This document shows positions 1 to 64,000 of a DNA stretch of 64,000 bases, in pieces. The DNA is taken from positions 62,001-126,000 of the forward strand of contig CANPYY010000001.1 in assembly GCA_947588675.1 (NCBI GenBank). The letters run 5' to 3'. The position numbers were made by a program, and so were the translations under genes. The stretch's first letter is position 1. Every line of letters starts with the position of its first letter. Source of the stretch: an uncultured Lachnospiraceae bacterium. Its GTDB lineage: Bacteria > Bacillota > Clostridia > Lachnospirales > Lachnospiraceae. The notes below the pieces were generated by a model, which was not told where the DNA came from, searched no databases, and saw only the letters and a program-made list of their open reading frames with translations.

Positions 1-1101
1 ATTTCAGGAAACACAAAAACATTAAGCCTGCTTTTACGCTCAGGAATAAATAACGCTATTGCGCTTCTGCTAAGGCGCAATAAAGTAAATCCCACACTTC
101 TGAAACAGGTTATTATTTCATGCAACAATACAATGCAGCATATACTTTTCGGTCTTGACTGCACTCCGCTTTCAGCATATCCTTTTAAATCGCAGAACAC
201 GGTATTTAAAACACGGCAATATAACAGTTTTTTCAATACAGATACTGCGCACGAATCTTTTATGGATAATTGTACGGCGACCATACATACAATAAGCTCT
301 TTTGCCTCATTTATAGGCGGCGACATAGTATCAGGGCTATACAGTCTCGAACCGTTTGAGCCGCAAAAAACTTTTCTGTTTCTGGACTTAGGCACAAATG
401 CGGAAATGGTTTTAGGAACCGGCGCACACATGATATGTACCTCTGCCGCCGCAGGCCCTGCATTTGAAGCAGCAAGCCTTTCCTGCGGATGCGCATATTC
501 TCCCGGAGCAATATACGATATTACCATAAACGCCGCCAAATCCGGAAATTACAATATAAAATACAAAACCATACAAAACAAAATCCCAACCGGAATATGC
601 GGAAGCGGTATATTAAAACTCATCTCACAGATGTTAAATACAGGTATCATTGATTCTTACGGTACCCTTTTGGAAGAATATTCACAGGATGGCTTTTTAG
701 TTGCAAAATCCTCCGGACATAATATCCGTATAACCCAGAAAGATATACGTGAAATCCAGCTTGCTATTTCGGCAATACGTACCGGAATTGACATATTGCT
801 GCAAAAAACAAGTCTTTCTGCCTCTGACATAGATACCGTATATATTTCCGGAAGCTTTGGCTCTGCTCTTAATTTCTATGACATACAAAACTTAAATATT
901 CTGAAACCGGAATGGCTAAACAATCCTGAAACAATAAAAATCTCCGGAAACACGTCTTTAAACGGCGCAATAAAATATTCATACGACAAATTTGCTGATT
1001 TTAAAATAAATAATCTTATATCACGGCTTGAAGAAATTATACTCGCAGGAGATGATTCCTTTAACAGTTTATTTATGGATAATATTAACTTTTCTATTTA
1101 A
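1..1101 (+). CDS. RACo-like / DUF4445 ASKHA-domain protein (corrinoid-protein reductive activator family), 5' truncated by window edge
   Basis: Frame is open from base 1 (ISGNTKTLSLLLRSGINNAIALLLRRNKVNPTLLKQVIISCNNTMQHILFGLD...), so the listed ORF at 133 is an internal Met. Contains FLFLDLGTNAEMVLGTG...CTSAAAGPAFEAA and TGICGSGIL, typical of DUF4445. Confidence 0.8.
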   Translation: MSGNTKTLSLLLRSGINNAIALLLRRNKVNPTLLKQVIISCNNTMQHILFGLDCTPLSAYPFKSQNTVFKTRQYNSFFNTDTAHESFMDNCTATIHTISSFASFIGGDIVSGLYSLEPFEPQKTFLFLDLGTNAEMVLGTGAHMICTSAAAGPAFEAASLSCGCAYSPGAIYDITINAAKSGNYNIKYKTIQNKIPTGICGSGILKLISQMLNTGIIDSYGTLLEEYSQDGFLVAKSSGHNIRITQKDIREIQLAISAIRTGIDILLQKTSLSASDIDTVYISGSFGSALNFYDIQNLNILKPEWLNNPETIKISGNTSLNGAIKYSYDKFADFKINNLISRLEEIILAGDDSFNSLFMDNINFSI

Positions 1102-1555
1102 AAAAAGTTATTCCAGTCATTTTGTAATACAATACATTTGCAATTATTACACCTAAAACAAAAATCAAATCAGCCGCAAAAAAAGCTTTTTTATTATTCA
1201 TATTCTCCCCATATGACGTAATAATATTGTATATTCCATCTATTCCTTCATTATAAAAGGCGTCTTTTATATCTTTAACAAAATCATATACTTCCTTTTT
1301 TGCATATTTAAGCCTCGACGACAAAAAAATTATAAGCTCATAAATCTCCCTGTCGATATCCTTTTTGCATACGCCGTTTTTATTTTTTATAAAACGTATC
1401 TTTCTCCTGTCCGCATCATACTCAATATTTTCTATATTTACGGAAACTTCATTATTAGCATATCTGACGGCGCAGACAGCCTTAAATAATATGTATATAT
1501 CTTTTTCATCAGGCATATTCTGCATGATGAAATCACTAAAACACAGATAACTCAT
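1094..1555 (-). CDS. Hypothetical protein with C-terminal TM segment, last gene of the Tad operon
   Basis: ORF of 153 aa, overlaps the upstream TadE-like gene by 4 nt (coupling); hydrophobic C-terminus FAADLIFVLGVIIANVLYY. Confidence 0.55.
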   Translation of the reverse strand: MSYLCFSDFIMQNMPDEKDIYILFKAVCAVRYANNEVSVNIENIEYDADRRKIRFIKNKNGVCKKDIDREIYELIIFLSSRLKYAKKEVYDFVKDIKDAFYNEGIDGIYNIITSYGENMNNKKAFFAADLIFVLGVIIANVLYYKMTGITFFK

Positions 1556-1956
1556 TTTTCTGCTATTTTAATCCCCCTTATTATATTGCTGTAATCAGCA
1601 ATATAATATCTGCTTTCAATATTAAAGTCATCAAACATCTTTATACTGCATTTAAGCTTCGCATTGACAGTAATATTCATACTTCCGTACTTTACACGAA
1701 TACCTTCCATATTGCATACAAACAAATGATTTAAACACCTTTTTTCCAAAGCCGCTTCTGCTTTCTCCTCATATTCCTGCGCATTACATTTTACAGTATT
1801 ACCGCATTTTCTGCTTTCTTCTGCAATTTTACCTATCTCCATATACACATATGCCCTGTCATGCATGACAAACACCGTATATATAAGCACAATTATTATC
1901 ATTACACACATAGGAATAATCAATGCCGCCTCTACGGTAAGCGATGCCCTTTTCAT
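1552..1956 (-). CDS. TadE-like pseudopilin
   Basis: N-terminal MKRASLTVEAALIIPMCVMIIIVLIYTVF matches the TadE-type class III signal and hydrophobic helix. Confidence 0.8.
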   Translation of the reverse strand: MKRASLTVEAALIIPMCVMIIIVLIYTVFVMHDRAYVYMEIGKIAEESRKCGNTVKCNAQEYEEKAEAALEKRCLNHLFVCNMEGIRVKYGSMNITVNAKLKCSIKMFDDFNIESRYYIADYSNIIRGIKIAEK

Positions 1957-1965
1957 AAAAACCTC

Positions 1966-2676
1966 CTAACCACACTTACTGCATACTCTCCTGTCATATA
2001 CCTCGTTTAACTTTACAGCCATTACATTCCTGGATATGGCTGTACATGTATCGGTAATATGATAGTGATTACCATATCGCGATATATACACCACCTTATC
2101 CGGTCCGGTAATATCATAATTTTTTCCAATACATTTCGTACACCTTCTGTACTTACTCCCGCTTTTATTTCTTTTATACCCGATATCCGAATATAAAACC
2201 TTTTCTGTGCTCACCTTAATATATGTACATGCGCTGTTTCTGTGGTATACGCTTCCATTTGCAGTTATATATACAATCTCCGAATCTTCTTCATCCGATA
2301 TATAATCCACTCCGGTAAAACGCCTCATATATACGCCCTGTTTTAACTTCAACTTAACAAGCGACAGCACCGGACATTCCATTTTCATAAAATAATTTCT
2401 ATAAAGCGTTATTTCTTCTTCATCGTTTTCTTCATGCAAATGCGTATATGATAAAGCAGCCACAGTCCTTGCTTCATTAACAAGTCCCTTTTGTATATTT
2501 TCCGCCGTCGAAAACCACATAATCATATATATAAGCGCAACTACAGAAAAGAAAAACAACGGAAATACAATTGCCGTTTCTACGGTAAGCGACGCTTTTT
2601 TCAATAGTCTGACACCCCTTTTATATATACGGATAAGCAGGTCTGCTGTTCGTTTTCCGTCGGCAAACACATCCAC
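1966..2676 (-). CDS. TadE-like pseudopilin with duplicated His/Cys module at C-terminus
   Basis: KKASLTVETAIVFPLFFFSVVALIYMI pseudopilin helix; C-terminal repeats VYITANGSVYHRNSACTYI...RRCTKC and VYISRYGNHYHITDTCTAI...RRVCSKC. The start may be downstream of the listed Met. Confidence 0.75.
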   Translation of the reverse strand: MDVFADGKRTADLLIRIYKRGVRLLKKASLTVETAIVFPLFFFSVVALIYMIMWFSTAENIQKGLVNEARTVAALSYTHLHEENDEEEITLYRNYFMKMECPVLSLVKLKLKQGVYMRRFTGVDYISDEEDSEIVYITANGSVYHRNSACTYIKVSTEKVLYSDIGYKRNKSGSKYRRCTKCIGKNYDITGPDKVVYISRYGNHYHITDTCTAISRNVMAVKLNEVYDRRVCSKCG

Positions 2677-2733
2677 CTAAAGATATAAATATTAATAATC
2701 TCCTGCTTATCCGCATAAATCTGCATATATTAT

Positions 2734-4695
2734 TTATCTGTAATAATACTCTGTTTCTGACTCACAATAATATGGATAATTACACTCTATATACAGCTTT
2801 GCGCCATATGCTGCATTTTGAAACGAGAATAGATTTGAATATGCAAGCTTCATATTATACTGTATAATATCCATGCTTCTGCAAAGACATTTTTTCTTTC
2901 CCGACATACTCAAAAACAAATTCAGAAAATCAGAATACTTTGCGCCGGATTTATAGTTAATCCTTTCTGCCTTTTCGCTTATAAGTTTTTTATTAAACAG
3001 CGGTATTTCATGATATTCTATGTTCAGATTATCTTTCTTTTTTAAATAAGGTATTTTCTTTCCATTAAGCAGCGCGCTTACATCGACACAGGCATCTTCA
3101 TATGCCCAGCCTGCAAGTATAATATACTGGGTGCATCTTACCAGCGCATCCATCCCGGTAAACCCTACAATGGCTGCTGCCGAAGCATAGGCAAGATTTC
3201 TTTTTTCCCTGTCTGAAATAAGATATGCAAAAGACTCTCCCGTCCTTATAAGAATAATCTTATTTACTACTGACTCAATATTTTCCCTGTCGCTTTTTTT
3301 GCCGCTTATTATGTACTCCTTTTCATACGACAGAGCCTTTTTTGTGTCCGCCTGTTCGCCTGCATTCGTAAAATCGCTGAAATACTCGTTTATGTATAAC
3401 TCAAGGCGTATAATATCGTTAAGATTGGAGAACGAAATATCCGCTTTACATAAGTCCACATAATCGGACAGCTCCTCAGCTTTTTTAAAATCGGGATATA
3501 CGTTATCCTCTTTATCCTCCTCAGATATACCTTCATATATACGCGCCTCGCTTATACATGCTGACGATATTTCACTATCACCTGTAGGGAAAGATACAAT
3601 ACCGGAAGGATTGTTATCCAGATTTTCCACGGGATTATCTTCAGATTTTAAAGATAGCGTACTATAATCAAAATACAAATCCTTTATATGATATCCTTTT
3701 AACGCCGTCATGCACTCCAAAATATTATTTTCTGCATTTTTAAATCCATTAAGTATATCCAGATTTTCACCAAGTTTTTCTTTTATTCCCTTTACATCGC
3801 ATATACAGCTTTTCCGCATTTCATCCGATATATCTCCGTCAATATCCTCTGCAAGTTCATATGCCTGCTTTGTAACCCCGTAAAGTCCATCAACTTTTTT
3901 AAGGAACTTATCAAAGCCCTTATCAGAAATTTCTCCGCTGTCTTTACTCATTTTTTCCAGCTCGGCTGATATATTCCACTTACTGTCTTTTACTGCTTTC
4001 CAGACCTGCGGTGAATCTATCCCTGAAGATGCCTCTGAAATATTTTCCGTAACGCCCGACTTTACATATACTGTTTCGCACTTTATTTTTCCGTTTTTAA
4101 TATATATACCCTCGACCAGCCTGAGAAGTTTAAGTATACGCTCCTGTATATATGCATCCTCCGTTATATTTTCGGTTTCTGAAACCACATCGTCAAGAAT
4201 ACTGTCGCTCTCTGCGTATCCCGAAAATCCTTCGTTTATTTTCTGATACAGCGTATCGGCTGCTTTTTCACCAAGTGTATATACTATTCCATCCGTCATC
4301 TGCTCCATAACATTACCGTATCCGTTATCTGACGCATAATACTTTTCCACTACATCAAACCCGGATGGTTTTAGTTTTAAAAGCCCCGGCATATCTTTCT
4401 GGTTCTTAATAAAATACGAAAGAATATTGGCATCCATCGCATTATTATCACTATCCATGTAATATAAAAGCCTGTAATCCTCAAACAACGGCCTGTAAAA
4501 CTTTCCAAACTCTGACTCCGTTGAAATATCAAGACACCTCTTAATATTTGTCTTTTCCGCCTGATAACAAAGTATAGCGCATACCGCCATAAACAACATC
4601 ATTACAACCATAAATATAAGCGCCAAAAAAACTGTACTGCTGCCCTTTTTTACACATTTATAACCCTTTGCCCTTTTATTCAATAATCTCACCAC
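2734..4695 (-). CDS. DUF5702-like Tad-locus protein (large surface/pseudopilin-associated protein)
   Basis: 653 aa, GTG start; N-terminal KKGSSTVFLALIFMVVMMLFMAVCAILCYQAEKTNIKRCLDISTESEFGKF is typical of DUF5702 proteins near tad genes. Confidence 0.65.
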   Translation of the reverse strand: MVRLLNKRAKGYKCVKKGSSTVFLALIFMVVMMLFMAVCAILCYQAEKTNIKRCLDISTESEFGKFYRPLFEDYRLLYYMDSDNNAMDANILSYFIKNQKDMPGLLKLKPSGFDVVEKYYASDNGYGNVMEQMTDGIVYTLGEKAADTLYQKINEGFSGYAESDSILDDVVSETENITEDAYIQERILKLLRLVEGIYIKNGKIKCETVYVKSGVTENISEASSGIDSPQVWKAVKDSKWNISAELEKMSKDSGEISDKGFDKFLKKVDGLYGVTKQAYELAEDIDGDISDEMRKSCICDVKGIKEKLGENLDILNGFKNAENNILECMTALKGYHIKDLYFDYSTLSLKSEDNPVENLDNNPSGIVSFPTGDSEISSACISEARIYEGISEEDKEDNVYPDFKKAEELSDYVDLCKADISFSNLNDIIRLELYINEYFSDFTNAGEQADTKKALSYEKEYIISGKKSDRENIESVVNKIILIRTGESFAYLISDREKRNLAYASAAAIVGFTGMDALVRCTQYIILAGWAYEDACVDVSALLNGKKIPYLKKKDNLNIEYHEIPLFNKKLISEKAERINYKSGAKYSDFLNLFLSMSGKKKCLCRSMDIIQYNMKLAYSNLFSFQNAAYGAKLYIECNYPYYCESETEYYYR

Positions 4696-4843
4696 TATTT
4701 ACGTCTATATTATTTAAAGCATTATTTACAATAGTGGTTATCTTATCTTTGAATATAAGCACAAGCGCTATAAGTATAACAAGTATCAATATAATTTCCA
4801 CAACACCTATTGCATCCTCATTACTCCAAAATTCTTTTAACAT
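4676..4843 (-). CDS. Flp1-type (type IVb) pilin, 55 aa
   Basis: Manual translation: MLKEFWSNEDAIGVVEIILILVILIALVLIFKDKITTIVNNALNNIDVNSGEIIE*. Preceded by GGAAGGGG; Flp1-like G|xVE + hydrophobic helix. Below the ORF-track length cutoff. Confidence 0.85.
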   Translation of the reverse strand: MLKEFWSNEDAIGVVEIILILVILIALVLIFKDKITTIVNNALNNIDVNSGEIIE

Positions 4844-4859
4844 AATTACCCCTTCCTTC

Positions 4860-6440
4860 TCATAAAGATATAATCGCCGGATACATTATAATTATTAACA
4901 CCAGTATAAACTGTAATATTATCGGGAAAAGAAGTTTGGACGAAGCTTCCTCACCCATACGTTTTATACTTTCCTTTCTCTGACCATAAGCATCAAGCGA
5001 ACTCATATTCAACTGCTCCAATATATATCTGTTTCCCTTTTTCAGATTGTGTACAAGTATTGCGCTAAGCTTCATATATGGTATAAGCCTTATACGCTGC
5101 CCGAATCTTTCATACACTACCGATTCCGGCGTTCCGCTTTTCAATTCCAAAAGCGACTTTTTCATTTCTTCATAAACATAATGCAAACCCGCTTTATTAC
5201 TGCTATTATTTTCCGTATAGTCATTCACAATCTTTTCCCATGCTCTTTTCATACTGCTGCCTGCTCCAATAAGAAGGCATATCCTGTTAATAACATCCGG
5301 ATAATCCAAAATCAACTGTTCATCCCTGTACTTTAATTTTCTATCTACTTCCTTTAATTTCATATACGGTATGGAAACTGCAACCGCTGCCGCAAAAAGC
5401 AATACATAAACAATATTTTTACCGCCGGACAACACGTCTGCCATAACAATTACGCCGGCTGCCGCAAGACCTGTCTTTGCATATGCAAACCATTCATTCC
5501 AGAATCTCCTGCACGCCTCATTCTGCGGAATATCAATGTATACTTTGGCAGCCTTTTTTGATATTTTATCAATAGTCCCGCCAAACCTGCCTTTTTTCAA
5601 TATCCTGTACAATCTGCAGAAATCTCCTGAAAAATGCTTTTTACCTGATGTTTTAATTTCTTTACTGCTTTCAAAGCTCATTATCTTTTTCGCAATATAA
5701 TATGATACTGCATAAATAACCAGACATATTGTCATTACAGCCTGACCGGCAATATTGCCATACATTACATCCATATATCCGGGAGAACATATTCCAAGAT
5801 ATATAAGCATCCCTACAGGCATTATGCACATAATCCTGTATTCCAGCTTTTTTCCTGAAATAAGCGTCCTTATTTCACCCTCTATTTCCCTTCTGTCGTG
5901 TATATTTTCCGCCGTCTGTTTTACTATTGAAATAATATTTCCCCCGCTTTTTCTTGCTACAATAATAATTTCCGAAAATGTATGAATATCGTCAATTCCG
6001 CTCCTTTTAGCAAAATCCATCAGTATACTCTCTATTTTACAGTTAAACTTAATTTTCCTGCATATATTACCTAATTCACAAAGTATATCCCTTTTATCAT
6101 CATAAAGCACAGACAGCTCCTTCTTAGCCTCGTAAAAAGAATTTTCCAGTGAATAACCTGTTATAAGCGCATTGGAAACACTTTCAAGCATTTCTTCAAA
6201 CCCGCACTCCAGCGCCCATTTTCTCTTTTCAATCCTGTTTCTTTTATAACCTTTCACAAATAATACCGACATGGGTACAATAATTGCAACAAATACAAAA
6301 ATGCTCCTGTAAAACAGAAATGATACAATGCCATCTGCAATTGCCGACATAACCAGTACCGCAATAAGTTCATATAACGACATGTTATATCTGTTATAAT
6401 CTACTTCACTGCCCACAAAACACTTCCTTTCTGCGCACAT
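4860..6440 (-). CDS. Fused TadB-TadC (two type II secretion F-like domains in one polypeptide)
   Basis: 526 aa. N-half CGFEEMLESVSNALITGYSLENSFYEAKKEL...ARKSGGNIISIVKQTAENI (TadB-like); C-half YPDVINRICLLIGAGSSMKRAWEKIV...EEASSKLLFPIILQFILVLIIIMYPAII (TadC-like). Confidence 0.8.
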   Translation of the reverse strand: MCAERKCFVGSEVDYNRYNMSLYELIAVLVMSAIADGIVSFLFYRSIFVFVAIIVPMSVLFVKGYKRNRIEKRKWALECGFEEMLESVSNALITGYSLENSFYEAKKELSVLYDDKRDILCELGNICRKIKFNCKIESILMDFAKRSGIDDIHTFSEIIIVARKSGGNIISIVKQTAENIHDRREIEGEIRTLISGKKLEYRIMCIMPVGMLIYLGICSPGYMDVMYGNIAGQAVMTICLVIYAVSYYIAKKIMSFESSKEIKTSGKKHFSGDFCRLYRILKKGRFGGTIDKISKKAAKVYIDIPQNEACRRFWNEWFAYAKTGLAAAGVIVMADVLSGGKNIVYVLLFAAAVAVSIPYMKLKEVDRKLKYRDEQLILDYPDVINRICLLIGAGSSMKRAWEKIVNDYTENNSSNKAGLHYVYEEMKKSLLELKSGTPESVVYERFGQRIRLIPYMKLSAILVHNLKKGNRYILEQLNMSSLDAYGQRKESIKRMGEEASSKLLFPIILQFILVLIIIMYPAIISL

Positions 6441-7648
6441 CCCGCCATCTGCCTTTCATACAGCTTATATGTTTTTTCCATAGCATTATCCGTCCTTACA
6501 AGCATTCCTGACTTATGCTCTTTTACGTCATTCCTATATCTGTACAACTGATTAAGCTGCAGGTCATTTTCTTTGTATATTACTTCCGATATATCAAACA
6601 CCTTTCGTGTTCCGTCGGATAGCCTGCCCAGATGAATCAGAATATCTAACGCTGAGCCTATTTGCCGTCTTACTGCTCCTGCAGGTATATCGCTTGCAAT
6701 AAGCACAAGCGTTTCAAGCCTGCTTATCATATCCTTCGGACTATTCGCATGTCCCGTGGAAATACTTCCGTCATGTCCTGTATTCATTGCCTGAAGCATA
6801 TCAAGCGCCTCCGCGCCTCTTACTTCGCCAACAATTATCCTGTCCGGTCTCATCCTCAAACTTGTTTTTATAAGTTCTCTTATAGTAACTTCATTTCTGC
6901 CTTCAAAATTAGCATTACGCGTTTCAAGCCTTACAAGATTTTCAATTCCCTGTATTTTAAGCTCCGCAGAATCTTCTATCGTAACCACTCTTTCACGTTT
7001 CGGTATATAATTTGAAAGCGCATTTAAAAAAGTTGTCTTTCCGCTCCCGGTTCCTCCGGATATGAAAATATTGTATCTGGCTTTAACAATATTTTTCAGA
7101 AAATCTGCAGCATCCTTAGTAAGCGTATTTAATCTGACCAGCTTTTCCAGAGTATAATCCTGTTTCGGAAACTTCCTTATTGTAACTATTGGTCCGTCTA
7201 TCGCTACAGGCGGCATGACAACATTTACACGCGAGCCGTCCGGCAGTCTTACGTCAACAATTGGAACAGACTCATTCACAATCCTGTTGTGCCCTGACAC
7301 AATATGCTGTATAACATCGGTCAGTTTTTCAACGGATTCAAATACTTTTTTATATCTGTACATCTCGTTATTTTTCTCGTAAAATATGTCGCACGCCCCA
7401 TTAATCATAATATCGGTAATGTCATCGTCCTCCAGAAGTTCAGATAAAATATCATAACCTGTAAGGGAATGTATAATATTACGTTTTAACCTGAGCTTTT
7501 CCTGAACGGGTACATAGTACGGATAATTTATAATTTCATCATCAATACATTCCAGAAGCCCTGCATCGTCATACGCCTCTTTTTCCCCAATGTCCTTTAA
7601 CACACGTTCGCTTATGACATTTTTAAGTAACAATATTTCATTTTTCAT
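6401..7648 (-). CDS. tadA: TadA/CpaF-family secretion ATPase
   Basis: Walker A GGTGSGKTTFLNAL, EDSAELKI, RMRPDRIIVGEVRGAEALDMLQAMNTGHDGSISTGHANSP. Confidence 0.93.
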   Translation of the reverse strand: MKNEILLLKNVISERVLKDIGEKEAYDDAGLLECIDDEIINYPYYVPVQEKLRLKRNIIHSLTGYDILSELLEDDDITDIMINGACDIFYEKNNEMYRYKKVFESVEKLTDVIQHIVSGHNRIVNESVPIVDVRLPDGSRVNVVMPPVAIDGPIVTIRKFPKQDYTLEKLVRLNTLTKDAADFLKNIVKARYNIFISGGTGSGKTTFLNALSNYIPKRERVVTIEDSAELKIQGIENLVRLETRNANFEGRNEVTIRELIKTSLRMRPDRIIVGEVRGAEALDMLQAMNTGHDGSISTGHANSPKDMISRLETLVLIASDIPAGAVRRQIGSALDILIHLGRLSDGTRKVFDISEVIYKENDLQLNQLYRYRNDVKEHKSGMLVRTDNAMEKTYKLYERQMAGCAQKGSVLWAVK

Positions 7649-8579
7649 AACTTACCCATTTACTTCTCATATCCTGTCTTTCACTCCACCAGGCGGGAAG
7701 CTGTATTACCTTAATATCATTAATAAGCTGCTCACGTCCGTATACAGCCATGTCATGCCAAAGATGCTTTATTCTCATACTTCTTTCATCCATTACAGGC
7801 ATATGTATATCATTGCAATGCGCAAGAACGTCATAAACCGAATCACCCATAAACCCGGCATCAATAACAATCATGTCAAACTCATCAATAGCATCTATAC
7901 ATTCAAACAGCCTGTCCACATCATCCGATGAAATATCATACAAATCCCTGTAATGCTTTACTCCTGAAACAGATTTGTAACCCTCCTCATCATTAAGCAT
8001 TGCAAGAAGCCTGTATGAAGCAGATTTACTGCTTTCATGAATATAGTATATAAGCTCGCTTATCCCTTCCTTTATTTCACAGTCATGCTCTGTAAGCTCT
8101 GCCAGATTAATATAAAGTACCTTTTTCGTTCTTCCATATACTGCTGCAAGTTCACGCGCATACTGTTCCCTCTGTTCAGAAAAACAAGGTGAAAATATCC
8201 CCAGTACATAAAGGTTTTTATTGCCCGAACATTTATATAACTTACCCTCATCTTCTTCCGCAAATATGCCGTATATCTGTTTAATAATAGTATCTATACG
8301 CTGAAATTTATATACATAGGTATATTCGCTTTCTCCAACGTACTTTTCTTCTGAAAGTATTGCAACCTTTGATTTGTACAATAATTTTTCATGACCTGCA
8401 AACGCCGCATCTAACAATATTAAATCCACATGATTGTTTTTTTCATACCTGTCAAGCGCTTCCTTAGTATCAAATGTCTTTACCAGCATCCGTCCGCCTT
8501 CATTTCTAATGCAATAATCAGAAAACGCAGTAAGATAACGCTTGTCCTTTATACACAGAGAAACTATTCTTCTGCCCAT
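7638..8579 (-). CDS. TadZ/CpaE-like localisation protein with degenerate ATPase motif
   Basis: Position between prepilin peptidase and tadA; receiver-like N-terminus (VDLILLDAAF), MinD-like strand LYVLGIFSP...KKVLYINLAEL without a GKT/S P-loop. Confidence 0.65.
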   Translation of the reverse strand: MGRRIVSLCIKDKRYLTAFSDYCIRNEGGRMLVKTFDTKEALDRYEKNNHVDLILLDAAFAGHEKLLYKSKVAILSEEKYVGESEYTYVYKFQRIDTIIKQIYGIFAEEDEGKLYKCSGNKNLYVLGIFSPCFSEQREQYARELAAVYGRTKKVLYINLAELTEHDCEIKEGISELIYYIHESSKSASYRLLAMLNDEEGYKSVSGVKHYRDLYDISSDDVDRLFECIDAIDEFDMIVIDAGFMGDSVYDVLAHCNDIHMPVMDERSMRIKHLWHDMAVYGREQLINDIKVIQLPAWWSERQDMRSKWVSYEK

Positions 8580-8610
8580 AAATCACACTCCTTCTCCAAT
8601 TAAACCAACT

Positions 8611-9135
8611 TCAGATAAACCATCCGCAATAAACAGTAAAAAAACTTAAACCAATTGCTGCAGTAAAAGGAATTGCCGCATCTTTACCGTCACGTTCCCT
8701 GATATAATATGCTCCTATTGTTCCTGTCTTTATAATATTTCTGATATATTCAGCGAAATACTTCATACGATTTTTCAGATATCCAAAACGGATACAACGA
8801 ATAACAGATAATATACCACCGATAAATAGTGCCATAATAAATACTTTTATACTATAAACAGCACCGTAAAAGCCTCCTATAACCGATATAATCTTAATGT
8901 CTGCGGCTCCAATCATTTTAAAATAAAATAATATAAACAATAGAATTAAAGGAACAGATGCTCCAAAAATCCAGTACACAACCCCATATATACCGGAAAC
9001 CCTGATTCGTAAAAGCAGCCCTATGCACCAGCCCAATACAATTAACCTGTTTTCAACTTTAAGATGCATAATATCCTCAAACGCTGCAACTGCCAAAATT
9101 ATAGTAATGCAGCATATACCAAATAATTCTTTCAC
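8611..9135 (-). CDS. A24-family prepilin peptidase (TadV/CpaA-like)
   Basis: AAFEDIMHLKVENRL and MIGAADIKIISVIGGFYG (GxGD-like aspartate motif), polytopic. Confidence 0.82.
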   Translation of the reverse strand: MKELFGICCITIILAVAAFEDIMHLKVENRLIVLGWCIGLLLRIRVSGIYGVVYWIFGASVPLILLFILFYFKMIGAADIKIISVIGGFYGAVYSIKVFIMALFIGGILSVIRCIRFGYLKNRMKYFAEYIRNIIKTGTIGAYYIRERDGKDAAIPFTAAIGLSFFTVYCGWFI

Positions 9136-9200
9136 CTTCTTTCATACACATTTCATATTGTATTACATATGATAGCATGTATTACAATATGTGTCAAGCA

Positions 9201-9419
9201 TTATTTTAAAATATTTGCAATTGCAAATAACGAAGCCACACCCGGTATTCCTAAAACTCCTGAAACAACTGCCGTTACAGGGTTAATTCCAACATATATA
9301 TTATAATCATACATTGCAAAAAGCTTATCGGCTATATATATTAGCAGACATCCTGCCATAAACTGTACACATAAAACCCATATGAATTTTTTTAAAATAT
9401 TAACCGCTTTATTTACCAA
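9201..9419 (-). CDS. bofA: Pro-sigma-K processing inhibitor BofA family protein
   Basis: C-terminal YVGINPVTAVVSGVLGIPGVASLFAIANIL is the BofA signature; probable TTG start at 9419 preceded by AGGGGTG. Upstream part of the 147-aa ORF is not BofA-like. Confidence 0.75.
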   Translation of the reverse strand: MVNKAVNILKKFIWVLCVQFMAGCLLIYIADKLFAMYDYNIYVGINPVTAVVSGVLGIPGVASLFAIANILK

Positions 9420-9549
9420 ATAATCACCCCTGCATTTTAAACATGTTTCTGCTATAAATATAATTATTACGCTTTTTTTGAATTTATGTATAAATCTAGC
9501 AAACATTGGGAATTTTATAAGTATATCAAATATATTGCGGAGGATATAT

Positions 9550-9771
9550 ATGAGAAAGAAAAAAAATGACCTTGCCAAAAAAAGACGGCTTCTTATGGAT
9601 GATATAACAAAGACCCGACAGGCGCGGGAAATTGCATATATCAATTTCCAGAACGTGTCGGACCCCGATTTGATAGACTGTTATATATATGAAATAAATT
9701 CCGTAGACCTCAGGTACAAATACCTTATAAACCAGATAAGAAAACTTAGCGTTACCGAAACAACCAATTAA
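9550..9771 (+). CDS. YaaL family (DUF2508) protein
   Basis: MRKKKNDLAKKRRLLMDDITKTRQAREIAYINFQNVSDPDLIDCYIYEINSVDLRYKYLINQIRK; RBS GGAGG before ATG at 9550; next to bofA as in Bacillus. Confidence 0.75.
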   Translation: MRKKKNDLAKKRRLLMDDITKTRQAREIAYINFQNVSDPDLIDCYIYEINSVDLRYKYLINQIRKLSVTETTN

Positions 9772-9773
9772 TA

Positions 9774-11270
9774 CTATAATAAACGGCCGTATATACCGGC
9801 ATATTTTCTTAACCAGCCGGCATCTTCATGATTAATCTGTCCGCTTAACGCACGCCACTGCCAGTTAGCTCCAATAGTAGAAGGCGTATTCATTCTTGCC
9901 TCCGTACCCAGTTCAAGCACATCCTGCATCTGTATTATAACTACATCTGCAATACTCATATATGCAGCCTGTATCATACGCCGCGGTATTTCTGAAACAT
10001 CTCCCGCACCAATATAGTCCATAACCTGAGTTCTCTGATAATCATATGATTTATCAACAAATCCTTTTATCGTATCATTATCATGCGTACCCGCATATAA
10101 TACACAGTTAGAATTTTTGTAATTATGGGGCAGATATTCATTGTGCGGCTGTCCGTCAAATGCAAATTCAAAAATTTTCATACCCGGCCATCCTGTTTCT
10201 TCAATCAGTTCTCTTACAGGCGGCACTATAACTCCGAGATCCTCCGCAATTATCGAAGCGTCTCCTACCGAGTCTGATATTATATCCGTAAGTTTTCTTC
10301 CCGGTCCGGTACGCCATTCTCCTGTCTTCGCATTAACGCTATCCGCAGGAATCGCATAATATCTTACTATCCCTATAAAATGGTCGATTCTTATAACATC
10401 ATAGAGATCTGCACAGGCATTCATACGTTTACGCCACCAGTCAAAGCGCTCTTTTTCCATTACCTCCCAGTTATATATAGGATTACCCCAAAGCTGACCG
10501 TCTTCTGAAAAACAATCAGGCGGTACTCCCGCAACAGATACGGGCCTTCTCTTTTCATCCATTTCAAACAGGTGGTTGTATGCCCACACATCTGCGCTGT
10601 CCAGCGATACATAAAGAGGTATATCGCCTATTATTTTTATTCCGCGCTCATTTACATATTTTTTTAGTCTGCCCCACTGTTCAAAAAACTTATACTGGCA
10701 GAAACGCCAGAAGTCAATTTCGTAAGCAAGGCTGTCCTTGTAAAATTCCACTCTGTCGGCACGTCTGAACCGTATATCTTCATCCCATTCTATCCAGGAG
10801 CGGTTATCAAAATGCTCTTTAAGCGCCATAAACAGCGCATAGTCGTCCAGCCAGAAAGAATTATCATGACAGAAATCAATATATTCTCTTTCATTCTGAT
10901 GGCCGCTGTTTTTATATGCCGTCTTCAATATCTCAAATCTGTTATCAAATAAATAACTGTAATTAACCCTGTCGTCCCTCTCATTCCATGTAATCTCCGA
11001 TAAAATACCGCAGGGAATAAGACCTTCTTCGGCAAGTGTATCAAGGTCTATGAAATAAGGATTACCTGCAAATGCAGAAAACGACTGATACGGACTATCT
11101 CCAAAACTCGTCGGTCCTACAGGAAGTACCTGCCAGTACCTCTGTCCTGCTTCACACAGCCAGTCTGCAAACCTATAGGCCTCCTTTCCAAGAGTTCCTA
11201 TTCCATACGGTGATGGCAGACTGCTCACCGGCATAAGTATTCCTGCTCCTCTTATCAACTTACTGCTCAT
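9774..11270 (-). CDS. malQ: 4-alpha-glucanotransferase
   Basis: SSLPSPYGIGTLGKEAYRFADWL, GDIPLYVSLDSADVWA, IRIDHFIGIVRYYAIP, IAEDLGVIVPPV, TPSTIGANWQWR. Confidence 0.95.
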   Translation of the reverse strand: MSSKLIRGAGILMPVSSLPSPYGIGTLGKEAYRFADWLCEAGQRYWQVLPVGPTSFGDSPYQSFSAFAGNPYFIDLDTLAEEGLIPCGILSEITWNERDDRVNYSYLFDNRFEILKTAYKNSGHQNEREYIDFCHDNSFWLDDYALFMALKEHFDNRSWIEWDEDIRFRRADRVEFYKDSLAYEIDFWRFCQYKFFEQWGRLKKYVNERGIKIIGDIPLYVSLDSADVWAYNHLFEMDEKRRPVSVAGVPPDCFSEDGQLWGNPIYNWEVMEKERFDWWRKRMNACADLYDVIRIDHFIGIVRYYAIPADSVNAKTGEWRTGPGRKLTDIISDSVGDASIIAEDLGVIVPPVRELIEETGWPGMKIFEFAFDGQPHNEYLPHNYKNSNCVLYAGTHDNDTIKGFVDKSYDYQRTQVMDYIGAGDVSEIPRRMIQAAYMSIADVVIIQMQDVLELGTEARMNTPSTIGANWQWRALSGQINHEDAGWLRKYAGIYGRLL

Positions 11271-11293
11271 TATTTCCTCCCGGTAATCTTCAA

Positions 11294-12832
11294 TTACTTA
11301 AAAGCATATTTCATAAACTTATACAGGTTTCTGTTCCAGCATTCATCTTCATGCTCAAGACCCTGTTCTTCAATAAACATGTAATTTAACTCATATTCTG
11401 TACAAACCTTTGCCATTGCTTTGGATTTGCTTGATGTCTTATCATTTGCAAGACCATCCTCCGTACCTACCATAATTGCAAAAAACCTGAGATTATCATT
11501 AAGCCTTGCGGCATCTTCTTTACAGGTAACAAGCGTCTGGTCATCTCCTGCAAACGGCGATGATGAAAATGCTCCGACATATGCAAATTTATCCGAATTT
11601 TTAAGCCCTATGTCAAAAGTCTGTCCTCCGCCCATTGACAGCCCGCATATTGCAGTATGCTCCTTGCCCTCTGCAACGCTGTAATGCTCGCTTATATATG
11701 GCATAAGATTATATAATATCTCATATTCAAGCAGGAAACAGTCTCTTCCCCAATCTGTTATTACAGCATCTTCCGGCACATTGGGATAAACCCTTGACGA
11801 GTCATATGGTATCGTTCCATTTGGAAATACAACAATACACGGCTCAATCATTCCTGCGGCATACATATTATCAAGTATTTTATCCGCATTGCATCCGTCA
11901 TTTTTCTGTCCCTTGTCGTTTGTCCAGTACCATTCGTCACCTCCGCCGCCATGCAGACAGTACAGAACATTGTACTCAGTATCTTCCGAATAATCGGCAG
12001 GAGTCCATACCCTTGCCGTTATCGTCTGGCTGTCACGGTAATCCGTATGATATGATATCTGCGTCACTTTCCCGTGAGGAATATCGGCGTTATATTCTTT
12101 ATAGGAATCATCAGGGACTTCCGTATCAACCACGTTTACATGAATACTTGCGCTTATTGAATCATCGACACCGGCCACGGATGAAAGCGTAATAATTGTC
12201 ATACCGGGATATTTTGCCTCAATATTACCGGCTTTATCTACAGAAGCTACCCAGTCCCTTAAACTCGTATACGTAACGCTGTCCTTATCCGCGTCGGGAG
12301 GAGTAAGCTTTGTATTAAGCGTATATGTACTGCCGACTTCAAGAGTGATATAATCATTCTCTGCAATTTCCACCCCTTTTACAGGATTATCAAAATATAT
12401 TATATCCTGTGTAGGCGCAGGCTGGGTCTGTTGTGCCTGCTGTGTAGGCTGGACAGGCACAACCTGAGTTTCAGGCGGCGTTACAGAACCTTTATCAGAT
12501 TCCTGTTTATTTTTAACCGTTACCGTACACTTTGCTTTTGCACCTTTTATTTTTGCCATAATTATTGTCTTTCCTTTTGCCTTTGCAGTAACTTTTCCTT
12601 TTTTATTTACCGATGCAACCCTCTTTTTTGAAGAAGTCCATTTTACCGAAACTTTTGAAGATTTTTTCTTTATCTTTGCTTTAAGTTTAAAACTTTCGCC
12701 AACGTTAAGGCTGAGCTTTGTCTTATTAAGAGTAATCTTCTTTGCCGCCGCAACACTTCCTGTCGCCCCGGTTGCAGCAATTGACGCAGTCAATAAACCC
12801 GCAGCTAAAGCTAATGAAATAAATTTTTTCAT
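11294..12832 (-). CDS. Secreted CE1-like esterase (feruloyl/acetyl-xylan esterase fold) with two Ig-like (Big_2) domains
   Basis: Signal peptide; Lys-rich Big_2-like domain; Q/P/T linker; second Big_2; esterase D-like domain with LYCLHGGGGDEWYW and nucleophile elbow GLSMGG. Confidence 0.85.
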   Translation of the reverse strand: MKKFISLALAAGLLTASIAATGATGSVAAAKKITLNKTKLSLNVGESFKLKAKIKKKSSKVSVKWTSSKKRVASVNKKGKVTAKAKGKTIIMAKIKGAKAKCTVTVKNKQESDKGSVTPPETQVVPVQPTQQAQQTQPAPTQDIIYFDNPVKGVEIAENDYITLEVGSTYTLNTKLTPPDADKDSVTYTSLRDWVASVDKAGNIEAKYPGMTIITLSSVAGVDDSISASIHVNVVDTEVPDDSYKEYNADIPHGKVTQISYHTDYRDSQTITARVWTPADYSEDTEYNVLYCLHGGGGDEWYWTNDKGQKNDGCNADKILDNMYAAGMIEPCIVVFPNGTIPYDSSRVYPNVPEDAVITDWGRDCFLLEYEILYNLMPYISEHYSVAEGKEHTAICGLSMGGGQTFDIGLKNSDKFAYVGAFSSSPFAGDDQTLVTCKEDAARLNDNLRFFAIMVGTEDGLANDKTSSKSKAMAKVCTEYELNYMFIEEQGLEHEDECWNRNLYKFMKYAFK

Positions 12833-12883
12833 TATATGTAATACCTCCCCCTCTTAAATTTTCATATATTAAGTATATCATCT

Positions 12884-12911
12884 TTGAATTAGTAAAACAA
12901 TATGTTATAAT
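12884..12911 (+). promoter_or_regulatory. Candidate sigma-A promoter for the MBOAT operon
   Basis: TTGAAT - 16 nt - TATAAT, 36 nt upstream of the ATG at 12947. Confidence 0.55.
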
Positions 12912-12946
12912 CCAAATATATTATTTTATGAAAGAGGAATATTATA

Positions 12947-14353
12947 ATGGTGTTTTCATCTTCGGTCTTTTTGTGTTTTTTTCTTCCTGCATGTCTGCTG
13001 TTTTATTACATTTCACCTGCAGGTTTCAAAAATACCGTACTTCTTTTATTCAGCCTTTTATTTTACTGGTGGAATAAACCTGAATATGTTTTTCTCATAC
13101 TTTTTTCAATAACGCTCAATTATTTTGGCGGCGTATTAATTGATAATCTTACACGCAGCGTGTCCAGAAAAATTGCATTTATTTCTGTACTCATAATTAA
13201 TATCCTTTTATTAGTTATATTCAAATACACGGATTTTATTATTACCAATATAAATCAAATATCCGGCAGTTCATTTCCACTTCCCAACATCATACTGCCA
13301 ATAGGTATATCCTTTTTTACATTTCAGGGAATTTCATATATATGCGATATTTACATGGGAAAATGCACCTGCTGTAAAAATCCGCTCGATGCGGCTCTTT
13401 ATATTTCGCTTTTTCCACAGCTCGTTGCGGGTCCTATTGTAAAATACAATGAAATAAGCTCACAGCTTAAAAAAAGATATGTAACCTTACATGTTTTTTC
13501 AGAAGGAATAATGAGATTTATTGCAGGTCTTGCCAAAAAGGTACTCATTGCAAACGTCCTCGGTGAAACCGCCGACAATATTTTTAATCAGATTGAAAGC
13601 GGTATTGACCCGATTACCGCATGGCTTGGAATAATATGTTACACATTACAGATATATTTCGATTTTTCAGGTTACTCTGATATGGCGATTGGTCTGGGCA
13701 AATTATTTGGTTTTTCCTTTCCTGAAAATTTTAATTATCCTTATATATCAAAATCAATTACGGAATTTTGGCGCAGATGGCATATTTCATTATCTACATG
13801 GTTTCGCGACTATATTTACATACCGCTTGGCGGCAGCAGAAGCGGAAACAGAAGCCTTAACCTGTTGATTGTATTTTTTATTACGGGACTTTGGCACGGC
13901 GCATCATGGAATTTTATTTTATGGGGCGGAATGTACGGTATACTGCTCGTTCTTGAAAAACCGTTTATAAGCCGTAATATATATAAGAAAATACCTTCAT
14001 TTTTCAAATGGGCAGTTACTATTATTATCGTAATGACGGGATGGGTATTATTCCGGGCTCCCGACTTAAAAAGCGCAATAAGCTACATGTCCGCCATGTA
14101 TAATATACATTCAATTCCTGCAGCAGAGACACATTTTTCATATGTATATTATCTGAACAAAAGACTTATATTTACATTGCTTGCCGCTGTCATTGCAAGC
14201 ACGCCTTTCCTTACCAGAAAGTTTAATTACCTGAAGCGTAAATATGCCTGCATACGCGCCGTACAGATAATACCCGCCTTTATACTGTTTATGATATGTA
14301 TCATCTGCATTGCAAACAGCGCATACAACCCATTCATTTATTTTCAGTTTTAA
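12947..14353 (+). CDS. MBOAT family O-acyltransferase (AlgI/DltB-like)
   Basis: PLVAGPIVKYNEI, DFSGYSDMAIGLGKLFGFSFPENFNYPYISKSITEFWRRWHISLSTWFRDYIYIPLGGSR, FITGLWHGASWNFILWG. Confidence 0.95.
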   Translation: MVFSSSVFLCFFLPACLLFYYISPAGFKNTVLLLFSLLFYWWNKPEYVFLILFSITLNYFGGVLIDNLTRSVSRKIAFISVLIINILLLVIFKYTDFIITNINQISGSSFPLPNIILPIGISFFTFQGISYICDIYMGKCTCCKNPLDAALYISLFPQLVAGPIVKYNEISSQLKKRYVTLHVFSEGIMRFIAGLAKKVLIANVLGETADNIFNQIESGIDPITAWLGIICYTLQIYFDFSGYSDMAIGLGKLFGFSFPENFNYPYISKSITEFWRRWHISLSTWFRDYIYIPLGGSRSGNRSLNLLIVFFITGLWHGASWNFILWGGMYGILLVLEKPFISRNIYKKIPSFFKWAVTIIIVMTGWVLFRAPDLKSAISYMSAMYNIHSIPAAETHFSYVYYLNKRLIFTLLAAVIASTPFLTRKFNYLKRKYACIRAVQIIPAFILFMICIICIANSAYNPFIYFQF

Positions 14354-14373
14354 TCATAAGAAAGGATTGCGAT

Positions 14374-15474
14374 ATGAAAAAATCAATTAAGATTACCGAT
14401 ACGATTATTGTAATTTTGTTTCTGTTGTTTATTACTGTTCCGGCAGTTTTTATGAACATCAAACCGGACCAGATATCAGAAATAGATAACACTTCCCTTA
14501 TCGATATAGAAGATATAGGGAGTATAACCTCTATCCCTGAGGACACCGAAACATATATTTCACAAAGATTAGGATTTCGTACAGAAATGATTAACGCTTA
14601 CCTGTATGGAAACGACCGGTTATTTGATGTCCTTCTGCACCCTAATTATACTTATGGAAAAGACGGTTATGTATTTTTTCATATGCCTGACGAAAAAAAA
14701 GATAACGTATGGCTCGATTTATTTGCACGCTACATTTTATATATGCAGAATTACTGCAAAAATAAAGATATAGATTTTCTGTATTGCATAAATCCAAATA
14801 AAACTCAGATATACAGCGAATATCTTCCCGACGGCGTACATCTGAATTTTTACCGTCAGAAACATCTCCTCTCATTACTTGACAAATACGGCATTAATTA
14901 TATGGATAATACTCCAATATTAAAAGAAGCCTCCAAAACCACTCAGGTCTTTGACAAAAAATATGATGCCGGACACTGGAATGAAACGGGAGCATATATA
15001 GGAATAAGCAATATACTCGAAACACTGCATAAAACGCATACAAACATTCCTCTTAATAGCGAAAAAGATTATACCAGCATAGACATAACCCATCAATATC
15101 TTCCGCTGTCATACTTTGAAATAAACGAGCCTTCAGTGGCATACGAACGCAACAATCCAACGGCTGTCAACGTGACCGATAATGACACCGACATATTACT
15201 TGACGAAACCTACAGGGATTATTCGCATTTTATCAATACTACACATCCCGAATATCCTAAAATACTTGTATTCCGTGGAAGTTATTTCCTTGGTAAAGAG
15301 AAATTTATGAACGAAAGTTTTTCAGAAAGCGTGTTTGTACACAGCTATTATAATATATTTAATATTGAATATTATGTAGAAAAATTTAATCCTGATATCG
15401 TCTTGTTTGAGTCAGTAGAATATGCTACAAAAAATAAATACTTCCCAAAAGACAAGCTTAGAAAACATATTTAG
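14374..15474 (+). CDS. DHHW/AlgX-like SGNH-fold protein, partner of the MBOAT acyltransferase
   Basis: ATG at 14374 (the upstream 26 codons overlap the MBOAT gene); YDAGHWNETGAYIGISNIL and FRGSYFLGKEKFMNESFSE. Confidence 0.75.
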   Translation: MKKSIKITDTIIVILFLLFITVPAVFMNIKPDQISEIDNTSLIDIEDIGSITSIPEDTETYISQRLGFRTEMINAYLYGNDRLFDVLLHPNYTYGKDGYVFFHMPDEKKDNVWLDLFARYILYMQNYCKNKDIDFLYCINPNKTQIYSEYLPDGVHLNFYRQKHLLSLLDKYGINYMDNTPILKEASKTTQVFDKKYDAGHWNETGAYIGISNILETLHKTHTNIPLNSEKDYTSIDITHQYLPLSYFEINEPSVAYERNNPTAVNVTDNDTDILLDETYRDYSHFINTTHPEYPKILVFRGSYFLGKEKFMNESFSESVFVHSYYNIFNIEYYVEKFNPDIVLFESVEYATKNKYFPKDKLRKHI

Positions 15475-15514
15475 AAAATAAAAATACTGTCTGCAACAAT
15501 ATGTAAAACTAAAA

Positions 15515-15545
15515 AACCGGTGCGGCTTTCGTCGCACCGGTTTTT
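15515..15545. terminator. Bidirectional intrinsic terminator
   Basis: AAACCGGTGCG-gctttcgt-CGCACCGGTTTTT hairpin flanked by A-run and T-run between convergent genes. Confidence 0.88.
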
Positions 15546-15564
15546 GGAAATATCTTATAATTGA

Positions 15565-17538
15565 TTACTGAAGTTTAATTCTTCCGAAACAATTCGGATA
15601 CTGATATGCATTGTTTGTCTGATCATAAGCTGTAAGAGTTGTTGCTCTTGCAGGCTGTGGTTCTACTGTTGTTTCACCTGACTCTGTATCTGTAGTTTCT
15701 ACTTCAGTTGTATAGCAGTCATTAATCTGAAGATCCATACCCATCGTATCGCCAACTTTATGTGGTCCTTTTAACTTAATGATCATCTCAACCATATATC
15801 CTGTAGCATCTGTAATATCATCACTGACTGTTCCATCAGCATGTTTGTAGTTTACAGCATATGCTATCATATCATATGGAGCTGTTCCCTCTGTAGATTC
15901 TGCTCCTTCAGCATCATTCTTACATGTAAATGCGCTGTTTGCAGCGTCTACACGAATCTGAACTTCATCGCCTACATAGGTTTCATTCATTGCATAATCC
16001 TCATCAAAGAAAAACTCAACTGAATCTGTAGCAAAGTGTGCCCACTGGCTTGTAGCACTATCATAGATAGCTGCAGGAGAGATATCCTTATCAGTTATAT
16101 CATACAGTACATACAGATAATTCTCACTCCAGATTGTATAAGCCTGTGCAGATTCTCTATTATTAGCCTGAAGTCCCCATGTACTCTCATCTGCATTGCC
16201 CATATATTCAGGTACATTCTGTTTTGTAAAGACGATAGAAGGACTCTGAGCGTCCTCATATACTTTTGTCCAGTATGTCGGATCAACGAAATTCATCGTA
16301 TGAGCGCCCGGATATAATTCATTTGCCTGTTCAGTATCGCTATCTGCATATACAGGGTCAGCTTTCTTTACTGCTGCTGCTGCAAGAATTGCTTCTTCTT
16401 CATCAGTATGGTAAGCCGTTGTAGGCTGTTCCATTGCTGCTAAAAGTTCAACAGCGCCAAGAACTGAAGCGTCCTTGTCTGCTGACAGTTCTGACTGAAC
16501 AAGACTCCATTCATCCTTGTCTGCATCATACTTCATCTCTGTCCACGTATCAAAGTAATTTACTGTTGTATTTCCTTCATTAATCTGGATATCAACTGCA
16601 ACGCTTCCTCCTACTTCCTTAGCCGAAATAGGAACGCTTACTTCTGCCGTGTATCCCGTGTCTGTAGTTACAACCTTATCAGATGTTGCTTTCTTAATAT
16701 CTGTTGCTTTAGCATCATCTGCAGCATAAACCGTTACTGAATCTCCATCTCCGGCGTTTGGCTTAGTTACGTTAACAAGCGCATAAAGATTTGCATCATC
16801 CCACATAAGTTTAACAGTTGCGCCTGTAATTGTTGTTTCTCCGCCTCTTACGCCATATTCCAATGTCTTCTTGTCAGTAATGAGGTCCTGTGGGAAAGCA
16901 TCTTCCCATGCTTCTCCTGCTGCCTGTGTTCCATCAGTAACATCAATTGCTGTTCCGTCAGCAACCTTAGTTGCGGTAAGTGAACCGTTCTTAGGTACGT
17001 TTGATGGTGTTGGGCTTGGCTTTGGAGTAGCTGTAGGTCCCTTTGTCGGTGTAGGACCGGCAGGATTATCCGAAGCATCCGGGCCATTAGGATTATCCGG
17101 ATTGTTAGGATTATTCTGACCATTAGAATTCGTTCCCTGGGTAGGAGCTACAGTCTGTCCTGTCTGCTGTCCGCCATTATTAGCCTTTTCGTTACTTACA
17201 GTTACCTTACAAACAAGTTTTTTCTTTGTCTTACCTGCTTTGTATGTAGCTGTAATCTTTGCCTTTCCTTCTTTCTTACCTGTAACTGTTGCTGTAGGCT
17301 TCTTAGCCTTTTTCTTTGCGACAACCTTTGCTACGGCTTTCTTACTTGACTTCCAAGTAACCTTAGCTTTCTTGGCGCCATTTTTAACCGTAAGCTTAAC
17401 TTTACCGCCAACTGCTATAGTAGTTTTAGGTTTATTAAGCTTAGGTTTTTTAGCTGCATCAGCAGAACCTGCCGGTGCAACAGTGATTACCATTGCCGCA
17501 CAAAGAGCAATAGCAATACCTTTTCTTAATGCTCGCAT
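15565..17538 (-). CDS. Secreted protein: Lys-rich Ig-like domain, Pro/Thr linker, two CBM9-like modules, no obvious catalytic domain
   Basis: ATG at 17538 with AGGAGG; MRALRKGIAIALCAAMVITVAPAGSADA signal peptide; VKLMWDDANLYALVNVTKPNA and YTIWSENYLYVLYDITDKDI...DSVEFFFDEDY...VQIRVDA are CBM9/DOMON-like. Confidence 0.75.
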   Translation of the reverse strand: MRALRKGIAIALCAAMVITVAPAGSADAAKKPKLNKPKTTIAVGGKVKLTVKNGAKKAKVTWKSSKKAVAKVVAKKKAKKPTATVTGKKEGKAKITATYKAGKTKKKLVCKVTVSNEKANNGGQQTGQTVAPTQGTNSNGQNNPNNPDNPNGPDASDNPAGPTPTKGPTATPKPSPTPSNVPKNGSLTATKVADGTAIDVTDGTQAAGEAWEDAFPQDLITDKKTLEYGVRGGETTITGATVKLMWDDANLYALVNVTKPNAGDGDSVTVYAADDAKATDIKKATSDKVVTTDTGYTAEVSVPISAKEVGGSVAVDIQINEGNTTVNYFDTWTEMKYDADKDEWSLVQSELSADKDASVLGAVELLAAMEQPTTAYHTDEEEAILAAAAVKKADPVYADSDTEQANELYPGAHTMNFVDPTYWTKVYEDAQSPSIVFTKQNVPEYMGNADESTWGLQANNRESAQAYTIWSENYLYVLYDITDKDISPAAIYDSATSQWAHFATDSVEFFFDEDYAMNETYVGDEVQIRVDAANSAFTCKNDAEGAESTEGTAPYDMIAYAVNYKHADGTVSDDITDATGYMVEMIIKLKGPHKVGDTMGMDLQINDCYTTEVETTDTESGETTVEPQPARATTLTAYDQTNNAYQYPNCFGRIKLQ

Positions 17539-17693
17539 AGTATTCCCTCCTAGAAATATAATAATAATAGCTATTAGTTCGCTAGTATTATCATTATCGT
17601 ACATTTTTTGCAATATGTCAATGTTTTTTCACAATGTATTTAAATTTTCTTTAAAAATTTGTAAAAAATTCCACTGTCAGAGCCTGTAAAATC

Positions 17694-20600
17694 TCACCTC
17701 AGTCCCGCATTTTTTAACAATCTGTCATATTGTTTCCTCTTTCCGGCAGGTCCGGTTATTCTGTAATTTTTTGCCGTTTTTGCAAATGCCTGTTTTGATA
17801 CGCTTTTCAGCTTTTTAGTTTTAAATACGATAGTCTTTAATTTATGGCAGTTTTTAAATGCGGCAGTTTTAATTGAAGTTACGTTTTTTCCTATAGTAAC
17901 TTTAATAAGTTTACTATATTTACAAAAAGCTTTTTTCCCAATTGATGTGACCTTATATTTTATACCGCCGTTTTTTACTACGGCAGGAATGTTTACTGAC
18001 TTAACATTTTTCTTTGTACATCCGCTTACCGAAACAGTTTTCTTCAGGGAATCAGTCACCTTATATATATATTTCCCCTTCTTGAAACTCTTTACCTCCT
18101 CTTTCTTTATAACGGTATCTTTATCTGAATTATCGTTTATGCTGACAACAGACTGATTTTTATTTTCATCACTTCCCGCGGAAGCCTCCGGTGCAGAATC
18201 CTCCGGCTTTTCTCCGGTATCTTTCCTGTCAGCAATGTCGTCTGATATATTGGCTTTCTCCGGTACCGTCTGTACTGTTACGGAAGCCGGAGCAAGTCCG
18301 TCAGAAGATGCCGTAACCGTAAAACTTCCTTCATTATTAAGAGATTTTACTATCACAAGCGCCTTTCCGTTAAACGCCTGACGCAGCCATTTTCCATTCG
18401 TATCCTTATATCTTTCTTTTGATACGGGATTCCCGTTATCTACGCCTACAATTTCGCCGTCCCCTTCAATATTAAATTCTATCTGATTTGATGCAATAGG
18501 CATAAAATTACCGTCTTTATCCAGTACATCTACCGTAATATAACTAAGGTCTGTTCCATTGCACGTTATAGTTTCCCTGTCGGCAGATGCTGAAAGGGAA
18601 GCAGGCTGTCCGGCAGTAACTACCTCATCCCGCGCTATCTCTGCTCCCGATTCATCATATGCCACTGCTTCAATCTTAGTCCCGATTTTATATTCCCACG
18701 GAAGCGCCCATTCAAGATACAGGCGGTCGCTGTTTTCTGACTGCTGTCTGTACTCCTTCCCATAATCCGTCGTCATTTGTGCAAAATTTTTTTTACCCTG
18801 TGACACGCCGTCTACAAACAACTCGACGGCAGGAGCGTTAGAATATATTCTTACCGGAATTTTTCCAACTGCATCATCACCGTAATTTACAATTTCCGCC
18901 TCATCCAGATATTCAAGCACTGTCTTGTCCGGATAAGTCACTTTTTTACGCATTGCATCATCTTCCCAGTTCCAGTGCGGCATTATATGTACCATTGGAT
19001 TGTCCTTTACATCCGTCCACTGGCTCTGATACAGATAGTATCTGTCTTTTGCGAAACCACACGTATCAACAATACCGCAATAAGAACTTTTAGCAGTGCC
19101 GTAAAAGGGTTCCGGTTCTCCTATATAATCAAAACCCGTCCATACAAACTGACCGGCAATAAACTGTCTGTCCCTGTCAAAAATAAGCGCTTCCGTAACA
19201 TTCCTTCCATATCTTGACGTACGGTTATCATACTCAGAAGCATGTTTTCCTGATACCGCATCATCTGCAAGATTGCCATCTACATTATCTACGGCATGAT
19301 TACCGGAAATCCATGGACTTGCATAATATCCTCTCGAACTTACCGTCATAGTAGTTTCCGATGCAAATATTTTCCAGTCGGGATTTTGTTCATGAAGCGA
19401 ATCATAATATGCCTCTCCGTAATTAAGCCCTACTATATCAAGTTCATCATCCACCTGTTTAATTATTGCAGGATTTGACCAATCAACCTTATACTTGTTT
19501 TCACCCATGGACACCGGATGGTCTTCGTCCACATCTTTAACCCACTCTACCATTTCCTTAACATATTCTATGCCCTCATTATATGTTGTTTCCGTACATT
19601 CATTACCTATTCCCCATATAATGATACATGGACTGTTACGGTCCTTTTTCACTATCTGCTGCAAATCATATTTGCCCCATGTTATTCCTTCCTGCGCATC
19701 AGGGTGAGTACAGGAAGTCATAAAGAACTGTTTACCATAATCAGAATCATTTTTTCCGTCCCACCATGTATCAAATGATTCCTCAAATACCATTATCCCC
19801 ATTTCATTACAAAGTTTTATAAACTTTGGAGATGCCGCATTGTGTGAAGTCCTGACAGCATTTGCTCCCATTTCTTTCATAATCGTAAGCTGGCGCCTGA
19901 AAGCCGCCTCATTACCACACGCTCCAAGCGCTCCCTGATCATGGTGCAGGCATACTCCCTGTATTTTCATATATTTTCCATTAAGGGAAAATCCTTTTTC
20001 CGCATCAAAAGTAAAATACTTAAATCCAAATGTATTTTCATATGTATCAATAACTTCACCATCTTTAAGTATTTCCGTTTTCATAACATACAGCTTAGGC
20101 TCATCAGGAGTCCAAAGTTTTGGATTTTCTACCGTCATTTTCTGCATTAATGAAAATGTACCTGACGGCTCTACTGTTTCCTGTGAACTTAACACCGGTT
20201 TTGAACCTGAATAAGCATTAACCCCGTAATAATTCATCACTGTATTCCTGACGCATATACCGGCAGCTTTATCTGTTTCATTTTCCACGGTTGTAACTAC
20301 TTCTACCGTAACTTTACCTGAACTGTATTCTTTTTCAAGGTCAGGCGTACGTATCACCACCCCATATTTTTCTATATGTACCGGATTCGTAACAGTTAAA
20401 TATACGTCCCGGTATATTCCGCTGCCGCTGTACCATCTGCTTGTATAACCTGAGCCGTTTTCATTTGTGGCGTTCGTTACACTCACCGCAATTACATTCT
20501 GTGTTTTTCCATCACATACAACATAATCCGTTATATCAAATGAAAATGGCACATATCCATTTGGATAATTACCAACCAACTGCCCGTTCACATATATATA

Positions 20601-20993
20601 ACTGTCCTGATATACTCCATCAAAATCAATATTAATTCTTTTGCCTGCATAACTTTCGGGTAAAGTAAAATGTTTTCTGTACCAGCCGTTTCCTCCGCGA
20701 AGCGAACCTACCGTCGAGCTTATCTGACTTTCAAAGTCCCTGTATATGCTCCAGTCATATGGCAAAGTAACCACGCTCCAGGCCGCATCGTCATAATCTG
20801 CTTCATGAGGTTCCCCCGCCGGCTCCAGGCAAAACAACCAGTCATCATCAAAGTTCACTGTATTTTCATTTTTTCCATCCTCTGTTTCCGACACATATAC
20901 ATCATTTTGCGCACTCACCTCATACATTGGAACAATTCCGCATATAAGGGCCAATACAAGCAATATAACTGCCATTTTCCTAAATCTGTACAT
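17694..20993 (-). CDS. Secreted GH2-family beta-galactosidase-like enzyme with C-terminal BspA-type leucine-rich repeats
   Basis: WSVVTLPYDWSI, GGNGWYRKHFTLP, FSLNGKYMKIQGVCLHHDQGALGACGNEAAFRRQLTIMKEMGANAVRTSHN, IIWGIGNECTET; C-terminal GKKAFCKYSKLIKVTIGKNVTSIKTAAFKNCHKLKTI. Confidence 0.9.
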   Translation of the reverse strand: MYRFRKMAVILLVLALICGIVPMYEVSAQNDVYVSETEDGKNENTVNFDDDWLFCLEPAGEPHEADYDDAAWSVVTLPYDWSIYRDFESQISSTVGSLRGGNGWYRKHFTLPESYAGKRINIDFDGVYQDSYIYVNGQLVGNYPNGYVPFSFDITDYVVCDGKTQNVIAVSVTNATNENGSGYTSRWYSGSGIYRDVYLTVTNPVHIEKYGVVIRTPDLEKEYSSGKVTVEVVTTVENETDKAAGICVRNTVMNYYGVNAYSGSKPVLSSQETVEPSGTFSLMQKMTVENPKLWTPDEPKLYVMKTEILKDGEVIDTYENTFGFKYFTFDAEKGFSLNGKYMKIQGVCLHHDQGALGACGNEAAFRRQLTIMKEMGANAVRTSHNAASPKFIKLCNEMGIMVFEESFDTWWDGKNDSDYGKQFFMTSCTHPDAQEGITWGKYDLQQIVKKDRNSPCIIIWGIGNECTETTYNEGIEYVKEMVEWVKDVDEDHPVSMGENKYKVDWSNPAIIKQVDDELDIVGLNYGEAYYDSLHEQNPDWKIFASETTMTVSSRGYYASPWISGNHAVDNVDGNLADDAVSGKHASEYDNRTSRYGRNVTEALIFDRDRQFIAGQFVWTGFDYIGEPEPFYGTAKSSYCGIVDTCGFAKDRYYLYQSQWTDVKDNPMVHIMPHWNWEDDAMRKKVTYPDKTVLEYLDEAEIVNYGDDAVGKIPVRIYSNAPAVELFVDGVSQGKKNFAQMTTDYGKEYRQQSENSDRLYLEWALPWEYKIGTKIEAVAYDESGAEIARDEVVTAGQPASLSASADRETITCNGTDLSYITVDVLDKDGNFMPIASNQIEFNIEGDGEIVGVDNGNPVSKERYKDTNGKWLRQAFNGKALVIVKSLNNEGSFTVTASSDGLAPASVTVQTVPEKANISDDIADRKDTGEKPEDSAPEASAGSDENKNQSVVSINDNSDKDTVIKKEEVKSFKKGKYIYKVTDSLKKTVSVSGCTKKNVKSVNIPAVVKNGGIKYKVTSIGKKAFCKYSKLIKVTIGKNVTSIKTAAFKNCHKLKTIVFKTKKLKSVSKQAFAKTAKNYRITGPAGKRKQYDRLLKNAGLR

Positions 20994-21137
20994 AAAAATA
21001 CCTCCTGTTAAAATATATCTTTCATAATTTATAGTATATATTTGCCTATTTTTCTATTCAATTACTATAATTAACTTATTTACTTATTTTGAATTTTTGA
21101 TATTATTAATAAATCAGGGATTTTTTGCATTTTATAG

Positions 21138-21166
21138 ATGACATTCTTACATATATATAATATAAT
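21138..21166 (+). promoter_or_regulatory. Candidate promoter upstream of the AraC-family gene
   Basis: ATGACA - 17 nt - TATAAT; the -10 lies inside the dyad ATATAAT-ATC-ATTATAT. Confidence 0.45.
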
Positions 21167-21200
21167 ATCATTATATTAACATAATTTTTGGAGGTCTTTT

Positions 21201-22046
21201 ATGCCTGATTATATTAATTCATTTGCAAACCTTAATGTTGAACTTGAACTCCCGTTTTACCTTCGCTCTACAGGTTATAATGCACAAACCCATCCAATAG
21301 AATATCGCGAGGGTTATATGCGTCATTATATATGTATTGTGCTTGAAGGCGAGGTTTCCCTTAAAGCAGACTTATATTACTATAATTTAAAAAAGAACGA
21401 TGGATTTTTTATACGCGCGCACGTACCGTTTTCATACCATGCGCTTTCTGAAAAATGCCGTACACAATGGATTACATTTGACGGTTATGCAACTATACCG
21501 CTGTTTGCAAGGCTTGGATTGGAAAATTATATGATATTCCATAATCTTGACAGCATAAGCCTGTCGTATTTAATGTCGCAGATGTACTATCTTGCAATAA
21601 ATGATGACTTGACAAGCAAGCTTAACAATTCTGCGCTTACTTACCGTTTTCTTATTGATATATATACAATGTCTGAACAGGGGATAATTTCTTCCAAAAA
21701 TGCTTATACCAACAACGCCTTTTTATACGCAAAAAGATATATAGACCAGTTCTACATGAACGAACTGTCCCAGACAGAAATAGCAAAAGCTGCAGGAATT
21801 ACCCCGCAGCATTTATGCCGTCTTTTTAAAAACAATATACATATAACGCCCATACGTTATCTCAATGAGGTACGTATAAAACAGGCTCAGATATTATTAA
21901 ACAAAACTTCCCTTTCTATACTTACTATCGGTGAAAAGGTTGGTTTTACAACCCCGCATTACTTCTCCCAGACCTTTCATAAAATCACCGGAAAAACTCC
22001 TTCCGAATACCGTGAAATAGCCCGGATTGCGGCCAACAGCAATTAA
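21201..22046 (+). CDS. AraC family transcriptional regulator
   Basis: Cupin-like N-terminus and HTH: MNELSQTEIAKAAGITPQHLCRLFKNNIHITPIRYLNEVRIKQAQILL...IGEKVGFTTPHYFSQTFHKITGKTPSEYR. Confidence 0.93.
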   Translation: MPDYINSFANLNVELELPFYLRSTGYNAQTHPIEYREGYMRHYICIVLEGEVSLKADLYYYNLKKNDGFFIRAHVPFSYHALSEKCRTQWITFDGYATIPLFARLGLENYMIFHNLDSISLSYLMSQMYYLAINDDLTSKLNNSALTYRFLIDIYTMSEQGIISSKNAYTNNAFLYAKRYIDQFYMNELSQTEIAKAAGITPQHLCRLFKNNIHITPIRYLNEVRIKQAQILLNKTSLSILTIGEKVGFTTPHYFSQTFHKITGKTPSEYREIARIAANSN

Positions 22047-22873
22047 CGTTTCCTATGCGCGTAATAATACACCGTACCAATACACAGCATACCGCCAATA
22101 ATATTACCGGCGGTTACGAATATAAGGCTCCTTACCGGCATACCTGAACATAACCGGCTGCACTGTTCGGCGGTTATGCCATAAAGTTCTTCCGCCTTTG
22201 ATACATAATCAGGATTAACCGCTGCAAGCATACCTGCCGGAAGATAAAACATATTGGCAACACAGTGTTCAAACCCGCATATTACAAACGCAGATATCGG
22301 GAAAAATATCGCAAGCAGCTTACCGCATACATCCTTGGCTGCTCCTGCCATAAGTATTGCAAGACATACAAGAATATTACATAAAATTCCGCTTATAACA
22401 GCAGTCTGCGGCGGTATCGTTGATTTTGCAATGGCAACTTTAATTGTATATGCTCCAAGTCCGCCCTGTGAATAGTCAAACTGTCCCGAGTAAAATACCA
22501 GAACTGATATTAATACCGCTCCAACAAGATTGGATATATATACCGTAATAAGATTGCAAAGCATTTTTTTAGCGCTTATTTTCCTATCCAGAAATGCCAT
22601 TATCATAAGATTATTACCTGTGAAAAGTTCGGAACCGGTAAGCACTACCATCATAAGTCCTACAGGAAATACCATTCCGGTAACAAATCTTGCAAGCCCG
22701 ACATTAGTTATGCCGTGCGCCGCAACGCTGCTTGCCGCTCCGCCGAATGCAATAAATGCGCCCGCAAATATTCCAAGCATAATCATTTTTGCAATTCCAA
22801 GCTTAGACTTTGCAATACCTCCATTTATATTATTTTCAAGCACTTCCGCAGGGGAATAAAACTGCTTATCCAT
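22043..22873 (-). CDS. Formate/nitrite transporter (FNT) family channel
   Basis: FGGAASSVAAHGITNVGLARFVTGMVFPVGLMMVVLTGSELFTGNNLMI, CGFEHCVANMFYLPAGM. Confidence 0.9.
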   Translation of the reverse strand: MDKQFYSPAEVLENNINGGIAKSKLGIAKMIMLGIFAGAFIAFGGAASSVAAHGITNVGLARFVTGMVFPVGLMMVVLTGSELFTGNNLMIMAFLDRKISAKKMLCNLITVYISNLVGAVLISVLVFYSGQFDYSQGGLGAYTIKVAIAKSTIPPQTAVISGILCNILVCLAILMAGAAKDVCGKLLAIFFPISAFVICGFEHCVANMFYLPAGMLAAVNPDYVSKAEELYGITAEQCSRLCSGMPVRSLIFVTAGNIIGGMLCIGTVYYYAHRKR

Positions 22874-23052
22874 ATATATCTCTCCATTCCATCCGTATTA
22901 CAACGAAATTATATGTCCGTAATATGGTAATAATAGCAAGGCCTCCCCGTATTGTCAAATACTGCTTTATATAAAATATTTCTGTCGGAAAAAGCAACAT
23001 TTTCTTATTTTCTGCATAAAATATATCAATTAGTTTATTATGGGGTAACTAT

Positions 23053-23952
23053 ATGTATTTTATTATTTTACCTGTATTCTTTATCGCAGTTATATTTCTT
23101 ATTATTTTTCATTTCAGGAAAAAGAAAATAATATGCCGTATAAAGTGTATGCCGCTTGCGGAAAAATGCTGTATATTAAATGAACTGGCCGCACCTTTAG
23201 GCTATCATTACGACCTCATCATGGATATATTTACAAGCAGGACAGACGCCTGGCAGAAAGATTACGGATATTCTGATATATACGACAAGGCGGCTCCGTT
23301 TTTCAATATGATATTTGACAACATGAAAGTATACTTTAATTATAACGGCAGAACATGGCTTATAGAACTGTGGAAAGGCCAGTACGGAATCAATACCGGA
23401 AGTGAAATCGGCGTATATTATTCCGATAAAATACTTACAGATGCGGAAAGGCAAACTGCCTTTTTCAATGCGGCGGAAGAAAACGCTTTTATTGATATGT
23501 CCGCTTCTCTTTACTGCAAAGACCATTGTATATCGCATATACGCAAGACGCACTGGTGGCTTACAATGTTCCTTCCGGGTATTTTTTCCAATCCCGGACA
23601 GCTTAAATTAAAAACTACGCTGCGCTTTCCCGATTATGAAATGATGTCCTCATTTGTATGCGCCCTCCGCCACTCAGAATACGATTTACAGATTCAGGAC
23701 TTATGTGTCAGCCTTTTGAACGTATCTTTCACCTTTTCCGGTACAAATAAAAAACCATACATTTTAAAACGTATTTTCAGACGGTATATACAATGTAAAA
23801 ACAAATTGTTCTGTATGTTATACCGTTTTGTTACAAGACCTTTTTGCAGTACGGCAGACAGGCTTTTATATCTGTACTATTATCTGCCTTTCGCTTTTAA
23901 ACGGACTATTCATATTAAACGTTATAAAAGGAGAGACTGGCATGGGATATAG
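23053..23952 (+). CDS. DUF4474 domain-containing protein
   Basis: LAAPLGYHYDLIMDIFTSRTDAWQKDYGYSDIYDKAAPFFNMIFDNMKVYFNYNGRTWLIELWKGQYGINTGSEIGVY. Confidence 0.7.
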   Translation: MYFIILPVFFIAVIFLIIFHFRKKKIICRIKCMPLAEKCCILNELAAPLGYHYDLIMDIFTSRTDAWQKDYGYSDIYDKAAPFFNMIFDNMKVYFNYNGRTWLIELWKGQYGINTGSEIGVYYSDKILTDAERQTAFFNAAEENAFIDMSASLYCKDHCISHIRKTHWWLTMFLPGIFSNPGQLKLKTTLRFPDYEMMSSFVCALRHSEYDLQIQDLCVSLLNVSFTFSGTNKKPYILKRIFRRYIQCKNKLFCMLYRFVTRPFCSTADRLLYLYYYLPFAFKRTIHIKRYKRRDWHGI

Positions 23953-24817
23953 AGGACGCATAAACAGGGCGTTTAAAAATGCGCCGGTTATTACGGCAGA
24001 TGAAAATTCACGCTTCGTTTTATTTTCCGACTGCCACAGAGGCAACGGAACGCACAACGATAATTTCTTAAAGACACAGCATCTTTATTTTGCCGCCCTA
24101 AAACACTACTACGATAATGGTTTCACCTATATAGAGCTTGGAGACGGCGACGAACTCTGGGAAAACAGAAGCATGGAACAGATTAAGGAAATACACAGCA
24201 ACGTATTCTGGCTTCTCTCATTATTTTATCGGGAAAACCGCCTCTACATGCTGTATGGTAACCACGACATGGAAAAAAAGTTTAATTCTTTTTCAAGAAA
24301 AAACTTTTCTACCTATTTTTGTACCTCAAGCCAGTCATTTACAGGACTATGCCCCGATATAAAATTCTATCCGGGAATTATACTAAAGGATATACGTACA
24401 GGCGCCAGTCTGTATATCACACACGGGCACCAATCGTCGCTTCTTAATTCAACGCTCTGGCGTCTGGGACGTTTTCTTGTCAGATACGTCTGGAAACCAC
24501 TTGAGCAGATTGGAATACTCGACCCTACTAACGCAGCAAAAAATTATACCGTCAAAAAACGTTCGGAACATAAGTTAAATACCTGGGCTGAAGAAAACAA
24601 TAAAATTCTTATTACCGGACATACGCACAGGCCCATGTTAAACCAGGCGCCTTCTCTATACATTAATACGGGAAGCTGCGTTCATCCAAGATGTATTACC
24701 TGTATTGAAGCGGAAAACGGAGAACTTAAACTTGTAAAATGGTTTATGGGCACACGCAGTAACGGTAATTTTTATCTTGAACGCGAGGTCCTTTCCACAA
24801 GAGCGCTAAACTGTTAA
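23942..24817 (+). CDS. Metallophosphoesterase family protein
   Basis: ATG at 23942 after AAAAGGAG; FVLFSDCHRGNG, GDGDELWENRS, YGNHDMEK, ITHGH, ITGHTHRPM. Confidence 0.85.
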   Translation: MGYRGRINRAFKNAPVITADENSRFVLFSDCHRGNGTHNDNFLKTQHLYFAALKHYYDNGFTYIELGDGDELWENRSMEQIKEIHSNVFWLLSLFYRENRLYMLYGNHDMEKKFNSFSRKNFSTYFCTSSQSFTGLCPDIKFYPGIILKDIRTGASLYITHGHQSSLLNSTLWRLGRFLVRYVWKPLEQIGILDPTNAAKNYTVKKRSEHKLNTWAEENNKILITGHTHRPMLNQAPSLYINTGSCVHPRCITCIEAENGELKLVKWFMGTRSNGNFYLEREVLSTRALNC

Positions 24818-24886
24818 TATAAAACTCTTTAAAAATATTTTATATGTGCTATAATATCTGATAATTATAGCTATATGGAGGCTTAT

Positions 24887-26251
24887 ATGAACATTATTAT
24901 TGTCGGCTGTGGAAAAGTAGGCGATACGCTTGCAGAACAGCTAAGCGGTGAAGATAATGACGTAACTGTAATAGACAGGGATTATTCCGCGGTACAGGCT
25001 CTCGCGGAAAAATATGATATTATGGGAATTGTAGGCAGTGGAACCGACCACAATGTTTTAAAAGAAGCAGGCGTTGAAAATTCAGACCTTCTTATCGCCG
25101 TTACCGGTTCGGATGAAAGGAATCTTCTCTGCTGCCTTATTGCAAAAAAAGCCGGCAACTGCCAGACTATTGCCCGCGTCAGGAACCCGGAATTTAACAG
25201 GCAAATCAGATATATAAAGGAAGAACTAGGACTTGCCATGGTAATTAACCCTGAATACGCTGCCGCAAAGGAAATTTCAAGGATTCTTGGTTTCCCCTCT
25301 GCAATAAAAATTGAAACCTTTGCAAAAGGACGCGCTGAAGTATTAAAATTCCGCATTCCGCCCGATTCGCTGCTTGATAATCTCCGGGTAAGCGAAATTA
25401 CTACAAAGCTTCACTGCAACGAAGTACTGATATGCACTGTTGAACGGGGCGAACAGGTTATCATACCTGACGGTAATTTTACGCTTAAAGAAAAAGATAT
25501 AGTATCGATAGTAGCCTCTCCAAAAAAAGCGAAACAATTTTTCAAAGCAATAAAAATCCAGACAAACCAGGTAAAAGATGCTATAATCATAGGCGGCGGC
25601 AAAATTACCTTTTATCTTGCGCAGCAGCTTCTTGCCATGGGTATAGATGTTAAAATAATAGAAATAAACAGGACGCGCTGCGAGGAACTAAGCGAACTGC
25701 TTCCACAGGCGACCGTTATATGCGGCGACGGCGTAAATAAGGAGCTGCTTATGGAAGAAGGTCTTACAAGGGCAGATTCTTTTGTCACGCTTACAAATAT
25801 GGATGAAGAGAATATACTGCTCTCGCTGTTCGCAAAAAGCAAAAATGATAATATGAATATTATTACAAAAATCAACAGCATTGATTTTTACGAGGTAATA
25901 AACAATCTGGATTTAGACAGCATTATATATCCAAAACATGTAACCGCGGAAAATATTGTGCGTTTTGTACGCGCAATGAAAAATTCCATAGGAAGCAATG
26001 TGGAAACCCTGCACCACCTTGTAGACAACAAGGTAGAGGCGCTGGAATTCTGCATACGCGAAAACGCCCCCGTCCTCAATACGCCTCTTGAAAAATTAAG
26101 GCTTAAAAGCAACCTTCTGATTGGCTGCATTAACCGAAACGGAACCATTATTACTCCAAAAGGACAGGACATGCTTATCATGGGCGACACTGTAGTTGTT
26201 ATCACGACAAATAAAGGGCTTAATGATATCAAAGATATTTTGAAAGATTGA
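24887..26251 (+). CDS. trkA: Trk potassium uptake NAD-binding subunit TrkA
   Basis: MNIIIVGCGKVGDTLAEQLSGEDNDVTVIDRD and second RCK repeat DAIIIGGGKITFYLAQQLLAMGIDVKIIE; ATG at 24887 after GGAGG. Confidence 0.92.
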   Translation: MNIIIVGCGKVGDTLAEQLSGEDNDVTVIDRDYSAVQALAEKYDIMGIVGSGTDHNVLKEAGVENSDLLIAVTGSDERNLLCCLIAKKAGNCQTIARVRNPEFNRQIRYIKEELGLAMVINPEYAAAKEISRILGFPSAIKIETFAKGRAEVLKFRIPPDSLLDNLRVSEITTKLHCNEVLICTVERGEQVIIPDGNFTLKEKDIVSIVASPKKAKQFFKAIKIQTNQVKDAIIIGGGKITFYLAQQLLAMGIDVKIIEINRTRCEELSELLPQATVICGDGVNKELLMEEGLTRADSFVTLTNMDEENILLSLFAKSKNDNMNIITKINSIDFYEVINNLDLDSIIYPKHVTAENIVRFVRAMKNSIGSNVETLHHLVDNKVEALEFCIRENAPVLNTPLEKLRLKSNLLIGCINRNGTIITPKGQDMLIMGDTVVVITTNKGLNDIKDILKD

Positions 26252-26264
26252 GAGTACTTATATT

Positions 26265-27704
26265 ATGAACTACAAAATGATTATCCACATGTTGGGTCAG
26301 GTATGTTTATTTGAAGCATTATTTATGATACTTCCTCTTTTTGTATCATTAATTTACAGGGAAACGGATGGTTACGCCTATTTAATTACAATGGCTTTCT
26401 GCCTTCTTTTCGGATTTTTATCCTCACGAATAAAAGTTAAAAACAAAAAAATATACGGCAGGGAAGGTCTTGTAATAGTTGCATTCAGTTGGATTATATT
26501 AAGTCTGTTCGGCTGTCTGCCTTTTTTCCTGTCAGGCGATATACCTTATTTTACAAATGCGCTCTTTGAAACCGTTTCAGGCTTTACTACTACCGGTTCA
26601 AGTATACTTACGGATGTTGAGGCGCTTTCAAAAACAAACCTTTTCTGGAGAAGTTTTACACACTGGATTGGCGGCATGGGGGTACTTGTATTTATACTTG
26701 CGCTGCTTCCAATGAAAACCGGCGGAACCGGTATGCACATTATGCGCGCTGAGAGCCCCGGCCCAAGCGTAAGCAAACTTGTCCCAAAAGTTAAAACTAC
26801 CGCAATGATACTGTACGCTATTTATCTTTCAATTACGGTAATACAGATTATTGTAATGTTATGCGCAGGCACGCCTCTGTTTGATGCCATTACATTATCT
26901 TTTGGCTCTGCCGGCACCGGAGGTTTTTCAATTAAAAACGACGGTCTTGCAGGTTACTCTAACTTACAGCAGTCTATTGTAACCGTCGCCATGATATTAT
27001 TTGGCGTAAATTTCAGCCTGTACCATCTGCTCATCCGCAAAAAGTTTTCACAGGCTTTTAAAATGACGGAAGTATGGACATATCTCGCAATCATTGCCGT
27101 TTCAACCTTATTGATTACATTAAACGTTTCACACCTGTTTCCTTCATTATACGAAGCATTTCACCACACCGCATTTCAGGTAGCTTCAATAATTACTACT
27201 ACCGGCTATTCTACCACTGACTTTAATACATGGCCGCCGTTGGCGCAGACCATACTTGTTATAATAATGTTTATAGGCGCATGCGCCGGCAGCACCGGAG
27301 GAGGAATTAAAGTTTCACGAATCATTCTTCTGCTGAAGGGAGTAAGGAAGGAAATTCTTATGATATGCCATCCCAGAAGCGTAAAGAAAATTAAAATGGA
27401 CGGTCATACCGTAAGCCACGAGGTTATCCGTTCAATAAACGCTTTTATAATAGTATATGCCGTTATTTTCATAATATCGCTTCTAATCATATCTCTTGAT
27501 TCAAAAGATCTGGTAACTAATTTCACGGCTGTTGCCGCCACTCTGAACAATATAGGTCCCGGACTTAATATTGTAGGTCCTGCAGGTAATTTTAACAGTT
27601 TTTCCGACTTATCCAAATATGTCCTTATGTTTGATATGCTGGCGGGACGTCTTGAACTTATGCCAATGCTTATACTTTTCGTACCGTCAACCTGGAAAAA
27701 ATAA
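26265..27704 (+). CDS. trkH: TrkH family potassium uptake membrane subunit
   Basis: VSGFTTTGSSIL, FWRSFTHWIGGMGVLVF, SFGSAGTGGFSI, STGGGIKVSRI, DMLAGRLELMPMLILFVPSTWK. Confidence 0.93.
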   Translation: MNYKMIIHMLGQVCLFEALFMILPLFVSLIYRETDGYAYLITMAFCLLFGFLSSRIKVKNKKIYGREGLVIVAFSWIILSLFGCLPFFLSGDIPYFTNALFETVSGFTTTGSSILTDVEALSKTNLFWRSFTHWIGGMGVLVFILALLPMKTGGTGMHIMRAESPGPSVSKLVPKVKTTAMILYAIYLSITVIQIIVMLCAGTPLFDAITLSFGSAGTGGFSIKNDGLAGYSNLQQSIVTVAMILFGVNFSLYHLLIRKKFSQAFKMTEVWTYLAIIAVSTLLITLNVSHLFPSLYEAFHHTAFQVASIITTTGYSTTDFNTWPPLAQTILVIIMFIGACAGSTGGGIKVSRIILLLKGVRKEILMICHPRSVKKIKMDGHTVSHEVIRSINAFIIVYAVIFIISLLIISLDSKDLVTNFTAVAATLNNIGPGLNIVGPAGNFNSFSDLSKYVLMFDMLAGRLELMPMLILFVPSTWKK

Positions 27705-27710
27705 AAAGCT

Positions 27711-27733
27711 AAGGGGCATCTAAAATGCCCCTT
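27711..27733. terminator. Intrinsic terminator after trkAH
   Basis: AAGGGGCA-tctaaaa-TGCCCCTT hairpin between convergent genes. Confidence 0.7.
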
Positions 27734-27741
27734 ACCAATTT

Positions 27742-27990
27742 TCAGCTCCGTTTTTTCATTTTACGCTCATAGCAGTCCAAATCTATTTCATATATCGAAT
27801 TGTCATCTATTATAACCTTGGAGCGTGTTTCCCCCTGCGATGTTCCCGCACTATTTTTCACGTAGTCTTTATCGGATTTTCCTGTACAGGTATTGTTATA
27901 AAATCTCTGATAATTTCTCATAACTCTCCCACATCTTTCTTTAATAAGGCTGTCTGTATTATTGTATGAAGCCTGTATCAGATTTGTCAC
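27742..27990 (-). CDS. Small hypothetical protein
   Basis: 82-aa ORF between trkH terminator and aroC; no recognised domain; start uncertain. Confidence 0.35.
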   Translation of the reverse strand: MTNLIQASYNNTDSLIKERCGRVMRNYQRFYNNTCTGKSDKDYVKNSAGTSQGETRSKVIIDDNSIYEIDLDCYERKMKKRS

Positions 27991-27993
27991 CCG

Positions 27994-29091
27994 CTATTTG
28001 TAAAAATCCTTTATTTTGTTAATATCAGAGGTCATCGCTTTAAACAACAGGTCCGTAATTGTAATTGCCGCCATTGCCTCAACGACTACAACAGCCCGCG
28101 GAACTATTACCGGATCGTGTCTTCCTTTAATTTCTATATCTATCTGTTCTCCTGCCTTATTGACGCTTTTTTGTTTTGCCGCAACAGATGGCGTAGGTTT
28201 AAATGCCGCCCTGAATATAAAATCGCTTCCGTCGCTTATGCCTCCAAGTACACCGCCTGAATGATTTGACAACTTAACAATATTACCGTCCTTTATGGCA
28301 AACTCATCATTATTTTCAGTGCCGCATGACTGCGAAGCCCTGAAACCATCTCCTATCTCCATGCCTTTTACAGCGCCTATCGACATCACTGCCTTAGCTA
28401 TATTGGCGTCCAGCTTATCAAATACAGGCTCTCCTATCCCTGCAGGCAGCCCCTTCACTACACATTCTACAACCCCTCCGGCAGAATTTTTCTCCTGCGC
28501 ACATCTTTTCAGATATTCTTCCGCCTTAACCGATGCTTCCTTATCCGGCATATATACGGGACTGTCTTTTACATAATCCATATCTTTACCGTCATCAGAT
28601 ATACTTACGGGGCCTATGCTTTTCGTATATGCGTTTACGGTAATCCCAAGCTGTTCAAGAATAAGCATTGCCACTGCGCCGGCAGCAACCCTTCCTATGG
28701 TTTCCCTTCCTGAGGAACGTCCTCCGCCCCTGTAATCCCTGAAACCGTATTTCATATCAAATGTATAATCAGCATGCCCCGGTCTGTAATATGACGCTAT
28801 TTCAGAATAATCCGCAGACCTGTGATCTTTATTGACTACAAGCATGGATATAGGCATACCTGTCGTTTTTCCCTCAAATATTCCTGAAAGAATCTTTATT
28901 TCATCGTCTTCTTTACGCATGGTCGAATATTTTACAGCTCCGGGTTTCCTTCTATCCATATATTTCTGAATCATTTCTTCACTTATTTTTACTCCCGCCG
29001 GGCATCCGTCTATAACAACACCTACTGCCGTTCCATGTGATTCGCCCCACGTAGTAACCCTGAATATATCGCCTGATACTGAACCTGCCAT
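27994..29091 (-). CDS. aroC: Chorismate synthase
   Basis: VTTWGESHGTAVGVVIDGCPAG, YRGGGRSSGRETIGRVAAGAVA, GGVLGGISDG. Confidence 0.96.
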   Translation of the reverse strand: MAGSVSGDIFRVTTWGESHGTAVGVVIDGCPAGVKISEEMIQKYMDRRKPGAVKYSTMRKEDDEIKILSGIFEGKTTGMPISMLVVNKDHRSADYSEIASYYRPGHADYTFDMKYGFRDYRGGGRSSGRETIGRVAAGAVAMLILEQLGITVNAYTKSIGPVSISDDGKDMDYVKDSPVYMPDKEASVKAEEYLKRCAQEKNSAGGVVECVVKGLPAGIGEPVFDKLDANIAKAVMSIGAVKGMEIGDGFRASQSCGTENNDEFAIKDGNIVKLSNHSGGVLGGISDGSDFIFRAAFKPTPSVAAKQKSVNKAGEQIDIEIKGRHDPVIVPRAVVVVEAMAAITITDLLFKAMTSDINKIKDFYK

Positions 29092-29111
29092 ACTAACCTC
29101 CTGTACTGTTA

Positions 29112-30119
29112 TTACCTTATCCTGTCAGTAAGACCTACTTTTTTCTTTACCTTACGCAGTGTCTTATTAGAAAAATAAAATGCTTTCTCATCGTTTGCGC
29201 TAATAACCTTATCCAGATACTCTTTATCATTTTTTATTTCTTCAAACCTCTCCTGCATAGGTGAAAGAAGTCCTGCAACCGCTTCTCCGACGGCAGATTT
29301 AAAATCGCCATAGCCGACGCCTGAAAATTCAGCTTCTATTTCCTTCATATCCTTACCTGTAACCGCACTGTATATATCCATAAGATTGGATATTCCCGGT
29401 TTTTCGGTAACATCATAGCGTACCTGCGTATCCGAATCAGTAACTGCCCTCCTGAATTTGCGCCGTATTGTATCCGCATCATCCATAAGATATATGCTTG
29501 CATTTGGGTTTTCATCAGACTTTGACATCTTTTTCTCAGGATTCTGCAGGCTTTTAACTCCCGCCCCTATCTTACCGGTATATGGTTCAGGTATAGTAAA
29601 CACATCGCCGTATATCCCGTTAAACCGCTGCGCAATATCCCTGGTTATCTCAAGGTGCTGAAGCTGGTCTTTGCCTACAGGAACCACATCCGCCTGATAT
29701 AACAGAATATCAGCAGCCATAAGCACCGGGTAAGTATATAATCCGGCGTTAATATTATCCGAATGTCTGGAAGCTTTATCTTTAAACTGTGTCATTCTGT
29801 TCAGCTCACCTATATAGGTATAACAGTTAAGTATCCAGCTCAGCTCGGCATGTGTTGATACATGCGACTGAAAATATATACAGTTCTTTTCCGGGTCAAG
29901 TCCCGCTGCAACATAAAGCGCAAACAGATTACGCGCCCGCTGCCTGAACTCTGCCGGATTTTGTCTTACCGTCAGCGAATGTAAATCCATTACTCCAAAA
30001 AAACAATCATATTCTTCATTAAGCGTCTTCCAGTTTCTTAACGCTCCGAGATAATTTCCAAGCGTAAGATTTCCGGTCGCCTGCATTCCGCTGTAAAGAA
30101 TCTTTTTCTTATCTTCCAT
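29112..30119 (-). CDS. trpS: Tryptophanyl-tRNA synthetase
   Basis: SGMQATGNLTLGNYLGALRNW, ADILLYQADVVPVGKDQLQHLEITRDIAQRFN, KKMSKSDENPNASIYLMDD. Confidence 0.96.
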   Translation of the reverse strand: MEDKKKILYSGMQATGNLTLGNYLGALRNWKTLNEEYDCFFGVMDLHSLTVRQNPAEFRQRARNLFALYVAAGLDPEKNCIYFQSHVSTHAELSWILNCYTYIGELNRMTQFKDKASRHSDNINAGLYTYPVLMAADILLYQADVVPVGKDQLQHLEITRDIAQRFNGIYGDVFTIPEPYTGKIGAGVKSLQNPEKKMSKSDENPNASIYLMDDADTIRRKFRRAVTDSDTQVRYDVTEKPGISNLMDIYSAVTGKDMKEIEAEFSGVGYGDFKSAVGEAVAGLLSPMQERFEEIKNDKEYLDKVISANDEKAFYFSNKTLRKVKKKVGLTDRIR

Positions 30120-30181
30120 TTTATTTTCCTCCCTGCGTGTCTTATCCGTGTATTACATTTGTATATACCGGCAGCTATATA

Positions 30182-30451
30182 TTATTTTTTATTTATAAAA
30201 TTTCTCATCATTTGAACCCTTGCTTTTTCTTCTGCGCTCATCCCGCTCGTCATTGCTTCTATAAGTATATCTGTTTCTTCCTGTGAAAAAGACATATTAT
30301 TCTTTTTCATACCTGACATTGTCGCCATTATAAGGGCTGCCAAATCATTAACCCCTTTTCCTGCGCTGTTTTTCAGAAGTTCCTCAATTATCGCCTTTTT
30401 ACCCGCATCCATATTCAGCCACATCGGATTATTCATCCACGAATTATTCAT
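30182..30451 (-). CDS. Conserved-looking small hypothetical protein
   Basis: 89-aa ORF overlapping the upstream ORF by 4 nt. Confidence 0.5.
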   Translation of the reverse strand: MNNSWMNNPMWLNMDAGKKAIIEELLKNSAGKGVNDLAALIMATMSGMKKNNMSFSQEETDILIEAMTSGMSAEEKARVQMMRNFINKK

Positions 30452-30861
30452 ACTGCATCCTCCGAAGCCATACTGTTTATATGATTCATCTGATTAAACA
30501 TATCCCGCTGTTCAGGCGAAAGCTGTGACATAAGGAAATCCATCATTCCGGATTCACTGTTATTTTTATATGTTGATACATAATTTCTGTATCTTCTGTA
30601 AAGATTTTGCGCCCTCACAAAATTAAGTACCATATTTACGGTTTCCTGTTCAGGTTCATTACAGTATTCGCGCACACTCTCCATCATGCCTTCGATATCT
30701 CCGACTGTTTCCATATTACATGCTCTTATTTCTTCTTCCTCATCCTTTTGCATATACAACGCAAGTTCCTGCGCCTGAATAAGTATCTGCATAGGTTTCC
30801 TAAGCCTCGGCGCCGTATATGGCATTGCGGCTTTTAGCATATTTACCTGACGATTCTGCAT
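30448..30861 (-). CDS. Hypothetical protein
   Basis: 137-aa ORF translationally coupled to the 89-aa ORF. Confidence 0.5.
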   Translation of the reverse strand: MQNRQVNMLKAAMPYTAPRLRKPMQILIQAQELALYMQKDEEEEIRACNMETVGDIEGMMESVREYCNEPEQETVNMVLNFVRAQNLYRRYRNYVSTYKNNSESGMMDFLMSQLSPEQRDMFNQMNHINSMASEDAV

Positions 30862-30943
30862 ATTAAAACCATCTCATTTATAATAATATTTCATATTAAT
30901 TTATGCAATAGGCTAATTTAAGATTCATGTATTTACAAACAAT

Positions 30944-31423
30944 TTACTGCGGATAATGAAGTCTGTCAGGCGTAATTTTATAAAGCACTTCATTAAGATA
31001 TCTGTCCGCCAGATACTTTGCCATTGTAAGATTCATATCTCTATAATTACCACATTCCTGCGGCCGGGCTCCGGGAACGTCGCCGGTGTAATCGCGTATA
31101 AATTCATACATGCCGGTAACAAGCCCTGTAATATCCTCAGATTCATAATCCCCCGCAAGTATGAGATAAAATCCCGTACGGCAGCCCATAGGTCCGAAAT
31201 ATACTATCTTTTTGCCCCATATATCATGATTTCTCAGATATGTCGCGGCAAGATGCTCTATCGTATGGCACTCCGCCGTATTCATTACAGGCTCAAAATT
31301 CGGTCTTGTCATTCTGATATCAAATGTAGTAAGAACCTCTTTACCCACAGTATCTTTTCTTGACACATATAAACCCGGCAAAAGCCTCATGTGGTCAATC
31401 GTAAAACTTGCTATAAGTTCCAT
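30944..31423 (-). CDS. luxS: S-ribosylhomocysteine lyase
   Basis: TAECHTIEHLAATYLRN, YFGPMGCRTGFYLI, RPQECGNYRDMNL. Confidence 0.96.
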   Translation of the reverse strand: MELIASFTIDHMRLLPGLYVSRKDTVGKEVLTTFDIRMTRPNFEPVMNTAECHTIEHLAATYLRNHDIWGKKIVYFGPMGCRTGFYLILAGDYESEDITGLVTGMYEFIRDYTGDVPGARPQECGNYRDMNLTMAKYLADRYLNEVLYKITPDRLHYPQ

Positions 31424-31424
31424 T

Positions 31425-33164
31425 TCATGCTTTCTCCCCTTTTTTTATAATATTATTACAGCAATAGCCCGCTGCAAGCATCACCCAGAACAACGGCGTG
31501 GTACACACCGACGCATCGTTTGAAATTCCGCATATCATATATCCTGCAGTTCCTGCAAATACTGCAATACATACAATATTAATTCCCGAAATATTTTTCA
31601 TTTCCCTTATTATTTTTATACTGCCGATAAAATATACGGCATAAAGTATAATAATTGCAGCAAGTGACAGCAAACCCGTCTGCACAGCTATCTGCAAATA
31701 CATATTGTGCGGTCTTGTCACAACGGAGCCATTATAACCGTTATTTAAAAGCGACAGATAATCATTATTTGGAAATTCATATATAAAATTGTCAGGACCG
31801 CAGCCGATAAAAATATGACTTTTAATAAGCGGTATCGCAGCAGACCATATATATCCCCTGTGCGATGCAAAATCATCCTTAAACCTTAATACATTATCAT
31901 TCTTTATATTGCTTATATCGTCCGTATATTTACCATAGTAATTGCGGTAGTAATATTTACCCTGCGTATTATCATTTGAAAAAAACAGTCTTATATCCCC
32001 ATATATTACATAAAATCCCTTTAAGCCTTCTTCCGAAATCCCGGTTTCAAAATAAAGTCCTTCATACTCGGGCGTATCCTGTTTAAATTTGTATATATTT
32101 TCCGAATTATCAAGCTCCATCATATCCATATCGGCGTCATATACCTCTATTTCGGCAGACCCAGAACCCATATTGCTTTTTATAGTAAGATTTTGCCCTC
32201 TTATTCGTATATGCGCCCCGTCATCAGCCACATTCATATATTCAAACGGATATATGCTTTTTTCTGACAGATTGTTAACGCACGTAAATATTATTACCGC
32301 AGCCACAGATATTATCATGCCTGACAAAAGCACAACCCCCGCCATCCTTCTGTATATTATAACACATATAACGGCAACTGCCGCAACTGATACAATACAG
32401 ACGCAGGCGGCTGCTTCAGAGCCTGACCCTATAATACATATGATAAGCATTACCGCGGTTACCGCCGATACTATTTTAAACCATACGTCTTTTACCGCAG
32501 CCATTCCTGCCAGACATACCGGAAGCATAAGCACTGCATATACTCCCGCATAATCCGGATTATATAAAGTCATATATACCCTGCCCCCGCCAAACGAAGA
32601 CGATATCTGCGAGGGAGAAATACTGCTAAATAATGATATAAGCAGCTTTCCCCCATATGATGTAAAAAAATCCAGACCAATCCACTGCAGCACTCCTGTA
32701 AGCGCCATCACAAAAGCCCCTGAAACCGCTATTCTGACAAAGATAAGTACCGCCTTTTTATCATCGAATATATGGCATGTATAAATAAATATTATAACAT
32801 ACGAAACAAGTACCGTAACCGGCTCATGCTGCGCATATCCCCCAAAAAACGCATCTGTACGGCTGTGTGCGCATAATGCCGAAAGAATTGATAAAACAGC
32901 ATACAAAATCAGGCAGAAAAGTACGGTTTTCCCAATACGCACAGGTTTACAAAACCGAAATACCATCATCATAAGCATAATAAATGCGGTAATTATTATA
33001 CCATACATTTTATATATAAGGAAAAAATCATATTCCGTACCGTTTTCCGAAAACCATCCGTATCCCGACAGTCCGCAGTCAGTAACCGTAATCTGCACCA
33101 AAAGCGGAATAACACATAATGTTATAATTAATGGAACGTATTTTACCGCCCTTTTTTCATGCAA
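31425..33164 (-). CDS. O-antigen ligase / Wzy-like polytopic membrane protein
   Basis: Polytopic 579 aa; SFGGGRVYMTLYNPDYAGVYAVLMLPV and RPHNMYLQIAVQTGLLSL are WaaL-type signatures. Confidence 0.8.
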   Translation of the reverse strand: MHEKRAVKYVPLIITLCVIPLLVQITVTDCGLSGYGWFSENGTEYDFFLIYKMYGIIITAFIMLMMMVFRFCKPVRIGKTVLFCLILYAVLSILSALCAHSRTDAFFGGYAQHEPVTVLVSYVIIFIYTCHIFDDKKAVLIFVRIAVSGAFVMALTGVLQWIGLDFFTSYGGKLLISLFSSISPSQISSSFGGGRVYMTLYNPDYAGVYAVLMLPVCLAGMAAVKDVWFKIVSAVTAVMLIICIIGSGSEAAACVCIVSVAAVAVICVIIYRRMAGVVLLSGMIISVAAVIIFTCVNNLSEKSIYPFEYMNVADDGAHIRIRGQNLTIKSNMGSGSAEIEVYDADMDMMELDNSENIYKFKQDTPEYEGLYFETGISEEGLKGFYVIYGDIRLFFSNDNTQGKYYYRNYYGKYTDDISNIKNDNVLRFKDDFASHRGYIWSAAIPLIKSHIFIGCGPDNFIYEFPNNDYLSLLNNGYNGSVVTRPHNMYLQIAVQTGLLSLAAIIILYAVYFIGSIKIIREMKNISGINIVCIAVFAGTAGYMICGISNDASVCTTPLFWVMLAAGYCCNNIIKKGEKA

Positions 33165-33257
33165 TATAGTTTTCCTCCTTCCGTCGTAATACGCATAATA
33201 TTATACAGTTACTGTCTTAAAATAACAATACCTTATGTTTTTTACACTATTTACATA

Positions 33258-33286
33258 TTGACAATTTGCCTAAAAATTAGTTTAAT
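33258..33286 (+). promoter_or_regulatory. Candidate sigma-A promoter
   Basis: TTGACA - 17 nt - TTTAAT upstream of 33318. Confidence 0.6.
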
Positions 33287-33317
33287 TAATTCAAATGGGT
33301 AAAATGAGGGGTACTAT

Positions 33318-34586
33318 ATGGACAACGGTGATAAATACACAAAAGTTGACTTTACCAAAGAAATGAAAAAAGAATACCAGATTCTTGCTCCGGACATTTT
33401 TCCAATGCACATGAAGCTTCTGAAAAGAGTGTTCAACCTTTACGGATATAATCTTACCGTTCTGCACTATCAGGGGAAAAAGGTCATAGACACGGGACTT
33501 AAATATGTACATAACGATATGTGCTATCCTGCAATCTGTTCAATAGGACAGCAGCTATATGCCCTGACATGCGGCGACTTTGACCCGCATAAGGTTGCAT
33601 TGATACAGTTTCAGACCGGCGGCGGATGCCGCGCTTCCAATTATATTAAGCTTCTCAGAAAAGCTTTGAAAAATATGGGAATGGAATATGTTCCGGTCAT
33701 ATCATTAAGTTTTTCAGGTATAGAAAAATTCAGCGGTTTTAAACTAACCATACCTATGTTATATAAAGGAATTATGTCGGTAGTCTACGGCGATATGCTC
33801 ATGCTTCTTAAAAATCAGGTGAAACCATATGAAAAAGAAGCCGGAGCCTCTGACAGGCTCGTAGATAAATGGGTAGACATACTTAAAGACCAGTTTGAAC
33901 ATAACCGCGGGCTTGGCACACGCGGAATGACACGCAACCTTAACAATATCGTTGCGGATTTCCATAACATACCGCGCAACAATGTAAAAAAGGTCAGGGT
34001 TGGGATAGTCGGCGAGATATATGTCAAGTATTCTCCTTTCGGCAACAATAATCTGGAAGATTTTCTTGCCACGCAGAATTGTGAAGTAATGGTTCCGGGC
34101 GTACTCGGATTCGTGCAATATACATTCAGCAACAGAATTACAGATTATGAATTGTACGGTGGAAGCCGCGCCGCGCTTTTTGCCGGAAGATTTCTTGAAA
34201 AAATGGCGCGTAAAGTAGAAACCCTGATGATAAACGCCCTGAAGGGATATGACGATTTTACCGTTCCTTCGAGTTTTGAAGAAATCAAAACTCTTGCGGA
34301 CAAAGTAATCAACCGCGGGGTCAAAATGGGAGAAGGCTGGCTTTTACCCGCTGAAATGGTAGAACTTATAGAAAAGGGGTATAACAACATAATATGCGCG
34401 CAGCCTTTCGGCTGTCTGCCTAACCATATAGTTGGGAAAGGGGTAATAAGAACGTTAAAAGAACTTTATCCTTATTCCAACGTATGCCCTATAGATTATG
34501 ACGCCGGCGCTACTGCCGTAAACCAGGAAAACAGAATTAAACTTATGCTTTCCGTTGCACGTGAACAGCTTGCAGACAACAACTAA
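33318..34586 (+). CDS. Acyl-CoA dehydratase activase-related protein (DUF2229-like, HgdB-type fold)
   Basis: YVHNDMCYPAICSIGQQLYALTCGDFDPHKVALIQFQTGGGCRASNYI and QPFGCLPNHIVGKGVIRTLKELYP. Confidence 0.75.
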   Translation: MDNGDKYTKVDFTKEMKKEYQILAPDIFPMHMKLLKRVFNLYGYNLTVLHYQGKKVIDTGLKYVHNDMCYPAICSIGQQLYALTCGDFDPHKVALIQFQTGGGCRASNYIKLLRKALKNMGMEYVPVISLSFSGIEKFSGFKLTIPMLYKGIMSVVYGDMLMLLKNQVKPYEKEAGASDRLVDKWVDILKDQFEHNRGLGTRGMTRNLNNIVADFHNIPRNNVKKVRVGIVGEIYVKYSPFGNNNLEDFLATQNCEVMVPGVLGFVQYTFSNRITDYELYGGSRAALFAGRFLEKMARKVETLMINALKGYDDFTVPSSFEEIKTLADKVINRGVKMGEGWLLPAEMVELIEKGYNNIICAQPFGCLPNHIVGKGVIRTLKELYPYSNVCPIDYDAGATAVNQENRIKLMLSVAREQLADNN

Positions 34587-34610
34587 AATAATCGGTAAAG
34601 GAAGTTAACT

Positions 34611-37526
34611 GTGAAAAAGATAGGCCTTGACGTAGGAAGCACAACGATTAAATGCGTTGTACTTGATGAAAACAACGATATATTATATGCGACTTATGAA
34701 AGACACATGTCACGTATAATAGAAATGACACAATCATTAATAAATAAAATATCGGAAAAGTTCCCTGATGAAGAAATGTCGCTTGTTATATCCGGTTCTG
34801 CCGGAATGGGCATGGCAAACGGCCTTGGCATTACTTTTGCCCAGGAAGTATACGCCACAAGAACCGCCGTTAATACATATCTTCCGGGTACTGACACGGT
34901 AATAGAACTCGGCGGTGAAGACGCAAAAATACTGTTTCTTTCAAACGGGCTTGAAGTAAGGATGAACGGAAGCTGCGCCGGCGGAACCGGTGCATTTATA
35001 GATCAGATGGCTTCACTTCTGGATATTTCCATAGATGAACTCGATGGTCTTGCGGCACAGCACGATAAGATATATACTATCGCTTCAAGATGCGGCGTAT
35101 TTGCCAAAACCGACATACAACCGCTTATAAACCAGGGCGGACGTATTCCCGATATTGCCGCAAGTATTTTGTACGCAGTCGTAAACCAGACAATCGGAGG
35201 ACTTGCACAGGGACGTGAAATTTCAGGTAATATAGTATACCTGGGAGGCCCCCTTACATTTATTTCAGAGCTTAGAAAAAGCTTTGACGACGTACTTGGC
35301 ATAAAGGGAGTATGTCCAAAAAATTCCCTTTACTATGTTGCTATCGGAGCAGCATTGTCGCCTGACAACATTTCCTATAACCTTAAAGAACTTTCCGAGC
35401 GTATAAAAGGATATACGGTTACTTCGGGTTATGCAAGCTGCGAGCCGCTGTTTAGTTCCAAAAAAGAATATGCTGAATTTAAAGAACGCCACAGCCACGA
35501 TTCCGATAATATACATGAAATAGACGTACCTGCCAAAAATATGTATCTTGGCATAGACGCAGGTTCAACTACAATTAAAGCCGTATTATGTGATGAGGAC
35601 GGCAACTACTTCCACTCAAGCTATCAGCCTAATAACGGAAATCCCGTGCCCCATATAAAAGATTTCCTTACGGAACTCTACAGAAAATTTCCTGATATAA
35701 ATATTGTAGCTTCAGCAGTAACGGGATATGGCGAGGACATAATAAAAAATGCCTTTAAGGTTGATTACGGAATAGTAGAAACAATTGCGCATTATACCGC
35801 CGCCAAAAGATTTCGTCCAGATGTAGACTTTATCATTGATATCGGCGGACAGGATATAAAATGCTTTAAAATACATAACGGCGCCATTGACAACATCTTT
35901 CTTAACGAAGCATGTTCATCGGGATGCGGTTCATTTCTTCAGACTTTTGCAGGTGCGCTCGGTTACAGCATGGAAGAATTTACTTCGCTTGCAATAACCG
36001 CCGACAGGCCTGTGGACCTTGGGTCACGCTGTACCGTTTTTATGAACAGTTCCGTTAAACAGGCGCAAAAGGACGGAACATCCGTTAATAACATACTAGC
36101 CGGACTTTCAATCAGCGTTGTTAAAAACGCTTTATATAAAGTTATCCGCTGCGCAAACCCGGACAGTCTTGGAAAAAATATAGTAGTACAGGGCGGCACC
36201 TTTTTAAACGACGCCGTACTCCGCGCATTTGAACAGGAAATAGGACGAAATGTCATAAGACCCCATATCTCAGGAATAATGGGCGCATACGGGGCTGCGC
36301 TTTATGCGATGAAACGTTCTAAAAAAGAGGGACACAGCAAAATTCTTACCGCATCAGAACTTTCGGAGTTTACACATGATGTAAAAGCCATAGTGTGCAG
36401 GGGATGTAACAATCACTGCCGCCTTACGGTCAATACATTTGGCGGCCAGAGAAAATTCATTGCAGGAAACAGATGTGAAAAACCGCTTAATCTTCCTGTA
36501 AAAAATGTACATTATGATTTATATGATTATAAAAACGAACTTCTCATGAAGTACCGCACGGGTGAAATAAAGGACGGACGCCCTACTATCGGCATTCCAA
36601 TGGCGCTTAATATGTACGAACTGCTTCCGTTCTGGCACACAATGTTTACAAAGCTTGGATTTAATGTTATTGTATCACCGGTATCTACACGGAAGCTTTT
36701 TATAAACGGTCAGCAGACCATACCATCAGATACGGTCTGTTTTCCCGCCAAGCTTGTACACGGACACATCGACGCGCTTCTAAATACTGACTGCGACGCC
36801 ATATTCTATCCGTGCATGAGTTACAATGTGGATGAAAAGCTTGGCGATAACCATTACAACTGCCCTGTTGTGGCATATTATCCTGTTGTAATTAACGCCA
36901 ATGTAAAAAGCATTAAAAATAAAACTTTTATCAATGACTTTATAGGTATACACAGTAAGAAGAATTTTCCTCCGCATTTTAAGAAAATACTTGACCGTTA
37001 TGGTTACAGCTTTTCATTAAAACAAATTAAAGCCGCTGCTTCAGCAGCATATAAAGAATATGACGAACATATGGCTTCGCTTGAAAAGAAAGCGGATGAA
37101 TACATAGCCATTGCAAAGAGAGATAACCTTCCCGTTGTCGTACTTGCGGGCCGCCCATATCACATCGACCCTGAAGTAAACCACGGCATTAACCGTATTA
37201 TATGCAACCTTGGAGCCGTAGTGCTGACTGAAGACAGTATAAGCCGCAAAGAGCAAAAATTCCAAACCGGCGTACTTAACCAGTGGACTTACCACTCAAG
37301 ACTGTATGCAGCCGCAAAATATATTACAGAGCAAAAGGACGTAAATATGAACCTCGTACAGCTCGTATCCTTCGGATGCGGAGTTGACGCCGTTACTTCT
37401 GATGAAACCAGGTCCATAATTGAATCTTCCGGTAAAATATACACCCAGATTAAAATTGATGAAGTTACCAATACCGGAGCCGTAAAAATAAGGCTGAGAA
37501 GCCTGTTTGCATTACTTGACAACTGA
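34611..37526 (+). CDS. Acyl-CoA dehydratase activase: two tandem ASKHA (HgdC/BcrAD-like) domains plus C-terminal DUF2229-like region
   Basis: GTG start. IGLDVGSTTIKCVV...NGSCAGGTGAFIDQMA...ASRCGVFAKTDI, then LGIDAGSTTIKAVL...NEACSSGCGSFLQTFA...GSRCTVFMNSSV; C-terminal SDTVCFPAKLVHGHI. Confidence 0.88.
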   Translation: MKKIGLDVGSTTIKCVVLDENNDILYATYERHMSRIIEMTQSLINKISEKFPDEEMSLVISGSAGMGMANGLGITFAQEVYATRTAVNTYLPGTDTVIELGGEDAKILFLSNGLEVRMNGSCAGGTGAFIDQMASLLDISIDELDGLAAQHDKIYTIASRCGVFAKTDIQPLINQGGRIPDIAASILYAVVNQTIGGLAQGREISGNIVYLGGPLTFISELRKSFDDVLGIKGVCPKNSLYYVAIGAALSPDNISYNLKELSERIKGYTVTSGYASCEPLFSSKKEYAEFKERHSHDSDNIHEIDVPAKNMYLGIDAGSTTIKAVLCDEDGNYFHSSYQPNNGNPVPHIKDFLTELYRKFPDINIVASAVTGYGEDIIKNAFKVDYGIVETIAHYTAAKRFRPDVDFIIDIGGQDIKCFKIHNGAIDNIFLNEACSSGCGSFLQTFAGALGYSMEEFTSLAITADRPVDLGSRCTVFMNSSVKQAQKDGTSVNNILAGLSISVVKNALYKVIRCANPDSLGKNIVVQGGTFLNDAVLRAFEQEIGRNVIRPHISGIMGAYGAALYAMKRSKKEGHSKILTASELSEFTHDVKAIVCRGCNNHCRLTVNTFGGQRKFIAGNRCEKPLNLPVKNVHYDLYDYKNELLMKYRTGEIKDGRPTIGIPMALNMYELLPFWHTMFTKLGFNVIVSPVSTRKLFINGQQTIPSDTVCFPAKLVHGHIDALLNTDCDAIFYPCMSYNVDEKLGDNHYNCPVVAYYPVVINANVKSIKNKTFINDFIGIHSKKNFPPHFKKILDRYGYSFSLKQIKAAASAAYKEYDEHMASLEKKADEYIAIAKRDNLPVVVLAGRPYHIDPEVNHGINRIICNLGAVVLTEDSISRKEQKFQTGVLNQWTYHSRLYAAAKYITEQKDVNMNLVQLVSFGCGVDAVTSDETRSIIESSGKIYTQIKIDEVTNTGAVKIRLRSLFALLDN

Positions 37527-37566
37527 TAACCGTTAACTTTATATTTGTATCAAAAGGAGTATATAT

Positions 37567-38976
37567 ATGAAGATATTTAATACGCTCAACAACCGTAAAG
37601 AAGATTTTATACCAATTGAAGAAGGCAAGGTAAGAATGTATGTATGCGGACCAACCGTATATAATTATATTCATATAGGAAACGCCCGCCCGATGATTGT
37701 ATTTGATACCGTACGCCGCTATCTGGAATATAAGGGCTATGATGTCAATTACGTATCCAACTTTACCGACGTTGACGATAAAATTATCGCAAAGGCAAAT
37801 GAAGAAGGCGTATCTGCCGCTGAAATTGCAGAGCGTTATACCAAAGCGGCAATCGCTGATATGAACGCCCTTAACGTAATGCCTGCCACCATCCATCCTA
37901 AAGCTACAGAAGAAATAGACGGTATGATAGATATGATACAAACCCTTATTGATAAAGGATACGCCTACGAAAAAAACGGAACGGTATTTTATCGTACAAG
38001 AAAATTTGCAGGTTACGGCAAACTTTCAGGCAAAAACTTAGACGACCTGGAAGCCGGCGCACGTATTGCCGTAGATGATGATAAAGAAGATGCAATGGAT
38101 TTCGTGCTCTGGAAGCCCAAAAAGGAAGGCGAACCATACTGGGAATCCCCCTGGGGCGACGGAAGACCCGGGTGGCATATCGAATGTTCTGTTATGAGCA
38201 ACAAGTATCTCGGTAAACAGATAGATATACACGCCGGCGGCGAAGACCTTATTTTCCCTCACCATGAAAATGAAATTGCGCAAAGCGAAGCTGCAAACGG
38301 AACTACTTTTTCAAATTACTGGATGCACAATGCTTTTTTAAATATTAATAACCACAAAATGTCCAAATCAGCAGGCAACTTTTTTACAGTAAAAGATATA
38401 GCGGAAAAATATCCTCTGCAGGTTCTGCGGTTTTTCATGCTAAGCGCGCACTACAGGAGTCCGCTTAATTTTAGCGATGATTTAATGATGTCGGCAAAAA
38501 GCTCCCTTGAGAGAATACGCACCGCCGTGTTTAATCTTTCCTATCTTGAAAATTCTGCAGAAGAAACCGGATATTCGGCTGCCGACGAAGATTTCAGGGC
38601 GCAGCTTGTTTCGTTTAAGAACAGTTTTGAAGCTGCCATGGAGGATGATTTTAATACAGCGGACGCAATATCGGTTATATTTGAAATTGTACGCCTTTCA
38701 AACTCTTATCTTTCAGCGCAAAAACCCCTGTCGCTTATATCGGAAGCAAAGGATATGATAGTTTCGCTATGTGATATTCTTGGAATTATATGTGAACAGG
38801 ACGACAAACACGATGATTCACTTCCTGACGAAGATATTGAGAAGCTTATAAACGAACGCAATGAAGCCAGAAAAAGCCGTGATTTTGCGCGCGCTGACAG
38901 TATCCGCGATGAACTTGCAAAAATGGGTATTCAACTGGAAGACACAAGAGAGGGCGTAAGATGGAAAAGGATATAA
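37567..38976 (+). CDS. cysS: Cysteinyl-tRNA synthetase
   Basis: MYVCGPTVYNYIHIGNARPMIVFDTVRRYL, GWHIECSVMS, HAGGEDLIFPHHENEIAQSE, KMSKSAGNFFTV. Confidence 0.97.
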   Translation: MKIFNTLNNRKEDFIPIEEGKVRMYVCGPTVYNYIHIGNARPMIVFDTVRRYLEYKGYDVNYVSNFTDVDDKIIAKANEEGVSAAEIAERYTKAAIADMNALNVMPATIHPKATEEIDGMIDMIQTLIDKGYAYEKNGTVFYRTRKFAGYGKLSGKNLDDLEAGARIAVDDDKEDAMDFVLWKPKKEGEPYWESPWGDGRPGWHIECSVMSNKYLGKQIDIHAGGEDLIFPHHENEIAQSEAANGTTFSNYWMHNAFLNINNHKMSKSAGNFFTVKDIAEKYPLQVLRFFMLSAHYRSPLNFSDDLMMSAKSSLERIRTAVFNLSYLENSAEETGYSAADEDFRAQLVSFKNSFEAAMEDDFNTADAISVIFEIVRLSNSYLSAQKPLSLISEAKDMIVSLCDILGIICEQDDKHDDSLPDEDIEKLINERNEARKSRDFARADSIRDELAKMGIQLEDTREGVRWKRI

Positions 38977-39407
38977 ATAATCTTCCTGAACTTATATGTG
39001 AAAATTATTCTTTCAAGCATCACGACCCGACCTTACTTTCACCGCTTACACTGGCGTTTATCGGCGATACCATTTTTGACCTTATTGTACGTACGCGTGT
39101 CATTGAATATGGCAACGCGCCTGTTAAAAACCTGCACCGTACAGCTTCCTCGCTGGTAAATGCGGGAACTCAGGCAAAAATGGCAAAAGAGCTTATGCCT
39201 CGTTTTACTGAAGAAGAAATGAATATATTCAAACGCGGACGCAACGCCAAACCGCATACTACAGCCAAAAACGCCAATATTTACGATTACAAAACCGCAA
39301 CCGGTCTTGAAGCGTTGCTCGGATGGCTTTATCTGAGCGGAAGAATGTCCAGAATATACGAACTGATATTTCCGGTACTTCCAAATTACGAAGTACGCTA
39401 TAAATAA
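38961..39407 (+). CDS. mrnC: Mini-ribonuclease 3
   Basis: TLAFIGDTIFDLIVRTRVI, YKTATGLEALLGWLYLSG; follows cysS as in other Firmicutes. Confidence 0.93.
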   Translation: MEKDINNLPELICENYSFKHHDPTLLSPLTLAFIGDTIFDLIVRTRVIEYGNAPVKNLHRTASSLVNAGTQAKMAKELMPRFTEEEMNIFKRGRNAKPHTTAKNANIYDYKTATGLEALLGWLYLSGRMSRIYELIFPVLPNYEVRYK

Positions 39408-39432
39408 CTATAACAATAATCAGGAGAAAAAA

Positions 39433-40173
39433 ATGAGATATGAAGAATCTGTATGCGAAGGCAGAAATCCGGTAATTGAAGCTTTCCGTTCCGGCAAAAC
39501 CATCGACCGGCTGTTTATTCTCAAAGGATGCTACGACGGTCCTATCCAGACTATAATAAGAGAAGCTAAAAAAAGAAATACCATGATAAATTATGTAAAC
39601 AGTACAAGGCTTGATAATATGTCCGAAACCGGAAAACATCAGGGTGTAATAGCATATATGGCAGCTTACGAATATGCGGACGTTTCAGATATACTTTCTG
39701 CCGCAAAAGACGCGGGCGAACCGCCCTTTATTATAATTCTTGACGGCATTGAAGACCCGCATAATCTCGGCGCGATTATCCGTACTGCAAACCTGTGCGG
39801 CGCACACGGCATTATTATTCCAAAACATTCCGCCTGCGGTCTTACGGCAACAGTTGCCAAAGCTTCCGCAGGAGCAATAAACTATACTCCTGTGGCAAAG
39901 GTTACAAATATAAGCAAAACTATTGAAGACCTTAAAGAAAAGGGCATCTGGTTTGTATGCGCCGATTCCGGCGGGGAAAGCATGTATACCCTCAACCTGA
40001 CAGGCGCAATAGGGCTTGTTATCGGAAACGAAGGAAAGGGCGTAAGCCGGCTCGTTAAAGATAACTGCGATTATATCGCCTCAATTCCAATGAAGGGAAA
40101 TATAGATTCCCTGAATGCCTCCGTAGCATGCGGCGTACTGGCCTACGAAATTGTCAGGCAGAGAAGTTATTAA
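39433..40173 (+). CDS. rlmB: 23S rRNA (guanosine-2'-O)-methyltransferase RlmB / TrmH family
   Basis: CEGRNPVIEAFRSGKTIDRLFI, LDGIEDPHNLGAIIRTANLCGAHGIIIPKHSA, VIGNEGKGVSRLVKDNCD, SLNASVACGVLAYE. Confidence 0.95.
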   Translation: MRYEESVCEGRNPVIEAFRSGKTIDRLFILKGCYDGPIQTIIREAKKRNTMINYVNSTRLDNMSETGKHQGVIAYMAAYEYADVSDILSAAKDAGEPPFIIILDGIEDPHNLGAIIRTANLCGAHGIIIPKHSACGLTATVAKASAGAINYTPVAKVTNISKTIEDLKEKGIWFVCADSGGESMYTLNLTGAIGLVIGNEGKGVSRLVKDNCDYIASIPMKGNIDSLNASVACGVLAYEIVRQRSY

Positions 40174-40186
40174 AGGAGTGTCTGCT

Positions 40187-40828
40187 ATGAAATCTGAAGA
40201 TTTAAAGCGTATGGATGATTCCGAAATCCTTGATATTATTCATTCGGATTCTCCTGATTCCGAAACGGCGCTTGATTTCTTTATGGAAAAATATAAGAGC
40301 CTTGTCCTCCACCAGGCGCGTTCACTTTTTCTGGTCGGAGCTGACAAAGACGACCTGCTCCAGGAAGGTATGATTGGGCTATACAAAGCAGTACGCGAAT
40401 ACAATACCGATAAATCTGCCTCCTTTTACAGTTTTGCCAAAACAACTGTATATCACCAGATGTGCAATGCAATAACTGCATCTACCAGACAGAAAAATCA
40501 GCCTCTTAATGAATATGTTTCATTTTACGCTCCGCTTCCCGCAGAGCCTTGGGATTCGGGAACCGCTTCCCTTATAGATACAATGGAGGCATCCGGAGTA
40601 TCCAATCCCGAAGATTTTATTATTGACAAAGAGAATGTATCTATGATAGAATACGGACTTGGGAAACTGCTTAGCCCTTTTGAAAAATCCGTATATAATT
40701 TATACGTTACCGGATTGGATTATAAGCAGATAGGAAATAAATTAAACCGTTCCCAAAAATCAATTGACAATGCGCTGCAGCGTATTCGCGGCAAACTTAC
40801 CAAATGGCTCAACCAGAATATGAAATAG
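40187..40828 (+). CDS. sigH: RNA polymerase sigma factor SigH-like (sigma-30 type)
   Basis: ATG at 40187 after AAAGGAG; ADKDDLLQEGMIGLYKAVREYN; NRSQKSIDNALQRIRGKL; position after rlmB. Confidence 0.85.
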   Translation: MKSEDLKRMDDSEILDIIHSDSPDSETALDFFMEKYKSLVLHQARSLFLVGADKDDLLQEGMIGLYKAVREYNTDKSASFYSFAKTTVYHQMCNAITASTRQKNQPLNEYVSFYAPLPAEPWDSGTASLIDTMEASGVSNPEDFIIDKENVSMIEYGLGKLLSPFEKSVYNLYVTGLDYKQIGNKLNRSQKSIDNALQRIRGKLTKWLNQNMK

Positions 40829-40849
40829 CAGTAAAGAAAAGATAAATAT

Positions 40850-40922
40850 GCTCTCGTAGCTCAGTCGGTAGAGCGTCCGCTTGGTAAGCGGGAGGTCAGC
40901 AGTTCAAGTCTGCCCGAGAGCT
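40850..40922 (+). tRNA. tRNA-Thr (anticodon GGT)
   Basis: Cloverleaf GCTCTCG/CGAGAGC acceptor, D-arm GCTCAGTCGGTAGAGC, anticodon loop TTGGTAA, T-loop TTCAAGT; no encoded CCA. Confidence 0.95.
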
Positions 40923-40931
40923 TATAAAACA

Positions 40932-40965
40932 GGACGTTGTATCATGAATGATACAACGTCCCGTT
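40932..40965. terminator. Bidirectional intrinsic terminator
   Basis: GGACGTTGTATCATgaATGATACAACGTCC followed by CGTTTATTTTATTT. Confidence 0.85.
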
Positions 40966-40969
40966 TATT

Positions 40970-42841
40970 TTATTTGAACTTAAACAGATTAAGGAATTTG
41001 GTAAATATAGACGTTTTTTCATTTTCCGCAGGCGTTTCTTTTTCCTCCGCAGGCATTTTAATCTCCGGCGTCTTTATTACAAAAAGCACGGAATTTACAT
41101 TTGTATTCTTATCTGAAACAAAGGATATTGTTTTGTCACTGCTTCCGGTCATATCGTCTATTTTTTTATCTATCTTATCTTCCATTTCAGAATCCATATC
41201 TTCCGTTTTTTCAAAAAACTCATCTGCTCCGGAAACCAGTTTGCCCGAACCCTTTTCAAGCTTTTTATATCCTCCCAGTATTTTATTTACGCCATCTGTA
41301 TATGAATTTATACCGGTATCAAGTTTTTCATATCCATTTACAAGTTCATTGATTCCCTTTTTAAGTTTAACCATATTTTTCTGAAGCGTATTTAACGTAC
41401 CTGTAAGTTTTTGTATCTTCTTATTAAAGACGGAGTAATTATCCCGCAGCGACACTGCTCCGGTCATAAGCGCTCCTGTATTACTATCAAGCTGTTCATC
41501 TATTCCCGAAATAAGCTTATCGCTTCCCTGAATATAACTTATATCCGCTTTAAGTAGATTTTCTACGCCTATAAGTTTTGCCATACCTGTTACATACTCC
41601 GATAACACGCTTATATCTCCCGACGCCTGATATCTCTGATACAAAGAAACAGCCTCAGAATCTCCGCCTTTGACAAGCTCTGTAAGCTTTGTTATAAGAC
41701 CTGTATTTCCGGCATCTGTATACGCCTGATACAGCTTTCTGCCCGTATCGGTAATACCAAGAGCCGATACAGCCTGATTGTGTTTATTTACAAAATCATC
41801 TATGCTGCCAAGTCCTGCCGATGAAAGCGACCGGTAATATCCGCCAATACTGTCATCCATACTGTTAAGCCCCTTTACAAGCGAACCTATACCTGAATTA
41901 ATGCTTTTTGAGGCTGCAGCAAGTTTTGTAATGCTGTCTTTATCCATTTTAACATCTGACAAAGCAGTTTTTATTTTTTTCAGATTCTGAAGTATTTTTT
42001 TTGAACCGTCCGTAAGTATATAAGATTTACTGTCAAGTTTAATCAGTGAACTCTCTACTTTTTCTATACCATCATCCAAATCTCCTACACCGTCGTCAAG
42101 CTCGGCTACCGCATCCTGTATTTCCTCTATCTTATCCGTAAGTTCATCGGTATCTATGTCTACATTCAGATTAAGCCGCACACCGTTTATCGCTATCTGC
42201 TGCATTTCAAATTCAGTAACATCCGCCGTAATTTCAATTGTATCGCCCTTTTTCGGCAGAATAATATACGATAATTGTTTATCCGAACCCACATTTGCCT
42301 GTGTTGCGCCCTCAGAAACGATATTCTTACATTTATTGGTATCTAAAAGAACCGTTGCCTGCAGCGCATAGTTTTTCCAAAATGAACTGTCGCAGTATTT
42401 ATTCCTGTTAATATCAATCGTTATTTTAAGAGCTCCCGTCATTCCTGCTATTTCATCGGAAGTATACTCCTTTCCATCCATAAAATACCGTATGCTTATA
42501 TCCCATGGAAGATTTGTCGCACCGGCGTCCAAATCTCCCTGATAATACAATTTATCCGCTTCTGTATGAATCGTTATTTTGCCATCTTCGTAACTAATAG
42601 CATCCGTCGTATTAAGATTTTTTACATTTATATAATTTCCGTAATCTACTATATCTTTATCCGTAAAGCTGTTGACAACATACGCTCCTTTTAAAGAGCC
42701 GTCGCCCGAAAGCATGGCGTATATTACTTCCTCTTTTCCTGCCTGTGTATCAGCCGCATACACAGCGGTATTCCCCTGATTCATTAACATTATTGCTGAT
42801 AAACAGATTGCAAGCATATTCATAGTTCTTTTTTTATTCAT
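40970..42841 (-). CDS. Secreted/membrane-tethered coiled-coil heptad-repeat protein (YhgE/Pip-related), partner of MMPL transporter
   Basis: N-terminal signal; repeated Leu/Gly heptads such as VAELDDGVGDLDDGIEKVESSL and LKKGINELVNGYEKLDTGINSYTDGVNKILGGYKKLEKGSGKLVSGADEF. Confidence 0.7.
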   Translation of the reverse strand: MNKKRTMNMLAICLSAIMLMNQGNTAVYAADTQAGKEEVIYAMLSGDGSLKGAYVVNSFTDKDIVDYGNYINVKNLNTTDAISYEDGKITIHTEADKLYYQGDLDAGATNLPWDISIRYFMDGKEYTSDEIAGMTGALKITIDINRNKYCDSSFWKNYALQATVLLDTNKCKNIVSEGATQANVGSDKQLSYIILPKKGDTIEITADVTEFEMQQIAINGVRLNLNVDIDTDELTDKIEEIQDAVAELDDGVGDLDDGIEKVESSLIKLDSKSYILTDGSKKILQNLKKIKTALSDVKMDKDSITKLAAASKSINSGIGSLVKGLNSMDDSIGGYYRSLSSAGLGSIDDFVNKHNQAVSALGITDTGRKLYQAYTDAGNTGLITKLTELVKGGDSEAVSLYQRYQASGDISVLSEYVTGMAKLIGVENLLKADISYIQGSDKLISGIDEQLDSNTGALMTGAVSLRDNYSVFNKKIQKLTGTLNTLQKNMVKLKKGINELVNGYEKLDTGINSYTDGVNKILGGYKKLEKGSGKLVSGADEFFEKTEDMDSEMEDKIDKKIDDMTGSSDKTISFVSDKNTNVNSVLFVIKTPEIKMPAEEKETPAENEKTSIFTKFLNLFKFK

Positions 42842-44885
42842 TATTAATTCCTCCCTTTCTTTTTATCAAAAATCTGTCAAATAAATACAGGAATCCCGGT
42901 AAAATAAATAACACCGCAAACAGCGAGCAAACCGTTCCCCTGCCAAGAAGCATACCAAGCTGTGACAATAACCCATGCGTCGATATTTTTCCAAGAAGAA
43001 ATCCTACTATCGTAAGCACTGCTCCGGAAGTCAGTATAGATACCGTAACGTTTCTTAATGTTTCCACAGTTCCGTCTTTCTTGTTTAATATCTGCCTGTT
43101 TTCCTTATACCTTTCCGTAAGAAGTATTGCATAATCTACCGTAGCGCCAAGCTGTATTGAACTTATAATCAGATATGCAATATAAAACAGCGGCGTTCCG
43201 GCATAATAAGTCACCGACAGGTTTATCCATATTGCCGTTTCTATTGTAAGTACGAGGATAACCGGCAGCGCAAATGATTTCATTGTCAAAAGAAGCACAA
43301 TAAATACCGCTACTACTGCCGCCACATTTACTTTTGTCATATCTGCTGTAACCGTATCCATAAGGTCGTACGTACTTACTCCCTCACCTGCCAGATAATA
43401 TTTATCGGGATAATACTTATCTGCAGTTTTCCGTATATCATCAATCAACCGGAAGGTTTCATCGCCTTCATAATCAGCGTCAACGGAAATAACCATTCTG
43501 CTGTAATTTTCAGATTCCAGCTTACTTAACGTATCCTCATCCAGATATTCATATGGAACTTCGGCACCGGCCTGCTCTACAAATGCAATTACCCCTGACA
43601 CTAACGGAATTTTTTTAATATCGCTTACCATATCTGTTTCCGTGGCAGTATCACCTTTCGGAACCATAAGGACATAAGTATCGCTTTTACCAAATACCTC
43701 CTCTATTGCAGCCGTATCATCTCCCATCTGCGTCCCCTTTTCAAAAATATGCGACGCTCCATAATAGTATGAATTGTTAATACTGGCAAGATACGACGGA
43801 ACAATCATAACTGCAAATAAAATTGCCATTGGTCTTGCAATTTTACCGACTATCTTTCCAAACCAGCGGAAATCCGGTATAAATACCTTATGTCTTGTCT
43901 TATCCATATAAGGCGCAGTAAGCAAAATAAGACCCGGCATGAAAACAAAAACTACAATCAGGCTTATTGCAACCCCTTTTGCCAGCGCAAGACCCAAGTC
44001 AGGTCCTATCTTAAAGCGCATAAATGCCAGCGCCAAAAATCCTATAACTGTCGTAAGTCCGCTTGACATTATTGACGAAACCGATTTTACAAGCGCATCT
44101 TTCATTGCAATCTCAGGATTTTTCTGCTCCCCTTTACATTCTTCAAATCTGTGTATTAAAAATACCGAATAATCTAACGATACCGCTAACTGTAAAATAT
44201 TTCCGGCCGCATTCGTAACAAATGATATCTCGCCAAATATCAGGTTTGAACCCGCATTTATCATAACCGCAAGCCCAAGCCCCGCCATGACTACAAAAGG
44301 CTCTACAAATGAATTGGTTGTAAGGAACAATATAAAAAATACTAAAAGGATAGAAAAAATTGCAATCTTTCTAACCTCATCAACCGTACTGCTGGTCGCA
44401 AGAGCCGTATTTACCGCCGAGCCGGTCATCGAATTTTCATCTCCGATAATATCCCTTATGTCGGATACTGCCGTAAGGACTTTATCTTCCGTTATTGTAA
44501 TCTGATATAACGCCGTACCGTCTTTATAATAATTATCCACCACATCTGAATCTGCTGTTTCCAAAGGCACCGTAATATCTACCGAATCATCCAGCCATGT
44601 TACATCAGTTACCCCGGATACTTCAGAAATCTTTTCTTTATACTCCAGAGCCTCAGCAAGCGAAATATCTCTTATCATCACTCTCATATTTGGAATACCG
44701 CCGTCAAATTCATCTTCCATAACATCAAGCGCAACCGACGAGGGAACATCCTCAGGCAAATAATCGTTTATATCATAATTTACTGAAATAAATGGTTTGC
44801 ATATCGCCGCTATCACAAGCATTATTATGAAACAAACCAAAATCTTTTTCCGATGTTTAATAACTCCTCCGAAAAAACGTTCCAT
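42834..44885 (-). CDS. MMPL/RND-family transporter
   Basis: Two TM bundles with LQLAVSLDYSVFLIHRFEE and IQLGATVDYAILLTERYKE; probable ATG at 44885 (MERFFGGVIKHRKK). Confidence 0.9.
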   Translation of the reverse strand: MERFFGGVIKHRKKILVCFIIMLVIAAICKPFISVNYDINDYLPEDVPSSVALDVMEDEFDGGIPNMRVMIRDISLAEALEYKEKISEVSGVTDVTWLDDSVDITVPLETADSDVVDNYYKDGTALYQITITEDKVLTAVSDIRDIIGDENSMTGSAVNTALATSSTVDEVRKIAIFSILLVFFILFLTTNSFVEPFVVMAGLGLAVMINAGSNLIFGEISFVTNAAGNILQLAVSLDYSVFLIHRFEECKGEQKNPEIAMKDALVKSVSSIMSSGLTTVIGFLALAFMRFKIGPDLGLALAKGVAISLIVVFVFMPGLILLTAPYMDKTRHKVFIPDFRWFGKIVGKIARPMAILFAVMIVPSYLASINNSYYYGASHIFEKGTQMGDDTAAIEEVFGKSDTYVLMVPKGDTATETDMVSDIKKIPLVSGVIAFVEQAGAEVPYEYLDEDTLSKLESENYSRMVISVDADYEGDETFRLIDDIRKTADKYYPDKYYLAGEGVSTYDLMDTVTADMTKVNVAAVVAVFIVLLLTMKSFALPVILVLTIETAIWINLSVTYYAGTPLFYIAYLIISSIQLGATVDYAILLTERYKENRQILNKKDGTVETLRNVTVSILTSGAVLTIVGFLLGKISTHGLLSQLGMLLGRGTVCSLFAVLFILPGFLYLFDRFLIKRKGGINNE

Positions 44886-44913
44886 GTTATCAGCTCCCAA
44901 TCATATAATGGAC

Positions 44914-45017
44914 AAAATGTATTTAATTGACATTTGTACCCTTTTGATATAATATTAGAAAAGAAGGCATTATGCAACATACAATTTACTGTCAAATGTA
45001 TAATAATTGACATTATA
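44914..45017. promoter_or_regulatory. Divergent promoter/operator region between MMPL and TetR genes
   Basis: Two imperfect copies of ATGTATnn(n)AATTGACATT (44914-44938 and 44992-45017), each overlapping a TTGACA -35-like element (one per strand); + strand TTGACA-15-TATAAT. Confidence 0.55.
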
Positions 45018-45061
45018 GCTAAAATGTTTCCTATTTTCTTTTTTGAAACGGGGTATGACGT

Positions 45062-45646
45062 ATGGAAGCTAAAACCGATTTGAGAATAATCAAGACACAT
45101 AAAGCTTTATGTGAATCATTTGCTGCGCTAATTGAAAAGAAAAAATTTGAAGACATTACGGTAGGCGAACTGTGCGACCTTGCAATGGTAAGGCGCGCTA
45201 CCTTTTATAAACACTTTGCCGACAAGTACGAATTTTTTGCCTTCTTTGTCCAGGAAATACAGGAATCAATTATAACACAATATACTATAGATACAAGCAA
45301 TCCGCCGGTCACAGACAGGGATTACTACCTTTTCATTTTTCATGGAGCAATCGAATTTCTGTCCACCCACATGCATCTGGTAAGCAATATACTCAAAAGC
45401 TCTGTTTTCCCAACTTTGCTTGATATAGTTTCCACGGAAATACAACAGAATATATTCCTGTATCTCACAAGCGAAAGCAAAAGTATACCAAATCCTTCCC
45501 CTTCCGTATCCCCTCATATTCTTTCTGCATTTTATGTTGGGGGAATCATTCAGATACTCAAATACTGGCTTACCAATCCGGATACCGTTTCAAAGGAAAT
45601 GGTGTGTGATGAATTTGACAAAATACTTTCTGACGTTTTTGAATAA
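45062..45646 (+). CDS. TetR family transcriptional regulator
   Basis: KALCESFAALIEKKKFEDITVGELCDLAMVRRATFYKHFADKYEFFAFFVQEI. Confidence 0.92.
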   Translation: MEAKTDLRIIKTHKALCESFAALIEKKKFEDITVGELCDLAMVRRATFYKHFADKYEFFAFFVQEIQESIITQYTIDTSNPPVTDRDYYLFIFHGAIEFLSTHMHLVSNILKSSVFPTLLDIVSTEIQQNIFLYLTSESKSIPNPSPSVSPHILSAFYVGGIIQILKYWLTNPDTVSKEMVCDEFDKILSDVFE

Positions 45647-45670
45647 TAACCGGTTTGTATATACAAAAAT

Positions 45671-45715
45671 CTGTGCCCCGTTACATTTTCTGCTACGAAA
45701 CGTAACGGGGCACAG
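45671..45715. terminator. Bidirectional intrinsic terminator
   Basis: CTGTGCCCCGTTAC ... GTAACGGGGCACAG hairpin between convergent TetR and xylanase genes. Confidence 0.85.
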
Positions 45716-45739
45716 ATTATATATCATAGTACCATCATT

Positions 45740-47428
45740 CTACCATATCGACTGCGCCGCTGCATATACTGCATACAACGCTTTCTTAGGGTCGTTTATG
45801 CTTTGTCCGTAAAGAAGCGCCGACTGTCCGAACCGCCATGATACCGAATCAGAAAGTCCCCAGAATGTTACCCCGGTAATTTTACCGCCGTTATTTCTTT
45901 TATCTACAAGACCTTTCATGAAATCATACCAGTAATCACAGTGTCCGTCTTCAGACAGATTAAGTCCATTAATTATATCAAGCTCCGTAATCTGTACTTC
46001 AAATCCCGCATCCAGGAATTTCTGCACTGTTGCCAGTTGTTCTTCCACTGTTGGCCATTTCGTATCAAGATGGCTCTGCATTCCGACTCCTGCGCACAGC
46101 TTTTTACCTTCAGGATTGATATCATCGGCAGAATTTATATAATTAATCATTTCCACAATCTCATCCGCCACCTGACTTGTATTATAATCGTTATAGAAAA
46201 GAGGTACTTTATCCTGGAGGCCATACTGTGTAAGTACGTCATACGCCGTCTTAAATGCCAGCTTTACAAACGAAGGTTTTGTTGACAATATATTTGAACC
46301 GCTTACTATATCATAAACCTCCGACCAGTTTCTTTCCGAATTATCCGATAACTGATGGAAATATTCATTAGTTATATCCCATGTATAGACCACATCTGAG
46401 TATTCGCTTTCACATACATGTTTTACCACGTTAGTCACAAAATATATTATCCTCTGGTCCATCACTTCAGGCGTAACAAAATCGCCATTAGCCACATAGT
46501 TTACCCTGAAAAACTCTTTAGGCGTCTGACTGTGCCATATAAGCGTATGCGCGCGCATCCTTATTCCATTTTCAGCCGATACTTTAAGTATAGCGTCCAG
46601 ACGTTCATAATTAATTGACGGTACCCATGATTCGCTATATCCATCCGGTATCGTATAACCTTTCGACTGCGCCTCGCTTATACTCATAAGATTATTAAAC
46701 GGCGGATTAAAGAAATTTGCTTCTGCATCCGCAAGAAGATATGAAGGCTTCATTTCATTTTCAAGCGTAAAACTGTTATAGTTCTTACAAACAAAATCCA
46801 TTGTCGCTTTATCCTGAAGTTCCTTTTTACCTCCCATGCCGCTATAGGTAAGACACGTGCCTACATTTCCAAATATTTTTTCATATTCTTTTAAAAGACT
46901 GTCGTCATCTACCGGTATATATGACCATTTACCTGATTCTGAAACAACCGATGGCGATGGCACCGGCGACGGTACAGGCGTCGGCGTTCCTGTATACGGT
47001 TCTTCTGTAGGCGTTTTATTTACAGGCGGAGTCTGTGTATTATCCGGCCGGTTTGTCGGATTAACAATATTATTTTCCGCATTCTTATCATTTTTCTGTT
47101 CATTTTTCTTTACTGTAACTTTACAGGTAAGTTTTTTGCTTTTCCCCGCTAAAGTATACTTTGCGGATACTACAGCCTTTCCCGGCTTCTTTGCAGTAAG
47201 TTTAACCGATTTGCTTTTCTTTGCTGTCAAAGCTACAATCTTACTCCTGCTCGTACTCCATTTTACCTTCTTTACTCCCGATACTTTAAGCTTCGCGCTC
47301 TTTCCCTTACTGATTACCATTTTACTTTTGCTAAGCTTTGGTTTAGCTGCTGCATCTGCCTCCTGCCATGGCACTGCCGTAACTAAAAGCGCGGCAATAG
47401 TCAGAATCGTTAAACTCCTTTTTATCAT
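45740..47428 (-). CDS. Secreted GH10 endo-1,4-beta-xylanase with N-terminal Lys-rich Ig-like domain and Pro/Thr linker
   Basis: ENEMKPSYLL, RAHTLIWHSQTPKEFF, acid/base region TWDITNEYFH, YNDYNT, nucleophile region VQITELDI, VTFWGLSDSVSW. ATG at 47428. Confidence 0.93.
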   Translation of the reverse strand: MIKRSLTILTIAALLVTAVPWQEADAAAKPKLSKSKMVISKGKSAKLKVSGVKKVKWSTSRSKIVALTAKKSKSVKLTAKKPGKAVVSAKYTLAGKSKKLTCKVTVKKNEQKNDKNAENNIVNPTNRPDNTQTPPVNKTPTEEPYTGTPTPVPSPVPSPSVVSESGKWSYIPVDDDSLLKEYEKIFGNVGTCLTYSGMGGKKELQDKATMDFVCKNYNSFTLENEMKPSYLLADAEANFFNPPFNNLMSISEAQSKGYTIPDGYSESWVPSINYERLDAILKVSAENGIRMRAHTLIWHSQTPKEFFRVNYVANGDFVTPEVMDQRIIYFVTNVVKHVCESEYSDVVYTWDITNEYFHQLSDNSERNWSEVYDIVSGSNILSTKPSFVKLAFKTAYDVLTQYGLQDKVPLFYNDYNTSQVADEIVEMINYINSADDINPEGKKLCAGVGMQSHLDTKWPTVEEQLATVQKFLDAGFEVQITELDIINGLNLSEDGHCDYWYDFMKGLVDKRNNGGKITGVTFWGLSDSVSWRFGQSALLYGQSINDPKKALYAVYAAAQSIW

Positions 47429-47457
47429 ACTTTCCCCTCCATATTTTATTTTAAAAT

Positions 47458-48006
47458 TTATTTCATACTGCATCCTTTACAAGTCAGACATTTATCCGGC
47501 ATTTCCGTATCGGTGCAGACACGGTAATTGTCCATCATATTATCAAGTATACACACTGCGTGCGCCGATATTCCTTCTTCCTTTCCGGTAAAACCAAGGC
47601 CTTCTTCAGTAGTAGCCTTAACATTTACACGTTCCTGTTCAATATCCAGCGCATCGGCAATATTTTTCCTCATTTCCTCAATATACGGTTTCATTTTAGG
47701 TTTCTGCGCTATTATAACGGCGTCAATATTCCCAACCATATACAGTTTATCTTCAAGCATCTTTGCCACACGTTCAAGCAGCATCACGCTCGACGCATCC
47801 TTATAAGCATCATCAGTATCAGGAAAACATGCTCCTATATCCGGAAGCCCTGCCGCACCAAGAAGCGCATCCATAACCGCATGTATAAGGACATCGGCGT
47901 CAGAATGTCCCAAAAGACCTTTTTCATAAGGGATATCTACTCCGCCTATTATAAGTTTTCGGTCTTTAGTAAGCCTGTGCACATCATATCCCGTACCGAT
48001 TCGCAT
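47458..48006 (-). CDS. ispF: 2-C-methyl-D-erythritol 2,4-cyclodiphosphate synthase with Cys-rich C-terminal tail
   Basis: [72 protein letters not shown]; tail ends [10 protein letters not shown]. Confidence 0.94.
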
Positions 48007-48024
48007 TTTATACCTCCAAACAAT

Positions 48025-48540
48025 TTACATTACGACGCACTTTTCCGTTTCGCATTTAAGCTGATATATAAGCGTCCTTATATCTTCTCTACTGCCATCT
48101 GCCGCAATGTCTATGTAAAAACTCCCATCGGCATCTGCCGAGTTTATTTTAAGCACCTTAATCCCATAATCAAAAATAATTGATAAAATTTCCGCTATAT
48201 TTCCTGTCTGTACAATAAGCTGCAGCCTGTCGCCCTCTTTTATATCTGAATCTGTATCATCCGGCTCTTGTCCAAGTTCAATAAGCCTCTTATACTGATA
48301 CTTTCTGCTTATCCTTACAACCGATTTCAAAAATGCGGCATATTCATCAACAATGTTTTCATCCACACCGCAAAGAAGCCTGCCTATCATATCTTCTTCA
48401 CGTTCCGGCTTATATATCCTGTCGCCACATTCCGCTTTTACCTGAACTACATGTTCTGAATAGTCCATTCTCTCCTTAAAGAGTTCTTTCAGCCTATCAT
48501 CAATTTTATCTATATTTTCTCGTATGCCTTCAAGCTCCAT
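48025..48540 (-). CDS. Chorismate mutase (AroQ type) with C-terminal ACT-like domain
   Basis: MELEGIRENIDKIDDRLKELFKERMDYSEHVVQVKAECGDRIYKPEREEDMIGRL; C-terminal LQLIVQTGNIAEILSIIFDYGIKVLKINSADADGSFYIDI resembles ACT. Confidence 0.75.
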   Translation of the reverse strand: MELEGIRENIDKIDDRLKELFKERMDYSEHVVQVKAECGDRIYKPEREEDMIGRLLCGVDENIVDEYAAFLKSVVRISRKYQYKRLIELGQEPDDTDSDIKEGDRLQLIVQTGNIAEILSIIFDYGIKVLKINSADADGSFYIDIAADGSREDIRTLIYQLKCETEKCVVM

Positions 48541-48604
48541 ACCGTATACCTCATTTTTTAAAGACTGCATAGCACAAATATACCATGCAGTCCTTTTGTT
48601 TTAA

Positions 48605-48916
48605 CTATAATCCAAGTTCTGAAAGAAGTTCTTCCTTCGACTGATAACCCACGCTGCGCTCTATTATATCGCCGTTCTCAAATAAAGCTACCGTAGGTAC
48701 TCCCGATACTCCGTACTGTATTGCAAGTCCCATCTGCTCATCAACGTTTATTTTGCCTACTACTATATCGTCGCGTTCCTTTGCAATCTCATCAATGACA
48801 GGAGCAAGCATCTTGCACGGACCGCACCATGAAGCCCAAAAATCTACAAGTACTTTCTTATCAGAGCAAACAACTGTTTCATCAAAATTATCCTCTGTTA
48901 TCTCAACTATTGCCAT
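48605..48916 (-). CDS. trxA: Thioredoxin
   Basis: VLVDFWASWCGPCKMLAPVIDEIA, YGVSGVPTVALFENGD. Confidence 0.96.
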   Translation of the reverse strand: MAIVEITEDNFDETVVCSDKKVLVDFWASWCGPCKMLAPVIDEIAKERDDIVVGKINVDEQMGLAIQYGVSGVPTVALFENGDIIERSVGYQSKEELLSELGL

Positions 48917-48946
48917 ATCGAACCTCCTTCCATATAATTAGCAGTT

Positions 48947-50698
48947 TTACTGCCTTACTTTAATATGAACTTCACGAAGCTGCTGCTCCGTAACCTCGCC
49001 CGGCGCGCCGCACATAAGGTCCTGCGCTGTAGCGCTCATCGGGAAAGGAATAACCTCGCGTATATTTTCTTCATTGCGCAAAAGCATTATCATACGGTCT
49101 ATTCCGGGCGCCATTCCCGCATGAGGCGGCGCTCCGAACTGGAATGCGTTATAAAGAGCCCCAAACTTCTGTTTAAGAACTTCTTCATCATATCCTGCAA
49201 TCTCAAACGCCTTTACCATAATATTCATGTCATGGTTTCTTACTGCGCCTGAAGACAACTCCGTACCATTACATACGATATCATACTGGTATGCCTTTAT
49301 GTCAAGGGGATCCATTTCATTAAGCGCTTTAAGTCCACCCTGCGGCATGGAAAACGGATTGTGCGTAAAACATATTTTCTTTTCTTCCTCGCTGTATTCA
49401 TACATAGGAAAGTCATTTATATAACAGAACCTGTAAGCATTTTTTTCTATAAGAGAAAGACGTTCCCCAAGCTCCGTTCTTATCTGTCCTGCATACAGAC
49501 TTGCAAGTTTTTCCCTGTCGGCTATAAAGAATATCGTATCTCCTGCCGCAAGACCTGCAAGTTCTGCAAGTTCGCTTTTCATATCATCAGGAATAAACTT
49601 ATCAATAGGTCCCTTATAGCTCATATCCTCTAATACTTCAAGGTATCCGAGTCCGCCCATTCCAATTGACTGCGCAAATTTAAGCATCTTTTCATGCTGT
49701 CCCTTGGAAAGTTTTGCATGTACATTGATTGCCCTTACCGTCTTATTGTGGAACGGCTTGAAAGTGCACCTCTGGAAAAATTCCGATACGTCGATTATTT
49801 TAAGCGGATTCCTGAGATCCGGTTTGTCCGTACCATACTCAAGCATAGCCTGTTTATAGCTTATTACAGGATACGGAGCTTCCGTAACCTTATAGCCTTC
49901 CGGCGCAAATTTTTTAAATGTATCAGTAAGAACCTGTTCTCCAACTCTGAAAACATCTTCTTCTGTTGCAAAACTCATCTCAAAATCAAGCTGATAAAAT
50001 TCTCCGGGCGACCTGTCCGCCCTCGCATCTTCATCCCTGAAACACGGCGCAATCTGAAAATACTTATCAAATCCCGACACCATAAGAAGCTGCTTATACT
50101 GCTGCGGCGCCTGCGGAAGGGCATAAAACTTGCCTTTATATTTTCTTGAAGGCACGATATAATCCCTTGCGCCCTCCGGCGATGATGCGCACAATATAGG
50201 CGTCTGTATTTCTAAAAATCCAAGTTCAGTCATCTTTCTGCGCAGAAAACTTATCACTTCGGACCTGAAAATCATATTGTCCTTAACTTTTCTGTTTCTA
50301 AGGTCTAAGAAACGATATTTAAGCCTCAAATCTTCCCTTATTTCTTTTGAAGTTGCAATCTCAAACGGAAGCTGGGTATATACCTTGCCGAGAATATCTA
50401 CTTTATGCGCTTCAAGTTCTATAGTTCCCGTAGGTATCTTGGGATTATATGTTTCTTCGTCCCTTTCGCATATAAGTCCCTCAATAGAAACACAATCTTC
50501 CTTATTTATCCCTGAAAGAAGCGACGTATCCCTCATAACAACCTGCATAACTCCATACATATCCCTTAAATCAATAAATGATACACCGCCATGATCTCTT
50601 ATATTCTCAACCCAGCCTGCTATTTTAAGTTCAGTACCTATATCACTTTCACTTATATTATTAAGCGTTCTGGTCCTGTATATACTTCCTGTTTCCAT
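48947..50698 (-). CDS. aspS: Aspartyl-tRNA synthetase
   Basis: Start METGSIYRTRTLNN at 50698; GWVENIRDHGGVSFIDLRD, FRDEDARADRSPGEFYQLDFEMSF, GAPPHAGMAPGIDRMIMLL. Confidence 0.96.
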   Translation of the reverse strand: METGSIYRTRTLNNISESDIGTELKIAGWVENIRDHGGVSFIDLRDMYGVMQVVMRDTSLLSGINKEDCVSIEGLICERDEETYNPKIPTGTIELEAHKVDILGKVYTQLPFEIATSKEIREDLRLKYRFLDLRNRKVKDNMIFRSEVISFLRRKMTELGFLEIQTPILCASSPEGARDYIVPSRKYKGKFYALPQAPQQYKQLLMVSGFDKYFQIAPCFRDEDARADRSPGEFYQLDFEMSFATEEDVFRVGEQVLTDTFKKFAPEGYKVTEAPYPVISYKQAMLEYGTDKPDLRNPLKIIDVSEFFQRCTFKPFHNKTVRAINVHAKLSKGQHEKMLKFAQSIGMGGLGYLEVLEDMSYKGPIDKFIPDDMKSELAELAGLAAGDTIFFIADREKLASLYAGQIRTELGERLSLIEKNAYRFCYINDFPMYEYSEEEKKICFTHNPFSMPQGGLKALNEMDPLDIKAYQYDIVCNGTELSSGAVRNHDMNIMVKAFEIAGYDEEVLKQKFGALYNAFQFGAPPHAGMAPGIDRMIMLLRNEENIREVIPFPMSATAQDLMCGAPGEVTEQQLREVHIKVRQ

Positions 50699-50839
50699 TC
50701 TTTTTCCCTCCTGATAAAAACAGACAATTATATTAAGTATAGTATGAACGCTATACTTTGTCAATATGTGCATGTATGACATATCCCGAAAAATATGCCC
50801 TTAACGTATATTTATAACTTAATGCTTTCATAATTCCCC

Positions 50840-52240
50840 TTAAAATATATCCTTTATATTAATGCACCTTACATTTATCCACATCCTGTTTATACGCTCG
50901 TACGCTTCTTCATCAAAATTGTCCATTACGGCGCATCTCTTTATTGTATTAAGGTCAGGATATTGCGCGCCCAGACTGCCGTACTCACTTCCCTTTTTGG
51001 CCCTCACAGTATAATTTTTATCACTGCCGTCTTCTGCAAAAAAGTATGTAAGGTCATAATCTATCGTATCTTCTGTTTCATCTGTACCATAATGCCAGTC
51101 CATATAATCAAATACAGTGTCATCATCTCCGCCGGAAATAACCGACGTATAACCTATATAATACATATTACGCACCACATTATCAGGTCTTGAAATATAA
51201 TTTATAAATGCCTGCGCCGCATGTTTTTTCGCTGCATCGCCATCAATTCCATCTTTTAACATAACCCATCCGTCAAACCAGAGATTACCGCACTCATCCG
51301 GTACAATATAATTAAGGTTTACCGAATTTTCGCCCGCAACCTCCATTATATAAGATGCATCGCCTGACCACTGATAGCTTACATCCACCTTTCCCGCCGC
51401 CATATCAGCTTTTCCGCTGTCAGTTTCAAATGAATATGAATTGTCCTTAATATCCTGAAGAATATCTCCTACCCTGTCAACCACCTTTTCATCAGTATCA
51501 TTCATTTCCTCTGCAAGCCGCTCTGAATAATCAGGCGATGAAATAAATTTTTCAGACCTCAGCATATCTGCTTTAAGAATTGCAAGAGCGGCAAAATACG
51601 AATCCCTTACATCATTTTTAACAGTCACCGTCCTGTAATAATCGCGGTCCCTTAATATATCCCAGTGTCTTGCATCCTCCGCTTTTACCTTTGCGGTGTT
51701 AAACACAATACCTGTCGTTCCCCACATGTAACCTGCAAAATAACGGCTCCAGGGTTCGCCGCCTACTTTATTTTCCTCAAATACATTTTTAATATACGGC
51801 GAAAGACCTCGTGCATAATAATTATTCTCATCATAAACATCAAAAAATTCATCTGAAAATTCTTCAAGCTTACCTTCATTTTTAAGTTTCATCATCATAT
51901 ATTCCGAAGGGCATACAAGATCAAACTTATCCCCTATCGTAAGCTGGTTATACATATCCTCATTCGTACCAAAACAGGAATAATATACTTTTACTTTTAC
52001 ATTATATTTTTCATAATACCAGTCTTCAAATTCCTTATACATGGGTTCTTCGCCCATTATCACCTCATGCCCGTCAATATCTATTGCCTCGTCGTCATCC
52101 CAGTTTCCTTCGTCTATAAACTCCTCCCAGTTACAAACCCTTAAAATCACCTCATCCCCGTCTGAAGATGCGCATCCTGCAAGCAGACACGCTATGACGG
52201 CAACGGGAAACCACTTTAAAAATGTAATGAATCTATACAT
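50840..52240 (-). CDS. potD: Spermidine/putrescine ABC transporter substrate-binding lipoprotein
   Basis: Lipobox LAGC; LRVCNWEEFID, DLVCPSEYMMMKLKNEGKLEEF, WGTTGIVFNT, YQWSGDASYIM. Confidence 0.92.
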   Translation of the reverse strand: MYRFITFLKWFPVAVIACLLAGCASSDGDEVILRVCNWEEFIDEGNWDDDEAIDIDGHEVIMGEEPMYKEFEDWYYEKYNVKVKVYYSCFGTNEDMYNQLTIGDKFDLVCPSEYMMMKLKNEGKLEEFSDEFFDVYDENNYYARGLSPYIKNVFEENKVGGEPWSRYFAGYMWGTTGIVFNTAKVKAEDARHWDILRDRDYYRTVTVKNDVRDSYFAALAILKADMLRSEKFISSPDYSERLAEEMNDTDEKVVDRVGDILQDIKDNSYSFETDSGKADMAAGKVDVSYQWSGDASYIMEVAGENSVNLNYIVPDECGNLWFDGWVMLKDGIDGDAAKKHAAQAFINYISRPDNVVRNMYYIGYTSVISGGDDDTVFDYMDWHYGTDETEDTIDYDLTYFFAEDGSDKNYTVRAKKGSEYGSLGAQYPDLNTIKRCAVMDNFDEEAYERINRMWINVRCINIKDIF

Positions 52241-53024
52241 TTTTCCTCTCCTTTCCCGTACCTATATTCATACACAGTACAATCAGCGCAATTGCTATAA
52301 ATATAATCGTGGACAATGCCCATAAGGCAGTCTTTATCTCTGTCTGCGCCCCTCTGGTAGCATTTACAACATATGTGCTTATCGTATCAAAGGTCGCAGG
52401 CTTAGTATATGTCGTTATAAAATAATCATCAAGCGAAAGCGTCACGGCCATTGCAAATCCTGAAAGTATTCCGGACGCCAACTGCGGAAGCACAATCTTC
52501 CTTAATGCCGTAAACGGAGTCGCCCCCATATCTAAAGCAGCCTCATAAAGAGACTCATCCATCTGCTTCAGTTTAGGAATGACCGACATATATACAAACG
52601 GTACGGCCAGCACTACGTGTCCTATTATAAGAGGTACAAATGTTTCTTTTCTCATATTCATAACTACAATAAGACATATACAAACCGCAAATCCCGTAAC
52701 TACATCAGCATTTACCACAGGAATCTGGTTAGCTTCATCTATAAAGGTTTTTATTCCCCTCTTTGAATAAAATGCCCCAATGGCTCCGCTTGTACCAAGA
52801 ATAACGGATATCACGGCCGTTACAATGGCAAGTCCAAATGTTCCCGCAATCATGTTTCTAAGTTCCGGGGTAGTAAATAGCGTTTTATAATTGTCCAGTG
52901 AAAAGGCGCGTATTATACCCATGCTTTCTGAATCCGTAAAACTGTACACCGCGAGCAGAAATACAGGCATATACAAAAACATCAGAACTAATATAAGAAA
53001 AAAAACATAACTTATACGTTTCAT
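52233..53024 (-). CDS. potC: Spermidine/putrescine ABC transporter permease PotC
   Basis: PotC-like permease with EAALDMGATPFTALRKIVLPQLASGILSGFAMAVTLSLDDYFIT. Confidence 0.93.
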   Translation of the reverse strand: MKRISYVFFLILVLMFLYMPVFLLAVYSFTDSESMGIIRAFSLDNYKTLFTTPELRNMIAGTFGLAIVTAVISVILGTSGAIGAFYSKRGIKTFIDEANQIPVVNADVVTGFAVCICLIVVMNMRKETFVPLIIGHVVLAVPFVYMSVIPKLKQMDESLYEAALDMGATPFTALRKIVLPQLASGILSGFAMAVTLSLDDYFITTYTKPATFDTISTYVVNATRGAQTEIKTALWALSTIIFIAIALIVLCMNIGTGKERKNV

Positions 53025-53818
53025 AATATTGCCCTCCCTTTTCCTGCGTTACCATCCGCAAATCTGTCGGTTACAAAATTCGCCGCCAATATGATAAATA
53101 GCAATATTATTGAAATCATTGAACCGTTATGCCAGTCATACGCGCTAAAATAACTGCCTATAAGACTGCCCATTATAAACGTGCTGTTATATAGCATATC
53201 CAATATAACATAGTTAGTCATTGCCGGAAGAAATACCATCATAACGCCGCTGATAATACCCGGTACAGACAACGGAAGCGTTATCCTGAAAAACACTTTC
53301 ACCGAATCTGCCCCAAGGTCCTGCGCCGCCTCTGAAAATGTATTGTCAATCTTGGTTATCGTAGTATATAACGGCAGTATCATAAACGGAAGGAAATCAT
53401 ATGTCATACCAATTATTGTATTTATAAACGGATAATATGCTATATTTCCCTCAATAGCGGTAAGTACCTCCTTTAACGCAGTAATCCTGAGCGTAAAATT
53501 AATCCACATAGGCGTGATAAACAGCAAAAGCAGCACATTGTTTTTTCTTATTCCGCCTTTGGCAAGTATATACGCTACGGGATACGCCAGCAAAAGACAC
53601 ACAACCGTAACGGTAAACGCTATAGCTATACTGTATAAAAGCGTTCCGATTGCATAACCTGACGAAAAAAACGCAGACAGGTTATTAAGCGTAAACTCTC
53701 CTTCGCCATTCGTTACTGCATAATAAAATATAACAATCACCGGCAGGACGACAAAAAATATAAGAAATATGCAATAGGGAATACAAAGGTACCGTCTTGA
53801 AAAATATTTTTTCATCAC
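53021..53818 (-). CDS. potB: Spermidine/putrescine ABC transporter permease PotB
   Basis: [45 protein letters not shown]; 4-nt overlaps with potA and potC. Confidence 0.93.
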
Positions 53819-55257
53819 TGCACCTCCGAATCCATGCGCATAAGCTTTATTAATTTCTTTGGAATAACAATACTTACATAGTCATTTTCATTCCACAGGT
53901 ATTCGTCATTAAGTATATATTCATACCCGTTTTTCGTCTTAATAATATAATTGTAATGGTCCCCCTTATAAATAAGCGAAAAAATGTTTCCGCGCACACC
54001 GCCTTCATTTTCGTCATCGCTCATTCTTATACCATTAAAAGGAATCTCAACTATTACCTCAGTTCCTGCATAATCTATATAATTACCTGATGAATCCATA
54101 AGGTTTCCATTATCATCAACAGACGAATCAGGATATAGCATTGTCAAATCGCACTCAAATTCACCATCAGCAAACATAACCGTACCCTTTTTCGTAAGCA
54201 CCCCTTTAAAACTGTTTACATTCTTTCCGCGCTTCATGCAATGTATTGAATCCGGGTCAAGGATTATACCTGCCTTATCACCTACCTTTGCCGCACGTGT
54301 ACGCTGCACGACAATCTCATTTTTACCTGACTGCAGCGTAATCTCATAGTGTATTCCTTTAAATATAACAGAAATTACTTCACCCTTTACCATACCATCA
54401 TCATAAGGAACCATAACAATATCCTCCGGCCTTACGACAACGTCTACCCTGGTTCCCTTCTCAATATCATCCAGACATTCAAACTCCGTCCCCAAAAACT
54501 CTACTTTCATATTTCCCTTCATGACGCCGTTAAACAAATTACTTTCTCCAATAAAATCTGCAACAAACGCATTGTTCGGCTCGTTATATATCTCCTCCGG
54601 GGTTCCTATCTGTTGTATAGTCCCATCTGCCATAACCACAACTTTATCGGACATCGTAAGAGCTTCTTCCTGGTCATGCGTAACATATATGAAGGTAATC
54701 CCTATATTCTCATGCATATGTTTAAGTTCTATCTGCATTTCTTTTCTCATTTTCATATCAAGCGCACCTAAAGGTTCGTCAAGCAGAAGTATTTCAGGTT
54801 CATTTACGATTGCCCGCGCAATTGCAATCCTCTGCTGCTGTCCTCCTGACAAAGTATGTATTTTTCTTTTTTCAAAGCCCTCCATATCTACTATATCAAG
54901 CACCCTTCCGACCTTTTCTTCAATCTCGGGTCTGGAAAGCTTTTTAAGGTTAAGCCCGAAAGCAATATTGTTATATACATTCAGATGCGGAAAAAGCGCA
55001 TATCGTTGAAATACTGTATTTACCGGTCTGAGATATGGCGGAACTTTACTGATATCCTTGCCTTTAAAAAGTATACTGCCCTCTGTAGGAGTCTCAAATC
55101 CTGCTATCATTCTCAGGGTAGTAGTTTTACCGCAGCCCGAAGGTCCCAGAAGTGTTACAAATTCTCCCTTCTTTACGGTCAGATTAATATCACGCACAAT
55201 ATAATCCCTGGCATTAAAACTTTTCCCTACCCCTTTAAGTTCTATAATATTATCCAT
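53815..55257 (-). CDS. potA: Spermidine/putrescine ABC transporter ATPase PotA, extended C-terminus
   Basis: [52 protein letters not shown]; 480 aa, with an extra C-terminal TOBE-like segment. Confidence 0.92.
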
Positions 55258-55260
55258 ATC

Positions 55261-56304
55261 TTACACCTCGCATCGTTTATTTTTATAAGCGCTGATAATA
55301 TAATTGACTAAGACAACTCCTCCGCAAAGCAGCATACATGAGTAAAAAGAAATGCCCCTGCTAAGAAGCTCTATATTTACTATATCTCCGCTGTAAAGCG
55401 GCTTAAAACCGTCTATATACAGATAATCTGCCACGCCTACAGCTCCCGGTATGGGAACGGCATTGGAGCCCAACAGCACAAGCGACTGGGTTACTATCAC
55501 TGACAAAGCATTTCCTGCCTGTCCTCCCGCTCCCATATATACGCAAAGCGTAATGCAAACCTGTATAAACCTCTGCAGTATATTAAATAAAAATACTTTT
55601 AAAACAACATCTGCATGTCCTTTAACACTCTGACAGCACGCCTTATATTCCTTAGAAAGATTTTTAAGTTTATCCTGTTTTGCCTCAATATTTTTTATAA
55701 TGTGGAGCTTAGAAAGAAGCTTTAAAAAAGCATCAGATATTTTGTATAACACCTGTTCCATATATACAAGCATAAGAAAAACCGCAACACATATACTCTG
55801 TATCAACAGTCCTGTTATTATAAGAAGCTTTGAAAAATTATTAAAATCTGCAAAAACCCCGGGTTTTATCAAAATACATATTAAACATAAAGCAATAATT
55901 GATATAGTGTACATAGTAATATTTATCAAAAGCGCCATTGCAGTAACGGATGCTGAAATTCCATCTTTTATCATAAGATATGCCGAAGCCGGCTGTCCTC
56001 CCGTAGCGGAAGGCGTTATAGCGGAAAAATAAAGGTTTGCAGAGGAATATACAAAGCTCCTCCTTACACTCTTTCTATAACCCAAAAAAGCCGTTATATA
56101 GCGAATGCTCAAACCCTCAAGCATTATATAACATACCATACATAAAAAAGCTGCCGTTATCCATCTTATGTCGGCTTTACTGACATATGCAACAAATCCT
56201 CCAAAGGAAAAATTATCACTTTGGGCAGTCAACGCATACACCGTAAGTATTACAAGAAGTATAAATACTGCACACCATACCAGTTTTTTTCTATCCATTT
56301 TCAC
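55261..56304 (-). CDS. LPG-synthase-TM/flippase-like (UPF0104) membrane protein
   Basis: VYSSANLYFSAITPSATGGQPASAYLMIKDGIS and GSNAVPIPGAVGVADYLYI are typical of this family. Confidence 0.82.
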   Translation of the reverse strand: MKMDRKKLVWCAVFILLVILTVYALTAQSDNFSFGGFVAYVSKADIRWITAAFLCMVCYIMLEGLSIRYITAFLGYRKSVRRSFVYSSANLYFSAITPSATGGQPASAYLMIKDGISASVTAMALLINITMYTISIIALCLICILIKPGVFADFNNFSKLLIITGLLIQSICVAVFLMLVYMEQVLYKISDAFLKLLSKLHIIKNIEAKQDKLKNLSKEYKACCQSVKGHADVVLKVFLFNILQRFIQVCITLCVYMGAGGQAGNALSVIVTQSLVLLGSNAVPIPGAVGVADYLYIDGFKPLYSGDIVNIELLSRGISFYSCMLLCGGVVLVNYIISAYKNKRCEV

Positions 56305-56314
56305 CGCCCAATTT

Positions 56315-57280
56315 CTATTTTATAAGCAGCAAATACACAATACCCATTGATATTACTATCTGGATAATAGCAAACCTGAAAACCGTCTGTGTATTTGACC
56401 AGCCCATAACCTTTCTTACATGGTCATGAAGCGGAGTTCTTATATTTTTAAGAATATGAATCTTACAAAATCTCAAAAGAGCCACCTTAATAAGTCCAAG
56501 TCCGCCGTCCAGAATAAGGACTAGCGCCGCCGGTATATACAGCAGCGGACTGTCAGATTTTAAAATCATAACGCCTATAAAAAGCCCCATTGCCCTCGAA
56601 CCGGCATCGCCCATAAGCAGTTTGCTGGGAGTTGCATTATACCAGAGATATCCAAGTATACATACCGAGAACATAAGTATCATATAGGATGTCTGTCCGC
56701 CCGTACCCGATATACGGTTAATAATATATATAGTAATAAGGGTAATTATCGTTAGCGTTCCCGACAAACCATCCACACCGTCAGAACAGTTGGTTACATT
56801 GATAGACGCCCATATAAGCACTACTATCAGTATTCCAAAAATCACTGCGGGAATAGTAACATCCATATGTAAAAGCGCAATCGTTATGGTATTATCGTTA
56901 TATTTCAAATATGTCAACGCTACTACAACGGCTATAATCAAATCCAGCAGTCCCTTTTTATATTCACCCCAGGGAGCCTTTGCGGCATCGTCCAGAAATC
57001 CTGTCATCATAGCCGCAAATAACAGAATAAGGTATACTGCTATTTCTGTATTTATTTCCGCAAATAAAAGCGCAGACGCCAGAAATACAAGTACAAATAT
57101 GAATCCTGCCCCTCTGGGTTTGCCGGCCGACAATTTTCCATCATGCGCATACTCCCGTCCTGCATCCTTAGGCAAAAACTGCTTAAATTTCCCGATAAAG
57201 AAACATGTAGCCAAAAATGCAAACATTATTCCTATAAACGCTACTAAAGGAATGGTTCCTCCTGAAATATAACTAAACAA
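56315..57280 (-). CDS. MraY-like phospho-N-acetylmuramoyl-pentapeptide-transferase / PNPT-family enzyme
   Basis: GKPRGAGFIFVL, GFLDDAAKAPWG, NVTNCSDGVDGLSGTL, PSKLLMGDAGSRAMG, TPLHDHVRKVMGWS. Confidence 0.82.
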   Translation of the reverse strand: MFSYISGGTIPLVAFIGIMFAFLATCFFIGKFKQFLPKDAGREYAHDGKLSAGKPRGAGFIFVLVFLASALLFAEINTEIAVYLILLFAAMMTGFLDDAAKAPWGEYKKGLLDLIIAVVVALTYLKYNDNTITIALLHMDVTIPAVIFGILIVVLIWASINVTNCSDGVDGLSGTLTIITLITIYIINRISGTGGQTSYMILMFSVCILGYLWYNATPSKLLMGDAGSRAMGLFIGVMILKSDSPLLYIPAALVLILDGGLGLIKVALLRFCKIHILKNIRTPLHDHVRKVMGWSNTQTVFRFAIIQIVISMGIVYLLLIK

Positions 57281-57455
57281 TATCTTAGGTCCTCTCTCTT
57301 ATTTATTAGGTATCAATGCAATCCGTCTGCTGCGGCACGAGCTGTCTATCATTTTATATACCCTTATTTATACTATATCCTAATTGATTACTTGTAAATA
57401 TATTTTTTTATTTTTTCAAATATTACTTGTTTCAGAAAATTTCCTGACCACAAAA

Positions 57456-57493
57456 ACGGAACCTTCGCTGAATATTATCAGCAAAGGTTCCGT
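57456..57493 (-). terminator. Intrinsic terminator downstream of the 57525 gene
   Basis: Minus strand ACGGAACCTTTGCTGATAATATTCAGCGAAGGTTCCGTTTTTG. Confidence 0.85.
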
Positions 57494-57524
57494 AAATCTT
57501 AAAGTTTTTCAATAAACTTTTTAA

Positions 57525-59573
57525 TTATTCCGCAACAGGATTCTCCTCAAAGAATTTTATTGACTTAATTTTAAGTGTTTTTGCAGCAGAATCATTAAAG
57601 TCAACATTTACAATCTTTATACCTTTAATGCAATTGCCGCTATAGTCAGCTCCGGCCTCATATGTAACAGTAGTTTCCTCTGTTGCTGCTGCAAGGTCGG
57701 TAGACTGATGCTGTCCTGTCGCATTCTGACCTTTTCCATCAGTCATCGTATCATCAAACAGATATGCCTGAAGTGCTTTAGCTCCTGTGTATGTAATCTG
57801 CGCATATTTATATGTCTTATCAGCAGGCGCCTTAAATACAATTCCACCAAACTGATTCAATGTAAGGTCAAGCGCATCGTCAGCATACGATGTTGAAACT
57901 CCACCCTGACTTTCATCCTTTATATAGGAATCCTCGCTGCTAAGATCAACTGCATCTCCTGCTACCTCAGCCCCCGGTTCATCCTTTGATACAACAACTT
58001 TCGTAACCGTAATATTAAGTGTATCTCCATAATTCAATCCTTTAATATGGAAACAGTTCGCTGTCGTTTCCGAACTATCTGCAGATTCGTTTGGTATATT
58101 TTTATTTGCAACAAACGTATATGTGGTTCCGAACAAAGCAGGATTCTGAATATCTGACCATCTCTTATTTGCTGTATCTGCAAGCCATATTCTCATTCCT
58201 GCGTCAGCTTCACCAAAAACGGTAACTTTTACTTCTTCACCGTCTGCAATGTCCATTCCAAGCGGAATTGCAATGATTTCACAACCTGTTCCGGTTACTG
58301 TTCCGTCTTCATTAGTCGTAACTTCTCCTGCGCCATATGGCTTTGTTGCTCCTGAAATATCAATTCCGGGAGTGTCAGGATCCATTGTAGGCGGAGTTTC
58401 AATTGCTTTATCAGTAATAAAGTAAATGTTTTTAATTGAAAGACCATTGATATATCCTACAGTACCGCCGCTAAAGATATATTTCAGAGTAAGGTGTGTA
58501 AATGTAGCGGCTACATCATCCTGACTTGTTCCTGCCTTAAACTTAAATTCAACATCAAATGCTTTTGTGTCAGGGTCTGCATTAATCGCCATCTGGTTAT
58601 ATGTTGCCTTAGACTGAATGGATTCACCATCCTGACCTTCCAGAACAGTACCATCTTCTTCTTTTACACAAGGATATCCAAGCGCGGGATCTATAGCCAG
58701 ATTTTCATCAATCTCATTCAGAAGCATAACAGGAGTACATCCGCCGCTGGTTGGAGTACCAAGCCAGAACCTGAATCCGCTGTCGCCGTAATTGTATCCC
58801 TGAACCCTGAATGTTACTATATCGCCTGTTTTGATACTTCCTGCAATCTCAGGTGGCAGAGCCCATGAACCCTGGCTGTTATCAGCAGAACTGGTGTCAT
58901 TTATCTCTACTCTCTGTTTCTCTGCATTGTATCCGCCTGAACCGCTTGCTGATACGTATGTAGATACATCAATTGCATAACCGTTTTCAGGTACTTCAAA
59001 GTTATATTCCTTATCATCCGGAAGCGGCGTAGGTGATGCCGTAGGCACCGGTGAAGGCGTACGTGTAGGTCTTACCGTAGGCGTTGCCGTAGGTTCACCC
59101 GGTGCGGCAGTATTGTCTGCATCACCGCCCGGCTGTGTTGGAGCAACTGTCTGCTGCGGTGCAGAACTTCCCTGTACTGCGCCGCCATTAGCTGTAGGCG
59201 ATGCAACAGGTGCCTGCTGACCTGCTGCTTTTACAGTTACCGTACATGTAAGCTTTTTCTTTGTCTTTCCAAGCTTATATACGGCTGTAATCTTTGCTTT
59301 ACCCTCTGAAACACCCTGTACTACAGCAGATGCCTTTTTACCTTTTGCAACCTTCTTAGTAATCTTTGCTACTGCTTTTTTACTCGTTTTCCAAGTAACT
59401 TTTGCTTTCTTTTTAGCATTTTTCACCTTAATGGTAACAGTTTTACCCACTTCAACTGAAGCTTTTTTCTTAAGCTTCGGTTTCTTTGCAGCATCGGCCG
59501 AACCTGCCGGTGCAAGAGTTACAACCATAGCTGCGCAGAGTATCGCTGCAATGCTTTTTTTAATAACTCGCAT
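57525..59573 (-). CDS. Secreted multi-module protein: Lys-rich Ig-like domain, Pro/Thr linker, about three beta-sandwich/CBM-like modules
   Basis: Signal MRVIKKSIAAILCAAMVVTLAPAGSADA; N-terminal domain nearly parallel to the 15565-17538 protein; downstream modules contain GFRFWLGTPTSGG, GMRIWLADTANKR, IKGIKIVNVDF. Confidence 0.7.
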   Translation of the reverse strand: MRVIKKSIAAILCAAMVVTLAPAGSADAAKKPKLKKKASVEVGKTVTIKVKNAKKKAKVTWKTSKKAVAKITKKVAKGKKASAVVQGVSEGKAKITAVYKLGKTKKKLTCTVTVKAAGQQAPVASPTANGGAVQGSSAPQQTVAPTQPGGDADNTAAPGEPTATPTVRPTRTPSPVPTASPTPLPDDKEYNFEVPENGYAIDVSTYVSASGSGGYNAEKQRVEINDTSSADNSQGSWALPPEIAGSIKTGDIVTFRVQGYNYGDSGFRFWLGTPTSGGCTPVMLLNEIDENLAIDPALGYPCVKEEDGTVLEGQDGESIQSKATYNQMAINADPDTKAFDVEFKFKAGTSQDDVAATFTHLTLKYIFSGGTVGYINGLSIKNIYFITDKAIETPPTMDPDTPGIDISGATKPYGAGEVTTNEDGTVTGTGCEIIAIPLGMDIADGEEVKVTVFGEADAGMRIWLADTANKRWSDIQNPALFGTTYTFVANKNIPNESADSSETTANCFHIKGLNYGDTLNITVTKVVVSKDEPGAEVAGDAVDLSSEDSYIKDESQGGVSTSYADDALDLTLNQFGGIVFKAPADKTYKYAQITYTGAKALQAYLFDDTMTDGKGQNATGQHQSTDLAAATEETTVTYEAGADYSGNCIKGIKIVNVDFNDSAAKTLKIKSIKFFEENPVAE

Positions 59574-59675
59574 ATTTTTCCCTCCTAAAAAATAAAATTA
59601 AATTTTTTACGTTACACGTATTCTTATTATTTCACATTTTCTTTAATATTTCAAGTACTTTTTAATTTTTTATTA

Positions 59676-60557
59676 TTAATCTATTATTTTCCAAAACATA
59701 ATATTATCATTAAACTCAACTTCTAATTTGCCCATATCCCTGAGCCAGGAAAGATAAGAGCGGACCGTACTCCCCACAAGTACATTCTGTTCAAAATTCA
59801 TCGTAAGTTTATATTCTGAAAACAGTCTTTGCAAGAGCATATCAAAATTTACCGGTTTTCGGCATATATCCATAATTTTATCTGCCGTTTCAAACACCTT
59901 ATCCATATTATACTGTGCAAGCTCCGTTATATCTTCGCAAGCCGCCGCATGGGAAGGAATAAACATTTTTGCTTTCATTTCCTTTACCCTCTCAAGGGTT
60001 TTTATATATGCAGCCACATCATACAGAAAACTTATCTGATATTTTTCAAGCGTTTCGCGGCTTACAAGGCAGTCGGCAAGATACACTATATCATCCGGGG
60101 TCCTGAAACCTGCCATATCCAGAAAATGTCCCGGAAGTTCAATAATTTCAAACCCTTCAGGCAGAACCTCCCCGCTTAAATATTCCGCCCTGCTTTCCTG
60201 CGCAAGCAAAAATTTATGCCTTAAATCCTTACAGGGATATCCTCCATATAAAAATGACGGCGACAAAAACGTATGGTTTGTGAACCCGCAGTTAAGCGCG
60301 GGCGCATATATTCTGCAGCCTGTCTGTTCCTGAAGATATTTATTGCCTCCTATATGGTCGGCGTTGGAATGCGTATTGTATATCGCAATCAGTTTCCATC
60401 CTTTGCTATCCAGCGTCTTTTTTATTTTTTTACCTGCATCTCTGTTATTTCCACTGTCTATCAGACATACATCTGTATCATTCAACCTTACCAGCCCTAC
60501 TTTGGCAGGGCTCTGAAAATAATAACTTTTTTCCGACACCTGTATAAGTTCATACAT
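59676..60557 (-). CDS. MBL-fold metallo-hydrolase
   Basis: NTHSNADHIGGNKYL, ELPGHFLDMAGF, YLADCLVS, FIPSHAA. Confidence 0.88.
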   Translation of the reverse strand: MYELIQVSEKSYYFQSPAKVGLVRLNDTDVCLIDSGNNRDAGKKIKKTLDSKGWKLIAIYNTHSNADHIGGNKYLQEQTGCRIYAPALNCGFTNHTFLSPSFLYGGYPCKDLRHKFLLAQESRAEYLSGEVLPEGFEIIELPGHFLDMAGFRTPDDIVYLADCLVSRETLEKYQISFLYDVAAYIKTLERVKEMKAKMFIPSHAAACEDITELAQYNMDKVFETADKIMDICRKPVNFDMLLQRLFSEYKLTMNFEQNVLVGSTVRSYLSWLRDMGKLEVEFNDNIMFWKIID

Positions 60558-60670
60558 GATTTCCGTTCTCCTTATGTTGTTTTATTGGTTTACATGATTA
60601 TAACACATTTTTTAAATTTTCGTCATCTGCGTCAAAACCTTGTCGTAAACAGCACAAAACTCTATATACA

Positions 60671-60699
60671 TTGATTTTTAATATTATATTATATAATAT
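60671..60699 (+). promoter_or_regulatory. Candidate promoter of the hybrid kinase gene
   Basis: TTGATT - 17 nt - TAATAT (or TATAAT at 60692), overlapping dyad ATATAAT-ATC-ATTATAT at 60691-60707. Confidence 0.45.
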
Positions 60700-60735
60700 C
60701 ATTATATGTACTTTTACCGGTTAAGGAGAAATAGT

Positions 60736-63700
60736 ATGAAAAATCGTTCAAAACGCAACTATATAATAACTGCATTTCTGGCTTTAATAATTATTGTTAC
60801 TCTTGCGCTTAATATCTTTATCATGTATAAACTGACTTCAGAGCAGACTGAACAGATGGGAAGAATGAGAATCGAACTCGTCGCATCTGACCTTCAGAAA
60901 CGCCTTACCGAAAGTTCAGCTTCACTGGACCGCGCAGGCGCAAAACTTGAAAATCTGTTTTCCGATATTGACTCTTACGGATATACCGGCGACGGCAACA
61001 ATGCAATAAAAGACTTTCTTTCATCTGAAAAGAAAAGCATAATAGCCTCGTCCGGAAGGACCTGCCTCAATATGTTCTGCATAACGCGTAAAGGCGACGT
61101 TCTCATATCTGACATGGAAACGCCGCAGGACTATGTCGTTCAGGACAGAATATGGTACAAAGGCCTTATGGATATTCCAACCGGGGATACATATATCAGT
61201 TCAATATATCAGGACGCCTTTACCAATGATATGTGCTTTACGATTTCAAAAATATTATCTGACGGCGAGTCAATAATCGGTATAGACTATTCCATGTCAG
61301 AAATACAGTCCTATATAGAAAAAATGAATGCATCCAGTTATGGCGAAGCGATGATAGTAAACCGCGACGGTATTATCGTAGGCTTTTCTGACACAAGCTT
61401 AATAGGCGAAAGGCTGTCCGAACATCCCGATATATTTAACAACTATAATAACGCATATATACAGGCCAACTATAACGACGCCGACAGCACACATATAAAA
61501 ACATCCGAAGGCACCGTATTTTGTTCCAGAACAGAAAACGACTGGTATATTATGCTTTCCATCGGAAACTGGTCCCTCCATAAAAACAGTTACAGACAGC
61601 TTATTATAAGTTCCATAACGCTCATACTTATAGTACTTATAATATCCATGCTTTTAATTATAGGAATCAAGGAAAGATACCGCGCAGAAAACGCCCTGAA
61701 AGCGAAAGAAGAATTTTTATCCGGTCTTTCCGGCAAATTCCACAATCCGCTTCACAAAATATCCGAACTTGTATCGTCGGAACCTTTTAAAAACGAAAAC
61801 CTTCGGGATATATCTGACAGTATACATAATGAAATATCACAGCTTTCCGATATGATGGATAACCTTTTCAGCTATTCCAGCATAATGACTACGAACATAG
61901 AAGAAAAGAGCAGCCGCAAATCTTTACACATGACAACAAAAACACAGCACAAATTCAGATTCTGGATAGTAATAACATTTTTAATTACAATGCTGTTTAC
62001 CATATTTATATCTTCATCACTGCACCTCAGATGGGCAAAAGTCAAAATGACGGAAGAAGCTAACAAATACAGCTATCAGATATCCAGCTGGGTACTGGAG
62101 CAGAAAAACATACTCGAAATGTTTACTAATTATACCGAAAACGGTTACGCCTTTCTTGCCGATAAGGACGGTCAGATAATAAATCATCCGAACACCGCTT
62201 ATCAGGCGTATGACGGCAAATTTGTAAACATCAAAAACCTTGCATATAACAAAATTTATAAAAACCCCCGCGGGGAAATACATGCAATTAAAGACTATGA
62301 CGGTAAAATACGCGAATGCCTTATTATAAATGACAATGTTTCCAACTTCAATATAGTAGTAATGAAAGATATATGGAGCATGTATGGCGACGTATTGAGA
62401 TATATAATTATATATTTCGGTTTATTCAGCATATGTATTATAGGGGCAATCACTCTTATAAATAAGATGATACTGTGGCAGAAAGAAGCAAACGACAATC
62501 TCCGTCAGGCTGCCAAAGCCGCAAACGCAGCAGACAAGGCAAAATCCCTTTTCCTTGCCCAGATGAGCCATGAAATCAGAACCCCTATCAACGCAGTGCT
62601 GGGAATGAATGAAATGATTCTCCGCGAGAACAAATCTCCTGAAATAAAAGAATATTCCGAAAACATTAAAAGTTCAGGCAATACGCTCTTATCTTTAATA
62701 AATGACATTCTGGACTTTTCAAAAATAGAAAGCGGAAAAATGGAAATTTTCCCGGTCAAATATGACACAGTATCCGTTATAAACGACCTCGTAAATATGA
62801 TAAGCATCCGTGCTTCCAAGAAAGGTCTTGAGTTTCTTATTGAAATAGATGAAGATATACCGGCAGCCCTGTATGGCGACGACATAAGAATACGTCAGAT
62901 TATAACCAATCTTCTGACAAACGCCGTCAAATACACTGACCGCGGCTCCATACATCTGTCAATACAATCTACAAGATTAAATGCCGAACAGATAATGCTT
63001 CATGTAAAGGTTTCCGATACCGGAATAGGAATACGGGATGAAGATATACATAAGCTTTTTTCCTCTTTCCAGCGCATAGATGAACAACGCAACCGTTCTA
63101 TTGAAGGTACGGGTCTTGGAATACCCATAACCCACAATCTGCTTATAATGATGGGTTCAAAACTAAACGTTTCCAGTACATACGGCAAAGGTTCTACCTT
63201 CAGCTTTGATTTGGTACAGGGCATAAAATCATCAGATACTATAGGCGACTTTTCTTCACGCCGCATACAAAGCCTTGAAGATGCGGAAACAAAATATATA
63301 TACGCCCCTGAAGCCGACGTACTTATTGTAGACGACAACGCAATGAACCTGAAAGTGGCATCAAACCTTTTAAAGCGCAACGGCTTTGTTCCCGACACAG
63401 CTTTAAGCGGTCAAAAATGTATAGAAATGGTTCTTGCAAAACATTACGACATAATTTTCATGGACCACATGATGCCGGGAATGGATGGTATAGAAACACT
63501 AAACAACCTCATAGAGTCACATATTCTGCCCGGCGACACAGCCGTTGTAGCCATGACTGCAAACGCCGTGTCCGGCGCAAAAGAAATCTATTTAAGCCAG
63601 GGCTTTTCCGCATATTTAAGCAAACCTATAGTTATAAAGCAGCTTGAAGCCGTACTTGAAAAATATCTGCCGGCGGATAAAGTTTCCTATAAGGATATTG

Positions 63701-64000
63701 AAATTGCAGACAAACAGCCCGAACCTGTAAAAGAAGACAAAGCAGAGCCCGCAAGCCCCGATGATAATTCTTTTTGTGGCAGATTCAGTTTCCTGGATAC
63801 ATCAACCGGACTTTCTTACTGTGATAATGATGAAGAATTATATCTGGAAATAATAAAAACATATTTTGAAAATTCAAAACTGGATGCGCTTATTAAGTAT
63901 TTTGATGATGAAGATTGGAATAATTACCATATCCTTATACACTCATTAAAATCCACATCGCTTTCCATAGGCGCAACATCCCTTTCAGAACAGGCCAAAG
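60736..64000 (+). CDS. Hybrid sensor histidine kinase (dCache-like sensor, degenerate HisKA, second sensor, HisKA-HATPase, REC, start of HPt), 3' truncated by window edge
   Basis: Manual translation from ATG at 60736 (AAGGAG RBS) is open to the window end, hence missing from the ORF track. AQMSHEIRTPINAVLGM, RQIITNLLTNAVKYTD, VSDTGIGI, EGTGLGIPI, LIVDDNAMN...DIIFMDHMMPGMDG, and IHSLKSTSLSIGA. Confidence 0.92.
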   Translation, partial: MKNRSKRNYIITAFLALIIIVTLALNIFIMYKLTSEQTEQMGRMRIELVASDLQKRLTESSASLDRAGAKLENLFSDIDSYGYTGDGNNAIKDFLSSEKKSIIASSGRTCLNMFCITRKGDVLISDMETPQDYVVQDRIWYKGLMDIPTGDTYISSIYQDAFTNDMCFTISKILSDGESIIGIDYSMSEIQSYIEKMNASSYGEAMIVNRDGIIVGFSDTSLIGERLSEHPDIFNNYNNAYIQANYNDADSTHIKTSEGTVFCSRTENDWYIMLSIGNWSLHKNSYRQLIISSITLILIVLIISMLLIIGIKERYRAENALKAKEEFLSGLSGKFHNPLHKISELVSSEPFKNENLRDISDSIHNEISQLSDMMDNLFSYSSIMTTNIEEKSSRKSLHMTTKTQHKFRFWIVITFLITMLFTIFISSSLHLRWAKVKMTEEANKYSYQISSWVLEQKNILEMFTNYTENGYAFLADKDGQIINHPNTAYQAYDGKFVNIKNLAYNKIYKNPRGEIHAIKDYDGKIRECLIINDNVSNFNIVVMKDIWSMYGDVLRYIIIYFGLFSICIIGAITLINKMILWQKEANDNLRQAAKAANAADKAKSLFLAQMSHEIRTPINAVLGMNEMILRENKSPEIKEYSENIKSSGNTLLSLINDILDFSKIESGKMEIFPVKYDTVSVINDLVNMISIRASKKGLEFLIEIDEDIPAALYGDDIRIRQIITNLLTNAVKYTDRGSIHLSIQSTRLNAEQIMLHVKVSDTGIGIRDEDIHKLFSSFQRIDEQRNRSIEGTGLGIPITHNLLIMMGSKLNVSSTYGKGSTFSFDLVQGIKSSDTIGDFSSRRIQSLEDAETKYIYAPEADVLIVDDNAMNLKVASNLLKRNGFVPDTALSGQKCIEMVLAKHYDIIFMDHMMPGMDGIETLNNLIESHILPGDTAVVAMTANAVSGAKEIYLSQGFSAYLSKPIVIKQLEAVLEKYLPADKVSYKDIEIADKQPEPVKEDKAEPASPDDNSFCGRFSFLDTSTGLSYCDNDEELYLEIIKTYFENSKLDALIKYFDDEDWNNYHILIHSLKSTSLSIGATSLSEQAK

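Follow-up and report, generated by a model that had tools for sequence, protein, structure and literature searches.

dCache hybrid histidine kinases follow the order dCache-TM-HisKA-HATPase-REC-HPt. Besides such kinases, several pseudo-histidine kinases have been studied. DivL has a Tyr in place of the phospho-acceptor His, and both DivL and RetS are separate proteins with an ATPase-like domain of their own, which act on a partner kinase. According to the literature, DivL is a pseudo-histidine kinase that works as a separate protein on its partner kinase (PMC4211667), and a variant of ChrS is also found among the pseudo-histidine kinases (PMC9491836). For the dCache domain itself, amino-acid sensors of the dCache_1AA type are known, and in PctA the amino-acid pocket consists of Y121, R126, W128, Y129, Y144 and D173 (PMC10104139). 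The kinase analysed here is built from modules that are individually known; for their order, sensor-TM-dead DHp-TM-sensor-TM-kinase, no description was found in a search of the open-access literature.

Gene and domain layout

The window is a stretch of 64,000 nucleotides from an uncultured Lachnospiraceae bacterium (contig CANPYY010000001.1, positions 62,001 to 126,000), whose assembly comprises 2.37 Mb in 92 contigs. At its right edge, a reading frame on the + strand runs uninterrupted from 60706 up to the edge itself. The first-pass annotation had placed the start of the gene at 60736, which is right, as an AAGGAG ribosome-binding site precedes this ATG; the ortholog in G006 is colinear with the window protein from the same Met onwards. 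The peptide that it had quoted is exact, and the gene is missing from the ORF track, as it had remarked, probably because it runs off the window end. Read from the contig, the complete gene extends from 60736 to 64122, 122 bases beyond the window end (L002:2706-6122). Downstream and convergent, just past the window end (L002:6240-8906), lie an ORF with a C-terminal part that resembles, by eye, a LytTR DNA-binding domain, and an SBP_bac_3-HisKA-HATPase-REC hybrid kinase identified with Pfam.

The protein reads, in order, as a dCache sensor, a TM, a degenerate HisKA, a TM, a second, truncated dCache, a TM and an intact HisKA-HATPase-REC-HPt (Table 1), with four hydrophobic TM segments between the units according to hydropathy. 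Pfam on the whole protein recovers dCache_1, HisKA, HATPase, REC and a weak HPt, the last of which is slightly short of the Pfam curated cutoff. Intact HisKA, HATPase and REC were all found with their catalytic residues and, by these catalytic motifs, the C-terminal unit is an intact hybrid kinase. The earlier reading of a His-less, degenerate HisKA between two membrane sensor units and ahead of an intact hybrid kinase is therefore borne out, and the arrangement recurs in relatives.

Table 1. Features of the two-sensor kinase gene in window coordinates. Residues (protein P0001) are numbered from 60706, so that the start Met is Met11.
Feature	Position	Strand	Basis
Gene truncated at the window edge (1128 aa in full, start Met at 60736)	60736-64000	+	
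TM1	60763-60819	+	Hydropathy
dCache sensor 1 (Pfam dCache_1, residues 78-250)	60937-61455	+	Pfam E 1.5e-10 (N-terminal half); PctA alignment; family conservation
TM2	61612-61668	+	Hydropathy
Pseudo-HisKA (DHp-like) helical hairpin, residues 333-393, without HATPase after it	61702-61884	+	Pfam, profiles, model
Gly343 codon, replacing the phospho-acceptor His; H-box Pro348 retained	61732-61734	+	
TM3	61966-62022	+	Hydropathy
Truncated dCache sensor 2 (N-terminal helix and membrane-proximal half)	62044-62361	+	Alignment with G006 and G001 orthologs
TM4	62404-62460	+	Hydropathy
Active HisKA (MSHEIRTP, His622)	62539-62736	+	Best Pfam match at 612-677; whole-protein E 2e-25
HATPase_c (residues 724-836), including the N-box, G1 and G2	62875-63213	+	Pfam E 7.6e-24; motifs
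Receiver domain, Asp920 (REC, residues 872-984)	63319-63657	+	Pfam E 1.7e-21
HPt, His1079 at 63940 (residues 1059-1107); extends past the window end	63880-64000	+	Pfam E 5e-5

The first HisKA and its conservation

An HMM check at the site of the first HisKA, as proposed in the first-pass annotation, gave a match when Pfam HisKA was run on the fragment (E 9.9e-5, covering 1-63 of the 66 profile positions), with a score of 22.8 bits that is below the gathering score of 26.9. Scored with a profile built from the active HisKA of the family, the window hairpin obtains 15.9 bits, a value that 0 of 2000 shuffled family hairpins reach (best 10.4). A profile of the 27 family hairpin segments matches the active HisKA over 73 columns with 97% probability (E 2e-11) and retrieves the solved DHp domains of ERS1, CpxA, DivL, RetS and HK853. 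Pfam HisKA itself matches the hairpin at E<0.01 in 18 of the 27 members, the best at 5.6e-9. By this profile evidence, the degenerate HisKA is a genuine HisKA relative; a chance resemblance is ruled out by the profile-profile match, the solved DHp matches and the shuffles. The structure prediction suggested earlier agrees: the window protein and the relative L073, each modelled by AF2 as a monomer, show a long helix, a turn and a second helix in the stretch from TM2 to TM3 (in the window model, helices 278-348 and 354-386 by its own numbering). The pLDDT there is moderate, about 53-71, and about equal to that of the active HisKA. Where the phospho-acceptor His would stand, Gly343 is found instead, and no HATPase follows: TM3 begins about 25 residues on, and the sole HATPase match is that of the C-terminal kinase.

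The family set used for comparison holds 28 members, some of them incomplete at contig ends, and 27 have the hairpin. The His is lost in 26 of the 27 and retained in one relative, L164; the replacements are Gly (8), Glu (5), Asp (4), Ser (4), Asn (2), Ala, Ile and Leu (1 each). Because the phospho-acceptor is absent, the domain is classed as a pseudo-HisKA and not as a functional HisKA. The hairpin Pro is retained in all 27, and all 28 members have an intact active H-box further downstream. As to whether the change from His to Gly is conserved, which had been raised at first reading, the loss of His is conserved but Gly itself is not. The ortholog in G006, a genome of the same genus (70% identity), has an Asp at this position, and the ortholog in G001 a Ser.

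On a tree built without those columns, the His position changed at least 14 times. The mean pairwise identity is 0.32 for the hairpin, 0.35 for dCache1 and 0.20-0.22 for the linker or TM3, and the hydrophobic core positions of the hairpin are retained across the family while its surface positions vary. The hairpin dN/dS is 0.10-0.18 in close pairs with unsaturated dS, dS being near saturation in the pairs compared. Since the changes at the His position go together with a hairpin identity near that of sensor 1 and a low dN/dS, this position is, as far as these comparisons tell, a site freed from constraint within a domain that is still constrained. The suggestion that the first HisKA persists as a fold whose phospho-acceptor role is gone agrees with these counts.

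The same data bear on the main rival to a coupling role, a passive connector, in which the hairpin only serves to tether the extra sensor and to lead the chain back to the membrane, carrying no signal of its own. Free drift at the His position and the variable surface positions would be expected of such a tether, and the hairpin is wholly lost in the G031 lineage (L069:4932-8828/L165, L167), where both sensors are retained, while the other members have kept it. However, the DHp core and the Pro are retained over very divergent proteins, and the constraint on protein change in close pairs is also more than a tether needs, so that we regard this explanation as unlikely. Because of the G031 lineage, a relay through the hairpin would not be obligatory everywhere. 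The G031 paralogs, two in one genome, carry a charged linker of about 25-35 residues in its place.

The layout was found in 19 of the 397 sampled family genomes (about 5%) with a TM2-hairpin-TM3 profile, counting those matches that reach across the linker or the TM3 side of it; as scoring covered 8 candidates per genome, this may be an undercount. A scan of named genomes yielded further cases in MAGs of Lachnospiraceae and in others labelled Oscillospiraceae, Ruminococcaceae and Ruminiclostridium, many of rumen or gut origin. Given this recurrence, the layout is no one-off mutation but a real receptor design that is still uncharacterised. A private mutation or pseudogene was ruled out as an account of the hairpin by its family-wide degenerate state, and an assembly artefact by the same layout in independent genomes. 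In one relative (L162:3811-8556), the open frame starts with a DegV domain before the two-sensor kinase, which is either a fusion or a sequence error.

Sensors and origin of the two units

In sensor 1, the pocket residues are Y143, R148, W150, Y151, Y168, D170 and D194 (61132-61287). According to the PctA alignment, all of them except the additional D170 are equivalents of the PctA pocket, and across the 28 family members they are kept, in the same order, in 27 (Y/F), 26, 27, 26, 27, 27 and 28. Sensor 1 would thus probably bind an amino acid-like ligand. In relatives, both dCache domains are complete and carry pocket residues of the amino-acid type; in their sensor 2, the R, W, Y, Y, D and D are largely kept and the first aromatic residue is mostly Trp. 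A fold search with the L073 model gave Cache sensors and chemoreceptor models as top matches, and for the whole layout it gave no match. If this ligand class, which we infer from the pocket, is correct, a group of kinases from the gut and rumen is predicted to have amino-acid-type ligands.

The window copy differs in its second sensor. About 125 residues, i.e. the ligand-binding distal half with all pocket residues, are missing in frame, with the junction near 62128 and a 3-base AAT match in the junction DNA; a misassembly might in principle have produced this gap. A dCache_1 requires both PAS-like halves, of which the distal one is absent here. The truncation is private to the window copy, as all 27 other members of the family have the motif residues. 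The second sensor region reported in the first-pass annotation is therefore present, but its shortness is atypical and reflects a deletion from a full dCache. Because sensor 2 has lost its ligand-binding half, the window copy should respond mainly via sensor 1.

This truncation might also be a sign of decay, the gene of the window genome heading for loss with a degenerate HisKA and a shortened sensor. In a genome of the same genus, the gene is reduced by deletion to its first ~115 codons (L035:2835-3200, G007:C10), and this remnant is flanked by the same two neighbours, a hydrolase of the MBL fold and a hybrid kinase resembling the SBP_bac_3 one of the window. Having been lost in this close relative, the gene is dispensable. 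However, the degenerate HisKA is old and family-wide, the frame is intact across 1128 codons and every active-site motif is present, which makes decay quite improbable.

With regard to origin, an internal tandem duplication of a single sensor-kinase front end had been proposed at first reading, and units 1 and 2 indeed align end to end with 99.7% probability. Nevertheless, the two units form separate groups in trees of the sensor region, which are quick trees with sparse sampling of single-sensor proteins. The neighbours of unit 1 are single-sensor hybrid kinases (L161:905-3649, L183, L217 and others), whereas those of unit 2 are chemoreceptor sensors (L212, L213, L218, L219, L224), all with MCPsignal. 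Forcing the two units to be sisters is 74 log units worse (p-AU 0.0003), and with the long branches removed the constraint still costs 71 log units (AU p 0.007). Duplication is rejected by the sensor tree and these AU tests, and we consider it very improbable; because the units group apart and the AU test rejects them as sisters, a chimeric origin by fusion is favoured.

Proposed coupling and comparison with known systems

The best explanation, which we hold to be probable, is a fused two-sensor hybrid histidine kinase in which the His-less pseudo-DHp couples sensor 1 to the kinase, one output integrating two inputs. One dCache hybrid kinase would have contributed its front end (dCache-TM-HisKA), now without HATPase and REC, which was joined to a second kinase of the type dCache-TM-HisKA-HATPase-REC-HPt. 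The HisKA of this front end would survive as a pseudo-DHp, lacking the phospho-acceptor and keeping the antiparallel helical hairpin, which probably pairs with the partner chain in the dimer. Since the topology of a DHp is one helix down and one helix back, a HisKA can precede another membrane crossing, and the up-and-back hairpin would bring the chain back to the membrane for TM3, sensor 2, TM4 and the real kinase. For the direction of coupling, we infer a path from sensor 1 via TM2, the pseudo-DHp and TM3 to sensor 2/TM4 and the active DHp, and the net effect would be a single kinase output combining the two inputs.

Another possibility might be that the pseudo-DHp is a decoy or regulator, binding the HATPase of the active kinase and, in response to sensor 1, keeping it either away from the real DHp or on it. 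The hairpin is DHp-like, it and the real DHp adjoin one and the same face of the membrane, and DivL and RetS, among the DHp domains retrieved by its profile, regulate other kinases. However, of the H-box surface in contact with the catalytic domain, no residue other than the Pro is kept, and this role is improbable.

If in-line coupling through the hairpin is correct, the family may represent, as a tentative proposal, a receptor class not described before, which occurs in many genera of the bacterial family and has a dead DHp hairpin between membrane helices as an in-line coupler for the serial integration of two extracellular signals. As the dead HisKA is often below the cut-offs of domain databases, domain diagrams of these proteins may show a gap that nothing explains. 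The family also offers natural experiments on whether a signal can pass through a DHp bundle without catalysis: the His was replaced many times, the hairpin was deleted in one lineage and sensor 2 was truncated in the window copy.

A relative that is 62% identical to the window protein has a REC-HD_GYP fused at its C-terminus (L149:3241-8139), and the nearest match in the window's genome is a REC-HD_GYP-GGDEF protein (G000:C7, L230:1765-3834). Based on these two proteins, there are hints of cyclic-di-GMP turnover as a candidate output, to be taken only as a lead. A second kind of stacked-input kinase was also seen: three hybrid kinases (L188:403-3900, L215:535-4131, L216:1-3648) have a mostly hydrophobic, multi-TM module of ~310 residues before the dCache, which has no convincing Pfam match, with a weak, sub-threshold DUF3810 in L215 only.

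Compared to the dCache hybrid histidine kinases, the C-terminal part of the window protein is identical in layout, with all catalytic motifs present, and the protein adds dCache-TM-pseudo-HisKA-TM ahead of it, so that it has four TMs and two sensors. With the pseudo-histidine kinases DivL and RetS, the window hairpin shares a DHp fold in which the phospho-acceptor role is lost or changed; in contrast to these, it has no ATPase domain, belongs to the same chain as the kinase and lies between two sensors. Finally, the sensors of the family match those of the dCache_1AA type (PctA, Mlp24, CtaA) in fold and in PctA-equivalent pocket residues, whereas here the dCache is part of a kinase, occurs twice in tandem and, in sensor 2, mostly has a Trp instead of a Tyr as the first aromatic residue.
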